Shown: positions 1 through 64,000 of the stretch, one piece after another
Numbering within the stretch: position 1 is the stretch's first letter
Layout: each line of letters begins with the position of its first letter
Assembly (NCBI GenBank): GCA_947624305.1
Contig: CANQKC010000014.1
Coordinates: forward strand, 1-64,000
Reading direction: 5' to 3'
Length of the DNA: 64,000 nt
Origin: an uncultured Monoglobus sp.
GTDB lineage: Bacteria > Bacillota > Clostridia > Monoglobales > Monoglobaceae
Notes under the pieces: generated by a model
What the model saw: the letters and a program-made list of their open reading frames with translations, nothing else
The model's database searches: none
Told to the model about the DNA's origin: nothing
Program-made: the position numbers and the translations under genes

Positions 1-80
1 GAATAACTTTTACCGGAGTGATATAGGTTGACAATAGTTTTTTTAAATTCGGGTGTATACTTATTTTTAGTTGACATCAT
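1..80 (-). CDS. IS3-family transposase OrfA, N-terminal fragment (runs off window)
   Basis: The minus strand reads MMSTKNKYTPEFKKTIVNLY and continues HSGKSYS to the window edge, the typical start of an IS3/IS150-group OrfA, a helix-turn-helix protein that binds the element ends. An AGGAGA ribosome binding site lies just upstream. Only about 26 codons are visible, so the family call rests on this N-terminus and on the terminal sequence at 124-145. The second Met may be the start. The rest of the element lies left of the window. Confidence 0.75.
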   Translation of the reverse strand, partial: MMSTKNKYTPEFKKTIVNLYHSGKSY

Positions 81-123
81 ACTTCTCCTCTCGTGTTTAT
101 TATTTTAACATATTTCCATTTTT

Positions 124-145
124 CTGTCTACTTTTTTAGTATACA
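124..145 (-). repeat. Probable terminal inverted repeat of the IS3-type element
   Basis: On the minus strand a sequence beginning TGTATACTAAAAAAGTAGAC lies upstream of the OrfA start. IS3-family ends begin with TG. The open frame of a different transposase resumes immediately to the right (146), so this is probably the element's end. The partner repeat is outside the window. Confidence 0.6.
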
Positions 146-616
146 TCCAACTGCATAATATGTCCGGAGTATCAGATACTTGAATACAAAACAACCAACC
201 GCGACGGATACCGGGAATACAAGAGTGATCCGGAGATATGCAGGAAATGCCCGACGAGAGAAAAATGCACCGGATCAAAAGATTGTGTAAAGACTGTAAG
301 CCGACATATTTGGAAGGATTACGTGGAATTAGCAGAAGATATTCGCCATACGCCGAAATATCAAGAAATATACAAAAAGCGAAAAGAAACTATTGAACGT
401 GTGTTTGCAGACGCAAAAGAAAAACACGCAATGAGATATACGCCGTATCGAGGGCTTGCCCAAGTAACAAAATGGGTAAAGCTTAAATTTGCTGCGATGA
501 ATTTGAAAAAATACGCAAAAAGGCGGTGGATAGAGACACATTCAACGCCCACAGCTAAGAAAAACTGCCGCCTTTTTTGTATATATATCGAAACGTCCGC
601 TATGCTTTACGCATAA
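146..616 (+). pseudogene. IS1182-family transposase, C-terminal remnant cut by the IS3-type element
   Basis: The frame is open from 146 and reads CIICPEYQILEYKTTNRDGY, then REYKSDPEICRKCPTREKCT, a cysteine-rich region characteristic of IS1182-type DDE transposases. It ends with the C-terminal ERVFADAKEKHAMRYTPYRG region. A start at 323 would give only the last 97 residues; the reading frame clearly extends leftward to the IS end, so this is the 3' part of a broken gene. The N-terminal half is missing or lies beyond the inserted element. The frame reads into the hairpin at 591-627 before its stop. Confidence 0.8.
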
Positions 617-627
617 CGGACGTTTTT
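591..627 (+). terminator. Hairpin terminator at the end of the transposase remnant
   Basis: AAACGTCCG at 591-599 pairs with CGGACGTTT at 617-625 and TATGC pairs with GCATA inside it; a run of T follows. It may double as part of the old insertion sequence end. Confidence 0.6.
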
Positions 628-948
628 CGACAAACTGAGGGGCGGATATTATCCGCCCGTTTTCATTGTTGGAACGTAGCGATTAGCGATTAGTGAATAG
701 GGATTAGACAACGGGCGGCAGATTGCTGCCCGTGCCTTCCCCTTGAGGGGAAGGTGGGTTTTTGCCCAAATGGGCAAAAAGTCGGATGAGGTGTAGCGTA
801 GTGATTAGTGAATATACACCTCATCAGTCAGCGGACAAGCCGCTGACAGCTTCCCCTCAAGGGGAACCCTCGGGCGCGGGGACGCGCGGGGCGTTTGCGG
901 ATTTCGTAATTCCGCGTAGTACCTAGTCCCTATTCTCTAGTCCCTACG
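628..948. repeat. Mosaic intergenic repeat block 1
   Basis: There is no gene here. The block contains a palindromic GGGGCGGATATTATCCGCCC unit (639-658), an AACGTAGCGATTAG-type unit (673-707), a CCTTCCCCTTGAGGGGAAGG hairpin unit ending GTCGGATGAGGTG (735-793), another GATTAGTGAATA tract (798-815), an inverse-type unit CACCTCATCAGTC to CCCCTCAAGGGGAA (817-866), and an inverted ACTAG-rich unit (921-950). The last unit supplies the stop codon of the antiporter gene. All units recur in the blocks near 3.1, 6.7, 9.3 and 14.0 kb. Confidence 0.8.
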
Positions 949-2289
949 TTAGTAGAACTCGTCCATGCTGATATTGAGTCCGTACTTTTTGTTGTATTCT
1001 TTCAGGCGCTCCTGCTTTTCGCGCTCAAGACGGCTGTCGGCATGCTCGAAGGCCGTACGCAGCGCCGAGTCCTCGATCGCGTGCTTCTCGGTCATTCTCG
1101 CGAGCAGCGACGTGTGGACCGCTTCCTCGTGGACAGCCTGATACTTATAGATAAGCTTCAGCATTATCGGCGTGATGATCGTGGTGACGACAACGACGAT
1201 AACTATCGGCGCGAAGAACTCGGGAACCATGAGCCCCAGAGCCGCGCCCTTGCTGGCAACGATAAGCGCTACCTCGCCGCGCGACACCATTCCGATACCG
1301 ATCTTCGCGGCCTGCAGGTTGGTGTAGCCCGTCAGCTTCGCGCCCGCGCCGCAGCCGATTATCTTTGAAACGACGGCCACGATGAGCAGAAGCAGCGTGA
1401 ACAGCAGCACGGACGGGCCCATCGAGTCGATCGTGACCTTGAGGCCGACGCTCGCGAAGAACACGGGCGAGAGCAGCATAAACGAAACCGTCTCAAACCG
1501 CGTGATCATGAACGGAGTCCTGCGCGTGCCGGAAAGTATGAGCCCGGCCACGAACGCGCCCGTTATGTCGGAAACGCCGAAAACGTGCTCGGCCATAAAC
1601 GACATCAGCAGGCAGAACGCGAACGCGAGCACGCTGAAGCGCTGCAGCTCCTTGCGGTAGCTGTTCATCCACGGGCGGACGAACTTGAGGAACACATACG
1701 CCACCAGTCCGCAGAACAGGAAAAACAGAACGATCTTGAGCATAACGACCGGCAGGCTGACCGACGGGTCGGCGAAGCTCGTGATGACGGTCAGGGCGAT
1801 AATTCCCAGCACGTCGTCGATAAGCGCCGCGCCGAGTATCGCGTTGCCCGAATGGGTCGAGAGCTTGCCCATTTCCTTGAGCGTCTCGACCGTGATGCTG
1901 ACCGACGTGGCGGTCAGAATAACGCCGATGAATATGTTCTGAAGCATCGCGTCGGGGCCCTTGTTGAACAGCCGCGCCACGGCCCAGCCGCCCAGAAGCG
2001 GCACGATAACGCCGAGGACGGCGATGATCGTCGAGGCCACGCCGCACTTTTTAAGCTCCTGTATGTCGGTCTCAAGGCCCGCGCTGAACATCAGCACGAT
2101 AACGCCGAGCTCCGACACGGTCGATATAAAATCATTGGCCTGCAGCCAGCCGAGGCCCGCGGGGCCCAAAATAAGGCCGGCGAGCAGCGCTCCGACGACC
2201 TGGGGCATCTGCACCTTCCGCGTGAGCAGACCCAAAAGCTTGGTGCTGAGCAAAATCAGAGCCAAGTCAAGCAAAAAATCATATTCCAT
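949..2289 (-). CDS. CPA2-type monovalent cation:proton antiporter
   Basis: This is a 447-codon polytopic membrane protein with about twelve hydrophobic segments and the conserved Na+/H+ exchanger layout (GALLAGLILGPAG near the start, GAALIDDVLGI in the middle). It belongs to the CPA2/KefB-like family, which exchanges Na+ or K+ for protons at the cytoplasmic membrane. The C-terminus is short and charged and has no TrkA-N nucleotide-binding domain. I place the start at 2289 because GAGGGAG lies eight bases upstream; an ATG at 2313 adds eight residues without a binding site. The cation cannot be told from the sequence. Confidence 0.88.
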   Translation of the reverse strand: MEYDFLLDLALILLSTKLLGLLTRKVQMPQVVGALLAGLILGPAGLGWLQANDFISTVSELGVIVLMFSAGLETDIQELKKCGVASTIIAVLGVIVPLLGGWAVARLFNKGPDAMLQNIFIGVILTATSVSITVETLKEMGKLSTHSGNAILGAALIDDVLGIIALTVITSFADPSVSLPVVMLKIVLFFLFCGLVAYVFLKFVRPWMNSYRKELQRFSVLAFAFCLLMSFMAEHVFGVSDITGAFVAGLILSGTRRTPFMITRFETVSFMLLSPVFFASVGLKVTIDSMGPSVLLFTLLLLIVAVVSKIIGCGAGAKLTGYTNLQAAKIGIGMVSRGEVALIVASKGAALGLMVPEFFAPIVIVVVVTTIITPIMLKLIYKYQAVHEEAVHTSLLARMTEKHAIEDSALRTAFEHADSRLEREKQERLKEYNKKYGLNISMDEFY

Positions 2290-2338
2290 ATATAAGTCTC
2301 CCTCAGTATGCAATATAGGCTTTTCTCAAGCCAAATAT

Positions 2339-2367
2339 ATCATACTACTTCACGCGGCATTTGTCTA
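2339..2367 (-). promoter_or_regulatory. Likely SigmaA promoter of the antiporter gene
   Basis: TAGACA (2362-2367) and TATGAT (2339-2344) are separated by 17 bases on the minus strand, about 50 bases before the start codon. Confidence 0.5.
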
Positions 2368-2426
2368 CAAATTTTTACTTTAAAATTTGGGAATTTTTTA
2401 AAAAATTTTTATTAAAAATAACAAAA

Positions 2427-3077
2427 TCATTCAAACATCATCTCGAGTATCTTCTCCTCAAGCGCGTTATAATCGACATCTTCGGTGTCCGTGTAATTTT
2501 TAAATCTCTTCGGTGAATAATTTTTATTGCTCACACCTCTCCTGCGCTCGAAAGGCGCGTTGTTTGATTTGCTTTTATTTATTATATTTTGATTTTCTTT
2601 GTTTTCCTTTTCTTTTCTTTGTGTACCGCTGTCAGCATTTTGAGGCTTTTTGTTAACATTTAAGCCGTTAATGTATACATTATGGATCTTTTCGGGTATC
2701 TCGATCAGCAGGAACCGCTCGTCAAGATCGACCCGCTCGCGGCGGCTCATGATTTGAAGATACTGAAGCTGAATTTCGGGCGAGGTCAGGATCTTGAATT
2801 TATCATAAAGCCCGCCGTCGAAAACGCCGCGCCTGACCGCGGAGCTTACTATCTCGTCGACCTTCGCTATGTCGAGCGCCTGCTCGTGAGCGAACATCAG
2901 CTTCGCGTCGCTGTCAAACTCGCAGTAATAGCCGCGGCCGCCGTAGATCTTCTGCCACAGCCTCACGATGACCGCGAACGCGACCAGACCGTGCTCCGCC
3001 TCGATCAGCCTTATACGGTCGTCGGTGTGCGCGTCAAGAGGGAAATATTCCGCGCCGGTTTTAAAAATACGCGCCAT
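2427..3077 (-). CDS. DUF4373 / Lin1244-type domain protein
   Basis: The first 110 residues (ARIFKTGAEYFPLDAHTDDR onward, with GLVAFAVIVRLWQKIYGG) match the Lin1244/Lin1753 N-terminal domain (DUF4373), found in phage-type replication initiators and DnaD-like proteins of Firmicutes. A lysine- and asparagine-rich linker follows, then an acidic tail. No DnaD C-terminal domain is seen. The start at 3077 has AAAGGAG upstream; a GTG at 3086 overlaps that site. It stands alone, and a TATAAT lies 40 bases upstream. A role in replication or a prophage origin is inference. Confidence 0.75.
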   Translation of the reverse strand: MARIFKTGAEYFPLDAHTDDRIRLIEAEHGLVAFAVIVRLWQKIYGGRGYYCEFDSDAKLMFAHEQALDIAKVDEIVSSAVRRGVFDGGLYDKFKILTSPEIQLQYLQIMSRRERVDLDERFLLIEIPEKIHNVYINGLNVNKKPQNADSGTQRKEKENKENQNIINKSKSNNAPFERRRGVSNKNYSPKRFKNYTDTEDVDYNALEEKILEMMFE

Positions 3078-3127
3078 AATCAACACTCCTTTATATTTTA
3101 TGTGTTAATTATAGCGCGTAAAAAGTG

Positions 3128-3620
3128 ACAAATAGGGACAACGTAGGTACCGGGGAATAGGAACTGGGGACTAGGCCGGCCTCCCCCTCGGGGGAGGTGG
3201 ATTTCCGCCGTAAGGTGGAAAGACGGAGAGGGGCTCTTGTTGGCGGTTCCCCTCTCAGTCAGCTTCGCTGACAGCTCCCCCCTAGGGGAGCCTTCAGGGA
3301 CGTCGAGGGCCATATCGACAAACGTTAATGATTTGTGGCCACGTTTATCCGTAGAAACGGAATATTGTAATGCCACGCACCCGCTTCGCGGCTCCGGCCG
3401 CACCTACAAGCGTGACGGCATCATATGCGACCAATATTGTAGGGGCGGATATTATCCGCCCTTTTAGCTCCCTACTGAGTGTGCATACACCTCATCAGTC
3501 AGACTTCGTCTGACAGCTTCCCCTCAAGGGGAAGCCTCAGGACACAATGCCTTCCCCTTGAGGGGAAGGTGGGTTTTTGCCCGAACGGGCAAAAAGTCGG
3601 ATGAGGTGGGAACGTAGAGA
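3128..3620. repeat. Mosaic intergenic repeat block 2
   Basis: There is no gene here. In order: an AACGTAG...ACTAGG unit (3139-3175); a CCTCCCCCTCGGGGGAGG hairpin unit (3178-3233); its inverse-type partner (3246-3299); a GACGTCGAGGGC unit with the ACGTTAATGATTTGTGGCC core and a CGGCTCCGGCCG end (3299-3412); a GGGGCGGATATTATCCGCCC palindrome (3440-3461); an inverse hairpin unit (3488-3538); a CCTTCCCCTTGAGGGGAAGG unit (3550-3607); and AACGTAGAGATTA, which runs into the stop codon of the PFL gene. Confidence 0.8.
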
Positions 3621-4985
3621 TTAATTCCTCAGGCTGTGGATGGGGGCGGGGATACGGCCTCCGCGGTTTATGAAATTCTCGGCGCTGTGGTGGTGCACCG
3701 GCATTACCGGAGCCTCGCCGAGCAGGCCGCCGAACTCGAGCTTGTCGCCGACCTTTTTGCCCGCGGCGGGGATTATCCTGACCGCGGTGGTTTTCTGGTT
3801 TATAACGCCTATCGCCATCTCGTCGGCTATGATCGCGGAGATCGTCGAGGCAGGCGTGTCGCCCGGTATCGCGATCATGTCGAGGCCGACAGAGCAGACG
3901 CAGGTCATCGCCTCGAGCTTGTCCAGCGTCAGCGCTCCGCTCGCGGCGGCGTGGATCATGCCCGCGTCCTCGCTGACCGGAATGAACGCGCCGCTGAGTC
4001 CGCCGACGTAGCTTGACGCCATGACGCCGCCCTTTTTGACCGCGTCGTTGAGCAGCGCGAGCGCCGCCGTGGTGCCGTGGCATCCGCAGCGCTCAAGCCC
4101 CATTTCCTCGAGGATATGCGCCACGCTGTCTCCGACCGCGGGGGTCGGGGCGAGCGACAGATCGACTATTCCGTAGGGTACGTCGAGCATTTTCGAGGCC
4201 TCGCGCGCGACGAGCTGGCCCATTCTTGTTATCTTAAACGCGGTATTCTTGATCGTCTCGGCGACCGCGCCGAAGTCCTCGCCGCGCACGTTCTCAAGCG
4301 CGCGCTTGACGACGCCCGGGCCGCTGACGCCCACGTTGATCACCGAGCTTCCCTCGCCGACACCGTGGAAAGCGCCCGCCATAAACGGGTTGTCCTCGAC
4401 CGGATTGGCGAACACGACAAACTTGGCGCAGCCGAGCGAGTCGCTGTCCTTTGACATCTCGGACATCTTTTTAATGATCTCGCCCATCTCTTTGACCGCG
4501 TCCATGTTTATGCCCGCCTTGGTCGTGGCGACGCCCACCGAGGAGCACACGAAGTCGGTGCACGACAGCGCCTCGGGGATCGAGGCGATGAGCTTTTTGT
4601 CCGACTCGGTATAGCCTTTATACACCAGGGCCGAGTAGCCGCCTATAAAGTCGATCCCGAGCGTTTTCGCCGCCCTGTCGAGGGTCCTGGCGAAAGGTAT
4701 GTAGTCGTCTGTTCTGCTCGCCGCCGCCACAAGGGAGACCGGCGTCACTGACACGCGCTTGTTAATTATCGGGATCCCGTATCTGCGGCCTATGGCCTCG
4801 CCAGCGGGGACCAGCTTCTCCGCCGTTTTCGTGATCTTGTCATAGATCTTTCGGCAGGCCTTTTCGGGGTTCTCGTCCGCGCAGTCGAGCAGGGATATGC
4901 CCATGGTTATCGTCCTTATGTCAAGGTGCTGGTCGCGGATCATTTTTATCGTTTCGGTTATTTCTTTTGTGTTTACATTGATCAT
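3621..4985 (-). CDS. PFL family protein (UPF0210, DUF711)
   Basis: The 454 residues match the UPF0210/DUF711 family over the full length, including [20 protein letters not shown] near the start and a glycine-rich core. The family was named for distant similarity to pyruvate formate-lyase-like proteins, but no reaction is established and I see no reason to assign one. The start has AAAGGAA upstream. It lies 46 bases downstream of an ACT-domain gene on the same strand; the two families commonly occur together, which suggests that the ACT protein senses a ligand for this one (inference). Confidence 0.88.
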
Positions 4986-5031
4986 AACAATTTCCTTTCG
5001 ATCTTCTTCTGCTTTCGGTCACAGCCGCGGC

Positions 5032-5301
5032 TCATATTCTGTGCATCGACTTGAATATGTCCTCGTGCTGGATCCTTATCTCAACGCCGAGCTCATCGCC
5101 CATTTTGTTGAGCTTGTCCGCGAGGACGCTGAACTCAAGGTCGGAGCCGCCGAGATCAACCATCATGACCATTGTGAAGATGTTCTTTACAATGGTCTGG
5201 TTGATGTCGAGTATGTTGATGTCGTGCTCGAAAAGAAAGCCGCTCACCTTTGCGATTATTCCTTTTTTGTCAATTCCCATAACGGAAAGTACTGCGTTCA
5301 T
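5032..5301 (-). CDS. ACT domain protein (UPF0237)
   Basis: An 89-residue single ACT domain protein starting MNAVLSVMGIDKKGIIAKVS. ACT domains bind amino acids or other small ligands and usually control a partner enzyme. The start at 5301 has an AGGAGA site; an open frame running upstream to 5481 has no such support and overlaps the neighbouring tspO gene. It precedes the PFL gene and is probably cotranscribed with it. Confidence 0.9.
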   Translation of the reverse strand: MNAVLSVMGIDKKGIIAKVSGFLFEHDINILDINQTIVKNIFTMVMMVDLGGSDLEFSVLADKLNKMGDELGVEIRIQHEDIFKSMHRI

Positions 5302-5333
5302 AGTTTTCTCCTTTGTTTTTATATAAATTTTAT

Positions 5334-5810
5334 TTAATTCAATATTGCGACGCCCGCGGTGAGGTACAGGGCGAAGATCGTCCACGCGAGGTACGGGATA
5401 AGCAGATACGCCGCGGCCTTTGATGATTTGGAGAACACGAGAATGTTCGCCGCGATCAGCACGATCAGCGCGATCAGCCACACCACCGAAAAGGTAAAGG
5501 CGCGGAAGTCAAAAAATATTATCGTCCACGCGAAGTTGAAAAAGAGCTGTATTCCGAAAATAAGATAGCCGAGTGACTTCATCTGCTGCGGCGCGTCGGA
5601 CGCCCGGACGAGATAGAGCGAGACTCCCATAAGGAAATAAAGAATGCTCCACACGATCGGGAACACGACGGACGGCGGCGACAGCGGCGGATTGTTGATC
5701 TCGGAATAGATGTCCATCTGGTTTTTGGTCAGCAGCCATGAGACAAACGCGACCCCGAACGGCACCGCGAGGCAGACCAGGAACTTCCGTAGGTTAAACG
5801 TTTTAAACAT
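5334..5810 (-). CDS. TspO/MBR family membrane protein
   Basis: A 158-residue protein with five membrane segments and the aromatic-rich pattern of the TspO/peripheral benzodiazepine receptor family (NNPPLSPPSVVFPIVWSILY, then FNFAWTIIFF and PYLAWTIFALYL). Family members bind tetrapyrroles and other hydrophobic ligands; the bacterial role is unsettled. GAGGTGA five bases before the ATG at 5810 fixes the start. It lies 32 bases upstream of the ACT gene and may head that operon. Confidence 0.9.
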   Translation of the reverse strand: MFKTFNLRKFLVCLAVPFGVAFVSWLLTKNQMDIYSEINNPPLSPPSVVFPIVWSILYFLMGVSLYLVRASDAPQQMKSLGYLIFGIQLFFNFAWTIIFFDFRAFTFSVVWLIALIVLIAANILVFSKSSKAAAYLLIPYLAWTIFALYLTAGVAILN

Positions 5811-5867
5811 ACAAATCACCTCAAAAATTTTGATAATAATATTGTATGTTTAATTCCGCGATTTATA

Positions 5868-6665
5868 CTAAATCAGCCCGAAATGCTCAAGCCCCTGCGT
5901 CACACCCTCGTTAACTACCGAGGCGGTCACATACGCGCCGAGTGTTTCGAGGCGTTTTGCGTGGCGCTCCATGATAACCGGATTGCCGACAGCCGCGAGC
6001 ATGTCAAAATCGTTCTCGCCGTCGCCGAATGCGTAGGTGTCGCGAAGGTCGAGGCCGTAAGCCTCGATGACGGCTTTGATGCCGAAGGCCTTGGTTATGT
6101 ATTTTTTCACCAGATCGCCCGACGGGTTTGAGCGGTGGCGGGTTATGTTGTACTTGCCGCCGAAGCGCTCAAGCAGCTTTTTGTAATTCTCCTCGCCCTC
6201 ATAGGTGAACATAAGCTTGTTGGCAGAGACTGTCCGCGGATCGGACGGAAACTCGAAAAAGCAGCTCATGTCGAGGTTAAAGTTGTTCATCATGCGGATA
6301 AAGCCCTCGTTGTGTCTCGGGCCGAAATAGCACTTCTCGTCGTTCTCGGTCACGAAGCCGTAGCCGTTGGCCTCGAAGTAATCCTTGAGCTCAAGCAGGT
6401 CGGCGGTCGCTATCTTGTCGTCGATCACGAAATCGCCGTCGACCACCGCGCAGGCCCCGTTCGAGGTAACATAGCAGTCAAAGTCAAAGTCGAGCTTCGG
6501 CACATAGCAACGCGCCCTTCCTGTCGCGAGGCAGGTCATGTAGCCGTTTTGCTTTAGCCGCTCGATCGAGCGCTTAGTCGCCTCGGTCGGCCTGAACAGA
6601 TCGGCCTTCTCGTCAACGAGCGTGCCGTCAAAATCAAAAAATACAGCGCCTTTATAAGTTTTCAT
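5868..6665 (-). CDS. HAD-superfamily phosphatase, Cof/type IIB
   Basis: A 265-residue protein with HAD motif I FFDFDGTLVDE (nucleophile Asp11, acid/base Asp13), motif II in the TGRAR region and motif IV GDGENDFDML. The large cap between motifs II and III fits subclass IIB, the Cof-like sugar-phosphate or nucleotide phosphatases. The substrate cannot be told. GGGAG precedes the ATG. A repeat unit (AACGTAGTGATTAG) begins immediately upstream of the ribosome binding site, so the promoter must lie in or beyond the repeat block. Confidence 0.9.
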   Translation of the reverse strand: MKTYKGAVFFDFDGTLVDEKADLFRPTEATKRSIERLKQNGYMTCLATGRARCYVPKLDFDFDCYVTSNGACAVVDGDFVIDDKIATADLLELKDYFEANGYGFVTENDEKCYFGPRHNEGFIRMMNNFNLDMSCFFEFPSDPRTVSANKLMFTYEGEENYKKLLERFGGKYNITRHRSNPSGDLVKKYITKAFGIKAVIEAYGLDLRDTYAFGDGENDFDMLAAVGNPVIMERHAKRLETLGAYVTASVVNEGVTQGLEHFGLI

Positions 6666-7448
6666 ATTGTACTCCCAACGTAGTGATTAGTTATTAGTGA
6701 ATAGTGAATAGTACACCTCATCAGCCAACGTAGGGACTAGGGAATAGATACTAGGTACTAGGACACGGGCGGCAGATTGCAGCCCCTACATGCGTGACGG
6801 CATCATTTGCCACCAATATTGTAGCGGTGGAAGGAGTTAAGCGCGCCGATCTCCCTCAGTCTGCGGACAAGCCGCAGACAGCTCCCTCCCGGAGGGAGCT
6901 GTACTCTCCCTCTCAGCTAACGTAGGGACTAGAGAATAGATACTAGGTTCTCCCCCCCTCGGGGGAGCCACGAGCGCGGCGCCTTCCCCTTGAGGGGAAG
7001 GTGGGTTTTTGCCCGGATGGGCAAAAAGTCGGATGAGGTGTCAACGTAGCGATTAGTAATTAGTGAATAGTGATTAGGCCTCCCTCTCGGCCAACGTAGG
7101 GACTAGAGAATAGATACTAGGTACTAGGTTCTCCCCCCTCGGGGGGGAGCCACGGGCGGCCGGGGTCGTCCGCCCCTACGGTGTAGGGCGGCATGCCCAC
7201 ATGCCGCCGCGGGACGTCGAGGGCGCATGTCCGCTGACGTTAATGATTTGTGGCCTCGTTTATCCGAGGAAACGGAATACCATGGTGCAACGCACCCGCT
7301 AACGCGGCTCCGGCCGCAGCCGTCCCCTACGAATTTGTCAAAATTTCGCTACAAAAATACAAACGATTTTCGCCACTAGTCCCTAGTTCCTATTCCCTAG
7401 TCCCTACGTTAACCTTTTTCTCCGTGCGTCATATTATATTAGCAAGGA
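6666..7448. repeat. Mosaic intergenic repeat block 3, the largest
   Basis: No convincing gene lies here; a 67-codon open frame at 7250 is repeat sequence. Units seen: AACGTAG...GATTAG/ACTAG units at 6676-6710, 6726-6761, 6914-6950, 7043-7078, 7084-7130 and, inverted, 7374-7411; a GCGGTGGAAGGAGT unit with a CCCTCCCGGAGGG palindrome (6826-6902); a CCTTCCCCTTGAGGGGAAGG unit (6981-7040); two CCCCCTCGGGGG hairpins (about 6955 and 7135); and a GACGTCGAGGGC/ACGTTAATGATTTG unit (7211-7330). Confidence 0.8.
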
Positions 7449-7458
7449 GATGAGTTAC

Positions 7459-7812
7459 ATGTTTAATCAGATACTTCTTGTTTTCGCGGCGGTTTTCGCG
7501 GTGATCGGCCTGATGACGACGCTTTACGCAGTCGTTCAGTCAATAGGCGCGAGGCGGGGAACAGGGGCCCGCGCCGAGGTCGCGCTTTTCATAACCGACA
7601 GCGAGACCGCCGAGGGCGTTGTGCGCGAATACGCCGCGCGGCTGAATTCTAGCCTCAACGGTCTGCGCGTCGACAGCCTTGCGGTCGTCTGCCCGGACGG
7701 GGGCGAGACGCGCGAGATCCTGCGCCTTCTTGAGGGCGACATAAGCGCGCTCACGGTTTACAGCGCGGAGGAATACTCGCGTCACGTCAAGGCCGAACTC
7801 GCGAATTTATAA
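7459..7812 (+). CDS. Small protein with an N-terminal membrane anchor, function unknown
   Basis: A 117-residue protein: a hydrophobic segment at about residues 4-25 (NQILLVFAAVFAVIGLMTTL), then a soluble domain of about 80 residues with alternating strand/helix character (VALFITDSETAEGVVREY, DSLAVVCPDGGETREILRLL). I do not recognise a family. The start at 7459 has AAGGAG nine bases upstream; the ATG at 7450 touches that site. TTAACC and TATTAT with a 17-base spacer lie just before it. It converges on the ABC permease gene, with three bases between the stop codons and no terminator. Confidence 0.7.
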   Translation: MFNQILLVFAAVFAVIGLMTTLYAVVQSIGARRGTGARAEVALFITDSETAEGVVREYAARLNSSLNGLRVDSLAVVCPDGGETREILRLLEGDISALTVYSAEEYSRHVKAELANL

Positions 7813-7815
7813 GCC

Positions 7816-8634
7816 CTACGATCTCACAAATTTTCCGACAAGCGCGAACGCGAGAAACGTGCATATGTTGATGACCGCCACGGTCGCTCCCGTGGGGGTC
7901 GAGGCGATATACGAGACAATAATGCCCGCCGTGAAGCAGAACACCGAGATCGCCGCGGCTGTGATTATCACTGACCTGAACCGCTTGCACACGCGCATGG
8001 CAGACAGCGACGGAAAAATTATCAGGCTCGAGATAAGCAGCGCGCCCATCATTCTCATGCCTAGAACCACGGTCACGGACGTCAGCACGGCGATGAGTGT
8101 GTTGTAAAGCCGAACCTTGGTTCCCGTAGCCGCCGCGAAGGTCTCATCAAACGTTACCGCGAAAATTTTGTTATAAAAAACGATAAACAGCGCGATAACG
8201 ATAAGCGATAGGGTGACGCTGAGAGCGACATCCTCCTCCGTCATCGCGAGAATACTGCCGAAGAGGTAGCTGTTTATGTCGGTGTTCATTCCCGTCGTCA
8301 TTGAGGCGGCGAGAATGCCGACTGCGAGCGCGCCGGTTGATATCATGGCGATCGCGCTGTCGCCCTTTATCCTGCTGCTTTCGCTCACTCTGAGCAGCAG
8401 CACCGCGGCGACCGCCACGACAGGCACGGTGAACTTCATGGGCGCGAAGCCGAGTGCGGTCGCTATCGCTATCGCGCCGAACGCGACATGGCTCAGTCCG
8501 TCGCCGATCATAGAGTATTTCTTGAGCACGAGGCTCACACCGAGCAGCGCGGCGCACAGAGAGACAAGCACCCCCACGATCAGCGCGCGGGTTATGAACG
8601 AATATGAAAACATTGTCTGTATGTATTCAATCAT
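7816..8634 (-). CDS. Zinc/manganese-type ABC transporter permease (ZnuB/AdcB-like)
   Basis: A 272-residue protein with about eight membrane segments and the conserved ABC-3 family regions (YSMIGDGLSHVAFGAIAIA near residue 40, GMRMMGALLISSLIIFPS near 190). The family imports Zn2+, Mn2+ or Fe2+. It is translated from the same transcript as the ATPase gene, whose last 8 bases it overlaps. No substrate-binding protein or Fur/Zur regulator gene is next to it, so metal specificity is unknown. Confidence 0.9.
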   Translation of the reverse strand: MIEYIQTMFSYSFITRALIVGVLVSLCAALLGVSLVLKKYSMIGDGLSHVAFGAIAIATALGFAPMKFTVPVVAVAAVLLLRVSESSRIKGDSAIAMISTGALAVGILAASMTTGMNTDINSYLFGSILAMTEEDVALSVTLSLIVIALFIVFYNKIFAVTFDETFAAATGTKVRLYNTLIAVLTSVTVVLGMRMMGALLISSLIIFPSLSAMRVCKRFRSVIITAAAISVFCFTAGIIVSYIASTPTGATVAVINICTFLAFALVGKFVRS

Positions 8635-9334
8635 GCTTGTGGCCCCCTATGAACTCGGCGCCGGCGGCTGAAGTCTTGTATTCCTCTGCCGTTCCGTCAA
8701 ACAAAACGCCGCCGTTCATGTGCAGAATTCTGCCCGAATACTTAACGGCGCAATGCACGTCATGCGACACCATGACGATCGTCATGCCGTTTTTGTGCAT
8801 CTCGTTTATTATGTTAAATAGCTCGGTCGTAACCACGGGGTCAAGCCCCGTCACCGGCTCGTCAAGGAACAAAATCTTATCCGCGGCGCACATTGCCCGC
8901 GCGAGGAGGGCGCGCTGCTGCTGGCCGCCGCTGAGCTCGCGGAAGCATTTGTTTTTTATCCCCTCAATTCCCAGAAGCGCCATTTTGTCATGGGCCTTTT
9001 TCTTATCCTCAAGCGAATAAAACGGAAACGGGCCGCGACTTTTGACGCAGCCCGACAGAACCACCTCGAAAACCGAGGCGGGGAAGTCCTTCTGGACGGG
9101 GGTCTGCTGGGCGAGATAACCGATGTCGCTCTGCCTCAGCCCCTCGCCGTATATTATTTTTCCCTTTTCCGGCGCCTTGAGCCTGAGCAGGGCTTTGAGC
9201 AGCGTGCTTTTGCCGCTGCCGTTTCTGCCTATTATGCTCAGGTAGTCGCCGCGGTTTACCGAAAAGTTGATGTCTCTGGCGACGGTCAGGCCATCGTAGC
9301 CCAAAGACACGTTTTCGCATGTGATCAGCGGCAT
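8627..9334 (-). CDS. Zinc/manganese-type ABC transporter ATP-binding protein (ZnuC-like)
   Basis: A 235-residue ATPase with Walker A GRNGSGKST, Q-loop AQQ, signature LSGGQQQRALLARAM and Walker B ILFLDEP, of the metal-import group. AGGAG precedes the ATG. It is the first gene of a two-gene operon with the permease. A repeat unit (AACGTAGTGATTAG) starts directly upstream of the ribosome binding site, so any metal-responsive operator is inside or beyond the repeats; I saw no clear Zur or MntR box. Confidence 0.9.
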   Translation of the reverse strand: MPLITCENVSLGYDGLTVARDINFSVNRGDYLSIIGRNGSGKSTLLKALLRLKAPEKGKIIYGEGLRQSDIGYLAQQTPVQKDFPASVFEVVLSGCVKSRGPFPFYSLEDKKKAHDKMALLGIEGIKNKCFRELSGGQQQRALLARAMCAADKILFLDEPVTGLDPVVTTELFNIINEMHKNGMTIVMVSHDVHCAVKYSGRILHMNGGVLFDGTAEEYKTSAAGAEFIGGHKHD

Positions 9335-9339
9335 AGCAG

Positions 9340-9545
9340 CTCCTAACGTAGTGATTAGCGATTAGTGAATAGATATACGGGACGGCGTAAACACCTCCCT
9401 CTTTGAGGGAGGGGGACCGCGATAGCGGTGGAAGGAGTAATTGCGCCGATCTCCCTCAGTCGCCTTCGGCGACAGCTCCCTCCCGGAGGGAGCCGTACTC
9501 CCCCTCAGCCGCCGTTGGCGGCAGTTCTAATGAAGTAGCCCGCCT
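9340..9545. repeat. Mosaic intergenic repeat block 4
   Basis: An AACGTAGTGATTAGCGATTAG unit (9345-9371) and a long unit (9391-9500) made of CTCCCTCTTTGAGGGAG, GACCGCGATAGCGGTGGAAG, and CAGTCGCCTTCGGCGACAG, closing with CTCCCTCCCGGAGGGAG. The same long unit is at 14167-14281 and, shortened, at 6826-6902. A short GCCGCCGTTGGCGGC hairpin near 9510 may act as terminator for clpX. Confidence 0.8.
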
Positions 9546-9557
9546 GCCTCCGCATGT

Positions 9558-10829
9558 TTATGCGGATTTGGATTTTTGGGATTTATACACGATAAGCGGC
9601 GCGGTTTTTTTGTCAACGCAATCGCGGGTGATCACGACTTTTTCCGCGCCCTTCGCCGAGGGTATCTCATACATAATATCAAGCATTATGTCCTCGACCA
9701 CGGTCCTTAGGCCTCTCGCTCCCGTCTCGCGCTTGGCAGCCTTCTCGGCGATAAGCTGTACCGCGTCGTCCTCGAACTCGAGCTCCACGCCGTCCATGTC
9801 AAGCAGAACTTTATACTGCTTGAGCAGCGCGTTCTTGGGCTCGATAAATATCTGCTTCAGCGCCTCAACATTCAGACTGTCGAGCGTGGTGACGATCGGC
9901 AGCCTGCCTATAAGCTCTGGAATTAAGCCGAACTTGATCAGATCGTCCGGAGTGACCTGCTTTAGCACCTCTCCCGTGTCGCGCTCGCTCTTGCTCTCGA
10001 CCTTCGCGCCGAAGCCGAGCGTTTTTGAGGCCACGCGGGACTCGATTATCTTGTCGAGGCCGTCAAAAGCGCCGCCGCATATGAACAGAATATTCGTCGT
10101 GTCTATCTGAATAAAGTCCTGCTGCGGGTGCTTTCTGCCGCCGTTGGGCGGCACGTTCGCGACCGTGCCCTCGAGTATCTTGAGCAGCGTCTGCTGCACT
10201 CCCTCGCCGCTGACGTCGCGGGTTATCGAGGGGTTCTCGGAACGGCGCGATATTTTATCGACCTCGTCGATATAGATTATGCCCTTTTCGGCAAGCTCAA
10301 TGTCATAGTTGGCGGCCTGAATGAGCTTGAGCAGGATGTTCTCGACATCCTCGCCCACATAGCCCGCCTCGGTCAGCGAGGTCGCGTCCGCGATAACAAA
10401 CGGCGCGTTAAGCCGCTTGGCCATGGTCTGGGCCAGAAACGTCTTGCCCGAGCCGGTCGGCCCGATCATTAATATATTGCTCTTCTGGAGCTCGACCTCG
10501 TTTGCCGCGCTCTCGCGGCCTATCCGCTTATAGTGGTTGTAGATAGCCACGGACAGCGCTTTTTTTGCTTCGTCCTGGCCTATCACATACTCGTCAAGGA
10601 ATTTGTGCAGTTCCTTCGGCTTCGGAAGCTCGCTGAGCTTCTCGAGCTTTATCTCCTCGCCCGAATTGTTGTCCTCGCCGTCAAAGTCGATGTTCAGAAT
10701 GTCAATGCACAGCTCAACGCAGGCGTCGCAGATATTCGCCACGGGGCCGTGGACCATTTTGTGCACCTGGGATTCGGCCTTGCCGCAGAACGCGCATCTT
10801 TCCTCATTTTCTGATTTTCTTCCTGCCAT
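9558..10829 (-). CDS. clpX: ATP-dependent protease ATP-binding subunit ClpX
   Basis: A 423-residue AAA+ unfoldase that feeds substrates to ClpP. An N-terminal C4 zinc finger (Cys12, Cys15, Cys34, Cys37) is followed by Walker A GPTGSGKT, pore loop GYVGEDVE, Walker [11 protein letters not shown] and the ClpP-docking loop KTLGFGAKV (LGF for the usual IGF). The length is normal. It lies 35 bases downstream of clpP with its own binding site (GGAGGTAATTAA before ATG), completing a tig-clpP-clpX operon. Confidence 0.98.
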
Positions 10830-10864
10830 TTAATTACCTCCGGCAAAATTAACGTTTTATCCGA

Positions 10865-11467
10865 TTAACGTTTTGTAACGATACTGTCGATAAGTCCGTA
10901 TTTGAGCGCTTCCTCGGCGTCCATGAAGTTGTCTCTCTCGGTGTCTCTCTTAACAACGTCAAGAGGCTGGCCGGTGTTCTCGCTCAGAATTTTGTTCAGG
11001 TTTTCCTTGATTTTGATCATTCTGTCAACATGTATCTTCATGTCGGTCGCCTGGCCCTGAACGCCGCCCAGGGGCTGGTGGATCATGATCTCGCTGTTGG
11101 GCAGGGCGAAGCGCTTGCCCTTCGCGCCCGACGAGAGCAGGAACGCGCCCATAGACGCGGCCATGCCCACGCAGATCGTGGAAACGTCGGCCTTGGTGTA
11201 CTGCATGGTGTCATAGATAGCCATGCCTGCCGTGACCGAGCCGCCGGGGCTGTTGATGTAAAGATTGATATCCTTGTCGGGATCCTCGCTGTCGAGGAAC
11301 AAAAGCTGCGCCACAACAAGACTTGCGGTCGCGTCGTTGACCTCGTCTGACAGGAAGATTATTCTGTCCTTGAGCAGTCTTGAGAATATGTCGTAGGACC
11401 GCTCGCCTCTGCCCGTCTGCTCGATAACATAAGGCACGAGACTGTTTGTTATGATTTTGTTATCCAT
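10865..11467 (-). CDS. clpP: ATP-dependent Clp protease proteolytic subunit ClpP
   Basis: A 200-residue serine peptidase with the catalytic triad Ser105 ([11 protein letters not shown]), His130 (MIHQPLGG) and Asp179 (RDTERDNF), spaced as in characterised ClpP. It forms the tetradecameric chamber used by ClpX, encoded next. An AGGAGG site precedes the ATG. A perfect 13-base-pair inverted repeat lies between it and tig and may tune readthrough or mRNA processing. Confidence 0.98.
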
Positions 11468-11507
11468 AAATATGACCTCCTGATAATATAATTCGTAATT
11501 AAAGCTT

Positions 11508-11537
11508 AAGGTTGATTTGACGCTTCAAATCAACCTT
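11508..11537 (-). terminator. Perfect 13-bp inverted repeat between tig and clpP
   Basis: AAGGTTGATTTGA (11508-11520) and TCAAATCAACCTT (11525-11537) are exact complements around a four-base loop. In the direction of transcription it is followed by an A/T-rich stretch rather than a clean T run, so it may be a partial terminator, an attenuator or a processing hairpin. Confidence 0.6.
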
Positions 11538-11563
11538 AATAAAATTGCCAAAATTATCGCGGT

Positions 11564-12847
11564 TTATTCAAAATCGGCGTTTTCCACCAAAAGCGCGATC
11601 GCCTTCTGGGCCTTGATGCGCTCGGTGACGTCGGACTCGGGGATGTATTTCTTGATGTCCTCGACCTTCATGCCGTTTTCCTTGCTGATGTTCTCATACT
11701 CACCGTTTATATCGTCCTCGGTCGCTTCGACCTTCTCAAGCTCGGCGACCTTCTCAAGCACTAGAGTTCTCTTGACGCGCTTTTCGGCCTCGGGCTTGTA
11801 CTGGGCGCGGATCATGTCCATGGTCTGGCCGGTGTACTTCATGTATGACTGAAGGTCAAGACCCTGATAACGCATCTGCATATCCATATCACGGACCATA
11901 TTGTCGATCTGGCTGTTTATCATTTCCTCGGGAATGTCGATCTCAGCCTTCTCACAAACCGCGTCAACCACGTTCTGCTCGGTCTCGTTCTTCGCCCTGT
12001 CCTCGTTCTGCTTGGTCAGCTTCTCGCGGATGTCGGCCTTGTACTCGTCGAGCGTGTCAAACTCGCTGACGTCCATCGCGAAGTCGTCGTCAGCCTCGGG
12101 CAGCTCCTTGAACTTGACGGAATTGATCTTCACCTTAAAGAGCGCGTCCTTGCCGGCGAGGTCCTCAGCGTGGTATTCCTCGGGGAAGGTCACGTTAACG
12201 TCAACCTCGTCGCCCGTGCTCTTGCCGAGAAGCTGGTCCTCAAAGCCCGGAATGAACTGGCCCGAGCCGATCGTCAGATCAAAGTTCTCGCCCTTGCCGC
12301 CCTCGAACGGAACGCCGTCAACCGAACCGTCAAAGTCAATATTGGCGATGTCGTCGGCCTGTATCGGTCTGTCGTCGGCGGGAACAAGGCGCGAGTTGCG
12401 CTCTCTTATTTTTTCGATCTCGTCGTCAACGTCCTGATCGGTCACGGGATATTCGGCCTTTTCAGCCTTCACGCCCTTGTAGCCGTCAAGCTCAAACTCG
12501 GGCTTGACAACGACCTTGGCGGTGAAAACAATATCCTTCGTCGGGTCGATGCTGTCCTCCTTGATGTCGATCTCAGGCTGGGCAACGGGATAAATTCCGT
12601 TTTCCTCCACCGCTTTATCATACGCGTCGGGAAGCACAAAGTTCACGGCGTCTTCATAAAAAATTTCCTTGCCGTAGGTCTTTTCGATAAGGAAACGCGG
12701 AGCCTTGCCCCTTCTGAAGCCGGGCAGGTTTATCTTTTTGACATTCTTTTTGTAAGACCGCTCAAGCGCCTTTTCAAACTCCTCGGGCGTTACCGAGAAC
12801 TCAAAGGTTACAGTGTTGTTTTCTCTCTCAACATTTGATTTAGCCAT
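11564..12847 (-). CDS. tig: Trigger factor, ribosome-associated chaperone
   Basis: A 427-residue protein with the three trigger-factor domains: ribosome-binding N-terminus with the signature loop GFRRGKAPRFLIEK (residues 44-57), a central FKBP-type prolyl isomerase domain (about 150-240), and a helical C-terminal chaperone domain. It binds nascent chains at the exit tunnel. It is the first gene of tig-clpP-clpX, a common Firmicutes order, and has a near-consensus promoter. Confidence 0.97.
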   Translation of the reverse strand: MAKSNVERENNTVTFEFSVTPEEFEKALERSYKKNVKKINLPGFRRGKAPRFLIEKTYGKEIFYEDAVNFVLPDAYDKAVEENGIYPVAQPEIDIKEDSIDPTKDIVFTAKVVVKPEFELDGYKGVKAEKAEYPVTDQDVDDEIEKIRERNSRLVPADDRPIQADDIANIDFDGSVDGVPFEGGKGENFDLTIGSGQFIPGFEDQLLGKSTGDEVDVNVTFPEEYHAEDLAGKDALFKVKINSVKFKELPEADDDFAMDVSEFDTLDEYKADIREKLTKQNEDRAKNETEQNVVDAVCEKAEIDIPEEMINSQIDNMVRDMDMQMRYQGLDLQSYMKYTGQTMDMIRAQYKPEAEKRVKRTLVLEKVAELEKVEATEDDINGEYENISKENGMKVEDIKKYIPESDVTERIKAQKAIALLVENADFE

Positions 12848-12894
12848 TAAAATTACCTCTCTATGTTCAATATGTATTATTTACATGTTTTTAA

Positions 12895-12923
12895 ATTATA
12901 ACATACCTATGCCGATATAACAA
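12895..12923 (-). promoter_or_regulatory. SigmaA promoter of tig-clpP-clpX
   Basis: TTGTTA (12918-12923) and TATAAT (12895-12900) are separated by 17 bases on the minus strand, about 48 bases before the tig start codon. I saw no CtsR heptad repeat near it. Confidence 0.7.
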
Positions 12924-13002
12924 GAGTTTTTGCGAAAAAAATTAACAAAAATTCCCCCGCGCCCGCGCCGTTTTCTTATAAATTTATACTCTTTTAAGCG
13001 TT

Positions 13003-13710
13003 TCAGCCGCGTATAAGCTTCGGGACGAATTTAAGATAGTCGCTCGCGACCAGGATAAGCTTCACGCCCATAACGTCGCCCCGGACCGCGAAATCCTGCG
13101 CAGCCGCGTGAAGGTGGCCGTAGACGCAGGTCTTAACGCCGTATTCGTTAAATATGTCGATAAAGTCGTGATTGAGGCCGTTTTTCTCGACCGGCGGATA
13201 GTGCATCGCCGCGATGATCTCCTTGGGCCTGTGCGCTCTCGCGCTCTCAAGTGACAGGATCATCCTCTCCTTCTCGCGCAGGAACAGACGCTTGTTCTCG
13301 TCGCTCGAGTTTTCCTTGGCGATGTTCCAGCCGCGGGTGCCGCACACCGCGACGCCGTTTTCCTCGCAGTAAAAGCAGTTGTTGTGGACGAATTTTATCG
13401 TGTCAAAGCCGTTCCGTTCGGTGAAGCCGCTCAGCTTGTTCATGGTCGTCCACCAGTAGTCGTGGTTGCCCTTCATTATTATCTTTGTGCCGTTTAAGCT
13501 GTTGATATAGTCAAAGTCGCGATAGGCGTCATCAAGATAAGTCGCCCACGAAATATCGCCGGGCATGATAACTATATCATTTTCACTGACAATACTCTGC
13601 CAGTTCTCGGCCAGGCGGTCAACATAGTTGTCCCACTTCGGGCCGAAAACGTTCATCGGCTTGTCAATGCCGAGCGGCAGATGAAGATCCGAAATCGCGA
13701 ATATCGACAT
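13003..13710 (-). CDS. Metallophosphoesterase
   Basis: A 235-residue calcineurin-like phosphoesterase with the metal-binding motifs SDLHL (residues 7-11), MPGDISW, KGNHDYWW, a His in AAMHYPP and YGHLH. It probably hydrolyses a phosphoester in the cytoplasm with two divalent metals; the substrate is unknown. GAGGTAAT precedes the ATG. It stands alone, divergent from the small DUF1540 gene. Confidence 0.9.
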   Translation of the reverse strand: MSIFAISDLHLPLGIDKPMNVFGPKWDNYVDRLAENWQSIVSENDIVIMPGDISWATYLDDAYRDFDYINSLNGTKIIMKGNHDYWWTTMNKLSGFTERNGFDTIKFVHNNCFYCEENGVAVCGTRGWNIAKENSSDENKRLFLREKERMILSLESARAHRPKEIIAAMHYPPVEKNGLNHDFIDIFNEYGVKTCVYGHLHAAAQDFAVRGDVMGVKLILVASDYLKFVPKLIRG

Positions 13711-13847
13711 AATATTACCTCAGTTTCATAAATTCTGTTTTTCATGTTAAAATTTGTGCTCACTTTACCGCATACAAACGCCGCGCGGAGGGAACAATAA
13801 ATCTGTTCCGAAATATAATTCGAGATACCCGAAAGGAGGTTCATACC

Positions 13848-14012
13848 ATGGACGGACACAACAACAAAATCGTTTGCAGAGTAAACGACTGCGAGTACCA
13901 CGCGACGGACGATGTCTGCACCGCGAACTGCATCGAGGTCGGCTGCACGCAGAACTGCTGCAGCTCCTGCGACACCGAGTGTGTGACATTCAAACCGCAA
14001 AGCGGCGAGTAA
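13848..14012 (+). CDS. DUF1540 domain protein, small cysteine-rich
   Basis: A 54-residue protein with eight Cys arranged C-x4-C-x8-C-x3-C and CCSSCDTEC before VTFKP, the pattern of DUF1540 proteins, which are common in spore-forming Clostridia and presumably bind a metal. AAAGGAGG nine bases before the ATG is a strong binding site. A GCATACAAA sequence upstream resembles a SigmaE/K -10 box, but I could not support a -35. A repeat block begins just after the stop. Confidence 0.85.
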   Translation: MDGHNNKIVCRVNDCEYHATDDVCTANCIEVGCTQNCCSSCDTECVTFKPQSGE

Positions 14013-14635
14013 ATCGGCGCATGTGGGCCTGCCTTCCCCTTGAGGGGAAGGTGGGTTTTTGCCCGCATGGGCAAAAAGTCGGATGAGGTGTAAACGTAGT
14101 GATTAGCTATTAGCGAATAGCGAATAGCTAATAGTGAATAGCTAATAGGAGACGGAACGGTGTAAACACCTCCCTCTTTGAGGGAGGGGGACCGCGTTAG
14201 CGGTGGAAGGAGTTAAGCGCGTCGATCTCCCTCAGTCTGCGGACAAGCCGCAGACAGCTCCCTCCCGGAGGGAGCCGTACAATTCACGAGTCAGACATAG
14301 CTATTAGTGAATAGGGTTCCCCTCTCAGTCTTTCCGCCTTACGGCGGAAATCCAGCTCCCCCCAAGGGGGAGCCTTTAGGGACGTCGAGGGCGCCGTCCC
14401 CTACAACAAATCCGGCAAATCATTGTAGGGGCGGATATTATCCGCCAACAATAGTGATTAGCTATTAGCGAATAGAACATGGGACGTCGAAGGCTACGGC
14501 CGCACATGTCCGCTCACGTTAATGATTTGTGGCCTCGTTTATTCGTGGAAACGGAATACGCTTGTGCCCCGCACCCGCTGCGCGGCTACGGCCGCAGTAG
14601 GGGCGGATATTATCCGCCCGCTCCCTAATGCAAGC
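14013..14635. repeat. Mosaic intergenic repeat block 5
   Basis: There is no gene here. In order: a CCTTCCCCTTGAGGGGAAGG unit (14030-14090); AACGTAGTGATTAG with several GCTATTAGCGAATAG copies (14093-14148); a CTCCCTC...GAGGGAG unit (14167-14281); a CTCCCCCCAAGGGGGAG unit with TTTCCGCCTTACGGCGGAAA (14318-14375); a GGGGCGGATATTATCCGCC palindrome (14425-14446); a GACGTCGAAGGC/ACGTTAATGATTTG unit (14484-14600); and a second GGGGCGGATATTATCCGCCC palindrome (14597-14620). Confidence 0.8.
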
Positions 14636-16129
14636 CTACTTATCCAATGCCGATTTTATGGCGGGGTACATATCTTTGGCGTCGATCACTTCGGTGAAGC
14701 GCGCGGGCTTTTGGCGGAGCGCCTCAAGCGAACCGGGAATGTCCATATCGGTTTTTTCGCCGAGCAGGTCAAGCTGCTCGAAATCGTCACGGCCGTACGG
14801 CTCAACGCCGAGAGCCGACAGCACCGAGCCCGCGAACTTGAACGGGCTCGCGGTTGACGCGATGACCGTTTTTGTCATGTCGCCGGTCTGCTCGACGTAC
14901 TGTCTGTACACGTCGATCGCGACCGCTGTGTGCGTGTCGGGCGTGTATCCGCTGTCGGCGAAGGTGTTGAATATGCGCACCTTTGTGAAATAATCGTCGC
15001 AGCAGCCCGCCCAGAACAGCTTGCCGATCTTGTTATGCATTGTCTTTGTGACGGTGTATTTGCCGTCCTTCGAGAGCTTATCCATAAGCTCTCTTATTTT
15101 TTTGTCGTCGCAGCCCGAGGCGTCAAACAGCAGCCGCTCGAGGTTGCTCGATATGAGAATGTCCATCGAGGGCGAAATGCTCTGATAGAAGTCGCGGTTC
15201 CTGTCGTAGGTGCCCGAGCGCAAAAAGTCGGTCAGCACGTTGTTCCGGTTCGACGCGCAGATAAATCTGTTGACAGGCAGCCCCATTTTTCTCGCGTAAT
15301 ACGCGGCGAGGATATTGCCGAAGTTGCCCGTGGGAACGCAGATGTTGATCTTGTCGCCGTTTTCGATCTCGCCGCCCTCGACCATGTCGCAGTAGGCCGA
15401 GACATAATAAACGATCTGCGGGAGCAGTCTGCCCCAGTTGATCGAATTGGCAGACGAGAGCACAAATCCGTTTTTGTCAAGCTCTTTTATTATCTTTTTG
15501 TCGGTGAATATTTTCTTAACGCCGTTTTGCGCGTCGTCAAAATTGCCGCGGATGCCGAAAACGCCGACATTCGCGCCGTCCTGTGTTATCATCTGGCGCT
15601 TCTGCATGTCGCTCACGCCGTCGCTCGGATAGAAAACGATTATCCTTGTTCCGTCAACGTCGCGGAAGCCCTCGAGCGCCGCCTTTCCGGTGTCGCCCGA
15701 CGTGGCCACGAGAATAACGACGGTCTTATCCTCGCCCGTCTTTTTCATCGCGGTCGTCATAAAGTGCGGCAGGATCTGCAGCGCCATGTCCTTGAACGCG
15801 CAGGTGGGGCCGTGCCACAGCTCAAGAATATACTCGCTCTCGCCGATCTTGACGAGCGGCGCGACCTTCTCGCTGCTGAAGCTTCCGTCGCCGTACGCGC
15901 CCTCGGTGCATTTAGCGATCTCGGCGTCGGTGAAGTCGGTGAGGAACAGCTTCAATATAAAGTTCGCCCTCTCAATATACGACATTCCCGTGAGCTTTTG
16001 TATATCCGCCTTTTTAATGCGGGGGAACGCTTCGGGGACGAACAGGCCGCCGTCGTCCGAAAGTCCCTTTTTGATCGCCTCGGCGGCGGTCAGTTTAAGC
16101 TCCTTGTTCCTTGTGCTGATATAGTTCAT
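14636..16129 (-). CDS. thrC: Threonine synthase
   Basis: A 497-residue PLP enzyme of the long threonine synthase type, converting O-phosphohomoserine to threonine. The N-terminal motif NYISTRNKELKLTAAEAI, the PLP-lysine region GPTCAFKDMALQ and the glycine-rich phosphate loop SGDTGKAA are all present. I prefer the ATG at 16129; a TTG six bases upstream is possible given the spacing of the GAAAGG site. It has its own promoter, and its mRNA should begin with a strong hairpin. No other threonine genes are adjacent. Confidence 0.95.
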   Translation of the reverse strand: MNYISTRNKELKLTAAEAIKKGLSDDGGLFVPEAFPRIKKADIQKLTGMSYIERANFILKLFLTDFTDAEIAKCTEGAYGDGSFSSEKVAPLVKIGESEYILELWHGPTCAFKDMALQILPHFMTTAMKKTGEDKTVVILVATSGDTGKAALEGFRDVDGTRIIVFYPSDGVSDMQKRQMITQDGANVGVFGIRGNFDDAQNGVKKIFTDKKIIKELDKNGFVLSSANSINWGRLLPQIVYYVSAYCDMVEGGEIENGDKINICVPTGNFGNILAAYYARKMGLPVNRFICASNRNNVLTDFLRSGTYDRNRDFYQSISPSMDILISSNLERLLFDASGCDDKKIRELMDKLSKDGKYTVTKTMHNKIGKLFWAGCCDDYFTKVRIFNTFADSGYTPDTHTAVAIDVYRQYVEQTGDMTKTVIASTASPFKFAGSVLSALGVEPYGRDDFEQLDLLGEKTDMDIPGSLEALRQKPARFTEVIDAKDMYPAIKSALDK

Positions 16130-16181
16130 TTTCAATCAAACCTTTCAATAATAATGTAGCGTTATTACACACAGCAACAGA

Positions 16182-16200
16182 GGCCGTGAAGATCACGGCC
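16182..16200 (-). promoter_or_regulatory. Hairpin at the 5' end of the thrC leader
   Basis: GGCCGTGA and TCACGGCC form a perfect 8-bp stem with a 3-base loop. It begins a few bases after the expected thrC transcription start. There is no T run, so a stabilising or regulatory 5' hairpin fits better than a terminator; it could still end the gene at 16266. Confidence 0.5.
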
Positions 16201-16205
16201 CCTTT

Positions 16206-16234
16206 ACAATACCACAAAAAACAAATTAAGTCAA
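16206..16234 (-). promoter_or_regulatory. SigmaA promoter of thrC
   Basis: TTGACT (16229-16234) and TATTGT (16206-16211) are separated by 17 bases on the minus strand. The leader is about 70 bases. Confidence 0.65.
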
Positions 16235-16265
16235 CAATTATATTTTTTAAATATATTGCTTAAAA

Positions 16266-16682
16266 TCAATCAACGATATATTTCTTAACGTTCTCGCCCG
16301 CATCGGCAGCCTTAGCGCTGACCATCATGGTGAAAGAAACGTTGAACTTCTTCTCAAACTTCTCAAGGTCGCTCACAAACTTGTCAAGCGTCTCCATGGT
16401 TCCGCTCTTGACGCTCTTGAAAACGCTGTCGATGAAGATGTGGGTAACGTCGTAATCCTGAGCCAGAATTCCGCAGATAAGACCCTCGAACATGTCAAAG
16501 TTGCGTATCGAGAAATCCTCGGTGTCGACCATGCGGGCCTTTCTCGAGATGTCGTGCATGAGGCGGTTGCCGTCGGTGATGCACACAACGTTGCCGTGCT
16601 CGGTGTTGACAGCCTCGTTAACGTCCTCAATGATTTTCTTGGTCTTGCCGCTTCCTTTAAGACCGATATGTATTTTAATCAT
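16266..16682 (-). CDS. P-loop ATP-binding protein, function unknown
   Basis: A 138-residue protein with a Walker A motif GLKGSGKT at residues 7-14 and a probable Walker B strand THIFIDS near residue 80. Similar short clostridial proteins are sometimes labelled PilT-like, but no pilus gene is nearby and the retraction-ATPase motifs are absent, so I do not adopt that name. A strong AAAGGGG site precedes the ATG. It lies 111 bases downstream of pgi and has its own promoter. Confidence 0.75.
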   Translation of the reverse strand: MIKIHIGLKGSGKTKKIIEDVNEAVNTEHGNVVCITDGNRLMHDISRKARMVDTEDFSIRNFDMFEGLICGILAQDYDVTHIFIDSVFKSVKSGTMETLDKFVSDLEKFEKKFNVSFTMMVSAKAADAGENVKKYIVD

Positions 16683-16740
16683 GTTGATTACCCCTTTCCG
16701 GTTATTGATATTTTTGTCAGTCTTTTTTTATTATAGTCAT

Positions 16741-16769
16741 ATGATAACACAGTTATTCCGCATAATCAA
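16741..16769 (-). promoter_or_regulatory. SigmaA promoter of the P-loop gene
   Basis: TTGATT (16764-16769) and TATCAT (16741-16746) are separated by 17 bases on the minus strand. A TATAAT nearby (around 16733) is an alternative -10. Confidence 0.5.
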
Positions 16770-16793
16770 GAATAATTTTTAAAATACCGGGAA

Positions 16794-18131
16794 CTACTTG
16801 AGTCTCGCCTCAAGAGCCTCCTTGTCGGCCTCGTAACCGGGCTTGCCGAGAAGCGCGAACATATTCTTCTTGTAGCTCTCAACGCCCGGCTGGTTGAACG
16901 GGTTAACGCCCAGCAGGTAGCCGCTGATGCCGCAGGCCTTCTCGAAGAAATAAACGAGCTGGCCGAAGGTGTACTCGTCAAGCTTCTCAAGCTCAACGAT
17001 GAGATTGGGAACTCCGCCGTCGGTGTGCGCGAGCAGCGTGCCCTCGAACGCCTTTTTGTTAACGAAGTCCATAGTCTTGCCGGCCAGGAAATTCAGGCCG
17101 TCAACATTATCCTTGTCAGTCGTCATCTCGATGTCTGATTTTGAGTTCTTGACGTAAAGAACGGTCTCAAAGAGCTGGCGTCTGCCGTCCTGGATATACT
17201 GGCCCATCGAGTGCAGATCGGTCGAGAACGACGCGCCCGCGGGGAAAATGCCCTTCTTGTCCTTGCCCTCGCTCTCGCCGTAGAGCTGCTTCCACCACTC
17301 GATGAAGTATTGCAGCTCGGGTTCGTAGTTGACAAGCATCTCTATCGTCTTGCCCTTCTGGAGCAGAATATTTCTGATCGCCGCGTACTGATAGCACTCG
17401 TTATCCTTAAGGTCGGCGCTCATATACATTTCTCTCGCGTCGGCCGCGCCCTGCATCATCGCGTCAATGTCCGCGCCCGATACGGCGATCGGCAGCAGGC
17501 CGACCGCGGTCAGAACGGAATATCTTCCGCCGACGTCGTCCGGAACAACGAAGGTCTGATAGCCTTCCTCGTCGGCCAGATTTTTGAGCGCGCCGCGCGC
17601 CTTGTCGGTCGTGGCGTAAATGCGCGACTTGGCCTCTTCCTTGCCGTATTTTTCCTCAACATAGTTCTTGAGGATGCGGAACGCGATCGCGGGCTCCGTC
17701 GTGGTGCCCGATTTTGAGATAATATTGACCGAAACGTCCTTGCCCTCGATCGTCTTTAAAACGGCGTTTAAGTAGTTGGGGCTGATATTGTTGCCGCAGA
17801 AGATGATCTGGGGCTTCTCGGTCATATTATAAAACGGACCGCCCAAAAAGTCACAGGCAGCCTTTGCACCGAGGTATGAACCGCCGATGCCGACAACCAG
17901 AAGCACGTCGCTGTCGCTTCTGATCTTCTCAGCGGCCTTTTTAATTCTTGCAAACTCGTCCTTGTCATAGTCGACCGGAAGATCTATCCAGCCGAGGAAG
18001 TCGTTTCCCGCGCCGCTCTTGCTCATAAGAACCTTGTCGACCGCGGAGATCTGAGCCTGCATGTTGTCGATCTCCTCCTGAGAGAAGAAACCGAGCGCTC
18101 TGCGATAGTTGAAAGTTACATTCTTTTTCAT
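16794..18131 (-). CDS. pgi: Glucose-6-phosphate isomerase
   Basis: A 445-residue enzyme of the short Firmicutes PGI type, interconverting glucose 6-phosphate and fructose 6-phosphate. The sugar-phosphate loops [12 protein letters not shown] and [15 protein letters not shown] are present, as are the conserved [13 protein letters not shown] region and the C-terminal lysine-rich end. AGGAGA precedes the ATG and a promoter lies about 45 bases upstream. Confidence 0.97.
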
Positions 18132-18175
18132 AGGTATATCTCCTTTTGTTTGGTTTAAATAATTTCACTAAAAAT

Positions 18176-18204
18176 ATTTTACCATAATTGAAAAATTTGT
18201 GCAA
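18176..18204 (-). promoter_or_regulatory. SigmaA promoter of pgi
   Basis: TTGCAC (18199-18204) and TAAAAT (18176-18181) are separated by 17 bases on the minus strand. Confidence 0.6.
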
Positions 18205-18438
18205 TACCTATTATAAAATTTTTTTAAATTTTTTGCGCGCATTTCACCGACACTGCCGCGGCGATGTCGGGTTTCGCCCGCCGAAACGCGCTTTTCAGCG
18301 ACATTTGCATGGAATTTTAAATTTGAAAAAATTACTTGTATATATTGTCGTTTGTTTTCACAAAATACTATTGCAGCACATGAGAATTAAATATTTAATA
18401 TTTAAGAAATGTGAATAAGATAAAGGAGTGAAATAAAA
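18205..18438. other. Intergenic region upstream of the spore protein gene
   Basis: No gene is seen. A GCGCGCATTTC...GAAACGCGC partial dyad lies around 18234-18290. ATATT and AATACTAT separated by 17 bases near 18347-18374 could be a forespore (SigmaG) promoter for the SASP gene; this match is weak. The ribosome binding site AAAGGAG lies just before 18439. Confidence 0.4.
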
Positions 18439-18654
18439 ATGGCTAATTCAAACAGTTCTAACAAGCTGGTTGTACCTCAGGCGAAGGCCGCTATGGATCA
18501 GTTCAAGATGGAGGCTGCGTCCGAGGTTGGCGTAACTCTTAACAAGGGCTACAACGGCGACCTGACATCAAGACAGGCCGGAAGCATCGGCGGTCAGATG
18601 GTCAAGAAGATGATCGAGAAATATGAGAAGGACGCCGCGAACCAGCAGGGCTAA
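18439..18654 (+). CDS. Alpha/beta-type small acid-soluble spore protein (SASP)
   Basis: A 71-residue protein with both SASP signatures: FKMEAASEVGV, which includes the germination protease cleavage region, and GYNGDLTSRQAGSIGGQMVKKMI near the C-terminus. Alpha/beta SASPs coat spore DNA in the forespore core and protect it from UV and heat. This is direct evidence that the organism makes endospores. AAAGGAGTG precedes the ATG and a terminator follows. Confidence 0.96.
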   Translation: MANSNSSNKLVVPQAKAAMDQFKMEAASEVGVTLNKGYNGDLTSRQAGSIGGQMVKKMIEKYEKDAANQQG

Positions 18655-18731
18655 CAAGCCGAAAAAAACAGTAAATCCTCTTTACTGGAAATTTATATCA
18701 TACGACGAAAATCCGTAAGGACGCGTCGGAT

Positions 18732-18754
18732 AAGGCGGCGATCTGCCGCCTTTT
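18732..18754 (+). terminator. Rho-independent terminator after the SASP gene
   Basis: GGCGGC pairs with GCCGCC around a short loop and is followed by TTTT. Confidence 0.75.
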
Positions 18755-18796
18755 ACATATTTATTGAGGATTTTTTAAATTTTTGTTGATTTTCGC

Positions 18797-18825
18797 TTGA
18801 AAACCTATAAAAACTATGTTAAAAT
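18797..18825 (+). promoter_or_regulatory. SigmaA promoter of the Rrf2 regulator
   Basis: TTGAAA (18797-18802) and TAAAAT (18820-18825) are separated by 17 bases, about 20 bases before the start codon. Confidence 0.65.
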
Positions 18826-18845
18826 AGTAATTAGAGGTGATAAAA

Positions 18846-19283
18846 GTGAAAATTTCAACCAAGGGAAGATACGCGCTCCGCATGCTGCTCGACATGGCGG
18901 AGCACCAAAGCGACGGCTTCATATCACTCAAAGACATAGCCGACAGACAGAACATTTCAAAAAAATATCTCGAGCAGATCATAGCGCTGTTCAATAACAC
19001 CGGGATCCTGCGCTCAAGCCGCGGCTTCAAGGGCGGATACAGGCTCGCGCGCGATCCGGAGAATTACACGGTAGGCGAGATATTGAGGATAACCGAGGGC
19101 AGCCTCGCCCCGATCTCCTGCCTTGAGTTCAATCCCAATCTGTGCGAACGCAGCGCGGACTGCAAGACGCTCTTTGTCTGGGAGGGGCTGTATAAGGTCA
19201 TGGTCGACTACCTTGACGGAATAACAATTAAGGACATAATGGATAAAGACCCGTCGCTCACCGGGAACGATTACGTTATCTGA
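18846..19283 (+). CDS. Rrf2/IscR-family transcriptional regulator
   Basis: A 145-residue protein starting at GTG 18846 (MKISTKGRYALR), placed by AGAGGTG six bases upstream; a GTG at 18837 lies in that site. The winged helix is at residues 1-70 with recognition helix ISKKYLEQIIALF. Cys92, Cys100 and Cys106 are spaced like the Fe-S ligands of IscR, so it may sense iron-sulfur status or redox. No isc, suf or cysteine genes are adjacent, so the targets are unknown. Confidence 0.9.
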   Translation: MKISTKGRYALRMLLDMAEHQSDGFISLKDIADRQNISKKYLEQIIALFNNTGILRSSRGFKGGYRLARDPENYTVGEILRITEGSLAPISCLEFNPNLCERSADCKTLFVWEGLYKVMVDYLDGITIKDIMDKDPSLTGNDYVI

Positions 19284-19302
19284 TAGAGCCGGTTTAATTG
19301 TA

Positions 19303-19329
19303 ACAAATTGTCAAATCTGCCATAGAATA
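19303..19329 (+). promoter_or_regulatory. SigmaK-like promoter
   Basis: AC (19303-19304), 16 bases, then CATAGAATA (19321-19329) matches the mother-cell consensus AC-N16-CATA-N3-TA. It lies 45 bases before the start of a cysteine-rich coat-like gene. The assignment is by consensus only. Confidence 0.5.
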
Positions 19330-19373
19330 TATTGAAACGGCCTTGAGCCGTAAAAAATTCAGGAGGTTTGAAT

Positions 19374-20297
19374 ATGAGTTACAATAATACTTACCACAGA
19401 AAAAACAACGGCTGCTGCTGCGATGAGGCAAAGGATCCCGACGCCGCCGGCATCGCCGCCGACTGTAAAGCCGAGGCTGAGGAGACGCGCGAAAGACGCT
19501 GCGACGACTTTTCGGATCCCATCTGCATAAACGCCAAAAAGATCTACGACTCGTGCAGAGAGAGAAACTGCGTGACCGACTCGAGAGTTTATCTCACGGC
19601 CGACAATCAGCAGATCGTCGAGGACGCGATCAACGTCAAGCTCAAAAAGGCTGAGATCATCTGGGTCTACACCGACATTGAGCCTCTGCTTTATAACTCG
19701 GGCTACTATTCGGTTGACATAAAGTTCTTTATCGACGTCACTCTTGAAGTGTTCACCGGCCTTTGCGCTCCCCAGGAGATACACGGCCTGACGACTTATG
19801 ACAAGCGCATCGTGCTTTACGGCAGCGAGGGCAGGACAAAGACCTTTACCTCAACGCTCGAGCCCGGCGATGAGATCGAAAAGGTCTGGAAGTCCACCAA
19901 CCTTCCCACCGTCACGATCGAGGCGGTTGACCCGATCGCGCTCGGCGCGAAGCTTGTTGATAAGGGCTGCTGTGACTGCTGCGAAAGCTGCGCCGCGATC
20001 CCTCAGAACATCTGCTCGTGCTACGGCGGCGAGTTCGTGACTGACAGCGACGCGCGTCAGGTTCAGGTCAGCTTCGGCCTGTTCACGATCGCGAAGATCG
20101 AGAGAGAGGTTTCGCTGCTTGTTGACGCAGTTGACTTCTGCATACCCGAAAGCGTTTGCTCGGCAGCGACCGACGACGATCCCTGCGGTCTGTTCAACAC
20201 GATCCGCTTCCCGATCGACGAGTTCTATCCGCCCGCGTCGGAGAATGACAACGACAATCCCTACTGCGAGGGAAAGGGCTGCGGCTGCCGCGGTTAA
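19374..20297 (+). CDS. Cysteine-rich protein, possible spore coat component
   Basis: A 307-residue protein with 22 Cys in clusters (GCCCDE near the start, GCCDCCESC in the middle, CEGKGCGCRG at the end). Between them are two regions rich in beta strand (IIWVYTDIEPLLYNSGYYSV and VQVSFGLFTIAKIEREVSL). No signal peptide or membrane segment is seen. I know similar clostridial sequences only as conserved hypothetical proteins. The SigmaK-like promoter and disulfide-rich composition suggest a late spore coat protein; that is inference. AGGAGG precedes the ATG at 19374. Confidence 0.75.
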   Translation: MSYNNTYHRKNNGCCCDEAKDPDAAGIAADCKAEAEETRERRCDDFSDPICINAKKIYDSCRERNCVTDSRVYLTADNQQIVEDAINVKLKKAEIIWVYTDIEPLLYNSGYYSVDIKFFIDVTLEVFTGLCAPQEIHGLTTYDKRIVLYGSEGRTKTFTSTLEPGDEIEKVWKSTNLPTVTIEAVDPIALGAKLVDKGCCDCCESCAAIPQNICSCYGGEFVTDSDARQVQVSFGLFTIAKIEREVSLLVDAVDFCIPESVCSAATDDDPCGLFNTIRFPIDEFYPPASENDNDNPYCEGKGCGCRG

Positions 20298-20310
20298 AAT
20301 TTAAGACAAA

Positions 20311-20338
20311 AAAATATGGCGCGCCCGCGCCATATTTT
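20311..20338. terminator. Bidirectional terminator between the coat-like gene and the DUF378 gene
   Basis: AAAATATGGCGC and GCGCCATATTTT are exact complements around a 4-base loop, with A and T runs on either side, so it can serve both converging genes. Confidence 0.85.
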
Positions 20339-20349
20339 TGTTGTGCTTG

Positions 20350-20565
20350 TTATCTGCTTTCCTCGGCTGTGTATCTTGAGAGAATACGGTCGCGGAAGAA
20401 AAACGTGATCGACCATATCGCGCCAAGACTGACCAGCGTATAGACTATGCGGCTTAAGATGCTCATGCTTCCGAAGATGAACGAGACAAGGTTAAAGTCG
20501 AACAAGCCGACCAGACCCCAGTTAAGACCGCCTATTATCAACAAAATTAAAGCAACTATATCCAT
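20350..20565 (-). CDS. DUF378 family membrane protein
   Basis: A 71-residue protein with two membrane segments; IIGGLNWGLVGLFDFNLV is the hallmark of DUF378 (YuzA-like). The function is unknown. AGGAGACTT precedes the ATG. It is monocistronic, between the shared terminator and the divergent AbrB-PIN locus. Confidence 0.9.
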   Translation of the reverse strand: MDIVALILLIIGGLNWGLVGLFDFNLVSFIFGSMSILSRIVYTLVSLGAIWSITFFFRDRILSRYTAEESR

Positions 20566-20650
20566 AATATTAAGTCTCCTTTTTATTTTGGATTTATCAA
20601 TATTATTGCCGCATTAAAAAATTTTATTCATAAAAAATTTATTTTAAAGC

Positions 20651-20679
20651 TTGACTTTCCGGCGCGGCGCGTGTATAAT
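20651..20679 (+). promoter_or_regulatory. SigmaA promoter of the AbrB-PIN locus
   Basis: TTGACT (20651-20656) and TATAAT (20674-20679) are separated by a GC-rich 17-base spacer. The leader carries several AAAGAA direct repeats. Confidence 0.75.
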
Positions 20680-20733
20680 AAAGTAAAGAATGTAAAGAAT
20701 ACAAAGAAAACAAAGAATTTCGGAGATGATATT

Positions 20734-20991
20734 ATGGAAGTTGCAAAAATTTCAAGCAAGGGTCAGATCACAATACCTATATCCGTCAGACACGCCCTTA
20801 AGCTTAAAAGCGGCGATAAGGTCGTTATTCAGGAAGAAAACGGCAGATTTTATTTTGACAACGCCGCGCTCGTGGCGTTTGGCAGAGTTGAAAACGAGTT
20901 CAAAGGCGCCGCCGCGGAGGCGGGCTTTTCAAACGAGGCGGAAATGCAGGAATACATGAAGGAAATACGCGGAGAAGTGCGGGGTTACTGA
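20734..20991 (+). CDS. AbrB/MazE-type (VapB-like) antitoxin
   Basis: An 85-residue protein. The N-terminal swapped-hairpin DNA-binding domain reads VAKISSKGQITIPISVRHAL and LKSGDKVVIQE; the C-terminal half would bind the toxin. Such antitoxins repress their own promoter. A GGAGAT site supports the ATG at 20734. It ends two bases before the PIN gene. Confidence 0.85.
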   Translation: MEVAKISSKGQITIPISVRHALKLKSGDKVVIQEENGRFYFDNAALVAFGRVENEFKGAAAEAGFSNEAEMQEYMKEIRGEVRGY

Positions 20992-20993
20992 TT

Positions 20994-21395
20994 ATGAAAA
21001 TTATGCTCGACACAAACATTCTTGTTTCCGCGATTTTCTTTCCGACCGCGCAGACGCACCGTTTTGTGCGCGAAGTGAGCGTTAGCCACCGCCTTGTGCT
21101 TTGCGATTATGTTATCGAGGAATTAAGGCTCGTGGTTGAGCGGAAATTTCCGTCAAAAAAAGAGTCGATCGAAAATTTCTTCGCGGAGCTTCCGTTTGAT
21201 TATGTCCGTGTGCCGAAACGCGTTGACGCCGAAAATATTCCCTCGGTCAGAGATCAAAAGGATACGCCTATCATCGCCGCGGCGATCAATGAAAACGTTG
21301 ATATTTTTGTGACCGGCGACAAGGATTTTCTTGTTCTTGACATTAAAGCTCCGGAGATCATGACAATGACCGGTTTTCTGAAAAAATATGCTTAA
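20994..21395 (+). CDS. PIN-domain toxin (VapC-like ribonuclease)
   Basis: A 133-residue PIN protein with the acidic metal-site residues in MLDTNILVSAIF (Asp6), the central VIEELRLVVE region and FVTGDKDFL near the C-terminus. It resembles the putative toxin component, PIN family. PIN toxins are Mg2+-dependent ribonucleases that cut tRNA or rRNA. It follows its antitoxin by two bases. Confidence 0.88.
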   Translation: MKIMLDTNILVSAIFFPTAQTHRFVREVSVSHRLVLCDYVIEELRLVVERKFPSKKESIENFFAELPFDYVRVPKRVDAENIPSVRDQKDTPIIAAAINENVDIFVTGDKDFLVLDIKAPEIMTMTGFLKKYA

Positions 21396-21399
21396 CCAT

Positions 21400-21425
21400 A
21401 AGACGCCGCTGGCATGCGACGTCTT
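21400..21425. terminator. Terminator between the PIN gene and folD
   Basis: AAGACGCCGC pairs with GCGACGTCTT with one mismatch and is flanked by TAA/TTT. It can serve both converging genes. Confidence 0.7.
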
Positions 21426-21431
21426 TATCAA

Positions 21432-22280
21432 TTATTTCATGTGTTTTCTGGAGGCGGTGACGGTGTTGCGCATCAGCATCGCGACGGTCATGGGGCCGAC
21501 TCCGCCGGGGACGGGGGTTATCGCGTGTGCGAGCGGCTCGACCTCGTCAAAGTCAACGTCGCCGCACAGCTTGCCGTTTTCGTCTCTGTCCATTCCGACA
21601 TCGATCACGACCGCGCCGGGCTTCACCATGTCGCCCTTGACAAACTTTGCAATTCCGACTGCCGCGACCAGAATATCGGCGCGCGACGTTATCTTTTTAA
21701 GATTTTTCGTGTGCGAGTGGCAGGTCGTGACCGTGCCGTTCTCGTGCAGCAGCAGCATTGACATCGGCTTGCCGACAATATTGCTGCGGCCGATAACAAC
21801 GCATTCCTTGCCGTCAACATCGACGCCGCTCTCATGTATAAGCTCCATAATTCCCGCTGGAGTGCAGGGCAGGAAGTCATAGTCGCCGATCATTATCTTT
21901 CCCACGTTCACCGGATGGAACGCGTCAACGTCCTTGTCGGGGCGGATGTTGTTTATGATAACGCTGTCGTCAAGGTGGTTCGGCAGCGGGAGCTGAACCA
22001 GAATTCCGTCGATCTTGTCGTCGGCGTTCAGCCTGTCCACCAGAGCGAGCAGCTCCTCCTCCGTCGTGTTTTCGGGCAGGCGGTGCATCTCGGAATATAT
22101 CCCGGTCTCCTCGCAGGCCTTTTCCTTGTTGCGGACGTAAACCTTAGACGCCGGGTCGTCGCCTACCAGAACCACCGCGAGGCCTGTGGTCTTTCCGTTT
22201 TTCTCAAGCTCCGCGACTTCCGCCTTAAGCTCTTCCTTTACCCTTGCCGACACTGTTTTTCCGCTGAGAATTTTTGCCAT
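21432..22280 (-). CDS. folD: Bifunctional methylenetetrahydrofolate dehydrogenase/cyclohydrolase
   Basis: A 282-residue FolD that interconverts 5,10-methylene-, methenyl- and 10-formyl-tetrahydrofolate. Conserved motifs: [15 protein letters not shown] with the catalytic Lys, [21 protein letters not shown] for NADP binding, and [23 protein letters not shown] precedes the ATG. Its first 56 bases overlap the end of ygiQ in another frame. Confidence 0.97.
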
Positions 22281-24111
22281 TTTTGTTGTTCCTCCTTATA
22301 CTATGGTTGTTATTATACGGTTTGATCAGACATTTTTTGTCATATCCGATAAGGTCGCCGCGTCCCGCCTTGATCAGCGCGCGGTACACGAGCTTATAAT
22401 TTTTCGGGTCGCGGTACTGAAGCAGCGCCCGCTGCATCTGCTTTTCCTCATATGATTTGGGGACGTAGACCGGCCGCATCGTGCGCGGGTCGATCCCGGT
22501 GTGGTACATGCAGGTCGAAACGCTGCCGGGCGTGGGATAAAAATCCTGTACCTGCTCGGGATTGCAGCCGGTGTCGCGCAGATACTCCGCGAGGCGCACC
22601 GCGTCCTTTAAGGTGCAGCCCGGGTGCGACGACATAAGATACGGCACGAGGTACTGATCCTTGCCGAGCTCGCGGTTCAGCCTTTCAAATTTCTTCCTGA
22701 ATTTTTCATAAACGTCGTGCGCGGGCTTCCCCATGTGCCTGAGCGCGTTGTCCGAAACGTGCTCGGGCGCGACTCTGAGCTGGCCGCTGATGTGGTGCTT
22801 TATCAGCTCGCGCAGGAACTCGTCGCTCTCGTCCGCCATAACGTAGTCAAACCTTATCCCGCTGCGCACGAAGACTTTTTTGACGCCCGGCAGGGAGCGT
22901 AGCTCGCGCAGCAGCTCGGTGTAATCGCTGTGATCCGCGATGAGCTTCGGGCAGGGCTTCGGGAACAGGCACTGCCTCTCTTTGCACACGCCGCGCTTTT
23001 CCTGCTCCTTGCAGGACGGAAACCTGAAATTCGCCGTCGGACCGCCCACGTCGTGAATATAGCCCTTGAAATTCTTTTGCTTTGTGAGAAGCTCCGCCTC
23101 TCTTAAGATAGACTCGCGGCTGCGCGCCGTGACCGTTCTCCCCTGATGGAACGTGAGCGCGCAGAAATTACAGCCGCCGAAACAGCCGCGGCACGAGGTT
23201 ATCGAAAACTCGACCTCTTTTATCGCCGGGACGCCGCCCATGCTCTCATAGGACGGATGATACGTCCGCGCGTAGGGCAGCTCGTAAACGTCGTCAAGCT
23301 CCTGGGTTGAAAGCGGGGCCGCGGGCGGGTTCTGGACAACATACCGCCTGCCGTCAAGCTGGATAAGCGGCTTCCCGCGCACATGGTCCTGCTCCTCATA
23401 CTGTATCTTCGCGGCGAGCGCGTAGCTCGTCTTGTCGTCTCTCACCTCTTCAAACGAGGGGAGCGTTATCCCGTCATAGGGCAGCGCGGCGGGGTCACTC
23501 TCGGGGTACATCGTGCCGTCAACGCCCTTGATCTGCGGCGCGGGAACGCCCGCGTCAAGCAGCCCTGCGATCTCGGTCACGGCCCTCTCGCCCATGCCGT
23601 AGATCAGCAGGTCGGCGCCGCTGTCGATCAATATGCTGCGGCGAACCTTGTCACTGTGGTAGTCATAGTGCGCGAACCGCCTCAGGCTGGCCTCGATGCC
23701 GCCTATTATGATCGGAACATCGCCGTAGGCCTCGCGGATCCTGTTACAGTAGACTATCGTCGCGCGGTCGGGGCGCATGCCCGCTCTGCCGCCCGGGGAA
23801 TAGAGATCGGTATTGCGCACCTTTTTCGCGGCGGTGTAGCGGTTAACCATCGGGTCAATGTTCCCGGACATGACCAAAAAGCCCAGCCGGGGCCTGCCGA
23901 GACGGGTAAAATCCTCGCTGTCCCGCCACCGGGGCTGTGAGATTATGCCGACGCTGAACCCCGCGCGCTCAAGCACCCGCGAAATTATCGCGTGGCCGAA
24001 GCTCGGGTGGTCAACGTAGGCGTCGCCGATAACGTAAACAAAATCAAGCGTGTCGATGCCGCGCGCCGCCATGTCAGCCCTTGAAACGGGCAGAAAATCA
24101 AAATTATCCAT
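22225..24111 (-). CDS. YgiQ family radical SAM protein
   Basis: A 628-residue protein with the YgiQ N-terminal region ([20 protein letters not shown]), a SAM/Fe-S motif C-x3-C-x2-C ([12 protein letters not shown]) near residue 310, and the conserved [20 protein letters not shown] and [12 protein letters not shown] regions. The reaction is unknown. Family alignment supports the first Met, yet no binding site lies before it and the -10 box ends six bases upstream, so the mRNA is probably leaderless. The last 20 residues are very basic and are encoded over the folD start region. Confidence 0.92.
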
Positions 24112-24117
24112 AGCCGT

Positions 24118-24146
24118 ATTATAACACCATGTGAGTTATTAGTCAA
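24118..24146 (-). promoter_or_regulatory. SigmaA promoter of ygiQ, predicted leaderless
   Basis: TTGACT (24141-24146) and TATAAT (24118-24123) are separated by 17 bases on the minus strand. Six bases separate the -10 box from the ATG at 24111, so +1 should be the A of the start codon or very near it. The -35 lies in the 3' end of the antitoxin gene. Confidence 0.75.
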
Positions 24147-24399
24147 CCTCTATCAATTCGTGCTTCGTAAGCCTGCCCTCTTTGTAGTCGTTAAGTGATT
24201 TTGCCAGATACTTCTGATTTGCTTCCGAATAGAACGGCTCCGACGACCTGATCTCAAACGGAATTTTCTTCTCGCGCACGACCGCCTTTGCGAAAACCGT
24301 TATAGCGGTTGACATGCTCATTCCGAAATCGCTGCACATATTATCAAATTCTCTTTTCAGTCCGTCATCCATTCTGATGCTGAATGTTGCCTGTGCCAT
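24139..24399 (-). CDS. RelB/DinJ-family antitoxin, apparently orphan
   Basis: An 86-residue protein with a ribbon-helix-helix N-terminus (ATFSIRMDDGLKREFDNMCS, then MSTAITVFAKAVV), typical of RelB/DinJ antitoxins. The usual partner would be a RelE/YafQ mRNA interferase immediately downstream, but ygiQ follows directly. AAGGAGG precedes the ATG. It may counter a toxin encoded elsewhere or be a leftover regulator. Confidence 0.88.
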   Translation of the reverse strand: MAQATFSIRMDDGLKREFDNMCSDFGMSMSTAITVFAKAVVREKKIPFEIRSSEPFYSEANQKYLAKSLNDYKEGRLTKHELIEVD

Positions 24400-24426
24400 A
24401 ATGTTAACCTCCTTCGCTGTTAAAAA

Positions 24427-24455
24427 ATTATATCAAATATTATTGCATTTGTCAA
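24427..24455 (-). promoter_or_regulatory. Consensus SigmaA promoter of the orphan antitoxin
   Basis: TTGACA (24450-24455) and TATAAT (24427-24432) are separated by exactly 17 bases on the minus strand. Confidence 0.85.
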
Positions 24456-24498
24456 TAAAATTATTCATCTTTATTTAATTTATAACATAAATTAAAGC

Positions 24499-24528
24499 TT
24501 GAAATGCAATGCAAAAATATGTTAAAAT
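24499..24528 (+). promoter_or_regulatory. Likely promoter of the ABC exporter operon
   Basis: TTGAAA (24499-24504) and TAAAAT (24523-24528) are separated by 18 bases, 21 bases before the start codon. Confidence 0.55.
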
Positions 24529-24549
24529 AATATCGAGGTGAAAAAATCA

Positions 24550-26292
24550 ATGTGGAAATACATACGGCCTTATCTGCCTTACGCGGTTTTCGCGGCGCTT
24601 TGCATGGTGGGCGAGGTCTCGATGGATCTGCTCCAGCCCGACATAATGAGCCGCCTTGTTGACGAGGGCGTGCTCGGCATTTCAAACGGCGGCGTTCCCG
24701 ACATAAACATGGTGCTTGTGACGGGCGCGGCAATGCTCGGCATAGCGCTGCTCGGCTGCCTCTTCGGCTCGACCAACAACGTTTTCGTGCAGTACGCGGG
24801 TCAGAGCGTGGGCAACTTCATGCGCAGGGACTGCTTTAAAAACATCATGCGTTTCTCGTTCCCGCAGGTCGAGCGGTTCGGCACCGGCTCGCTGATCACC
24901 CGCGTCACCAACGACATCACGCAGGTGCAGGGCTTTGTCAGCATGTTTGTGCGCGGCCTAATAAGGACATCGCTGCTCACGATAGGAAGCGTTTTCTTTC
25001 TGTTCAGGCTGAACACCGCGTTCGGCCTTATTTCGCTATGCGCCGCGCCGCTGATACTCGCGATAATAATAATCTGTATACTCAGGACAAACCCGCTGTT
25101 CCCGAAGCTCCAGCAAAAGCTCGACAACATAAATTCGATCATGCAGGAGGACATCTCGGGCATACGCGTGATAAAGGCCTGCGTCCGCGAGGTTTACGAA
25201 AAGCTGCGCTTCGGCAAGGCGAACGACGAGCTCATAAAGACCCAGCTTAAAATTCTGATAATCTTCGCGTTTATGAACCCGCTGATGAACGCTCTCCTCT
25301 ATGCCGCGATAGTGCTTATCCTGTTTTCGGGTTCGGCTCAGGTATCCGCGGGAACCTCGAGCCCCGGCGCGATAATGGCCGCGATAACCTACGCGACGCA
25401 GCTCTTAAACGGAATACTTATGCTCGTCATGCTGTTCCAGACGATCTCAAGGGGCTACGCCTCGTGGAAAAGAGTGCGCGAGGTGATCGACGCCGAGCCC
25501 GAGCTGAAGGACGGCCCATTCGGCGGCGGAACCGAAACTAAGGGCGAGGTCGAATTCCGCGGTGCGTCGTTCGGCTTTCCCGACAGTGACGACGACGTTT
25601 TAAGCGGCATTGACCTTAAGATCAGCCGCGGCGAAACGCTCGCGGTAATGGGCGCCACGGGCTGCGGCAAATCGTCGCTCGTAAATCTTATCCCGAGGTT
25701 TTACGACGTGAGCGGCGGAGCCGTGCTGGTCGACGGAATCGACGTGCGCGAATACAAGCAAAACGCGCTCAGAAATAAAATCTCGGTCGCCCTTCAAAAG
25801 AGCGAGCTTTTCAGCGTGACGATAAAGGAAAACATCGCGTGGGGCATGCCGAACGCCACCGACGACGAGATACGCGAGGCCGCGGAGATCGCGCAGGCCG
25901 CCGAGTTTATCGAAAGGACTCCGAAGGGCTATAATACTGTCGTGGCCGAGCGCGGCGCAAGCCTTTCGGGCGGACAGAAGCAGCGTATCGCGATCGCCCG
26001 CGCCGTCCTGCGCCCGGCCGAGATACTTATTTTTGACGACGCGACCTCGGCGCTCGATCTCAAGACCGAGGCCGACCTTTACGCGGCGCTCAAGCGGCGC
26101 AGGCCCGATATGACAAAGATAATCGTGGTGCAGCGCATCGCCTCGGCCCGAAACGCCGACAGGATCGCCGTGATAGAAAACGGCGCGGTAGCGGCCTGCG
26201 GCGCTCACGACGAGCTGCTTAAAACATGCGGGGCGTACCGCGAAATATATAACTCGCAAATGTCCGACGCGGAAGGAGGCGAGCGCGAATGA
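24550..26292 (+). CDS. ABC exporter half-transporter A (degenerate-site NBD)
   Basis: A 580-residue membrane/ATPase fusion: six membrane segments in the first 310 residues, then a nucleotide-binding domain. Walker A is GATGCGKSS and the signature LSGGQ is canonical, but the catalytic Glu after Walker B is Asp (IFDDATSALD) and the switch His is Gln (VVQRIASARNADR). This is the pattern of the non-hydrolysing site in heterodimeric exporters (BmrC/D, TM287/288 type). GAGGTG nine bases upstream supports the ATG at 24550. The next gene overlaps by four bases. Confidence 0.92.
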   Translation: MWKYIRPYLPYAVFAALCMVGEVSMDLLQPDIMSRLVDEGVLGISNGGVPDINMVLVTGAAMLGIALLGCLFGSTNNVFVQYAGQSVGNFMRRDCFKNIMRFSFPQVERFGTGSLITRVTNDITQVQGFVSMFVRGLIRTSLLTIGSVFFLFRLNTAFGLISLCAAPLILAIIIICILRTNPLFPKLQQKLDNINSIMQEDISGIRVIKACVREVYEKLRFGKANDELIKTQLKILIIFAFMNPLMNALLYAAIVLILFSGSAQVSAGTSSPGAIMAAITYATQLLNGILMLVMLFQTISRGYASWKRVREVIDAEPELKDGPFGGGTETKGEVEFRGASFGFPDSDDDVLSGIDLKISRGETLAVMGATGCGKSSLVNLIPRFYDVSGGAVLVDGIDVREYKQNALRNKISVALQKSELFSVTIKENIAWGMPNATDDEIREAAEIAQAAEFIERTPKGYNTVVAERGASLSGGQKQRIAIARAVLRPAEILIFDDATSALDLKTEADLYAALKRRRPDMTKIIVVQRIASARNADRIAVIENGAVAACGAHDELLKTCGAYREIYNSQMSDAEGGERE

Positions 26293-28112
26293 GCAACGCA
26301 ACCGCAAGCCAAAGGATAGTTGTTGAGAAAAAAATACCCGGCAGGAACCGCGGCAGCCGCTTCGCGGAGGTCGAGCACGCCGACAACGCCGCCGCGACCT
26401 TAAAGCGCGTGTGGAAATACTTCGCGAAGGAAAAGGCCATGGTTATCTCCATGCTTGTTATTGTTGTTTTCGGCACTCTATGCGGCGTTTACGCGCCGAG
26501 CGTCCAGAGCCGCGCGATCGACATAATCGCGGGTTCGGCAGCGGGAAACCTCGCCGCGACGCTCGCGCTGATGCTCGGTGTTTATCTGATATACAGCCTG
26601 TGCCAGCTTTTTCAGGGCGTGTTCAGCGCGCGGCTCAGTCAGAGGATCGTCGCGCGAATGCGCGGCGAGCTGTTCGGAAAGGTGATCGACCTGCCGGTCA
26701 AATATCTTGACGACCACAGCCACGGCGACGTTATGAGCCGCATGACAAACGACATCGAAAACATCTCGAACACGGTGTCACAGTCGCTGCCCTCGCTGTT
26801 TTCGGGAGTACTGACCGTGGCGGGAACCGCGGCGGTGATGCTGTGGTTCTGCGCGAGGCTGGCGCTTTTGAGCTTCATGACCGTGATACTCACGCTGCTC
26901 GCCACAAAATTTTTGTCAAAGCGAGTGCGCAAATTCTCGCGCGAGCGGCAGCGGCTCCTCGGCGAGATGAACGGCACGGTCGAGGAAATGGTCGCGGGCT
27001 ACCGCTCGGTCGTGGCGTACAACCATCAGGACGCCACAACCGAAAGCTTTAACTCGACCTCCGACTCGCTAACATCGGCCGGAATAAGAACCGAGATTTT
27101 CAGCGGCGTTATGGGCCCGATCATGAACTGCATCGGAAACATCGGCTTTGTTATCATAGCCGCGTTCGGCTGCTTCTTCGCGATCAAGGGGGTAATCTCG
27201 GTCGGCGTGATCTCGGCGTTCATCATATACGCCAAGCAGTTCAGCCGCCCGATAAACGAGATCGCGCAGCTCTACGGCCAGCTCCAGACGGCGGTCGCGG
27301 GCGCGGAGCGCGTGTTCGTCGTGCTTGACGAGCAGCCCGAGGACATGGGCGGCGAGCCGCTTGGCGAGCTTGAGTCGGCCGAGGTGGAATTTAAAAACGT
27401 GAACTTTTCATATGTGGCGGGAAAGCCGGTGCTGCGTGATTTCAGCCTCACGGTGCCGAGCGGAAAAAAGGTCGCGCTTGTCGGCGCGACGGGCAGCGGA
27501 AAAACCACTGTCGTCAACCTTCTGATGAGGTTTTACGATATTGACAGCGGCGAGATACTGATAAACGGCAGAAATATCGCCGAAATCTCGCGCGAGTCGC
27601 TGCGCAGAAACGCGGCGATCGTGCTTCAGGACACCGTGCTGTTTTCCGACACGGTCGAGAACAACCTGAAATACGGCAATCCCGACGCGGACGAAAGCCT
27701 CCTCGACTCGGCGATAAAAATGAGCCGCAGCGAGGGAATGATCCGCCGCATGAAAAAGGGCGTGAAAACTCTGCTGACCGCCTCGGGCTCAAATGTCAGC
27801 CAGGGCCAGCGGCAGCTGCTCGCGATCGCGAGAGCGTTTGTCGCTGATCCGAAGATCCTTATCCTCGACGAGGCGACCTCGAACGTTGACACCCGAACCG
27901 AAAAGGCGATCCAGGACGCGATGCACACCGTTATGAAAAACCGCACAAGCATAATAATCGCGCACCGCCTATCAACGATCCGCGACGCCGATCTGATCGT
28001 TGTCATGGATCACGGAAAAATCGTCGAAAGCGGAACGCACGACGAGCTGCTCGCGCGCGGCGGCAAGTACCGCGATCTGTATATGACCCAGTTCGCGGGC
28101 TTCGCGACATAA
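26289..28112 (+). CDS. ABC exporter half-transporter B (catalytic NBD)
   Basis: A 607-residue partner of the preceding gene, with a 40-residue N-terminal extension before six membrane segments. Its Walker A (GATGSGKTT), Walker B Glu (ILDEATSNVD) and switch His (IIAHRLSTIRDADL) are canonical, but the signature is VSQGQ instead of LSGGQ. The two half-transporters therefore form one active and one degenerate ATP site. Substrates may be drugs, lipids or peptides; nothing nearby tells which. Confidence 0.93.
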   Translation: MSNATASQRIVVEKKIPGRNRGSRFAEVEHADNAAATLKRVWKYFAKEKAMVISMLVIVVFGTLCGVYAPSVQSRAIDIIAGSAAGNLAATLALMLGVYLIYSLCQLFQGVFSARLSQRIVARMRGELFGKVIDLPVKYLDDHSHGDVMSRMTNDIENISNTVSQSLPSLFSGVLTVAGTAAVMLWFCARLALLSFMTVILTLLATKFLSKRVRKFSRERQRLLGEMNGTVEEMVAGYRSVVAYNHQDATTESFNSTSDSLTSAGIRTEIFSGVMGPIMNCIGNIGFVIIAAFGCFFAIKGVISVGVISAFIIYAKQFSRPINEIAQLYGQLQTAVAGAERVFVVLDEQPEDMGGEPLGELESAEVEFKNVNFSYVAGKPVLRDFSLTVPSGKKVALVGATGSGKTTVVNLLMRFYDIDSGEILINGRNIAEISRESLRRNAAIVLQDTVLFSDTVENNLKYGNPDADESLLDSAIKMSRSEGMIRRMKKGVKTLLTASGSNVSQGQRQLLAIARAFVADPKILILDEATSNVDTRTEKAIQDAMHTVMKNRTSIIIAHRLSTIRDADLIVVMDHGKIVESGTHDELLARGGKYRDLYMTQFAGFAT

Positions 28113-28119
28113 TATTTAC

Positions 28120-28148
28120 TTGACGCTTCGGAAAAAATAAAGTATAAT
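28120..28148 (+). promoter_or_regulatory. SigmaA promoter of the flavin reductase-rubredoxin gene
   Basis: TTGACG (28120-28125) and TATAAT (28143-28148) are separated by 17 bases. It begins eight bases after the exporter operon ends. Confidence 0.75.
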
Positions 28149-28179
28149 TTATTTATCAGAAATCAACGGAGGTGTAATT

Positions 28180-28797
28180 ATGGACAAAAACGCTGTTTAC
28201 AAGGTTGGCTACGGGCTCTACGTCCTTTCCGCGAACGACGGCGGCAGGGACAGCGGCTGCATAATAAACACGGTCATGCAGATAACCTCAAACGAGCCCT
28301 CAAAATTTATCATCTCGGTAAACAAACAGAACTTCACGCATGATATGGTCATGCGCGGCGGCAAATTCAACGTCTCGATACTGACCGAGGAAACGCCGTT
28401 CTCGGTGTTTCAGACCTTCGGCTTCAAAAGCGGCAGAGACTCCGACAAGTTCGCGGAGATCGACTTCGCTAAGCGCGCGAAAAACGGGCTGCTCTATCTT
28501 GACAAGTACGCGAACGCGTATCTGTCGTTCAAGCTTATCGACACGGTCGACTGCGACACCCACACGATATTTATCGCCGAGCTGACCGACGCGGTCTCGC
28601 TTTCCGGCGGCGAGAGCCTGACCTACGCGTACTATCACAAGCACATCAAGCCTCAGCCGAAAAAGAGCGAGAAAAAAGTCACAGGCTGGCGATGCAGGAT
28701 CTGCGGCTATATCTATGAAGGCGAGGAGCTGCCGCCCGATTTTGTATGCCCGCTGTGCAAGCATGGCGCGGCCGACTTTGAAAAAATTGAAGCATAG
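28180..28797 (+). CDS. Flavin reductase-rubredoxin fusion (high-molecular-weight rubredoxin type)
   Basis: A 205-residue protein: an FMN-binding flavin reductase-like domain (residues 1-155) followed by a rubredoxin (about 165-205) with both iron ligand pairs, CRICGYIYEG and CPLCKHG. The same two-domain layout is known from clostridial Hrb proteins, which pass electrons from NAD(P)H to diiron flavoproteins that reduce NO or O2. No flavodiiron protein gene is adjacent. A role in oxidative or nitrosative stress is therefore inference. GGAGGTG precedes the ATG. Confidence 0.9.
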   Translation: MDKNAVYKVGYGLYVLSANDGGRDSGCIINTVMQITSNEPSKFIISVNKQNFTHDMVMRGGKFNVSILTEETPFSVFQTFGFKSGRDSDKFAEIDFAKRAKNGLLYLDKYANAYLSFKLIDTVDCDTHTIFIAELTDAVSLSGGESLTYAYYHKHIKPQPKKSEKKVTGWRCRICGYIYEGEELPPDFVCPLCKHGAADFEKIEA

Positions 28798-28800
28798 CAA

Positions 28801-28827
28801 AAAGCCGGAGCGGGGCTCCGGCTTTTT
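28801..28827. terminator. Bidirectional terminator
   Basis: AAAGCCGGAGC and GCTCCGGCTTT are exact complements around a 3-base loop, followed by T and preceded by A. It ends the rubredoxin fusion and can end the small gene at 28843 on the other strand. Confidence 0.88.
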
Positions 28828-28842
28828 GCTATGATAGCGCAG

Positions 28843-29007
28843 CTATTCCAAGCTGTCAAGAGGTATAAAACCGCCCTTTTTGTATTCCTGCCTGCCCTCT
28901 GCAATAACGGCTTTTTCCTCATCCGTTAAATTTGTTTCAATTTGATTTGTATTACTATCAAGTTTTAGTAAGTATTTCGCCGCTTTGGGCGACAGCTCTG
29001 TCATCAT
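28843..29007 (-). CDS. Small antitoxin-like protein
   Basis: A 54-residue protein starting MMTELSPKAAKYLLKL. Its second half, LTDEEKAVIAEGRQEYKKGG then FIPLDSLE, resembles the C-terminal pattern of RelB/ParD-type antitoxins. AGGTGATCTT before the ATG is a reasonable binding site. It lies 20 bases downstream of the GH5 gene on the same strand and ends at a terminator. No toxin gene adjoins it. It may be an antitoxin remnant; the family call is tentative. Confidence 0.6.
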   Translation of the reverse strand: MMTELSPKAAKYLLKLDSNTNQIETNLTDEEKAVIAEGRQEYKKGGFIPLDSLE

Positions 29008-29027
29008 AAGATCACCTGTTCTACAAA

Positions 29028-32000
29028 TTATTTTGCGAGCGGCTCTATTGTGTCGGTGCCGCTCCAGATAAAGGCTTTGGCACTGCCGCCTTCGGGGACG
29101 GGGACGTCAAAAAAACCGTCGACGGTTATGCCGCCTATGAGAATATCCGAAGAATTCATGACAACCGTCTGCGTGCCGCTTAAAGCGCCATGCGCGTCAT
29201 ACGCCGCGGCTATAACGGTCACGCTTTCGCTTTGCGGAACCGAATGCATAACAGCCGTTACCGCGGTGATTTTTCCGTTTTCAACGACCGCCGCCGCATC
29301 CGTGAACGGGGTGTCGGCCACAACATGAACATTGAACGTTATCATTTCACCGCTGTCCGTGACTGCGGTCAGCGTTGTGTCACCGATCTTCGCGCCGTAT
29401 ATCAGGCCCGAGGCCAAACCGTTTGTTACCGTCGCGCCGCGGGTATCGCTTATAAGCACCGATCTGTTGCCCGAAACAAAGCTCACAAGCGAGGTCGTGT
29501 CCGCGGGCTCGACGCTGACCGGGACCTCAAGCTCCGCGCCGAGCGGAACCGTGATGTCGCCGCTTATTTCCGAATTGATCGAAGTCGCGGGTCTTCCCTC
29601 CTCCGCCTGCGTGAACGCGAGATTGCGGATAGTGAAGGTTATCTCGATCTTGGTCGGGTTCTCGATATTTTTAAAGTTTACAAGATAGTTCTTTGTGTCG
29701 GTGGTTATCTCATCGCTTCCGACAACCGAGCCTTCCCACGCGTTGAACGGGTCGCCCGTGTCGAGCACCGCGCCGTTCATCGCCGACTTGAATTCCTTAT
29801 TGGTTATGTTAAGAGGTATGTCGTTCACCTTTATCTCGTCATATCGTATCTCGCAGCCGTCGATCGGGCTCTTTGACGCGTTGCCCATATCGACGTCGTA
29901 ATCCTTGATATAGAGCGAGCCGAAATTCTCGATCGCCTGGATCCCGGCGGTTTTGCCCGCTTCGGAAATATCGGAGCTTAAATCAAACGAGACAGTGTAT
30001 TGTCCGTCGCCGTTTATCGCGACCGGCTTGCCGCGCTCGGTTCCGAAATAACCCTTGTTGTAATAGACATTCGCCGCGACGTTTACCTTTTTTTCGCCGA
30101 CCGGCTCGGAAACAATGACCGGAACCGTCTTTGTGTAGCCTGTCTCGGCGGCGATCGTGATATAAGCCGCTCCGGGCGTTATGCCGACCACCTTGCCCTC
30201 GGCGCTGACCGTGGCGACATTCTCGTTTGAGCTGTAGTAAAGCAGATTTTCGCCGTTATCGGCCTTCGCGCCAAGGAACAGATATTTGCCCTGCGTCAGC
30301 TCATAACCCTCTTCTGAAACAATATCGGTTGCCGGATTTTGCGACTTCTTCGCCGAGACAACGACCTTAACTCTCGCCGACGCGGAGCCGCTTTGCGAGA
30401 ATGCGGTCACATAAGTCACGCCGATCCTCGAGCCTTGGATAAGTCCGTTGTATACCGTGGCTATGCTGTCGTCGTCAGACTTCCAGAGCACAACGTCGTT
30501 TGTGCCTGAGGGCTGAACCGAGGCGCTGAGCTTCGCGCTTTGGCCAACCTCGATATTAACCTCGCTCTCCGAAGGATTTATCTCTGTTATCGGAATTATT
30601 TCGGGATCCGACACTATATCCGACATGTCAAAGCTCTTGTTCTTCGAGCTCGGCGGCAGGAACATTCCGCGCATCATCGCGTCGGTTATGCTCTTGAACA
30701 CGGGCTTGCCGCCCTCTCTGTCCCACACGGTGTAAACGCCCGTCTCATACAGCGGCTGACCCGAACCGCGGCTGTCGTCCCACGCTACGGGCACGGTCAT
30801 TCCGACCTGTCCCGCGCGCGTTGCGCACTCGTAGACATACGCTCTGCCTATGTCATTATAGCCGCTCGGATTGCCCGAATAGCTCTTGTTGCGGTAGCCG
30901 TACTCGCCGAGAATTATCGGTATGTTTCTGAATTTGTTATGCGCCTCTTTTATGACCTTGACAGTCTCGTTGGCGCGGCCCGTGTTCTCGGGCGGGTTAT
31001 TCATATCCCAAACGTATGTTTCTTTGCTGGTGTCCTTATAAATATGCTGCGCGAACATCAGACGGTTCTCGGAATTATAGCTGTCAGTCGGCAGCGCGAA
31101 ACTGTTGCTTGTGCCGCGGCTCGCGTAATGCGTGACTGCCGCCAGCCAGCGCCTCGAATTATTTGAGCCCGTGGCGCGGACGGTGTTCACAAAAATCTGG
31201 TTGAGGTTCATGATGATTGGCGTGTCCTTCGCCTGGGCCGCTGCCGAGTTCTTGTTATCACCCTCCATGCAGGTCAGCTCATTCGCCGACTCAAATATCA
31301 AATGCTCGTCATAGTCCTTGAACCGCTCGGCGATATTGCGCCAGACTCCCTCGTATTTTTCATATACAAAATCAATATTGTCCGAGGCGACGCGCAGCCA
31401 GCCGGTCTGCTCGGCGCCGTCGTGGTGAATGTTGATTATCGCGTACATATCCTGCTCAACGCAGTAATCGACTATGTCCTGAACGCGGCTTATCCAGCCG
31501 TCGTTTATGGCGTAGTTGTTCTTATCGTCGATCATGTCGCCCCATGTGACGGGTATTCTGATCGTGTTGAAGCCCGCGTCGTGCAGCGCGCGTATCATCT
31601 CTTTCGTGGTGGTGTAGGGCTGCCACGACGTCTCGCTCGGATGGAAGCCCGCGTGGCCGTCCATCGTGTTGCCGAGGTTCCAGCCGACGCCCATTTCCTT
31701 GACCGTGTCCTCGCCCGAAATAATTCTGAAGGGCTGCGGATCGCCCGGGTCGGAGCTGTCCTTGAACAAAAGCTTCGCCTTCGCCTTTTCCAGATTGTCT
31801 CTCGCTGTCTGAAGCTGCGAGTCCGTGGCCGACGCGTTGTTTAGAACGCCCTCGGCGGTCGTTATCGCGCTCTGAAATGTCTTAAACGACTCATCCTGAT
31901 ATTTTGCCGCGTCGAGGGCTTTTGAGTAGTTTATCGAATACTCAAGCCAGCCCCTTATCGTCTCGGGCAGGCCGGTCGGCTCGGTCAAAGCGCTGTAGCC

Positions 32001-32486
32001 CGTGAGCTTTACGAAAACTCCCTCGGGCGGCTCCGTAAACGAGATGTTTATGCCCATAGCCGGAACTCCCTCGCCGAGTGACGCCTTAACGTCGTCGACC
32101 GACACATATGCGGTGTATGTATCGCCGTCTTTTATCGAGTCTGCGAGAGTCACAAAGTTGTTCTGCCAGCCGCCCCAGTTTGAGTCAAATGGCTGGAACG
32201 TGAAAAGATTTGCGTTCTCGGGCGCGTCACCCGTGACCGTGTATGTGATCTTCAGATATTTGGCGGCGAGGAAATCCGCTCCCTGACCGCTGTGGATATA
32301 GCCGCTGAAATTTTCGCCGGTTCCCGTCTGATCGGTCGACGAGATGCCGCCGCTCGCGGGGAAAACGATCGCTGTTTCTTTAAGGCCCGAAACGTCGGGC
32401 GCCTCCGCGGCGCTCACCGTTATGACAACAAGCGGCAGAACCATCGCGCAGACGATAAATAACGCGAGTATTTTTTTGATTTTCAT
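29028..32486 (-). CDS. Secreted multidomain GH5 glycoside hydrolase (endoglucanase-like)
   Basis: A 1152-residue exported enzyme with a signal peptide (1-26). A beta-rich N-terminal module (35-168) is probably carbohydrate-binding; a FIVAR-like helical segment lies at 180-240. The GH5 catalytic domain (about 255-610) has acid/base Glu403 in ESANELT and nucleophile Glu528 in ILGEYGYR. Then come two Big_2-like Ig domains (about 632-710 and 715-793), a beta-sandwich module (about 800-970), a third Ig-like domain (975-1056) and a C-terminal module. No dockerin, SLH or sortase signal is seen, so it is probably released or held by carbohydrate binding. Cellulose or a mixed-linkage glucan is the likely substrate class. 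Confidence 0.92.
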   Translation of the reverse strand: MKIKKILALFIVCAMVLPLVVITVSAAEAPDVSGLKETAIVFPASGGISSTDQTGTGENFSGYIHSGQGADFLAAKYLKITYTVTGDAPENANLFTFQPFDSNWGGWQNNFVTLADSIKDGDTYTAYVSVDDVKASLGEGVPAMGINISFTEPPEGVFVKLTGYSALTEPTGLPETIRGWLEYSINYSKALDAAKYQDESFKTFQSAITTAEGVLNNASATDSQLQTARDNLEKAKAKLLFKDSSDPGDPQPFRIISGEDTVKEMGVGWNLGNTMDGHAGFHPSETSWQPYTTTKEMIRALHDAGFNTIRIPVTWGDMIDDKNNYAINDGWISRVQDIVDYCVEQDMYAIINIHHDGAEQTGWLRVASDNIDFVYEKYEGVWRNIAERFKDYDEHLIFESANELTCMEGDNKNSAAAQAKDTPIIMNLNQIFVNTVRATGSNNSRRWLAAVTHYASRGTSNSFALPTDSYNSENRLMFAQHIYKDTSKETYVWDMNNPPENTGRANETVKVIKEAHNKFRNIPIILGEYGYRNKSYSGNPSGYNDIGRAYVYECATRAGQVGMTVPVAWDDSRGSGQPLYETGVYTVWDREGGKPVFKSITDAMMRGMFLPPSSKNKSFDMSDIVSDPEIIPITEINPSESEVNIEVGQSAKLSASVQPSGTNDVVLWKSDDDSIATVYNGLIQGSRIGVTYVTAFSQSGSASARVKVVVSAKKSQNPATDIVSEEGYELTQGKYLFLGAKADNGENLLYYSSNENVATVSAEGKVVGITPGAAYITIAAETGYTKTVPVIVSEPVGEKKVNVAANVYYNKGYFGTERGKPVAINGDGQYTVSFDLSSDISEAGKTAGIQAIENFGSLYIKDYDVDMGNASKSPIDGCEIRYDEIKVNDIPLNITNKEFKSAMNGAVLDTGDPFNAWEGSVVGSDEITTDTKNYLVNFKNIENPTKIEITFTIRNLAFTQAEEGRPATSINSEISGDITVPLGAELEVPVSVEPADTTSLVSFVSGNRSVLISDTRGATVTNGLASGLIYGAKIGDTTLTAVTDSGEMITFNVHVVADTPFTDAAAVVENGKITAVTAVMHSVPQSESVTVIAAAYDAHGALSGTQTVVMNSSDILIGGITVDGFFDVPVPEGGSAKAFIWSGTDTIEPLAK

Positions 32487-32643
32487 AGTTGTACCTCCAA
32501 TATATTATAATAGCTCATATTATCACGCTCCTTATCACTTATTTTACTAAAAATTTGTCCGGAATTCAAGTAGTTTTTGCAATTTTTTAGCTTAATTAAA
32601 ATTTAGAAAATTTAAACTTCTTATATTAACAACAAAAAAGATA

Positions 32644-32689
32644 TTGACATTTATCCCATATTAGTATATACTATGTATATACTAATATG
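32644..32689 (+). promoter_or_regulatory. mazEF promoter with embedded palindromic operator
   Basis: TTGACA (32644-32649) and TATACT (32667-32672) are 17 bases apart. A perfect 14-bp inverted repeat, CATATTAGTATATA (32657-32670) and TATATACTAATATG (32676-32689), covers the -10 box and runs to the ribosome binding site. This is the expected layout for autorepression by the MazE dimer. Confidence 0.85.
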
Positions 32690-32701
32690 GAGGTGTTTTT
32701 G

Positions 32702-32941
32702 ATGACAACAACTGTTCAAAAATGGGGCAACAGTCAAGGTATCAGGATCCCCAAGGTTCTGTTGGAAGAGCTGAATTGGAGCGATAACGAGCAACTTATA
32801 TTGAATGCCGATAAAGACAAACTTGTAATTGAAAGGGCAAAGCCTCACAAGAATATTAAAGAACTCTTTGCTGATTTTGATGGCGATTATAAACCAATTG
32901 ATATTAATTGGGGAAAGCCTGCGGGGAAAGAAATATGGTAA
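32702..32941 (+). CDS. mazE: MazE-type antitoxin
   Basis: A 79-residue protein with the AbrB/MazE DNA-binding fold (TTTVQKWGNSQGIRIPKVLL) and a C-terminal acidic segment that would block the toxin. GGAGGTG six bases before the ATG at 32702 sets the start. The gene overlaps mazF by seven bases, so translation is coupled. It is more AT-rich than its neighbours, which suggests acquisition. Confidence 0.92.
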   Translation: MTTTVQKWGNSQGIRIPKVLLEELNWSDNEQLILNADKDKLVIERAKPHKNIKELFADFDGDYKPIDINWGKPAGKEIW

Positions 32942-33264
32942 GTCAAGGAGATATTATTAAGATTAATTTCAATCCTCAGATGGGTCATGAGCAAGCGGGT
33001 TACAGGCCCGCTGTGGTCGTGAGTAACGATTTTTTTAACAAAAAAACCAATTTAGTTTTAGTTTGTCCCATAACAAGCACTAATAATATGTTTCCGTTGC
33101 ATATTCCACTGGATGACAGAACACAAACAAACGGCGTAATTTTGTGTGAACATATAAGAGCATTGGATCTTAACGCAAGACCACACAAAGTTATTGAAAG
33201 GCTGCCACAGGATCTTATAACAAAAGTTGTTGACGTTGTGTACGCAGAAATTGAACAAATCTAA
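32935..33264 (+). CDS. mazF: MazF-type endoribonuclease toxin
   Basis: A 109-residue PemK/MazF protein starting MVSQGDIIKINFNPQMGHEQ, with the conserved GYRPAVVVSND and CPITST strands and CEHIRALDL. MazF toxins cut mRNA at short sequences when the antitoxin is degraded. The start at 32935 lies inside the end of mazE (ATGGTAA). A terminator follows. Confidence 0.93.
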   Translation: MVSQGDIIKINFNPQMGHEQAGYRPAVVVSNDFFNKKTNLVLVCPITSTNNMFPLHIPLDDRTQTNGVILCEHIRALDLNARPHKVIERLPQDLITKVVDVVYAEIEQI

Positions 33265-33276
33265 TGCAAATTAAAT

Positions 33277-33304
33277 AAAAATGCGGCTGTCAAGTCGCAT
33301 TTTT
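33277..33304 (+). terminator. Terminator after mazF
   Basis: AAAAATGCG pairs with CGCATTTTT around a 10-base loop. Confidence 0.8.
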
Positions 33305-33441
33305 CAGTTTACGCCGGAGAATATAATAATAAAATACCATTCTCTAAAAAAATTATAAAAAAATATTGCAATTTCTGTAATGTTAATGTAAACTATATTT
33401 AAGTATGTATAAAATTAACTAAAGCGAGGAGACTGAATTTT

Positions 33442-34701
33442 ATGAAGGTATTGGTTATCGGCGGCGGCGGCAGAGAACACGCGATCATCTGGAAGCTCGC
33501 GCAGAGCGACAAGGTCGACAAGATCTACTGCGCACCTGGCAACGGCGGCATATCCGAGCTCGCCGAATGCGTGGACATCGGAGTTATGGATCTTGAGAAG
33601 CAGACCGCTTTCGCCAAGGAAAATAATATTGACCTGACGGTAGTCGCTCCCGACGATCCGCTGGCCGCGGGCGCCGTTGACGCATTTGAGGCGGCAAGTC
33701 TTAAAGCGTTCGGCCCGAACAAGGCGGCGGCGATCATTGAGGGCAGCAAGGCCTTTTCAAAGGATCTGATGAAAAAATACGGCATACCCACGGCGGCTTA
33801 TGAGATTTTCGACTCAAGCTCCGCTGCGATAGATTACATAAAATCGCAAAACAAATTTCCTGTCGTTGTAAAGGCGGACGGGCTCGCGCTCGGCAAGGGC
33901 GTTATAATCGCCAAAAGCCTTGACGAGGCCGAGACAGCCGTTCATGACATTATGGACGACAAGATCTTCGGCGCGGCGGGCGGCAAAGTCGTTATCGAGG
34001 AGTTTTTGACAGGCCCCGAGATATCGGTGCTCGCGTTCACCGACGGAAAGACTATGAAGCCCATGGTCTCGGCGCAGGACCACAAGCGTGCCTATGACAA
34101 CGACGAGGGCCCCAACACAGGCGGAATGGGCACGTTCTCGCCCAGCCGCGTCTACACCCCCGAGGTGGCCGACGAGTGCATGAACAACATCTTCCTGCCC
34201 ACAATGAAGGCCATGAACGCCGAGGGCAGGACGTTTAAGGGCGTGCTCTACTTCGGACTGATGAAAACGGCGGATGGCGTTAAGGTCATTGAGTACAACT
34301 GCCGCTTCGGCGACCCTGAGACACAGGTCGTGCTGCCGAGGCTCAAGACCGATCTGTTTGACATAATGAGCGCGGTCGTTGACGAAAGGTTGTCAGACAT
34401 TGACATCGAGTGGTCGGATGAGGCCTGCGTCTGCGTCGTTATGGCCTCGGGCGGCTATCCGAAGTCATATCAGAAGGGATATAAGATCGACGGCATCAAG
34501 CAGGCCGAGAGTTTGGGCGCAACCGTGTTCCACGCGGGAACCAAGCTCGACGGTGCCGACGTGCTGACAAACGGCGGCAGGGTCTTAGGCGTTACCGCGA
34601 TGGGCGAAACGCTTGACGAGGCAATAAAAAAGGCCTACGGATATGTGGACGTTATTCATTTTAAGGACGCCCACTTCAGACATGACATAGGAATTAAATA
34701 A
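33442..34701 (+). CDS. purD: Phosphoribosylamine-glycine ligase
   Basis: A 419-residue ATP-grasp enzyme of purine synthesis, making GAR from phosphoribosylamine, glycine and ATP. Motifs: VIGGGGREHAIIWKLAQS at the start, VKADGLALGKGVIIA, and the purD signature GPNTGGMGTFSP. A GAGGAG site precedes the ATG. TTGCAA and TAAACT with a 17-base spacer (33366-33394) may be the promoter. It is not in a pur operon here; carB follows by 25 bases. Confidence 0.97.
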   Translation: MKVLVIGGGGREHAIIWKLAQSDKVDKIYCAPGNGGISELAECVDIGVMDLEKQTAFAKENNIDLTVVAPDDPLAAGAVDAFEAASLKAFGPNKAAAIIEGSKAFSKDLMKKYGIPTAAYEIFDSSSAAIDYIKSQNKFPVVVKADGLALGKGVIIAKSLDEAETAVHDIMDDKIFGAAGGKVVIEEFLTGPEISVLAFTDGKTMKPMVSAQDHKRAYDNDEGPNTGGMGTFSPSRVYTPEVADECMNNIFLPTMKAMNAEGRTFKGVLYFGLMKTADGVKVIEYNCRFGDPETQVVLPRLKTDLFDIMSAVVDERLSDIDIEWSDEACVCVVMASGGYPKSYQKGYKIDGIKQAESLGATVFHAGTKLDGADVLTNGGRVLGVTAMGETLDEAIKKAYGYVDVIHFKDAHFRHDIGIK

Positions 34702-34726
34702 ATTTGCATAAAGGAGAAAGCTGAAA

Positions 34727-37700
34727 ATGGAAAATCTTAAAAAACGTGAGGATATACATAAGGTCCTGATCATCGGCTCGGGCCCGATCATCATCGGACA
34801 GGCCTGCGAGTTCGACTATTCGGGCACCCAGGCCTGCAAGGCGCTGAGAAAGCTCGGCTATGAGATCGTTTTGGTCAACTCGAACCCCGCAACGATCATG
34901 ACCGACCCCGAAACAGCCGACGTGACCTATATCGAGCCCCTCAACCTTGAGCGGCTCACGCAGATAATCGAAAAAGAGCGCCCCGACGCGCTGCTGCCGA
35001 ACCTCGGCGGCCAGTCGGGCCTCAACCTCTGCTCCGAGCTCGCCAAGGCGGGCGTGCTTGACAAGTACGGCGTGAAGGTCATCGGCGTTCAGGTGGACGC
35101 GATCGACCGCGGCGAGGACAGGATAGAGTTTAAGAACACGATGAATTCCCTCGGCATTGAGATGGCGCGCAGTGAGGTCGCCTACTCGGTCGACGAGGCG
35201 CTCAAGATCGCCGACGAGCTCGGCTATCCCGTCGTTTTAAGGCCCGCCTACACCATGGGCGGCGCGGGCGGCGGCCTTGTCTATAACACCGAGGAGCTCA
35301 AGGTCGTGTGCGAGCGCGGCCTGCAGGCCAGCCTCGTCGGACAGGTTCTGGTCGAGGAGTCGGTCCTCGGCTGGGAGGAGCTTGAGCTTGAGGTCGTTCG
35401 CGACGCGGCGGGCAACATGATAACCGTCTGCTTCATTGAGAATATCGACCCGCTCGGCGTTCACACGGGCGACTCGTTCTGCTCCGCGCCGATGCTGACC
35501 ATTCCCGAGGACGTGCAGGCCGAGCTTCAGCGGCAGGCCTACAAGATCGTCGAGGCCATTCAGGTCATCGGTGGCACCAACGTGCAGTTCGCTCGGAACC
35601 CCGAGGATGGCAGGATCATTGTTATCGAAATCAACCCCAGAACGTCGCGCTCGTCGGCTCTCGCCTCTAAGGCGACCGGCTTCCCGATCGCGCTCGTTTC
35701 GGCAATGCTCGCCTCGGGCCTTAACCTCAGCGACATTCCCTGCGGAAAATACGGCACTCTTGACAAATACTACCCCGACGGCGACTATGTTGTTATCAAG
35801 TTCGCGCGCTGGGCGTTTGAAAAATTCAAGGGCGCCGAGGACAAGCTGGGCACACAGATGCGCGCCGTGGGCGAGGTCATGAGCATAGGCAAGACCTACA
35901 AAGAGGCCTTTCAGAAGGCGATCCGCAGCCTTGAGATAGGCAGATACGGTCTCGGCGGAGCGAAGGACTTCGGTGAAAAGTCCAAAGAGCAACTCCTTAA
36001 AATGCTCAAAACCCCCACCAGCGAGCGCCAGTTCATCATGTACGAGGCGCTGCGCAAGGGCGCGGAGGTCGAGGAAATATACCAAATCACAAAAATCAAG
36101 CATTATTTTATCGAGCAGATGAAAGAGCTTGTCGAGGAGGAGGAAAGCCTCAAGCGGTATAAGGGCGAGGTTCCCCCGACAGATGTTCTCGGAACAGCCA
36201 AAAAGGACGGCTTCTCCGACAGATATTTGAGCGAGCTTCTTGATGTGCCCGAGGAAAATATAAGAAACGCGAGGATCGCCGCGGGCATCACCGAGGCCTG
36301 GGAGGGCGTCCACGTCAGCGGCACGCGGGACTCGGCCTACTATTACTCATCCTACAATATGAAGGACGAGAGCAAGGTGAACACCGACAAGCCCAAGATC
36401 ATGATTTTGGGCGGCGGCCCCAACAGGATCGGACAGGGCATCGAGTTTGACTACTGCTGCGTTCACGCGGCGATAGCGCTCAAGAAGCTCGGCTTTGAGA
36501 CGATCATAGTCAACTGCAATCCCGAGACTGTCTCGACCGACTATGATACCTCTGACAAGCTGTACTTCGAGCCGCTGACCCTTGAGGATGTTCTGAGTAT
36601 ACACGAGAAGGAAAAGCCGGTTGGCGTTATCGCGCAGTTCGGCGGCCAGACGCCTCTGAACTTAGCGGCAGAGCTCAAGAAAAACGGTGTTAACATACTC
36701 GGCACCACGCCCGAGACGATCGACCTCGCCGAGGACAGGGATTTATTCCGCGAGATGATGGACAAGCTCGGGATCCCGATGCCCCAGTCGGGCATGGCCG
36801 TCAACGTTGACGAGGCCATCGCGATCGCCGAGGAGATCGGCTATCCGGTTATGGTGCGCCCCTCCTACGTTCTGGGCGGACGCGGCATGGAGGTCGTTCA
36901 CGACGAGGAGAGCCTGCGCGTCTACATGGCTGCGGCGGTCGGCGTGACGCCCGACAGACCAATACTCATCGACAGGTTCCTGAACCACGCCACCGAGTGC
37001 GAGGCCGACGCGATCAGCGACGGCGAAAATGTGTTCGTGCCCGCGGTAATGGAGCACATCGAGCTCGCGGGAATACACTCGGGCGACTCGGCCTGCATTC
37101 TGCCGTCGATGAACATTCCCGAAAAGCATGTTAATACAATAAAGGAATACACGAGGAAAATAGCGAGAGAGATGAACGTACGCGGACTGATGAACATGCA
37201 GTACGCGATCGAAAACGACAAGGTTTACGTTCTTGAGGCCAATCCGAGAGCGTCAAGAACCGTGCCGCTGGTTTCAAAGGTGTGCAATATACGCATGGTT
37301 CCGCTCGCGACCGACATCATAACCTCGCCTCTGACCGGCAGAAAGTCGCCGATCGCCGATCTTAAAGAAAAGAAGATACCGCACTACGGCGTTAAAGAGG
37401 CAGTATTCCCGTTCAATATGTTCCAGGAGGTCGATCCGGTGCTCGGCCCCGAGATGCGCTCGACCGGTGAGGTCCTCGGCATGGCTCCGACATTCGGCGA
37501 AGCCTTCCTCAAGGCGCAGGAAGCCACGCAGATCAAGTTCCCCACAAGCGGCAAGGTGCTGATCAGCGTCAACGACCGCGACAAGGACGAGCTCGTCGAG
37601 GTCGCGCAGGGCTTTAAGGACTGCGGATTTGAAATTCTTGCCACTGAGGGCACCGGAAAGATGCTCAAGGACAACGGCATAGACGTCAAGATCGTCGCCA

Positions 37701-37957
37701 AGCTCGGCGAGGGCCGCCCCAACGTCCTCGACGTGATAACAAACGGCGAGGTCAACATAGTCATCAACACGCCCACCGACAAAAAGGGAGCCGCCGACGA
37801 CAGCTATATCCGAAAGGGCGTCATAAAGGGCCGGATCTCCTACGTCACCACAATGGCCGAGGCCAAAGCCGCCATCGCGGGCCTCAAAACCATGAAGGAC
37901 GCGACCGGAGACGTGAAATCCCTTCAGGAGCTTCACGCCGAGATCACGGAAGAATAA
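34727..37957 (+). CDS. carB: Carbamoyl-phosphate synthase large subunit
   Basis: A 1076-residue full-length CarB: two ATP-grasp halves (first with GSGPIIIGQACEFDYSGTQA, second with GGGPNRIGQGIEFDYCCVHA) joined by the oligomerisation region, and a C-terminal MGS-like allosteric domain (about 935-1076). It makes carbamoyl phosphate for arginine and pyrimidines. The usual small subunit CarA is not adjacent; the upstream neighbour is purD. AAGGAG precedes the ATG and a terminator follows. Confidence 0.97.
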   Translation: MENLKKREDIHKVLIIGSGPIIIGQACEFDYSGTQACKALRKLGYEIVLVNSNPATIMTDPETADVTYIEPLNLERLTQIIEKERPDALLPNLGGQSGLNLCSELAKAGVLDKYGVKVIGVQVDAIDRGEDRIEFKNTMNSLGIEMARSEVAYSVDEALKIADELGYPVVLRPAYTMGGAGGGLVYNTEELKVVCERGLQASLVGQVLVEESVLGWEELELEVVRDAAGNMITVCFIENIDPLGVHTGDSFCSAPMLTIPEDVQAELQRQAYKIVEAIQVIGGTNVQFARNPEDGRIIVIEINPRTSRSSALASKATGFPIALVSAMLASGLNLSDIPCGKYGTLDKYYPDGDYVVIKFARWAFEKFKGAEDKLGTQMRAVGEVMSIGKTYKEAFQKAIRSLEIGRYGLGGAKDFGEKSKEQLLKMLKTPTSERQFIMYEALRKGAEVEEIYQITKIKHYFIEQMKELVEEEESLKRYKGEVPPTDVLGTAKKDGFSDRYLSELLDVPEENIRNARIAAGITEAWEGVHVSGTRDSAYYYSSYNMKDESKVNTDKPKIMILGGGPNRIGQGIEFDYCCVHAAIALKKLGFETIIVNCNPETVSTDYDTSDKLYFEPLTLEDVLSIHEKEKPVGVIAQFGGQTPLNLAAELKKNGVNILGTTPETIDLAEDRDLFREMMDKLGIPMPQSGMAVNVDEAIAIAEEIGYPVMVRPSYVLGGRGMEVVHDEESLRVYMAAAVGVTPDRPILIDRFLNHATECEADAISDGENVFVPAVMEHIELAGIHSGDSACILPSMNIPEKHVNTIKEYTRKIAREMNVRGLMNMQYAIENDKVYVLEANPRASRTVPLVSKVCNIRMVPLATDIITSPLTGRKSPIADLKEKKIPHYGVKEAVFPFNMFQEVDPVLGPEMRSTGEVLGMAPTFGEAFLKAQEATQIKFPTSGKVLISVNDRDKDELVEVAQGFKDCGFEILATEGTGKMLKDNGIDVKIVAKLGEGRPNVLDVITNGEVNIVINTPTDKKGAADDSYIRKGVIKGRISYVTTMAEAKAAIAGLKTMKDATGDVKSLQELHAEITEE

Positions 37958-37963
37958 AGCAAC

Positions 37964-37990
37964 AGCCCCGCAGAAATCCGCGGGGCTTTT
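37964..37990 (+). terminator. Terminator after carB
   Basis: AGCCCCGC pairs with GCGGGGCT and is followed by TTTATT. Confidence 0.85.
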
Positions 37991-38002
37991 ATTATGCGTA
38001 TT

Positions 38003-38641
38003 TTATTTTTTGGCCGCAAGCGTTGACGGAATTATGTAATCAAACACTTCGGGCTCAACGCCGAGAATATCTTTGATCCGCTTCACGGAAAATGCCACAT
38101 ATTCGTCATCGTTAAAATCGGGTATTCTCGGAACACGGACGTGAAGCTTTGACGCGTCAACACATTCCCTAATTCTGTACAGATTATTTGAAAGATTGCG
38201 TATACCGACGCCGGTATATTCCTTATATATTTTCATGTCCATATCCTTGACGTCTATGATCCATTCGTCAATATCATCGGTCAGAGGCTCAACGCATCTC
38301 CACGGAACATTCAATGAGGTCTCGATCCGCATTTTCCATTCCGGATCGGCTATGCGGCAAACCTCGTGAATAAACGCGGACTGCAAAAGCGGCTCGCCGC
38401 CTCCGAACGTTATTCCGCCTCCGGACATCTTATAATAAATATCATCCTTTTTCAGCACGTCCACAAGCTCCTCGGGCGTGTATGAATATCTGGGGATGCC
38501 TCCGAATTCGTCCTCATGGCAAAAATTATTTATGCAGTATTTGCAGCGCAGAGGACAATCAAAAAAAGCAACCAAAGTAACGACTCCGCGGCCGTCCGTT
38601 CCCATTCTCAAGCGTGAAACGCTCATAATATCGCCAATCAT
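38003..38641 (-). CDS. Radical SAM protein, activase-like
   Basis: A 212-residue radical SAM protein with C-x3-C-x2-C in FDCPLRCKYC for the [4Fe-4S] cluster and the SAM-binding GGGEP motif (TFGGGEPLLQ). Its size resembles glycyl-radical-enzyme activases and queuosine-type short radical SAM proteins, but no glycyl radical enzyme is nearby. A strong GGAGGTGGGACT site precedes the ATG, which overlaps the stop of the upstream gene by four bases (ATGA). The partner gene is probably its functional mate; the substrate is unknown. Confidence 0.85.
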   Translation of the reverse strand: MIGDIMSVSRLRMGTDGRGVVTLVAFFDCPLRCKYCINNFCHEDEFGGIPRYSYTPEELVDVLKKDDIYYKMSGGGITFGGGEPLLQSAFIHEVCRIADPEWKMRIETSLNVPWRCVEPLTDDIDEWIIDVKDMDMKIYKEYTGVGIRNLSNNLYRIRECVDASKLHVRVPRIPDFNDDEYVAFSVKRIKDILGVEPEVFDYIIPSTLAAKK

Positions 38642-39672
38642 AGTCCCACCTCCGACTCGGCGTCAAACTCGGGATAAACCCGCTTTTCGCGAGGAATTTT
38701 TTCTAATGCTTCTCTCAGGAAATCCGCCTCTCTGTCGCATTTTTCGCATGTGCCCGCGCACGGCCCGACAGACGGACATTCTTCGCTTTCAAAATGTATA
38801 TTATTCGCCGCCGCAAGCTTTAGCCGTTGATCCCGCAAAATATTGCAGACCTTTTTTCCGTCAAACCGTGCGACCGGTCTCTCTACGCGGTCTTTCACAT
38901 ATTCGTCATTATTTGGAAATGACGGCCCATCGACAAGCACTCCAAGTGTGGTCAGCTGCAATTGTACAGGAAAATCCAACTCGGTTGTTAATTTTTGGAC
39001 GTTTGATATATCAATATCATCAAATCCGTTTTTAAGTGAAACGTATTTCATACTGGCAAAATCGAAAAAACACGGTTTTTTTATCTTTTCGTGAGAATCG
39101 GAAGACACATAGTTGTTTATGTGATATATCCCGTTTAAAATACAAGGCAGCATATTTCCCAAATCGTCAGTGACAAACCCAAGAAAATCGTCAAGGCCTT
39201 TGCCTTTGTCAAACTTATCAAGCTTTTTGTTTATATCGTAAAACAAAAACGAGTCAAGATGTGAAAGGTCGGAAACCAATTCTTTAAAGGCAGTGGTTTT
39301 TGCGTTTACTTCAAACCTCAGCGGCGGCATCGCGACAAGATGAAGATGATTATATCCATTAATGTCTTTTAATGCATAATACGGATAAAGCGTGCTCGGC
39401 TCGTTGTCGGCAAGAAAAACAATATCCTCATAATAACGTAAGTGTGAGTTAAGCTTTTTTGCGACGGACGCCAACGCTTTAAACCTGCCGCTTTCAATGC
39501 CGACATTGTCCATTCCCAGCCCGACAGGCTTATAAGGCGAGACAAAACATTCATATTTGTCGGTCACCTTTTTACCGTCAAGGCAAACAACAATCAAAAT
39601 ATCCTTATATTTTTCCAAAAACGGATTGTCCTTGTTCCAAATCATTCCCGTGTCGGTTATCAAAATCCTCAT
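38638..39672 (-). CDS. Uncharacterised partner of the radical SAM protein, Cys-rich C-terminus
   Basis: A 344-residue protein I do not recognise. The N-terminal 120 residues look like an alpha/beta domain (RILITDTGMIW, DILIVVCLDGKKV, IVFLADNEPSTLYPYYAL). The C-terminus carries a compact motif with four Cys in CPSVGPCAGTCEKCD, spaced as a metal or Fe-S site, before a helix (READFLREALEKI). No membrane segment is seen. AAGGAG eight bases before the ATG at 39672 sets the start. Coupling to the radical SAM gene suggests a shared pathway; candidates are a peptide or cofactor modification. Confidence 0.75.
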   Translation of the reverse strand: MRILITDTGMIWNKDNPFLEKYKDILIVVCLDGKKVTDKYECFVSPYKPVGLGMDNVGIESGRFKALASVAKKLNSHLRYYEDIVFLADNEPSTLYPYYALKDINGYNHLHLVAMPPLRFEVNAKTTAFKELVSDLSHLDSFLFYDINKKLDKFDKGKGLDDFLGFVTDDLGNMLPCILNGIYHINNYVSSDSHEKIKKPCFFDFASMKYVSLKNGFDDIDISNVQKLTTELDFPVQLQLTTLGVLVDGPSFPNNDEYVKDRVERPVARFDGKKVCNILRDQRLKLAAANNIHFESEECPSVGPCAGTCEKCDREADFLREALEKIPREKRVYPEFDAESEVGL

Positions 39673-39745
39673 ATCAATCACTCCTTACCTGTTTTTTTAA
39701 ACTTCGTCAAACTGCTTCGGGTAATATACTTTGGAAATTAATATG

Positions 39746-39788
39746 ATTATATCATAACACATGTGTAATAAAACGTACAGTGCACTGT
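39746..39788 (-). promoter_or_regulatory. Control region of the radical SAM pair with two palindromes
   Basis: A TATAAT box (39746-39751, minus strand) is preceded by two exact palindromes, ACACATGTGT (39757-39766) and ACAGTGCACTGT (39777-39788). The -35 is poor, so an activator or repressor binding these sites is plausible. Confidence 0.45.
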
Positions 39789-39952
39789 TAAAATAATAAA
39801 AGTTTTCCGAGGCGCCCGAACGTTTCCCGTCTTGTTTTACCGGATTGTCAAAGCCGGCGCGGTTATTGAATTTTCATTTTATGAGCAGGTTCCCGCTTTT
39901 CGCGATCCGCAAAAGCTCCGACAGATTTTATGTTAAAATGTTCAAATCATTA

Positions 39953-40318
39953 TCAGTACCATGCTACTGTGCCATTTTCCGGCATATTGGCGGTTTCTCC
40001 TTCTTCTTTGAGCCTGCGGATAACATGATCGGCATAAAAATACCATTCACGATCTTCGGTTGCTGTCGGCAGCTCATCTTCGGTCAATGGCGCTGCTCCG
40101 CGTTCTTTGCGCATCTCATCTATCGCGTTTCGCAATTCATTCAATTCATCGGCAACGGCTGCGCACTTAAAATCCATCTCCGCGGGAACATCAACGGCCA
40201 TATCTCCTGTTTTGAGATCAACGTTTATAATGCCGCCCGTTTTTTCCAGATCATCTTCCGGATAATATTTATATATCGCCTTATTATTATCTTTTTTCTC
40301 TATAAAAAATTTTACCAT
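39953..40318 (-). CDS. Hypothetical protein, charged
   Basis: A 121-residue soluble protein rich in Glu, Asp and Lys. The first half predicts beta strands (MVKFFIEKKDNNKAIYKYYP, then GGIINVDLKTGDMAVDVP) and the second half helices. No family is recognised. An AGGAAAC sequence five bases before the ATG supports it. The downstream neighbour ade has its own promoter, so this is probably monocistronic or a tail of the radical SAM region. Confidence 0.6.
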   Translation of the reverse strand: MVKFFIEKKDNNKAIYKYYPEDDLEKTGGIINVDLKTGDMAVDVPAEMDFKCAAVADELNELRNAIDEMRKERGAAPLTEDELPTATEDREWYFYADHVIRRLKEEGETANMPENGTVAWY

Positions 40319-40402
40319 ATTGTTTCCTAACTCTTTCTAACGTAATTATTTTCAATTAAAATCAATTGCGTATCGCCTAATTCTTCGGAATCAACATTTT
40401 CC

Positions 40403-42049
40403 TCACACGTCAATAAAAGCAAATTCACCCACATCGAACAATCCGCCGTCCGTAACTCGGATTTCCGGTATCACCGGCAGCGGCAGAAACGACAGCGATA
40501 AAAACGGGTCAATTCCGTCCGCAACACCCGCGGCTTTCGCGGCTCGGTCGAGACTTTTGTGAATTTTTTCGACCTCATCAACCGGCTTTAACGACATCAA
40601 TCCGCCTATTTCAAGCGGAAGAAACTCTTTAACCTCTCCGCAATTGGCAACCGCGATGCCGCCAGTTTTGCCGAGCGCGTTTACGGCGGCCGCCATGTCG
40701 CGGTCGTTGTCGCCAATCACCGCTATATTATGCGAGTCGTGACCCACAGACGTGGCAATCGCGCCGTTTTTAATTCCGTAGTTCGTCACAAAGCCGAAAC
40801 CTTTTGTGCCCATGTTATGATGGCGTTCTATCACGCAGACCTTTGATAAATTATCCGCCATAGAAGCAGTGACTTTCTTTGTAATAATTGATTTCGGAAC
40901 CATTTCAATTGCGGGAAAATTATTTGTTTTCGGAGTAAACGCAAAAAAGCTCTCGTCGATTTCGGGAAGATGCACTGTGTTTAATACCGATTTGTCGTTT
41001 ACGGGCTTCGTTTCAAATAGCGCCTCGCCGTTTTGGACGACAAGTATTCCGTTTTTGTAAACCCTCGTTATTCTCGTAAGCTCCAAATCCTCCGAAACAA
41101 CCAAGTCCGCTATATACGACGGCGCGACCGCGCCCTTATTGTACATTCTGTAACATTCGGCGGCGTTGAGCGTTGCCATTGTTATCGCGTCAACCGGCTC
41201 TATTTCCAAAGAAATCGCCTTTCTCACACACGCCGATACGCTTCCGCGATCCCTAACCGCGCCTACGAACAAATCGTCTGTACAGAACATACAGCGGCGC
41301 ATATTACGCGCTGTAAGTCCGCCGACAAGCCTCGCCACATCGCGCGAGAGCGTGCCGTCGCGCATTAAAATATACATTCCTTTTCCGAGCTTTTCAAGCA
41401 TTTCCTCAACATTTCCGCACTCGTGATCAGTCTTTATTCCGGCACACAAATACGCGTCGAGAGCGTTTCCGGACAACAGCGGCGCATGACCGTCTATGAT
41501 AGGCTTTACAAGCTTGCCGAGCGTTTCCGCGTCCGCGTTTACGATGCCGGGATAATTCATCATCTCGCCTATTCCGTAAAAATCCGGAGCGAGCCGCGCC
41601 GTGTCTGATGCCGACAAAACAGCTCCCGAGTGCTCCATAGGTGCGGCGGGCACACACGAGGGGAGCATGAAATTAATATCAAGCGGCAAACTTTCGGCGC
41701 ATTTCCGCATAAATTTAAGCCCCGCTTCGCCGCATACATTCGCAATTTCATGGGGATCAGCCATTACAGTAGTAACGCCCTTCGGCACAGCCGCTCTCGC
41801 GTACTCCTGCGGCGTCACCATTGACGATTCAATGTGCATATGCGCGTCGATAAGACCGGGCAGCACATACTGTCCGTTCAAATCGATCTCGTTTTCGCCG
41901 CAATATTTACCGACACCGCAGATAACGCCGTCCTTTACGGCAATATCACCGCTTTCAATTTCGCCCGTAAACACGTTTACAATGCAGCATTTTTTCAAAA
42001 TCATATCCGGCTCGGTTCTGCCCATAGCCGCATCAATTAAATTCTTCAT
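40403..42049 (-). CDS. ade: Adenine deaminase
   Basis: A 548-residue amidohydrolase of the Ade family converting adenine to hypoxanthine and ammonia in purine salvage. Metal-binding PGLIDAHMHIESSM, DPHEIANVCG and the C-terminal GHDSHNIAVIG region are present and the length is normal. I choose the ATG at 42049 with GGGTGA upstream; a GTG sits three bases before it. No purine riboswitch aptamer was seen in the leader. Confidence 0.95.
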   Translation of the reverse strand: MKNLIDAAMGRTEPDMILKKCCIVNVFTGEIESGDIAVKDGVICGVGKYCGENEIDLNGQYVLPGLIDAHMHIESSMVTPQEYARAAVPKGVTTVMADPHEIANVCGEAGLKFMRKCAESLPLDINFMLPSCVPAAPMEHSGAVLSASDTARLAPDFYGIGEMMNYPGIVNADAETLGKLVKPIIDGHAPLLSGNALDAYLCAGIKTDHECGNVEEMLEKLGKGMYILMRDGTLSRDVARLVGGLTARNMRRCMFCTDDLFVGAVRDRGSVSACVRKAISLEIEPVDAITMATLNAAECYRMYNKGAVAPSYIADLVVSEDLELTRITRVYKNGILVVQNGEALFETKPVNDKSVLNTVHLPEIDESFFAFTPKTNNFPAIEMVPKSIITKKVTASMADNLSKVCVIERHHNMGTKGFGFVTNYGIKNGAIATSVGHDSHNIAVIGDNDRDMAAAVNALGKTGGIAVANCGEVKEFLPLEIGGLMSLKPVDEVEKIHKSLDRAAKAAGVADGIDPFLSLSFLPLPVIPEIRVTDGGLFDVGEFAFIDV

Positions 42050-42091
42050 CACTAATCACCCGGTTCTCTCATATATTTTATTGACATAATT

Positions 42092-42120
42092 ATTCTACCA
42101 CATAAACGGCGGAAAATCAA
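42092..42120 (-). promoter_or_regulatory. SigmaA promoter of ade
   Basis: TTGATT (42115-42120) and TAGAAT (42092-42097) are separated by 17 bases on the minus strand. Confidence 0.65.
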
Positions 42121-42167
42121 GAAATACAGAGGTTTCAAATAACATACTATTTTACATTATTCTCTTT

Positions 42168-42776
42168 TTATATATATTCGATTTCATAATCTGTAAACTC
42201 TGACAGGAATCCATCCATAATCTTCTTAACATTTTCCTCTGCCTTCTGATATATCCCTTCGGATTCAACATTCTCAAGGCCTTTCTTCTCGATCTCATCT
42301 ACAAGTTCTTCATATTGCGAAAATTCAATCGGATTAAGAATATTATTCGATTCCGAATAGCTTAATGTGTCCCAGATTACATAATTATCATTAAGCTTTG
42401 CTTCTGGAAATTTAATATAAATTTTGTCGTCATCAACCCTGATTTCGATTTCGTTTATATCATAGCCGACCTTCACCACTCCGCTGACCGTGATTTTTAC
42501 CGAGTTTGTTGTTCCGAGCACTTTTATATCATCAAACATATATCTTGTCTCATCCTTACCCATTGTAACGGTATATTCGCCACTGTAAGTGGTTAACTCT
42601 GCCATCTCCATAATTTTAGATTTAACGTCTTCAACTGTAACAACCTGTTTTTCTACTTCGCCCGGCAGTTTTAAGTCAAATTCTGATCGTTTTCCAACAA
42701 TGTAGCCTATACAAAACCCAACTGCCAAAACTATAATCATTACTATAATATTTTTATAGGATCTTAAAATCTTCAT
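42168..42776 (-). CDS. DUF4230 domain protein, membrane-anchored
   Basis: A 202-residue protein with one N-terminal membrane segment (residues 8-27, NIIVMIIVLAVGFCIGYIVG) and an extracytoplasmic domain matching DUF4230 (LTTYSGEYTV, VKITVSGVVKVGYDINEIEI). The function is unknown. AGGAGGAAG precedes the ATG and overlaps the stop of a 36-codon membrane peptide gene, so the two are probably cotranscribed. Confidence 0.8.
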   Translation of the reverse strand: MKILRSYKNIIVMIIVLAVGFCIGYIVGKRSEFDLKLPGEVEKQVVTVEDVKSKIMEMAELTTYSGEYTVTMGKDETRYMFDDIKVLGTTNSVKITVSGVVKVGYDINEIEIRVDDDKIYIKFPEAKLNDNYVIWDTLSYSESNNILNPIEFSQYEELVDEIEKKGLENVESEGIYQKAEENVKKIMDGFLSEFTDYEIEYI

Positions 42777-42788
42777 CTGTTCTTCCTC

Positions 42789-42899
42789 CTATATCCACGC
42801 AGTAATTAGCACTAATAAATAAAATGCTGCAACAAGCCCTATACCTATTAAAATTACTTTCATTACGCTCTTCGCTACTTTCTTTGCTGCTTTCTTCAT
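42789..42899 (-). CDS. 36-residue membrane peptide
   Basis: The peptide starts with a basic stretch (MKKAAKKVAKSVMK) followed by one hydrophobic segment (VILIGIGLVAAFYLLVLITA). GAGGAGG lies nine bases before the ATG. It ends 12 bases before the DUF4230 start. The positive-inside charge suggests a single-span membrane protein; a type I toxin-like or small-subunit role is possible but unproven. Confidence 0.65.
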   Translation of the reverse strand: MKKAAKKVAKSVMKVILIGIGLVAAFYLLVLITAWI

Positions 42900-43173
42900 T
42901 TGTACTACCTCCTCATATTAGAATATTTCTTCATATGTTTCTTTTTAATTTGTATTTGATCTTTTCGTAGCAGCTATGCCGATTTTCTCAAAAAACTCTT
43001 AATAATTCTTTTTCTTTTAAGAGTCTGAAAGAAATAATTCATTGCTTAACATTCATTTTGTGTCTCTGTCTTTTCTTGTCTTTATACTTAAATGATATCA
43101 TTAGAGAGAATAAAATAACAGGAACAATTTAGTGAGATACCTCATTTATTTTTAAAAAAATAGCAAAATAACA
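42900..43173. other. AT-rich intergenic region
   Basis: No gene is seen. It holds the binding site of the 36-residue peptide, an imperfect CTCTTAA...TTAAGAG hairpin near 42988-43018 and no convincing promoter pair. Confidence 0.5.
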
Positions 43174-43202
43174 GCATCCTCTTTCTTTTTGAAAGAAGAC
43201 GC
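43174..43202 (-). terminator. Terminator after the XRE-type regulator
   Basis: GCATCCTCTTTC and GAAAGAAGACGC form an imperfect stem around a 5-base loop. On the minus strand it is followed by a T-rich stretch. Confidence 0.65.
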
Positions 43203-43213
43203 TTTGATTTTTG

Positions 43214-43726
43214 TTATTCCATATTTCTGCGAATCCTGTATTTTTCCATATTAATCGCACCATTAGCAAGCATTTGTTCTGTCCATAATTGTAATGCCTC
43301 GACTGTTATAGATATTTTTTCCAATTGCTCCTGAATACTTACAAAATCATCAATTTCAGTATCATTAATAACACCATCTACGGTAATACTAATGAGTCGT
43401 CTTTGCTGATCTTGCAGTGTGTTTAATGAATCTATCATCTTTAAAACTATCTGTGATAAAGACTGAATTTTAACTTCAGGTACGTATTGTTGTCCAATAG
43501 GACACTGATTTGAACAGTAGTAATTACATAACTCAGGTGATTTATATTTTTGAGCCATTATAAGTATTTCTTCCGGATGTGGTTCAACTCTTTCGTTCTC
43601 TATCTTTTCGATTCTCTCCGAGGGTATTGACTCAAGCAATTCACTGGCTTGATCTCGGGTAAGTTTAAGTTCTTCCCTTCTCCGGAAATACGCATTTTTA
43701 TTCCTTTTGTTTGATACTTTTGGCAT
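43214..43726 (-). CDS. XRE-type helix-turn-helix protein
   Basis: A 170-residue protein: a Cro/CI-type helix-turn-helix at about residues 12-65 (REELKLTRDQASELLESIPS), then CNYYCSNQCPIG, a possible metal site, and a helical C-terminal half that may dimerise (SLSQIVLKMIDSLNTLQDQQ). Regulators of this layout are common in Clostridia; targets are unknown. A GAGGAGGTTG site precedes the ATG. Confidence 0.82.
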   Translation of the reverse strand: MPKVSNKRNKNAYFRRREELKLTRDQASELLESIPSERIEKIENERVEPHPEEILIMAQKYKSPELCNYYCSNQCPIGQQYVPEVKIQSLSQIVLKMIDSLNTLQDQQRRLISITVDGVINDTEIDDFVSIQEQLEKISITVEALQLWTEQMLANGAINMEKYRIRRNME

Positions 43727-44061
43727 ATTACAACCTCCTCGTACAAATTATATAATAGTAGGTATAATCTTTCTTTAAAACACTATATTTTTACGATCCA
43801 AAAGGCAGTTATACTTTTTTAAGTAATTCTAACAATTTATCCATTTACTTCACCTTTTTCTGACATCTAATCTACAGCCACAACACACCGACATCTAATC
43901 CGCATCTTCAACCCTGTGACATCTATCTCGGCAACTCAACCCTACCTCCTTTTGAGCAGAGCTACTTTTGGATAAGTTTCCGCGGAGCGATTTGCGCGCT
44001 CGACGCGGATTTTATCCGATACCCCGAAAACTACAGTATTACCGAGCTTTCGCGACTATTT
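43727..44061. other. Intergenic region with a 28-base periodic repeat
   Basis: No gene is supported. GACATCTAATC or a close variant starts at 43862, 43890 and 43918, a period of exactly 28. A tiny frame (MDKLLELLKKV) follows a GGTGA site on the minus strand near 43845, too short to call. Confidence 0.5.
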
Positions 44062-45402
44062 TTATTTTACGCGTGACATCAATACTACCGTCTCGACGTG
44101 GGGGGTTCTGGGGAACATGTCGACGGGGGTTATTCTTTTCGGGCTGAAGCCGAGGCTGTTCAATATTTTCATGTCGCGCGCGAGGGTCGAGGGTTTGCAG
44201 GAAATGTAGACGATTTTTTTAAGCGTCGGGATTTCGGCGAGGGTTTTAAGCAGCTTTGGGTCGCAGCCCTTTCGCGGCGGGTCGAGCACAGCAACGTCCG
44301 GACGGCAGCCGCGTTTTACGATCGTTTCGATTACCTCCTCCGCTTTTCCGGCATGATACTCGGTGTTTTTTATTCCGTTGAGCTTCGCGTTCTCCCGCGC
44401 GTCGCTCACGGCCCGCTCAACATACTCTACGCCGATTATGCGCCCCGCGCGCTCAGCCATAAACTGGCCGATCGTGCCGATACCGCAGTATAGGTCAAGC
44501 AAGGTCTCGCCGCCTTTGAGGTCAGCGTAATCCCTCGCGATCGAATAGAGTCGCTCGGTCTGCTTTGGGTTTACTTGATAGAACGACTGCGGCGAGATCA
44601 TAAAGCATACGCTCCCGATTTTGTCCATAAGGCGCGGCTCGCCGTATATCGTCCTGTTTTCCTTCCCCAAAATAACGTTGGTGTTTTTGGGATTTACGTT
44701 TTGGATAACTCCGGTAAGGTTCGGGCAGGCGGCCTTAAGCTCGTCGATCAGCTTTTCGGCCCGCGGCAGCTCCGGCTTCGCAGTAACGATCGTGACCGCA
44801 GTTCCGCCGCATGCTGTTCTCACGCACAAATGGCGCACAAGCCCGCTCCGCGCGGCTTCGTCATAAGCGGGAATTCCCTCGCTCTTCATCCAGAATTTTA
44901 CAGCGCTGATTATCTTTTTGCACTCACCAGAGGCGATAACGCAGTCGTCAAGCTCGATCAGGCGGTGGCTGTGGGGCGCGAACATTCCTATCCCGTCCGG
45001 CGTCACCGGGAACTGCGACTTGTTTCGGTACCTCGCCGTTTCGGGCGACGGCACGATTTCGTCAATCCCGAGACCGGAAAATCCGCCTATCCTTTCCACG
45101 CAGTCCTTGACGACGCCGCGCTTGAACTCAAGCTCGCGCTCATAGCTCATGTGCATCATCGCGCAGCCGCCGCACTTATAGAACATCGGGCACTCGGCCT
45201 TGCGCCGCTCGGGCGACGGCTTGACAACCTCGATCAGCTTCCCCACGGCATAGCTTTTAAGCGCCTTGATTATCACGACCCGCGCGGTCTCACCGACTAT
45301 CACATACGGCACGAACACGGCCATGCCGTTGATCCTGCCGACTCCCCTGCCGTCGTCCGTCATGCCCGTTATCTCTATCTCAAAAATATCGTTCTTTTTC
45401 AT
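44062..45402 (-). CDS. rlmD: 23S rRNA (uracil-5-)-methyltransferase, RlmD/RumA type
   Basis: A 446-residue RNA m5U methyltransferase: N-terminal TRAM domain (1-60), a four-Cys cluster (CPMFYKCGGC plus a downstream Cys), and a Rossmann fold with LLDLYCGIGTIGQFMA for SAM, DPPRKGCD and the nucleophile region VYISCKPSTLARD. Firmicutes paralogues (RlmCD, TrmFO-independent forms) differ in target site, so the exact uridine is not certain. Confidence 0.92.
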   Translation of the reverse strand: MKKNDIFEIEITGMTDDGRGVGRINGMAVFVPYVIVGETARVVIIKALKSYAVGKLIEVVKPSPERRKAECPMFYKCGGCAMMHMSYERELEFKRGVVKDCVERIGGFSGLGIDEIVPSPETARYRNKSQFPVTPDGIGMFAPHSHRLIELDDCVIASGECKKIISAVKFWMKSEGIPAYDEAARSGLVRHLCVRTACGGTAVTIVTAKPELPRAEKLIDELKAACPNLTGVIQNVNPKNTNVILGKENRTIYGEPRLMDKIGSVCFMISPQSFYQVNPKQTERLYSIARDYADLKGGETLLDLYCGIGTIGQFMAERAGRIIGVEYVERAVSDARENAKLNGIKNTEYHAGKAEEVIETIVKRGCRPDVAVLDPPRKGCDPKLLKTLAEIPTLKKIVYISCKPSTLARDMKILNSLGFSPKRITPVDMFPRTPHVETVVLMSRVK

Positions 45403-45431
45403 ATCTCAGCCTCACAGAATAATATATCACT

Positions 45432-45460
45432 ATTATACGGCAAAAATTTGCGGCGGTCAA
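45432..45460 (-). promoter_or_regulatory. SigmaA promoter of rlmD
   Basis: TTGACC (45455-45460) and TATAAT (45432-45437) are separated by 17 bases on the minus strand. It is back to back with the rnmV promoter. Confidence 0.75.
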
Positions 45461-45478
45461 GAAATTACGCGAAAATTA

Positions 45479-45507
45479 TGGACAAACCCGCGCTTTAGTG
45501 TTATAAT
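45479..45507 (+). promoter_or_regulatory. SigmaA promoter of rnmV, predicted leaderless
   Basis: TGGACA (45479-45484) and TATAAT (45502-45507) are 17 bases apart. The ATG at 45514 follows the -10 box after six bases, leaving no room for a ribosome binding site. Confidence 0.7.
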
Positions 45508-45513
45508 ACCGAT

Positions 45514-46110
45514 ATGCTTAATATTAAAGAAACAATAATCGTTGAGGGAAAATTTGATAAAGAGCGCGTGAGGCGCGTGTGCTCCGCGCCGATAATCTGC
45601 ACCGACGGCTTTGAGATTTTCAGGTCAAAGCGCATGGTTGAAACTATCCGCAATCTCGCGGAGACGACCGGGATAATCGTGCTGACCGACAGTGACAGAG
45701 CGGGTTTTAAGATCCGCGGCCATATCAAGACCTGCGTCGGCGGCCGCGGCATTGTGAAACACGCCTACATACCGTCGCTCTCCGGCAAGGAAAAGCGCAA
45801 GGACAAGCCCGGCAAAGAAGGTCTGCTCGGCGTTGAGGGAATGGACGACGAAGTCCTGCTCGAAGTGATAAAAAAAGTTGCGACCCCCAAGGACGCCGCC
45901 CCCGAAAGAATCCTTACCAAGGCCGAGATGTACGCCGACGGGATCACCGGCAAAGACGGCAGCCTGGAAAAGCGGCGGGAAATCCTCGCCAAGATGAAGC
46001 TCCCGCTTCGGCTCTCGCCCGGAGCCATGGCCGAGATCATAAACAAGGCCGGACTTTATGACGAATACAAAAACGCACTCAAATCGGAGGCTGAAAAAGA
46101 TGATAAATAA
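45514..46110 (+). CDS. rnmV: Ribonuclease M5
   Basis: A 198-residue TOPRIM nuclease that matures 5S rRNA. The TOPRIM motifs are IVEGKFD (with the catalytic Glu) and LTDSDRAGFKIR, followed by the M5-specific C-terminal domain. It usually precedes ksgA, but here an M20 hydrolase follows, overlapping by 11 bases. The mRNA appears leaderless. Confidence 0.93.
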   Translation: MLNIKETIIVEGKFDKERVRRVCSAPIICTDGFEIFRSKRMVETIRNLAETTGIIVLTDSDRAGFKIRGHIKTCVGGRGIVKHAYIPSLSGKEKRKDKPGKEGLLGVEGMDDEVLLEVIKKVATPKDAAPERILTKAEMYADGITGKDGSLEKRREILAKMKLPLRLSPGAMAEIINKAGLYDEYKNALKSEAEKDDK

Positions 46111-47275
46111 GATCAAAAACACAATCGGCGAAATACTGCCTGAGATAATAGACATAAGGCATGAGATACACCAAAATCCCGAGCTGTCGTTTGAGGAAAC
46201 CTCCACGGCCGCTCTTGTTTGCAGCATCCTCGACAAGTACGGGATCGAATATAAATCAAAAATCGCGGGCACCGGCGTTCTCGGCGCAATACGCGGTGAG
46301 AAGCCCGGCAGCGGCAAAACGATACTGCTTCGGGCCGACATGGACGCTCTGCCGATCGACGAAAAAAGCGGCGCGGCGTTCGCGTCGAAAAATCCGGGCG
46401 TCATGCACGCCTGCGGCCATGACATTCACACCTCGGTCCTGCTTTGTGCGGCGATCGCCCTGAGCAAACTGCGGAAAGAGTTTTCGGGCACCGTCAAGCT
46501 GATGTTCCAACCGGGCGAGGAAACCACGGGCGGCGCCGAGCCGATGATCAAGGCCGGCGTCCTTGATGACCCGAAGGTTGACATATGCGCTGCCCTGCAC
46601 GTCGAGCCCTCGCTGAACGCGGGTGAGGCGGGCTTTAAGAGCGGCGCGTTCTACGCCTGCCCCGACGAGTTTGACATTGTGATAAAAGGCCGCGGCGGAC
46701 ACGCGGCGACCCCGGACAAATGCCTCGATCCGATCGCGATAGCGGCGCAGCTTGTAACGATGATCGAAAATCTTTCGACACGAGTTTTGAGCCCCTTAAG
46801 CCCCGCCGCGGTGTCGGTCTGCAAAATAAGCGGCGGCAGCGCGTATAACGTTATCCCCGAAAGCGCGAGTCTCGGCGGCTCCGTGCGCGTGTTTTCGGAG
46901 CATGACCGCGCGCTCATGGAAAACGGCATCAAAAACGCCGCGGCGTCGCTGTGCGCGGCGTACGGCGCGGATTTTGAATATGAGTACCGCCGCCTGTTTC
47001 TTCCGCTTATTAATGACGAGGGCGTGACCGCAGCGCTGAAAGCCTCCGCGGATAAGTATGTTGACACGATAGCGATAACCGAGCCCACAATGGCAGGCGA
47101 AGATTTCTCATACCTGACCGACGCGGTAAAGACCTCGGCCCTGTTCTGGCTGGGCAGCACCGAGCCGGGCGCGGCGCCCTATCCGCTTCACAGCGAGAAA
47201 TTTTTCGCCTCGGACAAGTGCGTTGAATACGGCGCTGAAATCTTCTGCGATTTTGTTCTGTCGCAGTCACGCTGA
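46100..47275 (+). CDS. M20-family amidohydrolase
   Basis: A 391-residue metal-dependent hydrolase of the M20D/aminoacylase group. Motifs: RHEIHQNPELSFEE, LLRADMDALPIDE, HACGHDIHTSVLL, PGEETTGGAEPM and a C-terminal EPTMAGEDFSYL. Relatives hydrolyse N-acyl amino acids, hippurate or diaminopimelate derivatives; the substrate is unknown. The start at 46100 is set by GGAGG inside the end of rnmV, so the two genes are translationally linked. Confidence 0.92.
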   Translation: MINKIKNTIGEILPEIIDIRHEIHQNPELSFEETSTAALVCSILDKYGIEYKSKIAGTGVLGAIRGEKPGSGKTILLRADMDALPIDEKSGAAFASKNPGVMHACGHDIHTSVLLCAAIALSKLRKEFSGTVKLMFQPGEETTGGAEPMIKAGVLDDPKVDICAALHVEPSLNAGEAGFKSGAFYACPDEFDIVIKGRGGHAATPDKCLDPIAIAAQLVTMIENLSTRVLSPLSPAAVSVCKISGGSAYNVIPESASLGGSVRVFSEHDRALMENGIKNAAASLCAAYGADFEYEYRRLFLPLINDEGVTAALKASADKYVDTIAITEPTMAGEDFSYLTDAVKTSALFWLGSTEPGAAPYPLHSEKFFASDKCVEYGAEIFCDFVLSQSR

Positions 47276-47410
47276 GCCTTCCGAGCCTCGGTAATACGGA
47301 CACGAATGCTCGGTTTCGGGCTTCCCGGCGGCGGGCGTTATGACGGCAAGGGTGCACTTGCCGTCTTTCATAAACGCGCATTCCGCATCCGTGCAGTTTA
47401 TGTTTGACAT
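47267..47410 (-). CDS. Small four-Cys protein
   Basis: A 47-residue protein: MSNINCTDAECAFMKDGKCT, then LAVITPAAGKPETEHSCPYY. Four Cys arranged C-x4-C-x7-C and a distal C suggest a small metal-binding fold; similar clostridial proteins are unnamed. GAGGTGA six bases before the ATG is a good site. Its 3' end overlaps the 3' end of the M20 gene by 9 bases, convergent. Probably real, function unknown. Confidence 0.7.
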   Translation of the reverse strand: MSNINCTDAECAFMKDGKCTLAVITPAAGKPETEHSCPYYRGSEGSA

Positions 47411-47488
47411 TGCTTTTCACCTCGGTTTTATTTTTCGCACCGCATATTTTATTATGCGATTTTTTTGTATTTAAAGGAGATGTTAAAA

Positions 47489-48181
47489 TTGGCAATAATA
47501 ATTGACCGAAATTGCCCCGCGGAAATAACTGACAGTATATCGCGCCGCTTCCCGAGCGAAACTATTATTAAAACAATGAAGCTTAAAAACGTCACGGGCG
47601 CCACCGCCTCTCATCCCGACATGCAGATACATTTTTTAAGCGATCATGAGGCTGTGTGCGCCCCCGAATGCGCCGAATACTACGCGGACGCGCTGCCAAA
47701 TGTCCGCGTCGCCGCGGGCGCTCTGACCCCGGAAGACACTTATCCGCGCGACATCGCATATAATGCAGCAAGGCTGGGAAAATATGTAATCGCGAATTTG
47801 CGGTATACCGAGCCTTATATAACTGAATACTATAAAAAGCGCGGCTTTGAGCTTGTAAACTCAAAGCAGGGCTACGCGAAGTGCAGCCTCGCGGTCGTGA
47901 GCGAAAGCGCGGCGATAACCGGAGACGAGGGAATGAGCGCGCTGCTCTCGCGCCTTGGCGGCGTAAAATGCCTTAAGGTCGATCAGAGCGGCGTCGGGCT
48001 CTCGGGCTACAGCCACGGCTTTATCGGCGGCGCGAGCGGGCTTGTCCGCGGCACGGCCGTGTTTTTGGGCGATCCGGGAGGCAGCGTGAAAGAGTTTTTA
48101 AGCGAGATGAACATTGAGTATTTCTGCGCCGCGAGCGGGCGGCTCAGAGATTTTGGAAGCGTGTTATTCGGAGGTGACTGA
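47489..48181 (+). CDS. DUF6873-like (GME-fold) protein
   Basis: A 230-residue protein with a repetitive beta/alpha pattern and conserved patches HPDMQIHF, GYAKCSLAVV, and GYSHGFIGGASGLV, which I associate with DUF6873, described as a guanidine-modifying-enzyme-like fold. A Cys and His pair of that fold may be present (HPDMQ, KCSL), but activity is unknown. I choose the TTG at 47489, nine bases after AAGGAG; ATG 47480 touches the site. It lies four bases before the ytxC-like gene. Confidence 0.7.
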   Translation: MAIIIDRNCPAEITDSISRRFPSETIIKTMKLKNVTGATASHPDMQIHFLSDHEAVCAPECAEYYADALPNVRVAAGALTPEDTYPRDIAYNAARLGKYVIANLRYTEPYITEYYKKRGFELVNSKQGYAKCSLAVVSESAAITGDEGMSALLSRLGGVKCLKVDQSGVGLSGYSHGFIGGASGLVRGTAVFLGDPGGSVKEFLSEMNIEYFCAASGRLRDFGSVLFGGD

Positions 48182-48185
48182 CGGA

Positions 48186-48641
48186 ATGAATATAACCGAG
48201 CTTACGCAGGATGAGATCGAGGGAAGCGACGCGCCCGCCGTGCTTGAGGCGGACGGCGAGGCGCTTGACAGCGAGACCGCCGGGCTTGTCGCCGGCTGGC
48301 TTGTGGCAAAATACCGCTCCAAGCTTATCTATGACTGCATTGACGATGTTTTCGGCAAGCTTGACGATGATGACCGCGACGAGGTCTATCGCGGAGTCTG
48401 CGATATAATAAGCTGCCGCTACAAGCTGAAACATCTTGAATATATCAAAAACAAGCTGATGGACTATTTTGAATACGACAGCAAAATGAACATAGACGGA
48501 TTTATCAACTTCCGCCTGAGGGCGTATAAGGATGAGCTCCGCGCCCTTGTCGAGGAATGCGGATACGACATTCTCGGCGGCAGAGAATACAAAGACTATA
48601 TGGAGCTTCTGGACCTGATCGACTTTTTGTTGAGATTATAA
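48186..48641 (+). CDS. YtxC-like sporulation protein
   Basis: A 151-residue helical protein whose second half, with GFINFRLRAYKDELRALVEE and YKDYMELLDLIDFLL, fits the YtxC family, a conserved spore-former protein of unknown biochemical role. The start at 48186 is set by GGAGGTGAC; this site overlaps the end of the DUF6873-like gene, so they form an operon. Confidence 0.78.
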   Translation: MNITELTQDEIEGSDAPAVLEADGEALDSETAGLVAGWLVAKYRSKLIYDCIDDVFGKLDDDDRDEVYRGVCDIISCRYKLKHLEYIKNKLMDYFEYDSKMNIDGFINFRLRAYKDELRALVEECGYDILGGREYKDYMELLDLIDFLLRL

Positions 48642-48644
48642 GAT

Positions 48645-48673
48645 AACCCCCTTCCGACTCCCGGAAGGGGGTT
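48645..48673. terminator. Strong hairpin after the ytxC-like gene
   Basis: AACCCCCTTCCG and CGGAAGGGGGTT are exact complements around a 5-base loop. No clear T run follows on the plus strand. Confidence 0.75.
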
Positions 48674-48710
48674 AAATGCAGCTCATTTTAATTCTCATCA
48701 GCATTGCGGC

Positions 48711-49022
48711 TCAGGCGCCTTGAGCCCGCGAAACACTATTTTCCGCCGGTATACCGTTTTCATACAAATATTCCGGCGCTATATCTATCTCTCCGTTATT
48801 CCAAACCGGAACACCGTAATCAATATAAACGCCTTTAAAAATCTCAATATCGGAAAGCGGCGCATAAGCCTGAAGATCAAGCATCTGTTTAAAATCAAAC
48901 AGCCTTGATTCTCCGTTGTTAAAACGCACCCACAAACCAAAATCATTTAAAGCGCGCACACCGACAACCTTTAAGCTCGGCTTAATTTCTCCCGCGTACG
49001 CTATACCGTCAATAATATACAT
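48711..49022 (-). CDS. DUF2442 domain protein
   Basis: A 103-residue protein with the DUF2442 pattern: KVVGVRALNDFGLWVRFNNG, LFDFKQML, and YGVPVWNNGEIDIAPEYLYE. Such proteins often accompany DUF4160 proteins in possible toxin-antitoxin pairs, but no partner is adjacent. AGGAGG before the ATG at 49022 sets the start; an upstream extension to 49070 overlaps the next gene. Confidence 0.85.
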   Translation of the reverse strand: MYIIDGIAYAGEIKPSLKVVGVRALNDFGLWVRFNNGESRLFDFKQMLDLQAYAPLSDIEIFKGVYIDYGVPVWNNGEIDIAPEYLYENGIPAENSVSRAQGA

Positions 49023-49054
49023 TATAAACCTCCTATCTGAGCGGGATTTATTGA

Positions 49055-49402
49055 TCACAGATCGGCCCATTCGGCGGGCCTGAAGCCGACCAGGACCTTA
49101 TCGTCGCTCACTGCGATCGGGCGCTTTACCAACATTCCGTCGGAAGCGAGCAGGCGGAGCTGCTCATCCTCGCTCATCTCCGGCAGCTTGTCCTTAAGCT
49201 CCATCGAGCGATACAGCATGCCGCTTGTGTTAAAAAACCTCTTTAGCGGCAGACCGCTCTTTTCGTACCATTCCTTAAGCTCCTCATAAGAGGGGTTGTC
49301 GGTCTTTATGTCGCGCATCTCGTACGCGACGCCGTTTTCGTCAAGAAAATCCCGCGCTTTTTTGCAGGTGGTGCATTTCGGGTAACAAATAAATTTGATC
49401 AT
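49055..49402 (-). CDS. ArsC/Spx-family thioredoxin-fold protein
   Basis: A 115-residue protein with the CTTCKKARDFLDENG redox motif (C-x2-C) and KRPI, as in the ArsC/Spx/MgsR family. Relatives are arsenate reductases or RNA-polymerase-binding regulators. No ars genes are nearby and the Arg triad of true ArsC is not clear, so the general name is kept. It lies 33 bases downstream of the glucokinase gene and 32 bases upstream of the DUF2442 gene. Confidence 0.88.
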   Translation of the reverse strand: MIKFICYPKCTTCKKARDFLDENGVAYEMRDIKTDNPSYEELKEWYEKSGLPLKRFFNTSGMLYRSMELKDKLPEMSEDEQLRLLASDGMLVKRPIAVSDDKVLVGFRPAEWADL

Positions 49403-49435
49403 AGCTTTTCTCCTATCTTTATTATATTAATTCCG

Positions 49436-50374
49436 TTATTGATTTTCCGAAAGGGCCGCGCCGATTATTCCGGCGTCGTTTCCGAGCCTCGCTATTCCGA
49501 GGCGCGTCTGCCTGATCGTTTTGCAGAACCAGTTTGCCTCGCAGTACTTTTTGATCGGGTCAAGAAGATAATCGCCCTCCTTGCTTATACCGCCGCCTAT
49601 CAGCAGCGCCTCGGGCTCAAAAATATTTACAAGACTGCATATGCCGTCGGCTACATATTCAAGATAGCGCGCAACGACCGCCCGCGCCGCCTCGTCGCCC
49701 GCCTTCGCCGCGTCAAACGCCGTTCTGCCGTCGACCGTTCCGCGCTCGTCACCGAGCCGCGCCATAAGCGAATTTGGATTTTCTTTTATCGCGGCCTTTG
49801 TCTGATTGATCAGCCCGCTCACAGAACCGTAGACCTCCCAGCATCCGCGCTTGCCGCAGTTGCATCTCTCGCCGCCGAAAATCAGCGTGTTGTGCCCGAG
49901 CTCCGCGCCGGCACCGTTAAATCCGCGGTAAATTTTGCCGTCGATTATTATTCCGCCGCCGATGCCTGTGCCGAGGGTTATCAATATGAAATCCTTAATA
50001 TCTCCGCCGTGCGCGGTATACTCGCCGTAAGCCGCGGCGTTTGCGTCGTTTTCGATATTCGACGGAAGCCCGGTCAGCCTCTCAAGCTCCGCCCTGAGCG
50101 GCGCGTTCGTCCAGCCGAGATTGCCCGCGTACAGCACGGTCCCGCTTTCACTGTCGATCGCTCCGGGGCTGCCCGCGCCGAGCGATTTAATATCAGACAT
50201 TCTATGCCCCGCCTCACTGACAAGTCTTTTCGCGAGCGACGCCATGTCCGCCGCGATCTCCTCAAAGCTTCTTTCGGCGAGAGTGGGCGTCGAAAGCTTT
50301 TTAATTATCTTTCCGTTTTCGTCAACAAGGCCCGCGGCGATATTCGTGCCGCCCAAATCTATTCCGATGCGCAT
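49436..50374 (-). CDS. ROK-family glucokinase
   Basis: A 312-residue sugar kinase with the ATP motif IDLGGTNIAAGLVDENG, sugar-binding ENDANAAAYGEY and the ROK zinc motif CNCGKRGCWEVYGS. It probably phosphorylates glucose, which fits the pgi gene at 16.8 kb, though other hexoses are possible. It has no helix-turn-helix domain, so it is an enzyme and not a ROK repressor. AGGAGGAAAAC precedes the ATG. Confidence 0.92.
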   Translation of the reverse strand: MRIGIDLGGTNIAAGLVDENGKIIKKLSTPTLAERSFEEIAADMASLAKRLVSEAGHRMSDIKSLGAGSPGAIDSESGTVLYAGNLGWTNAPLRAELERLTGLPSNIENDANAAAYGEYTAHGGDIKDFILITLGTGIGGGIIIDGKIYRGFNGAGAELGHNTLIFGGERCNCGKRGCWEVYGSVSGLINQTKAAIKENPNSLMARLGDERGTVDGRTAFDAAKAGDEAARAVVARYLEYVADGICSLVNIFEPEALLIGGGISKEGDYLLDPIKKYCEANWFCKTIRQTRLGIARLGNDAGIIGAALSENQ

Positions 50375-50466
50375 AGTTTTCCTCCTAAGCTTTAATACAT
50401 TTATTGTACCATTATATTTTAATTTTGTAAAGGGCGCGTTGTTTTCAAATTATGCAATTTTATTTC

Positions 50467-50496
50467 TTGACTTAATATAAAAAACAATGATATAAT
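50467..50496 (+). promoter_or_regulatory. SigmaA promoter of the M18 aminopeptidase
   Basis: TTGACT (50467-50472) and TATAAT (50491-50496) are separated by 18 bases, about 75 bases before the start. Confidence 0.7.
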
Positions 50497-50572
50497 TATC
50501 TCAATAATAGACAAAATAGTAAATTTCACTAATTATTTATTTAAAAAAATATGAAAATATAGAAAAGGAAAA

Positions 50573-51889
50573 ATGATGATAAAAAGTATTGATTTCACAA
50601 ACGAGCTTATCGGCTTTCTGGACAAAAGTCCGGTAAATTTTATAGCCGTCAATAATTTCAAGGAAATGCTTGTGTCCCGCGGCTACACAGAGCTTAAGGA
50701 GTCAGAGGAATGGGACGTTAAGGCGGACGGAAATTATTTTGTGACCCGCAACGGCTCGGCGGTCATAGCGTTCCGCATGCCCGAGAGCCCCGAGGCCTTC
50801 GCGATCATCGCGGCGCACAGCGACTCGCCCGGGCTCAAGATCAAGCCCAACGCAGAGATACGCGTCGAGGATAGGTACGTCAAGCTCAACGTTGAGCAGT
50901 ACGGCGGCCTGATAATGTCAACATGGTTTGACAGACCGCTTTCCGTGGCGGGCAGAGCCGCGGTCAAAACCAAAAACGGCATTGAGATGAAGCTTGTCAA
51001 CATTGACCGCGACCTGCTGGTTATCCCGAGCCTCGCGATCCACATGAACAGAAGCGTCAACGACGGCTGCGCGTTTAATATCCAAAAGGATCTGCTTCCC
51101 CTGTTCTCGGGCGGCGGCAAGGGCAAGACCTTTATCGAAACGGTCGCCGACAGCATAGGCGTCAAGGCGGATGACATAATCGGAACCGACCTTTTCCTCT
51201 ACACCCGCGTTCCAGGCAAGGTTTGGGGGCGCGACAACGAGTTTTTCTCGTCGCAGAGGATCGACGATCTCCAGTGCGCCTACACGGGCATGAGGGCGCT
51301 GATCGACTCAAAGCCCACAAAGTCCGTCAAAATGTGCTGCGTTTTCGACAATGAGGAGGTCGGAAGCGGCACCAAACAGGGCGCGAAATCCACGTTCATG
51401 CATGACGTTATGATAAGGGTCTGCAAATGCCTCGGCATGGACGAGAGCGGCATGCTGCGCATGCTGGCCTCGAGCTTCATGGTCTCGGCGGACAACGGCC
51501 ATGCTGTTCATCCCAACTACGCCGACAAGGCCTGCCCCACGAACCGCCCGTATGTAAACGGCGGCGTGCTTGTTAAATACAACGCGCAGCAGAAATACAC
51601 AACCGACGCGGTCTCCGAGGGTATATTCCTGAAGATCTGTGAGGACGCAAAGGTTCCCTATCAGCGTTATGTTAACCGCAGCGACATTCTCGGCGGCTCG
51701 ACGCTCGGCAACCTCTCGACCGAGCAGGTCTCGATCAACACGGTCGACATCGGCACGGCGCAGCTCGCCATGCACTCGGCCTACGAGACGGCGGGCGTGG
51801 ATGACGCGCTTCACCTCTATAACGGCATGAAGGCCTTCTACGACGTGAGCATAACCGCCAAATCCGACGGAGTCTATAACATTGACTGA
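50573..51889 (+). CDS. M18-family aminopeptidase
   Basis: A 438-residue zinc aminopeptidase (ApeB/LAP4 type). Metal and catalytic motifs: AAHSDSPGLKIKPN (His82), MSTWFDRPLSVAGR, FDNEEVGSGTKQGA and VSADNGHAVHPNY. It releases N-terminal, often acidic, residues and assembles as a large tetrahedral complex. AAAGGAA precedes tandem ATG codons; either may be used. Confidence 0.94.
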   Translation: MMIKSIDFTNELIGFLDKSPVNFIAVNNFKEMLVSRGYTELKESEEWDVKADGNYFVTRNGSAVIAFRMPESPEAFAIIAAHSDSPGLKIKPNAEIRVEDRYVKLNVEQYGGLIMSTWFDRPLSVAGRAAVKTKNGIEMKLVNIDRDLLVIPSLAIHMNRSVNDGCAFNIQKDLLPLFSGGGKGKTFIETVADSIGVKADDIIGTDLFLYTRVPGKVWGRDNEFFSSQRIDDLQCAYTGMRALIDSKPTKSVKMCCVFDNEEVGSGTKQGAKSTFMHDVMIRVCKCLGMDESGMLRMLASSFMVSADNGHAVHPNYADKACPTNRPYVNGGVLVKYNAQQKYTTDAVSEGIFLKICEDAKVPYQRYVNRSDILGGSTLGNLSTEQVSINTVDIGTAQLAMHSAYETAGVDDALHLYNGMKAFYDVSITAKSDGVYNID

Positions 51890-51896
51890 TCAAAAC

Positions 51897-51932
51897 AGCC
51901 GCACCCGACGATTTCCGAGCGCGGCTTTATAT
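51897..51932 (+). terminator. Terminator after the M18 gene
   Basis: AGCCGC pairs with GCGGCT across an 18-base loop and is followed by TTATATTTT. Confidence 0.55.
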
Positions 51933-51947
51933 TTTATATAATTAAGC

Positions 51948-51976
51948 TTGACAAATCATTATGCGTACGCTATAAT
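51948..51976 (+). promoter_or_regulatory. SigmaA promoter of the Phd-YoeB locus
   Basis: TTGACA (51948-51953) and TATAAT (51971-51976) are separated by 17 bases. GTAC sequences flank the -10 box and may form the antitoxin operator. Confidence 0.8.
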
Positions 51977-52005
51977 GTACATATAATAATATCGGAGGCG
52001 ATAAT

Positions 52006-52254
52006 ATGACAAACACAAATATTACAAATTTCAGGAAAAATGTTTTCGGCTATATAAATCAGGCCGTTGAATACAACGACATTGTAAACGTGAGCACCAA
52101 GAACGGTAACGCTGTGATTTTAAGTGAGGCCGATTATAATGGGCTTATGGAGACCTTGTATTTGTCAAACGATCCGAAGGTAAAAGATGAGATCGTCAAG
52201 GGCCTGAACACTCCTCTTGAGGAATGCGCGGACGAAAGCGAGGTCGAGTGGTGA
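52006..52254 (+). CDS. Phd/YefM-family antitoxin
   Basis: An 82-residue protein. NITNFRKNVFGYINQAVEYN and VSTKNGNAVILSEADYNGL match the Phd/YefM fold that binds DNA and, through the C-terminal tail, the toxin. GGAGGCGAT precedes the ATG. Its stop overlaps the toxin start by four bases (GTGA). Confidence 0.92.
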   Translation: MTNTNITNFRKNVFGYINQAVEYNDIVNVSTKNGNAVILSEADYNGLMETLYLSNDPKVKDEIVKGLNTPLEECADESEVEW

Positions 52255-52517
52255 CATATAAAATTGTGTATACAAAGGCGGCGCAAAAGGCGATACCGAA
52301 GCTGAAAGCGGCGCAGCTTGACGAAAAGGCCAAAAAACTGATAGCGCTGCTTCGACGAAATCCTTATGAGTCGCCGCCTCCGTTTGAAAAGCTTACCGGC
52401 AATTTGAAGGGTGCGTTTTCAAGACGCATCAACATTCAGCACAGGCTTGTTTATCAGGTATACGAGGAAGAAAAAACCGTAAAAATCATCAGTATGTGGA
52501 CGCATTATGAAAACTGA
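52251..52517 (+). CDS. yoeB: Txe/YoeB-family mRNA interferase toxin
   Basis: An 88-residue RelE-fold ribonuclease. PFEKLTGNLKGAFSRRINIQ and HRLVYQV with the C-terminal SMWTHYE carry the YoeB catalytic residues, including the terminal His-Tyr. It cuts mRNA on the ribosome when freed from the antitoxin. I choose GTG 52251, in the antitoxin stop; an upstream frame exists but would overlap more. Confidence 0.93.
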   Translation: MTYKIVYTKAAQKAIPKLKAAQLDEKAKKLIALLRRNPYESPPPFEKLTGNLKGAFSRRINIQHRLVYQVYEEEKTVKIISMWTHYEN

Positions 52518-52538
52518 TTTTTATTAAACGCTTTTGCG

Positions 52539-52919
52539 TCACATCAGGCTTTCGGGGGTTATCCGCTCGTAGTATGTCAGATGCTTTATGCACTGGCTGA
52601 ACATCACAAACTCGCCTATAAAATCCTCGTCGGCGCCGAGCTTCGCGTATTCAATGCTCTGTTTCAGCGAAATGTCGATCTCCTCAAGCTCGTCGGTGTC
52701 GATCGTCATTCCTATCCACGTCTGCGCGTCTTCCCACTCACCCTTGAGGCTCTCAAGCTCGCGCACGATAGTGTCGTAATCATTCCGCTTAAACGCTTCG
52801 GTCACTGTGTCGTAAACCCTGCCGACCCGCTCATCGAGAGCGCTCACCTTAAAATTGTGGAAGACGATAAGACCGACCGCCAGCGCGAGCATCGCCAAAG
52901 TGATTATAACTCTTTTCAT
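52539..52919 (-). CDS. DUF4363 family protein
   Basis: A 126-residue protein with an N-terminal membrane segment or signal anchor (IITLAMLALAVGLIVFHNF) and a helical remainder (EAFKRNDYDTIVRELESLKG, then WEDAQTWIGM), the DUF4363 pattern. It follows the DUF421 gene with one base between them, a pairing common in Clostridia. The function is unknown. Confidence 0.85.
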   Translation of the reverse strand: MKRVIITLAMLALAVGLIVFHNFKVSALDERVGRVYDTVTEAFKRNDYDTIVRELESLKGEWEDAQTWIGMTIDTDELEEIDISLKQSIEYAKLGADEDFIGEFVMFSQCIKHLTYYERITPESLM

Positions 52920-52920
52920 T

Positions 52921-53595
52921 CTACTTCTCCTTTTTTATTATAACCGTGTCGCCGCTTCTGTCGGCTCCCATATAAAACACCTGCGAGACTTTTTCGATCC
53001 CCTCTTCCCGAAGTTTTTTCATCATCCAGCCCTTGGTTTTTTTCAGGCGCTCAAGATTGGCGGAAATAAGATTTCCGTTGTCGATTATGATATAGCTTAT
53101 CTCGGGCACCGAAACTTTAAGCCCAAGATCGTCGGGCGTCACGGGGCGGCTGACCGAGTTCTGGATAACGCTGACGTTTCCGTTTGTTTCCATTATGACA
53201 TATTCCACGTCGTCAAGCGAAGTCGCGCCGCTGTTGCGGATCTCCTCGAGCAGGTCGCCGATGCTGTAACGCTGGTTTTCCATTTCCTTCTGGTTTATTT
53301 TCCCGTCGCCGTAAAACGTGCTCGGTTTTCCGTACAGGACCGAACGCACGTTTATATTTTTGTACGCGATAAACGAGAGCGCGACCTCGAAAAACAAAAG
53401 TATAATAATAGACACGATCGCGGTGGCGAACGGCTTTCCCGGGTCAACAATCGGGTCGGCGGCAATCTCGGATATAATGATCGTCACAACAAGCTCCGAC
53501 GGCTCAAGCTCGGCGATCTGCCGCTTTCCCATAATCCTCAGCGTAAGCACCACAAGCACATACATGATCGCGGTGCGCAGCACGGTAATCAGCAT
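52921..53595 (-). CDS. DUF421 (YetF-like) membrane protein
   Basis: A 224-residue protein with three N-terminal membrane segments (LRTAIMYVLVVLTLRIMGKR signature) and the cytoplasmic DUF421 domain with ILFFEVALSF and GKPSTFYGDGKINQ. YetF proteins of Bacillus associate with spore membranes, so a sporulation link is possible. It is the first gene of the pair with DUF4363. Confidence 0.9.
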   Translation of the reverse strand: MLITVLRTAIMYVLVVLTLRIMGKRQIAELEPSELVVTIIISEIAADPIVDPGKPFATAIVSIIILLFFEVALSFIAYKNINVRSVLYGKPSTFYGDGKINQKEMENQRYSIGDLLEEIRNSGATSLDDVEYVIMETNGNVSVIQNSVSRPVTPDDLGLKVSVPEISYIIIDNGNLISANLERLKKTKGWMMKKLREEGIEKVSQVFYMGADRSGDTVIIKKEK

Positions 53596-53666
53596 AAAAT
53601 CATTCCTTTTTTCAGTTTAAGCTTATTATTCCCAAAAATGAAACAATTAACAAATTTTCTTTAATT

Positions 53667-53697
53667 TCATAATATATTACAGGCAGTGTCATTATCC
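53667..53697 (+). promoter_or_regulatory. Possible SigmaE promoter of the cotJ operon
   Basis: TCATAATAT (53667-53675), a 14-base spacer and CATTATCC (53690-53697) resemble the SigmaE pattern (ATA-type -35, 14 bases, CATACAAT-type -10). cotJ of Bacillus subtilis is SigmaE-controlled, which fits. Confidence 0.4.
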
Positions 53698-53736
53698 GAC
53701 ATTCCGCCTAATAATAATAGAAAGGAATTGAAATTT

Positions 53737-53949
53737 ATGCCATACGCAAACGAGACAAAACTGCCCGACAATATGCTGGTGGGATATGCCTATGTTCCGA
53801 TACAGCAGGCAAACATGCGGAACCTTTTCGACCCGGAATACGGTCTCAAGGAAGGCACGATATTCCCGATCCTCAATAAGCCGCTCGGCGTCTACGGCCA
53901 CCAGATCAACGGCGACACGATATTTCAAAACGGAGGTATGCAGGAATGA
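53737..53949 (+). CDS. cotJA: Spore coat-associated protein CotJA
   Basis: A 70-residue protein with the CotJA pattern LVGYAYVPIQQANMRNLFDP and EYGLKEGTIFPILNKPLGVY. CotJ proteins are made in the mother cell and incorporated into the coat. AAAGGAATTG before the ATG at 53737 sets the start. It overlaps cotJB by four bases. Confidence 0.95.
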   Translation: MPYANETKLPDNMLVGYAYVPIQQANMRNLFDPEYGLKEGTIFPILNKPLGVYGHQINGDTIFQNGGMQE

Positions 53950-54194
53950 ACAGGAATGAGTTGTTAAATCAGATCTCCGCGTTCGCCTTTGCCGAGAAAG
54001 AGTGGAACCTATATCTTGACACCCACCCAAACGACAAGGAAGCGCTCAAGAAACATAAGGCTATGGCCGAAAAGGCCAAAGAGCTGATCAAGGAATATGA
54101 GGAAAAGTTCGGCCCGCTCACTCCGATGAGCGCGGTCTGCCAGGAAAGCTTCGACTGGATAAGCGGCCCGTGGCCCTGGGACAACTGCAATTAA
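53946..54194 (+). CDS. cotJB: Spore coat protein CotJB
   Basis: An 82-residue protein matching CotJB: LLNQISAFAFAEKEWNLYLD, THPNDKEALKKH and the C-terminal ESFDWISGPWPWD. It is normally required with CotJA for coat assembly of CotJC. Its start overlaps the cotJA stop; cotJC follows by 15 bases with its own AAGGAGGG site. Confidence 0.95.
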   Translation: MNRNELLNQISAFAFAEKEWNLYLDTHPNDKEALKKHKAMAEKAKELIKEYEEKFGPLTPMSAVCQESFDWISGPWPWDNCN

Positions 54195-54209
54195 GGAGGG
54201 AATAAATTT

Positions 54210-54413
54210 ATGTGGAATTATCAAAAAAAGCTGCAATACCCCGTAAACATCAAAAACCCCGACCCCAAACTCGCGTCCTATGTAGTGAGTCAATATGGCG
54301 GTCCTAACGGCGAGATCAGCGCATCTTTGAGATATTTGTCGCAAAGATACTCAATGCCGACCGACGCCGCAAAAGCCTTGCTCACCGACATAGGCTCTTT
54401 TGATTTAAAATGA
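54210..54413 (+). pseudogene. cotJC: cotJC (spore-coat manganese catalase), 5' part only, interrupted
   Basis: The first 64 residues match CotJC perfectly in style: MWNYQKKLQYPVNIKNPDPK, YVVSQYGGPNGEISASLRYL, then PTDAAKALLTDIG. At this point the family continues TEELAHLEM, the first metal-binding segment, but here the frame reads SFDLK and stops. A complete protein is about 190 residues. The missing part is not in the remaining 9.6 kb. The gene is not decayed: binding site and frame are intact up to the break. The junction coincides with the end of a serine recombinase gene on the other strand, so this looks like one half of a gene split by a site-specific element. Confidence 0.9.
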
Positions 54414-56046
54414 GGCTATCTACTCCTGCTTCGGTTATTGCGCTGTTTTCGCTGTTTTTCATCATGTTAGTGTCTTTTTTCTTATCCAACATATCACCTA
54501 CTATCACCTGCCACTTATGCGGCAGCAAATTCACATAAACATCGTAATGATCTCTGTCATATATAACTATTTTCTCAATTAAATTTCTGTAAAATGTTTC
54601 ATTTCTTTCTGTTCCATAAAGCATTTTATTTATATGAACTTCAATATCTTTTATCGCACTGTCGATATCATAGCTGTCTTGCGATTTTCCTGATAACTTT
54701 GACAATAGTTTTTCAAGCTTTGTTATTTCATTTTCATATGTCTCCTTTTTTAGTCTGTACTCCTCTTTTGACAAAATGTCATTTAAGTACAGGTCGAGCA
54801 ATTTTTCTTTTTTTGAGTTCAGATTAGATATATTTTTTCTTATTTCTGTTTCACTAACTGTTTTCTCACGATCTCTTATAAAAATCGGCCTGAGCGCTTC
54901 GGATATGCCGTTAATAATTTTGGGCTTATTCACTTCAAGGTGTTCAATAACTTTTTGTATTATAATCATAAAATCCTCATCTCGAATGCCGGCATGAAGA
55001 TCACAACCTATTTTGTTCCCAGCCTTATCCGTCTTCACTCCGCCATACATCATAGCATTGTAGCATCTCCATGATTTGTATTTGCTTCCGTCTTTGCGTT
55101 TTTTGCTTCGTGATACAAATCTGTTTCCGCAGCAGCCGCATATAAGTTTTCCCGAAAGCGTATAACGATTGCTGTGTTTGCTCTTTATTTCAGCGGTTGG
55201 TTCTTTCTTTTTAAGCTCGGCTTGTGCCATGTCCCACAATTCTCTTGAGATTATGGGTTCATGGTGATCTCTGATTATGACAAGATCTTCAATACCGCGA
55301 TTATATTTCTTTTCGTGTGTCAGATAATCGGGTGTATATGTCTTTTTCTGAATTAAATCTCCACAATATTTTTCGTTTCTTAGCGCTCGAAGTATTACCG
55401 TGTTTGTCCACATTACATTGCCTGTAACAGTCTTATAGCCTTCCTCGCGAAGTTCTCTTGCAATTGTTGAAGTTCCCTTTCGTTCATTAACGAATTTATG
55501 AAAAATCAAGCGGACGATTTTAGCGCCGTCCTCATTTATGTATAGTTTTCCGTCATGAACGTCATATCCAAGCATATTACGGCCAAAGACAACACCTTTT
55601 TCCATTTGCCGCTTCTGTCCCCATTTTACTCGTTCCGATGTTTTTCGGCTCTCTTCCTGAGCAAGTGAAGCCATAATAGTCAGACGCAGTTCACCGTCCG
55701 GCGCAAGCGTATGTATATTGTCAAGCATAAAATAAACACCAATATTAAGCGCCTTCAATTCGCGCGTGTATTTAAGCGTGTCAACTGTGTTTCTTGCAAA
55801 ACGGCTGACTTCTTTGGTAAGAATTAAATCAATTTTACCAAGATGCGCATCAGCAATCATTTTGTTAAACGCCTTTCTCTTTTTTGTGCTTGTGCCGGTC
55901 AAACCTTCATCGGCGTAAATCTCCGTCAATTCCCAATCGGGATTTCTTTTAATACTTTCTTCAAAATATCTTTTTTGACTGGCAAATGAATTTGCTTGAT
56001 CATCGTTGTCTGTCGATACACGACAGTATGCCGCTACATTCAGCAT
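54382..56046 (-). CDS. Large serine recombinase
   Basis: A 554-residue site-specific recombinase: N-terminal resolvase domain with catalytic Ser11 in AAYCRVSTD and the conserved TKEVSRFARNTVDTL, a recombinase domain (about 155-260), a zinc ribbon (CGCCGNRF and distal Cys), and a coiled coil (about 385-460). The start at 56046 has AAGGGG nine bases upstream. The gene points at, and ends inside, the broken cotJC, so it probably catalyses integration and excision there. An excision regulator may be encoded by the small gene upstream. Confidence 0.95.
   Translation of the reverse strand: MLNVAAYCRVSTDNDDQANSFASQKRYFEESIKRNPDWELTEIYADEGLTGTSTKKRKAFNKMIADAHLGKIDLILTKEVSRFARNTVDTLKYTRELKALNIGVYFMLDNIHTLAPDGELRLTIMASLAQEESRKTSERVKWGQKRQMEKGVVFGRNMLGYDVHDGKLYINEDGAKIVRLIFHKFVNERKGTSTIARELREEGYKTVTGNVMWTNTVILRALRNEKYCGDLIQKKTYTPDYLTHEKKYNRGIEDLVIIRDHHEPIISRELWDMAQAELKKKEPTAEIKSKHSNRYTLSGKLICGCCGNRFVSRSKKRKDGSKYKSWRCYNAMMYGGVKTDKAGNKIGCDLHAGIRDEDFMIIIQKVIEHLEVNKPKIINGISEALRPIFIRDREKTVSETEIRKNISNLNSKKEKLLDLYLNDILSKEEYRLKKETYENEITKLEKLLSKLSGKSQDSYDIDSAIKDIEVHINKMLYGTERNETFYRNLIEKIVIYDRDHYDVYVNLLPHKWQVIVGDMLDKKKDTNMMKNSENSAITEAGVDSLILNQKSLCR
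54385..54413. other. Predicted attachment-site junction (left end of the intervening element)
   Basis: Similarity to cotJC ends at the codons for Asp-Ile-Gly (GACATAGGC, 54388-54396). From there the sequence also encodes the last residues of the recombinase on the minus strand. A short core shared with the other cotJC half is expected here, two bases for a large serine recombinase, within some homology. Confidence 0.65.
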
Positions 56047-56103
56047 TGCTATCATCCCCTTTTCAATTATATTTTACTATATAATAATAAAAGGTGCAAA
56101 AAA

Positions 56104-56283
56104 TTAACGCTGTTTATACTTTTTTTCAATGTATTCAACAGCGTCGTTATATTGTTGTAAATTAATTTTCTTTTCTTCATGAAGCGAAATAAGTATAATT
56201 TTTTGGATATTAATCGTAATTTCATCATTATCTCTCAGATTTTCTTTTGGACATATCACTTTTATGTTTTCATTTTTTATCAT
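56104..56283 (-). CDS. Small protein upstream of the recombinase
   Basis: A 59-residue protein starting MIKNENIKVICPKENLRDND and ending in a helix, LQQYNDAVEYIEKKYKQR. GGAGG six bases before the ATG supports it. It lies 57 bases before the recombinase start and is probably cotranscribed. Small charged proteins often sit here and might serve as recombination directionality factors; nothing in the sequence proves that. Confidence 0.7.
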   Translation of the reverse strand: MIKNENIKVICPKENLRDNDEITINIQKIILISLHEEKKINLQQYNDAVEYIEKKYKQR

Positions 56284-56457
56284 GCAAAACCTCCAACTAC
56301 TGTATATTTTATGTGAAAAGTTGCCGGAATATTAACGATAAGTATAAAATGATTAGAAAAAATCATTTTATATTTAGCGTTATATCAATATCTTCGGTAT
56401 ATAAGTGTTTTGATATATCTGTGATGCGAGAGATATATAAAATAATTTAATATTTAT

Positions 56458-56936
56458 AACAAATTTAAACAAGCCGACAAACAGCGGCTTGCAAGACCGC
56501 TCATTGGAGTTTCACCTTCCCGACATCCGTCCGGACTATCCTCATTGCGTGCGACGGCGTCGCAACTCATTTTACGGGCTCGCAATTGCTTTAAAAGCAA
56601 TTGCTCCTTTTCCCACAAAGCACATGGCTTTGCGGGAGCCCTGAATTGCTATCCGCTCGTGCTGTGACTGAATAGAAGTATCTCCCGATACGGAGTCGTC
56701 GCCGTTTAAGCTGCAACTTAATTCGGGATAATATGTTTTTCGCTCGCCGAAATCGGGTCATGGCGCATTTATCCGCAGGCTCGTCCGCAACGGAACGTAT
56801 TTGTCCGCTCTTTATTATGCAGCGGCATTATCCTCCGCGCTTTCTTTGTATCGGTTTTCTCAACCGAGACTCATTATACACGGTATACTCCGCAGCTTTT
56901 TCGTAGTATCGAAAAATTTTTTTAAAAGTTTTTTGA
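56458..56936. ncRNA. Candidate structured RNA or inserted element
   Basis: No convincing gene. The region is GC-richer than its surroundings and full of hairpins: GCAATTGCTT/AAGCAATTGC (56582-56605), CCCACAAAGC/GCTTTGCGGG (56614-56637), TGCGACGGCGTCGCA (56551-56565), GCCGACAAACAGCGGC (56472-56488), and ATCGGTTTTCTCAACCGA (56850-56868). A run of T follows at 56917-56923. A broken gene resumes at its right edge. Strand and class are unknown. Confidence 0.35.
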
Positions 56937-57380
56937 CATTCAAATGCGGTCCGTATTACGGAAAATATTATCGGCGGCATACTTGACGAGGTTTATAACG
57001 GTCTGGGTTACGGCGCTGCAAGCGGTCGAGCAAACACACTAATACGCCAAGCGGTTGAAAACGATGAAACCAACGGCTATGGATATGCCGAGCTTCCGGC
57101 AATATCTCAAAACTCTATACGGACAATAATTGACATTATGCAGCGTCCGAATGTTTATCGGACGGCAGAAACTATGTTGAGACCTCTGCTCTCCGAGCAA
57201 ATTGCAGCTATTAAAAATGGTAAAGATTATTCCGAAGCGGTCATTGAGGCCTATATCGTTATATATCCCGAATTTTTTTCAGTTTCACAAATGTTCGTTG
57301 ATCAATGTTATTGGGAAACCACAACGGTTGATCCGGCAATCCTAGCAACAGCAAGAAAAATATTGCGTGACGCAAAATAA
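56937..57380 (+). pseudogene. 3' remnant of an unrecognised gene
   Basis: The frame is open from 56937 without a usable start codon and reads NAVRITENIIGGILDEVYNG and GLGYGAASGRANTLIRQAVE, through to ARKILRDAK at 57380. The ATG at 57138 would give the last 80 residues, but continuous coding character upstream shows a 5'-truncated gene. The truncation falls at the edge of the hairpin-rich region. The function is unknown; no motifs are recognised. Confidence 0.55.
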
Positions 57381-57395
57381 TCATAATATCATAAA

Positions 57396-57425
57396 AGACG
57401 CAGTCCTATTTCAATCGACTGCGTC
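57396..57425 (+). terminator. Terminator after the gene remnant
   Basis: AGACGCAGTC pairs with GACTGCGTCT around a 10-base loop and is followed by ATATT. Confidence 0.75.
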
Positions 57426-57828
57426 TATATTGATTTAAACACATAATGCTGCATATAAACTCGCACTCGTTACTGCTTTGCTACAATTACTTGTAAAATT
57501 TCAGCAAATAAAAGGTAAAATTGACATTTTTACGCTATTTTTGACTTAATTTTTATTATTTTTTTATTTATCGACAAATACACATTTATGTTATTTATTT
57601 ATTTCAATTATTATATAAAAAAATGTCAATATTATAACTGAGATGAACCCAAAATGTTTGAATACAAACAAAGCACGAATTGCTTGAACCATTTCCATAA
57701 TAACAATCCAGATATTTGTCCCCTTTGCATCATTTTTATATAATTTCATAATACTATAGCGAAAAACGTCTCTAATTCGAGCCTCTTTTTGATTTTCATT
57801 TTCCGAAACAAATGCTGCTCCCTATATT
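57426..57828. other. AT-rich gap
   Basis: No gene, repeat or clear promoter is seen; composition is very AT-rich with T tracts around 57540-57620. Confidence 0.5.
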
Positions 57829-59082
57829 TTATAGGCCAAAGCTGTTGCCCGAGAGCAGGAAGTCAAAAATATTCATGATCGTTATGCCGTTTTCGTCTTG
57901 ATGCGTTTTTACCGCGTCTCTTACGATAATTATTTTTCTGAAGCAATCCGGAACGCTGAGCAGCGACGCTTTTTCCTGTTTGATCTTTTCCGCGTCCGGA
58001 AGGCTGTACGCGGATTGGATATAACAGCGTTTGCTTCCTTTGTTGGCTACAAAGTCGATCTCAAGCTGCGTTCTGGCCTTTTTTCCGTCTTTGCCCGACG
58101 CTCTTTTCGGCACCACGCCGACATCGACCGCGTATCCGCGTATTCTTAACTCATTATAGATGATATTTTCCATCAAGTGCGTTTCCTCGATCTGTCTGAA
58201 TCCCAGCCTCGCGTTGCGCAGTCCCACATCTTCGAAATAGTATTTCAGCGGCGTTCCGATATACTTTCTGCCTTTCACATCATATCTTTGCGCCTCGCTG
58301 ATGATAAACGCGTTTTTCAGATACTCGATATACTGCCTGATCGTATTTAAGCTGATGTCCGACCTTATAACGCTTTTAAACGTCGCCTCGATTTTTGAGG
58401 GATTCGAAAGCGAGCCTATCGAAGACGCCAAAACATTGATGAGATCATTCAGCTCCTGCACCTTTTCTATACGGTTCCGTTCAACGATATCTATAATATA
58501 GGTCTCGTCAAACAAGGTCGTCAGATATTGTATTTTTTGCTCGTCAGTTTTTAGAACAGCTGTAAGCGGCAATCCGCCGTAGGTGACATATTCTGACCAT
58601 CCGCGATAAACATCGCCGTCATACACGCTCATAAATTCCTTAAACGAGAGCGGATAAATATGCACCTCATCGCCGCGTCCCCTGAACTCGGTTATAATAT
58701 CCTTTGACAAAAATTTCGAATTGCTGCCCGTGACATACACGTCGGCGTTTTGTATATGAAGAAGCGAATTGAGCACCTCTTCAAACTCTTCGAGCATTTG
58801 AACCTCGTCCAGTAAAATATAATACCGCTCATCGTCTTTTATAAGCGAGGATATATATTCAAGAATGACGTCGGGATCTCTGTATTTTCGGTTTTGTCTC
58901 AAGTCAAGCTGGATCTCGATTATGTGCGACTGCTCCGTACCGATATCCAAAAGATAGTTTTTGAAAATATTGAATATCAAAAACGATTTTCCGCTTCTGC
59001 GGATGCCCGTCACGATCTTGATCAAACCGTTGTGCATTCGTAATTTTAAAGCGTTTAAATATATTTCTCTTGAAATAATCAT
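57829..59082 (-). CDS. ATP-binding protein (AAA_14/DUF4143 family)
   Basis: A 417-residue ATPase with Walker A TGIRRSGKSFL (residues 25-35), Walker B YILLDEVQML, and sensor-like VYVTGSNSKFL. The C-terminal DUF4143 domain has a nuclease-like core (QLEIDFVANKG). Proteins of this kind are abundant in gut bacteria, often accessory, and of unsettled function. It is encoded alone with an AGGAGGG site. Its place in the element suggests cargo. Confidence 0.88.
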   Translation of the reverse strand: MIISREIYLNALKLRMHNGLIKIVTGIRRSGKSFLIFNIFKNYLLDIGTEQSHIIEIQLDLRQNRKYRDPDVILEYISSLIKDDERYYILLDEVQMLEEFEEVLNSLLHIQNADVYVTGSNSKFLSKDIITEFRGRGDEVHIYPLSFKEFMSVYDGDVYRGWSEYVTYGGLPLTAVLKTDEQKIQYLTTLFDETYIIDIVERNRIEKVQELNDLINVLASSIGSLSNPSKIEATFKSVIRSDISLNTIRQYIEYLKNAFIISEAQRYDVKGRKYIGTPLKYYFEDVGLRNARLGFRQIEETHLMENIIYNELRIRGYAVDVGVVPKRASGKDGKKARTQLEIDFVANKGSKRCYIQSAYSLPDAEKIKQEKASLLSVPDCFRKIIIVRDAVKTHQDENGITIMNIFDFLLSGNSFGL

Positions 59083-59671
59083 GATCTGCCCTCCTATTGA
59101 AAATCAGCGGCGCTTGTACCGATCTTTTTCAATATTATACACCAAAACATGAAAAAAGTAAACATCTTTATGAAATTTATTAAATAAAATGAATTCGTCA
59201 ATCACTCCGGCTAAATCGACATCGAAAAGCCTGCCTCAGATGCTCTTTTAAACTATGACACAAGTGTGCTGCAATATTCCGCTTCATTCTTATGATTTAG
59301 ATTTTGTTTTATATTATCGGACAAGTACTCCAAATTTGCTAAAATCAAATAACTATGATATAATAATTAAGCCAACCATTAGTTATGGTATCTTTTCGAT
59401 ATTCTCTAAAGTTGATATATTATTCAAAACAGTAATTATTTCATCCGGTTTTATTTCATAATATTATAAAATTTCGGAATACTGTCCTGTTGTAAAACTT
59501 AAAAATACACCCGTGCGGCTCGTCACAACGGCGGCTATACAATTAACATTCCAAAATAAAATACAACTAAACACAAAAAATAACCAAAGTGTATACACAA
59601 TATTTAATACATCATGCAATATATTAAAAAATTAAGTAATTCAATTATATAAGTTTATTGAGGTGTTTCTT
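59083..59671. other. AT-rich gap
   Basis: No supported gene. A 68-codon frame at 59255 lacks a binding site and coding character. GAGGTG just before 59672 serves the next gene. Confidence 0.5.
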
Positions 59672-60314
59672 ATGCTTGATTACAAATATACTAATGCTTG
59701 GCTGCGGGAACGGCAAATTACTCTGAAAGCGGGATTTGCTGATCTGCTTAAGAACTACGCTAAAACATATAAAAAAACACAATATCCCATTATCTGAAAT
59801 CTATGCCCTATTGGGATGTTCAAAACAAAACATTTCTTATTGGGAACTGCATCGCGAGAGTACGCAGTTCAAAAAATCCGTGTATAATGTAATACATAAT
59901 GCCGCTGTTCTATTTAATTTAAGTGATATTGATGCCGAGGCGTTGGCAAACAGCGCAGGACTTTCGCTCATTTACGAGGGAGGCGCGCTGCTGAAAAATT
60001 TAAAGTATTCCGGCAAACCTAAAGATCTGTGCGACAGCGCTGTAATCAGCGACAGAATGCTAAGATATTATAAATACAAAACGCCGACAAAACAGGCGCT
60101 GCTTGCTATAACAATCGCGCTGAATATGGATAGACCGGAAATAGAAGACATACTGCGCAAATACGGATATTGTCTGTCTGAAAGCATAGCGGCAGACGCA
60201 GTAATCAGATGGTTCTTGAACAGTCATAGTAAAACACGCGGGAAAAAACTGTTAGAATTAATTAATTATACACTCGACAAAATGGGGCTTCCTCTTTTAA
60301 TGACAAGAAATTAA
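59672..60314 (+). pseudogene. Helix-turn-helix protein with a frameshift at an A7 tract
   Basis: Translation should start at ATG 59672, six bases after GAGGTG: MLDYKYTNAWLRERQITLKA. The frame reaches a stop near 59795. Removing one A from the A7 run at 59771-59777 joins it smoothly to the next frame (KKHNIPLSEIYALLGCSKQN), which continues to 60314 and gives about 213 residues. The middle carries a Cro/CI-like helix-turn-helix. The C-terminal part (KQALLAITIALNMDRPEIED, then ILRKYGYCLSESIAADAVI) is a helical module seen in other accessory proteins. It may be a pseudogene, a slippage-controlled gene or a base-call error. Confidence 0.7.
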
Positions 60315-60501
60315 TAAAAGTCAAAATTTATTTCCGTTTTTTTCAAAAAAAATAATATATTATGTAATAGACAAAAACGTTATTGTCAATTCACAAATGC
60401 AGAAAGCATTATATGAGATATGCTAAAATTCTATATTATATGTCTCATAGATCTTCCTGCTAAGTGATAACATTATTCTATTCTGCAAGGAGGAAAAAAA
60501 T

Positions 60502-61311
60502 ATGGCAGAAGTAAAAAAATTCATCGAAAATTTCAGTGGTCAAGCGGAGGAACGAGATCAGGCGAAAAGAGAGGTCTCGCAGCTTGTCACGCTTGCAACT
60601 GCAAAACTGGACGTGATCGAAGCAAGGTTCAGGGATATGTTCCGCAACAGGGAACTGGAGGCTCAACTGGAAATTGTCGGAGATCGAATGGGAGCTTTTT
60701 CACGCGAGTACAGAGTTAATTACAGCGACGGCGATATTTCAAACGCCGTAAAAGAACTTGTCGAATCAATTATGTTGATCGGGCACAGTGACACGCGGAC
60801 TATCGTTTGCAAAGTTATTGAAAACGCACTGCATTCAATATTTGCTTCTGTGACAGCCACAGAAGAAAGCAAGCGCCTTTTTATTGTGATCTTGGAAGGA
60901 GTCTCGCTTGTCAGGTATGACATCGAGATTTGGAAGAGCGCAGAGCAAGATTCATCAATCTTCAAGCATTGTCAGAGTGTAGTTGCCATAACATACGCCC
61001 GTTCTGTTGTCGATCACACGAAAGTTTCCGAGGATGAGCTTAATGATGCAATTTTCAGATTTCTCGGGTCTTCGGCTACCATTGACGATATCATAACCTA
61101 CAAAAAGAAACTCCTTGATCTGCTGAAACTCAAAGCGGACAATGACGGAATCAACTTAGAATTGAGCAACGACGCCAACGACATGGATCTGATTCCTATG
61201 TTGACGCAAATTCCTGTTGACGAAAAAAGGGCTAACGAATACGCAGCACAAGCCAAAGAAACAAAGACATCAAAATATGTGGCGACTTTGCTGGAAGAGC
61301 AAAAAGCATAA
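60502..61311 (+). CDS. Hypothetical protein, largely helical
   Basis: A 269-residue protein I do not recognise. It is predicted mostly alpha-helical and acidic, with EVKKFIENFSGQAEERDQAK at the start and a Lys/Asp-rich end. No signal peptide or membrane segment is seen. AAGGAGG before the ATG is a strong site. Monocistronic, followed by a hairpin, two genes before the endolysin. Confidence 0.65.
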   Translation: MAEVKKFIENFSGQAEERDQAKREVSQLVTLATAKLDVIEARFRDMFRNRELEAQLEIVGDRMGAFSREYRVNYSDGDISNAVKELVESIMLIGHSDTRTIVCKVIENALHSIFASVTATEESKRLFIVILEGVSLVRYDIEIWKSAEQDSSIFKHCQSVVAITYARSVVDHTKVSEDELNDAIFRFLGSSATIDDIITYKKKLLDLLKLKADNDGINLELSNDANDMDLIPMLTQIPVDEKRANEYAAQAKETKTSKYVATLLEEQKA

Positions 61312-61635
61312 AAAATACATAAACAAAGATATGTCCTGCATACGGACTTATAATCGAACAGATTAAACGCCGCTTTGTTGCAGACAATGCGAAATGATTC
61401 TGTTAAAGCGGTGAAACCTATTTATTGGTTTCACCGTCTGCATTTAATATAACATTTAATATAACATTGAAATAACGATCCGCCTCATTTTATCATTAAT
61501 ATACAGAATTTAGTGTTTATCCCGTTGTTTTGATAATATAATAAGCAATATGAATAGCGTTGGGATAAATTTCTCATCCTTGGGCGCTTTAAAGTCCGAG
61601 ATAATGAACAAATTGAATGAAGGAGCTGATTAGTT
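61312..61635. other. Gap with terminator and a possible short frame
   Basis: A hairpin lies at 61409-61436. Direct repeats of ATTTAATATAAC are at 61441-61465. A 27-codon frame (61550-61633, MNSVGINFSSLGALKSEIMN) ends just before the endolysin start and may be the end of a lost phage gene; it has no clear binding site. Confidence 0.4.
61409..61436 (+). terminator. Hairpin after the helical protein gene
   Basis: CGGTGAAACC and GGTTTCACCG are exact complements around an 8-base loop; no T run follows. Confidence 0.6.
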
Positions 61636-63003
61636 TTGACAGTTGATCAAGCTATAGACAAAGTAATAGCGATAGCGCAGAACGAGATAGGCTATCTTGA
61701 AAAACGGAACGGCAATAATCTTGACGATAAGACAGCCAACGCGGGCGACGCGAATTACACAAAGTATTGGCGGGATATAGCTCCCGAATATCAGGGCTTG
61801 CCGTGGTGCGCAGCGTTTGTGACATGGTGTTTTACTATGGCATTTGGCAAGGAGAACACCAAGAAAATGTTAAAGCACTATCCGTACATATCCTGCCCCG
61901 AAATATCTAAGAAATTTACTCTCTGCGCAAATCCGCTGCGAGGGGATATTGTTGACTTTTGGCGCAGCGGAGCGTTTGCTCATACGGGACTTGTGACGTT
62001 CACCGCAAATGCGTATGGAGACCCGTTTTCGACGATTGAGGGCAACACATCGGGCAGAAATGAGATAATTGTCAACGGCGGCGGGGTTTACGCTAAGACA
62101 TATTATAACTCTAACCTGTCGGGCACGAAATTTATCCGCCCCAATTATTCTATAGTGGCGGACGAGCCCGGCTGTACGGATTTTCCGAAGTATAATTTGT
62201 CCGATTCGGCTATCAGAGATATAGCAACCTGTATCACAGGAGAGCAGGGCGGAGAGGACGTCACAGCCTGCCGTCAGGAGGCATCGCAGATAGCGAACCT
62301 GAACGAGGTCACATATGGACGAGCCAATACCGAGGCTAATATATTAAAGACGCTGCACGACGGCTGGTATGCCAAATCAAACTGGGACAATGGATGTACG
62401 CAGAAGGCTATCGACGCAGTTAAATTTGTGCTCGTTGATGGCAAACGCGTACTGCCCAGATATGTAACCGAGCATGATATGTTCCCTCTGGATGCAGCAA
62501 TTTCGGGACACTGGAGCAACGGCAGGTCTGAGAACAGATCACAGTACATACCGCACCAAACAACAATAAAACAAAACCCGTCACGTTTCGGCGGATGCGG
62601 AGCTTCTTATACGTTCTATACTTTCTTCGGTTCTAACGGAAATAAGGACGTGGCGGGCTATTACGCGAAAGATTATAAAAAATACAAAAACGATATTCCT
62701 TGGGAAGAATCGAGAGAGGGTGGTCTTATGAGTAAGGAATATGATAAGCTTGTGAAGAAAAACGAGCTGCAGGACGCTGCGATAAACGCTGCGGGTAAGG
62801 ATATACAGGATATTGTTAAAGCATATCCGACCATGATATACGACTACATAGACGAAAACATGCCCGCATGGTATCGACCGACCATTGAAAAACTGGTCAG
62901 AAAGGGCTATCTCAAAGGCGACGAGCAGGGACGCCTCCGCCTGACCGAGACGGAAATGCGTCTCTATACCGTAAATGACCGCGCGGGTATTTATGGGGAG
63001 TAA
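61636..63003 (+). CDS. Phage-type endolysin with CHAP domain
   Basis: A 455-residue cell-wall hydrolase. The N-terminal CHAP-like amidase/peptidase domain (1-175) has catalytic Cys58 in LPWCAAFVTWCF and His116 in AFAHTGLVT. A second domain (about 185-355) resembles a cell wall hydrolase, and the C-terminus (MPAWYRPTIEKLVRKGYLKG then NDRAGIYGE) is the tail seen in clostridial phage lysins. The start is TTG 61636, ten bases after AAGGAG. No holin gene is next to it. It marks the region as phage-derived at least in part. Confidence 0.85.
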   Translation: MTVDQAIDKVIAIAQNEIGYLEKRNGNNLDDKTANAGDANYTKYWRDIAPEYQGLPWCAAFVTWCFTMAFGKENTKKMLKHYPYISCPEISKKFTLCANPLRGDIVDFWRSGAFAHTGLVTFTANAYGDPFSTIEGNTSGRNEIIVNGGGVYAKTYYNSNLSGTKFIRPNYSIVADEPGCTDFPKYNLSDSAIRDIATCITGEQGGEDVTACRQEASQIANLNEVTYGRANTEANILKTLHDGWYAKSNWDNGCTQKAIDAVKFVLVDGKRVLPRYVTEHDMFPLDAAISGHWSNGRSENRSQYIPHQTTIKQNPSRFGGCGASYTFYTFFGSNGNKDVAGYYAKDYKKYKNDIPWEESREGGLMSKEYDKLVKKNELQDAAINAAGKDIQDIVKAYPTMIYDYIDENMPAWYRPTIEKLVRKGYLKGDEQGRLRLTETEMRLYTVNDRAGIYGE

Positions 63004-63127
63004 GCCGCACATGAGGCTGTTTTAGCGTTGACTCCGTGAGCCGTTTTGTCCTCGGTTCTCGGTTGAGCTTCGGAAGGTTGGGCAATAACCACAAGACAAA
63101 TATATAATATATCGAAATAAAACGCTC

Positions 63128-63167
63128 AAATAGGCTCCGTCGGAATTTTCCGCGGAGCCTATTTTTT
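63128..63167 (+). terminator. Terminator after the endolysin gene
   Basis: AAATAGGCTCCG and CGGAGCCTATTT are exact complements, with a further internal CGG/CCG pairing, and a T run follows. Confidence 0.88.
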
Positions 63168-63529
63168 ACGCTGAAAAATATAATAATAAAATATCATAGC
63201 CCTATTTTATTATATATTTGTAGTAGAATCGCTGTCTGTACCCTATTTTATTCAATAAATTTTATACCGTTTTTGACACTAAACTGCGATAAATTATGGT
63301 CAATTACAGTGATTTCGCCACATTTTCAGTTTTATCAAAAACCCTCGCTATCAACGTTTTTACGGGCTTTTCGGGCTTTACCCGCAAATCTGTGTTAAAA
63401 TTTTACAAAAATATTTCAAAATCAGATTAACATGTCAAATTTTTAAATCAGCCTCTTTAAAATAATATGTATGCTAATTAAACTCTCAGCAATATTGAGA
63501 GTCACAAGCAAGGTATACTTTAGCTTATA
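63168..63529. other. AT-rich gap
   Basis: No gene or clear regulatory site is seen. An ACTCTCAGCAATATTGAGAGT dyad at about 63481-63501 could terminate the gene that ends at 63530. Confidence 0.5.
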
Positions 63530-64000
63530 TTAACTTATCAGCAAAATATCCTCACGTTTTGCGGCCAGTTCTTCCAATTCAGGTGTGAAGCCGCTTATAC
63601 TGAATAAAACATACCAAACCTTCCTCGTATTTCTGTGCCAGTCAACATCTTTTGTTTTCTCTTCCAAATCGCGCAGAACATTTAAACCTACAGGTTCGTT
63701 CCAATATTTACATTCTCCAAGTATAATATTCTCGCCATCCGGATCTATTGCGGCTATGTCAATTTCAGTGTTTCCCGACCAATATCGTCCGACTCTCGAG
63801 AACAGGAAGGGCCACGCGCCGGAGGCGTTTAGCTCCCACATTCTCTCGCGACATATATCCTCATACACGAATGCGGTTTGACGACTGATGAGCCCATCGC
63901 GTATTTTCCCCGCCGCAATTTCAGCATGACCGCTTTCTATGAAACTCATATTCTGATAGACAAACGCAAACCAAAATCGAATATAATTGTCCTTTATTTT
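63530..64000 (-). CDS. ATP-binding protein with C-terminal DUF234 domain, partial
   Basis: The frame is open to the window edge and reads KDNYIRFWFAFVYQNMSFIE before continuing SGHAEIAAGKI, so the ATG at 63949 is internal. This is the C-terminal part of an archaeal-type ATPase with DUF234, a restriction-nuclease-like fold: IDIAAIDPDGENIILGECKYW holds the D...E-x-K residues. About 157 residues are visible; the ATPase part lies to the right of the window. Confidence 0.85.
   Translation of the reverse strand, partial: KIKDNYIRFWFAFVYQNMSFIESGHAEIAAGKIRDGLISRQTAFVYEDICRERMWELNASGAWPFLFSRVGRYWSGNTEIDIAAIDPDGENIILGECKYWNEPVGLNVLRDLEEKTKDVDWHRNTRKVWYVLFSISGFTPELEELAAKREDILLIS

Follow-up and report, generated by a model that had tools for sequence, protein, structure and literature searches.

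The window analysed here, a 64,000-nucleotide stretch of DNA from an uncultured Monoglobus sp. (GenBank assembly GCA_947624305.1, contig CANQKC010000014.1, hereafter C14), raises the question of why the third gene of a cotJ operon breaks off against a recombinase gene, and whether that gene is lost or can be rebuilt. The two genes preceding it, cotJA (53737-53949, + strand) and cotJB (53946-54194, + strand), had been described as intact, and the profile matches agree: PF11007 scored 44.1 bits (cut-off 25) and PF12652 scored 99.1 bits (cut-off 29). The preliminary description also placed a break in cotJC after the residues DIG and counted 64 in-family residues before it. The break was found where expected, with in-family sequence stopping at LTDIG, whereas the length had to be corrected. 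The 5' half (54210-54395, + strand; PF05067 positions 1-64, 70.7 bits) comprises codons 1-62 and ends in LLTDIG, and the SFDLK that follows is element sequence. A weight-matrix model placed a SigK-like promoter, AACA-N15-CATAATATA, at 53649-53676 (+ strand) for the operon. An intervening element of the sporulation type should interrupt a gene of the mother cell; this is met by the cotJABC operon with its SigK-like promoter, in a host that has an intact sigK (329.9 bits) and spoIIID.

On the opposite strand, a gene for a large serine recombinase (LSR; 54382-56055, - strand) ends within the broken codons, as had been noted at the outset, so that cotJC DNA supplies its final codons. The encoded protein of 557 amino acids has Resolvase, Recombinase, and Zn_ribbon_recom domains (PF00239, PF07508, and PF13408, all above cut-off) and thus fulfils our definition of an LSR, namely a resolvase N-terminus, a Recombinase domain, and a zinc ribbon within about 450-700 amino acids. 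Upstream of the recombinase gene is an ORF of 59 amino acids (56104-56283, - strand), a candidate recombination directionality factor, for which no Pfam or NCBIfam family was matched.

If the gene is only divided, the remainder should exist elsewhere in the proper orientation and frame, as the preliminary description had predicted. A profile search of the window genome gave PF05067 matches at three places: the window (positions 1-64), contig C16 (full-length), and contig C5 (positions 58-206). The last of these is the missing 3' half (C5:103744-104139), which has the same orientation as the 5' half and is intact to its stop codon. It is bordered by element sequence that reaches the end of that contig (C5:104140-109021; RepA_N and ParB genes, and an N-6 methylase gene that is truncated), and SDR, Hsp33, and DacF-like genes lie downstream of it. 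When the two halves were joined in silico at a shared GG in codon 62, LLTDIG was followed by TEELAH and the frame was restored. An intact second cotJC beside a decayed copy in the window had been named as an observation that would refute the idea. The full-length Mn-catalase gene on C16 (C16:18131-18742) is a separate paralogue that occurs in relatives too, and the split copy is not decayed.

The left part of the element (54396-64000) runs on to C14:65033. C14 stops 10.6 kb past the cotJC break and C5 adds 4.9 kb of element, so that at least 15.5 kb was recovered, and both parts are oriented as precise excision requires. Inverted-repeat arms about a central dinucleotide are the expected anatomy of LSR attP sites. 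The attL site (54375-54425) has the crossover dinucleotide GG at 54393-54394, and its element arm, CTCTTTTGATTTAAAATGAGG, forms an inverted repeat with the arm that lies to the left of attR in C5. In the attP rebuilt from the C5 and C14 flanks, 14 of 28 arm positions matched (7.0 in shuffles; p=0.003), and the best inverted-repeat centre was at offset 0, exactly on the shared GG. The element thus shows what is expected of one moved by an LSR: attL and attR share the GG core and the attP arms are inverted around it. The arms likewise peaked at offset 0 in seven of the nine elements tested, with up to 21/28 matches. Furthermore, in a close relative (G012) the codon-62 site of cotJC is uninterrupted and the gene is followed by SDR and Hsp33 genes, the proteins being 99-100% identical to those of the window genome. 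The downstream genes in G012 and the attP symmetry are two independent arguments that C14 and C5 belong together. Their linkage through the element nevertheless remains an inference, as the contigs are separate, the middle of the element is missing, and no read data were available.

Two ATPase genes, AAA_14/DUF4143 and ATPase_2/DUF234, lie in the left part of the element, together with a CHAP-domain match that is weak. No relaxase was seen among the ORFs that were scanned in the 15.5 kb recovered, which lacks the element's middle, and none of the Pfam-scanned ORFs of the incomplete element was a capsid, portal, terminase, or tail gene (PHROGs was not run). Judging from these genes, the element looks like a mobile element of the plasmid or ICE/IME type, with the reservation that a relaxase and the middle part are lacking. 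Near the end of C5, the N-6 methylase ORF breaks off within its first motif (L005 8962-9021), which suggests either a further insertion or a repeat at which the assembly broke.

GTDB genomes were then scanned with an alignment of three recombinases, and the 80 nearest relatives of the LSR were collected. A cotJC half was present in the fetched flank of 72 of them, mostly directly at the 3' end of the recombinase gene, and absent from the fetched DNA in eight. For 65 junctions an alignment on the DIG motif was possible, and in all of these the element begins right after the same codon. The hosts include records of Ructibacterium gallinarum, Roseburia, Dorea, Eubacterium, Anaerocolumna, and Caldicoprobacter, and the cultured R. 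gallinarum DSM 107454 has the same split (L090/L050 and L049). Many genomes of the window's own family have cotJC pieces instead of whole genes. The junctions inspected there fell at three sites: QYGGPN-GE (site A), LTDIG-TEELAH (site B, that of the window), and LAA-EQK (site C). A second LSR family at site B inserts a few bases further on, at TEE-LAH. In manganese catalases, the codons at these sites flank metal-binding residues, and the DNA there is highly conserved for this reason. Elements at site A were seen in both orientations relative to cotJC at the same target (L037, L040, and L042 versus L044, L062, L174, L167, and L170).

The arrangement of the pieces was followed in 26 near-complete Clostridia genomes; these were chosen for having a match and give no estimate of prevalence. 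In the genomes named below, apart from one exception, the cotJC pieces are collinear on the same strand. Each gene is interrupted once or twice, the elements measure 2.7-157 kb, and the sites used number at least four. Single elements of 157 kb (G072), 8.1 kb (G172), 3.4 kb (G200), 3.3 kb (G222), 3.2 kb (G226), and 2.9 kb (G207) were found. The gene is doubly split in six of these genomes; paired elements measure 2.7 and 40.8 kb in G005 (the second spanning the record start), 5.7 and 22.7 kb in G064, 4.7 and 10.6 kb in G138, 4.7 and 88 kb in G175, 3.2 and 21 kb in G255, and 4.7 and 76 kb in G277. The fourth site, around GNP at about codon 110, is seen in G205, where the pieces lie on the same strand 107 kb apart (C1:3223490 and 3330772). 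All three cotJC pieces of G044, from another family of the order, are on one contig, and joining restored the frame wherever it was tested, including in one-contig genomes. The exception is the complete genome G103, in which the pieces are 227 kb apart on opposite strands (C1:225392-225487, - strand, and 452989-453465, + strand); either a later inversion or an assembly problem could account for this. In a sample of the class, 154/244 genomes had a match, and many further matches begin at profile positions 26-30 or 56-62. In the large element of G277 (C1:3255363-3332043), attL resembles the type of the window LSR and attR that of the second LSR family; from these ends, two elements probably lie in tandem at codon 62.

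Whether the divided genes are still used was judged from the detached 3' parts. All 34 that were inspected have an open frame throughout the 114-123 codons aligned. In G011 and G013, each of which carries a site-A element, the 3' parts differed by 21 synonymous and 0 non-synonymous changes; those of the window genome (G000) and G012 differed by 10 and 0, respectively. The dN/dS of detached halves was 0-0.10, and intact homologues were in the same range. This strong purifying selection argues that split cotJC is still used, and of the ways in which it could be used, rejoining is much the simplest. An independent role of the 3' fragment is not formally excluded, although such a fragment would be without the first metal-ligand helix. 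Furthermore, G138, G175, and G277 have one site-A element in common from end to end (about 4,650 bp, 85-88% identity), with a dN/dS of 0.02-0.05 for the detached part. Since the element is collinear throughout, the gene was, as far as such a comparison can tell, most likely split in the common ancestor of the three and inherited vertically. Unlike these older site-A elements, the window copy looks recent and mobile, a reading that rests on the recombinase occupying this site in G009, which is 98.9% identical to the window LSR over 451 residues, and on the empty site in G012; the LSR of Ructibacterium gallinarum at this site is 62-65% identical to that of the window. A different tail after HFQRFGEA was observed in the cotJC 3' parts of L045 (G004), L087, and L153, perhaps reflecting one more insertion site near the C-terminus.

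Promoters were modelled with weight matrices that only approximate the B. subtilis consensus. Just upstream of the small ORF in the window is a SigE-like promoter for this ORF and the recombinase (TAATATT-N14-CATAAAAT; 56306-56334, - strand), scoring 13.7 against 8.6 +/- 1.6 in shuffles. Across 49 non-redundant upstream regions of recombinase loci, the mean z of the SigE model was 1.48 +/- 0.22, compared with 0.13 for SigK, 0.06 for SigG, 0.74 for SigA, and 0.60 for the reversed SigE model. Most of the 80 related loci have a similar small ORF upstream of the recombinase; in the 75 nt preceding this ORF, the SigE mean z was 2.01 +/- 0.29 over 33 loci, of which 55% were at p<0.05. Upstream of the recombinases in L085-L164, GGACAA or GTACAA within the SigE-like spacer, resembling a SpoIIID box, was observed in 19/33 regions; no significance test was made. 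In 17 regions upstream of cotJA, the SigK mean z was 2.75 +/- 0.30 (76% at p<0.05; reversed model, 0.42). For site-A recombinases no consistent SigE-like promoter was found, and three related ones have a SigK-like site. With the small ORF and recombinase behind a SigE-like promoter and cotJA behind a SigK-like one, excision would come first and transcription later. SigE control of the excision operon is suggested by these models and not proven, as there are no expression data.

We therefore consider it very likely that the window contains the left end of a cotJC-intervening element whose excision in the mother cell restores the gene, as the preliminary description had proposed. The proposal gains support from the 3' half, the attP arms, purifying selection, the small ORF, and the SigE-like promoter; excision, its timing in sporulation, the function of the small ORF, and the contig linkage are inferred. 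The class-wide occurrence, the use of several sites by unrelated elements, and the frequent double splitting go beyond that description. Both halves, their orientation and frame, the att anatomy, the specificity of the recombinase, and the purifying selection are observed. According to the model, a mobile element, no shorter than 15.5 kb and carrying replication and partition genes of plasmid type, would have integrated at the GG of cotJC codon 62. In the mother cell, SigE would turn on the small candidate directionality factor and the recombinase, which would release the element in circular form and reconnect the halves at the shared GG, giving LLTDIG-TEELAH. SigK would next transcribe the repaired cotJABC operon. 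The element would stay in the forespore, so that its loss would not be inherited. A circular excised form was sought among 20 IMG/VR relatives, none of which had terminal repeats, and more than half of which still carried cotJC pieces; a 4.4-kb faecal 'phage' record, MT839280, contains a cotJC 5' half and no terminal repeat.

Other explanations must be weighed against this model. The window genome is in 62 contigs, and chimeric contigs could in principle bring a recombinase beside cotJC. However, the junction recurs in G009 and in dozens of independent genomes, including isolates and one-contig genomes, and the three pieces in G044 share a contig, which leaves an assembly artefact with almost no credence. 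Nor do we find it credible that the insertion killed cotJC and the C16 paralogue took over. That paralogue is indeed intact, but the 34/34 open 3' halves, the exclusively synonymous differences between G000 and G012, and dN/dS values like those of intact genes are not those of a dead gene. The product being a catalase, excision might instead respond to oxidative or other stress in growing cells, as active lysogeny restoring the enzyme, and the timing of the event is not given by sequence alone. Such regulation appears quite improbable, as cotJC occupies the third position in a spore-coat operon whose promoter is SigK-like, that of the recombinase is SigE-like, and the progeny of growing cells would lose the element.

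The remaining alternative, unlikely though less so than these, is that of an ordinary integrative element which uses the conserved Mn-catalase sequence as its attachment site and leaves for its own transfer, cotJC repair being incidental. RepA_N and ParB on board and the spread of sizes from 2.7 to 157 kb are compatible with it; moreover, according to an LSR survey, these enzymes often target conserved coding sequences (PMC10083194). What it does not explain is purifying selection on halves that are unreadable unless rejoined, including those around vertically inherited two-gene elements. The SigE-like promoter before the recombinase operon and minimal elements holding little besides the recombinase also speak against it. 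Excision in the mother cell remains our preferred reading. As regards the class, we regard it as likely that cotJC is a hub on whose sites, at least four in number, unrelated LSR lineages have independently specialised, that some of the elements are now vertically inherited two-gene 'DNA introns', and that many Clostridia have to excise two elements from this one gene in the mother cell before the enzyme can be made.

Known rearrangements of this kind in sporulation are scattered cases affecting sigK, spsM, gerE, spoVFB, spoVR, and yabG. In C. difficile, skinCd is likewise an LSR element splitting a mother-cell gene, sigK (recombinase CD1231, directionality factor CD1234), and its 72-aa factor, under SigE and SpoIIID, restricts excision to the mother cell (PMC5025042). 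By analogy with it, the small ORF is a natural candidate for a directionality factor, its role being inferred. Unlike in skinCd (PMC5025042), the interrupted gene encodes a coat enzyme rather than a regulator, and a single SigE-like promoter seems to serve both the small ORF and the recombinase. SPbeta of B. subtilis (SprA/SprB) is also a serine recombinase element in a late spore-envelope gene, spsM, from which it is precisely excised in the mother cell; SPbeta and its remnants are, however, one prophage lineage, whereas the cotJC elements are numerous, have unrelated contents, and occur across the class (PMC4191935). Similarly, gin in gerE of B. cereus ATCC10987 (GirC/GirX) is a non-prophage element with a serine recombinase and a small factor in a sporulation gene, but it is 28.6 kb with three recombinases, in contrast to cotJC elements of down to 2.7 kb with one recombinase and several sites per gene (PMC5595907). 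The yin element of Clostridium botulinum also interrupts a clostridial sporulation gene, yabG, a gene other than cotJC, and was reported from a single isolate (PMC10747680). The cotJC elements meet those defining features of skin, SPbeta, vfbin, and gin that can be tested in a sequence; that they act in the same manner, by excision, is inferred.

No report of a split cotJC was found in the literature searched; subscription papers were largely outside its coverage, and novelty is not proven. The nearest mention is a C. difficile prophage adjoining a CotJC homologue (PMC11222575), and cotJC is not named in the main text of the LSR survey (PMC10083194). Subject to these limits, what is new here is the target gene, the presence of several target sites and several recombinase families within a single gene, the frequency of double splits, and the class-wide spread.

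With this interpretation, 'partial' catalase genes in many genomes would become functional split genes. The recombinases, whose natural target is strictly conserved, would be a source of integrase and att-site pairs. As for cargo, the small site-A elements L165 (G138), L175 (G277), L178 (G175), L170, and L167 have single cargo genes; inspection by eye suggested an 861-aa secreted protein similar to a GH44 glycosidase, a superoxide-dismutase-like protein in G226, and an amidase-like protein in G207. The elements would span a natural range, from mobile ones to minimal ones that resemble introns, and comparing them would make it possible to test why spore formers retain such DNA.
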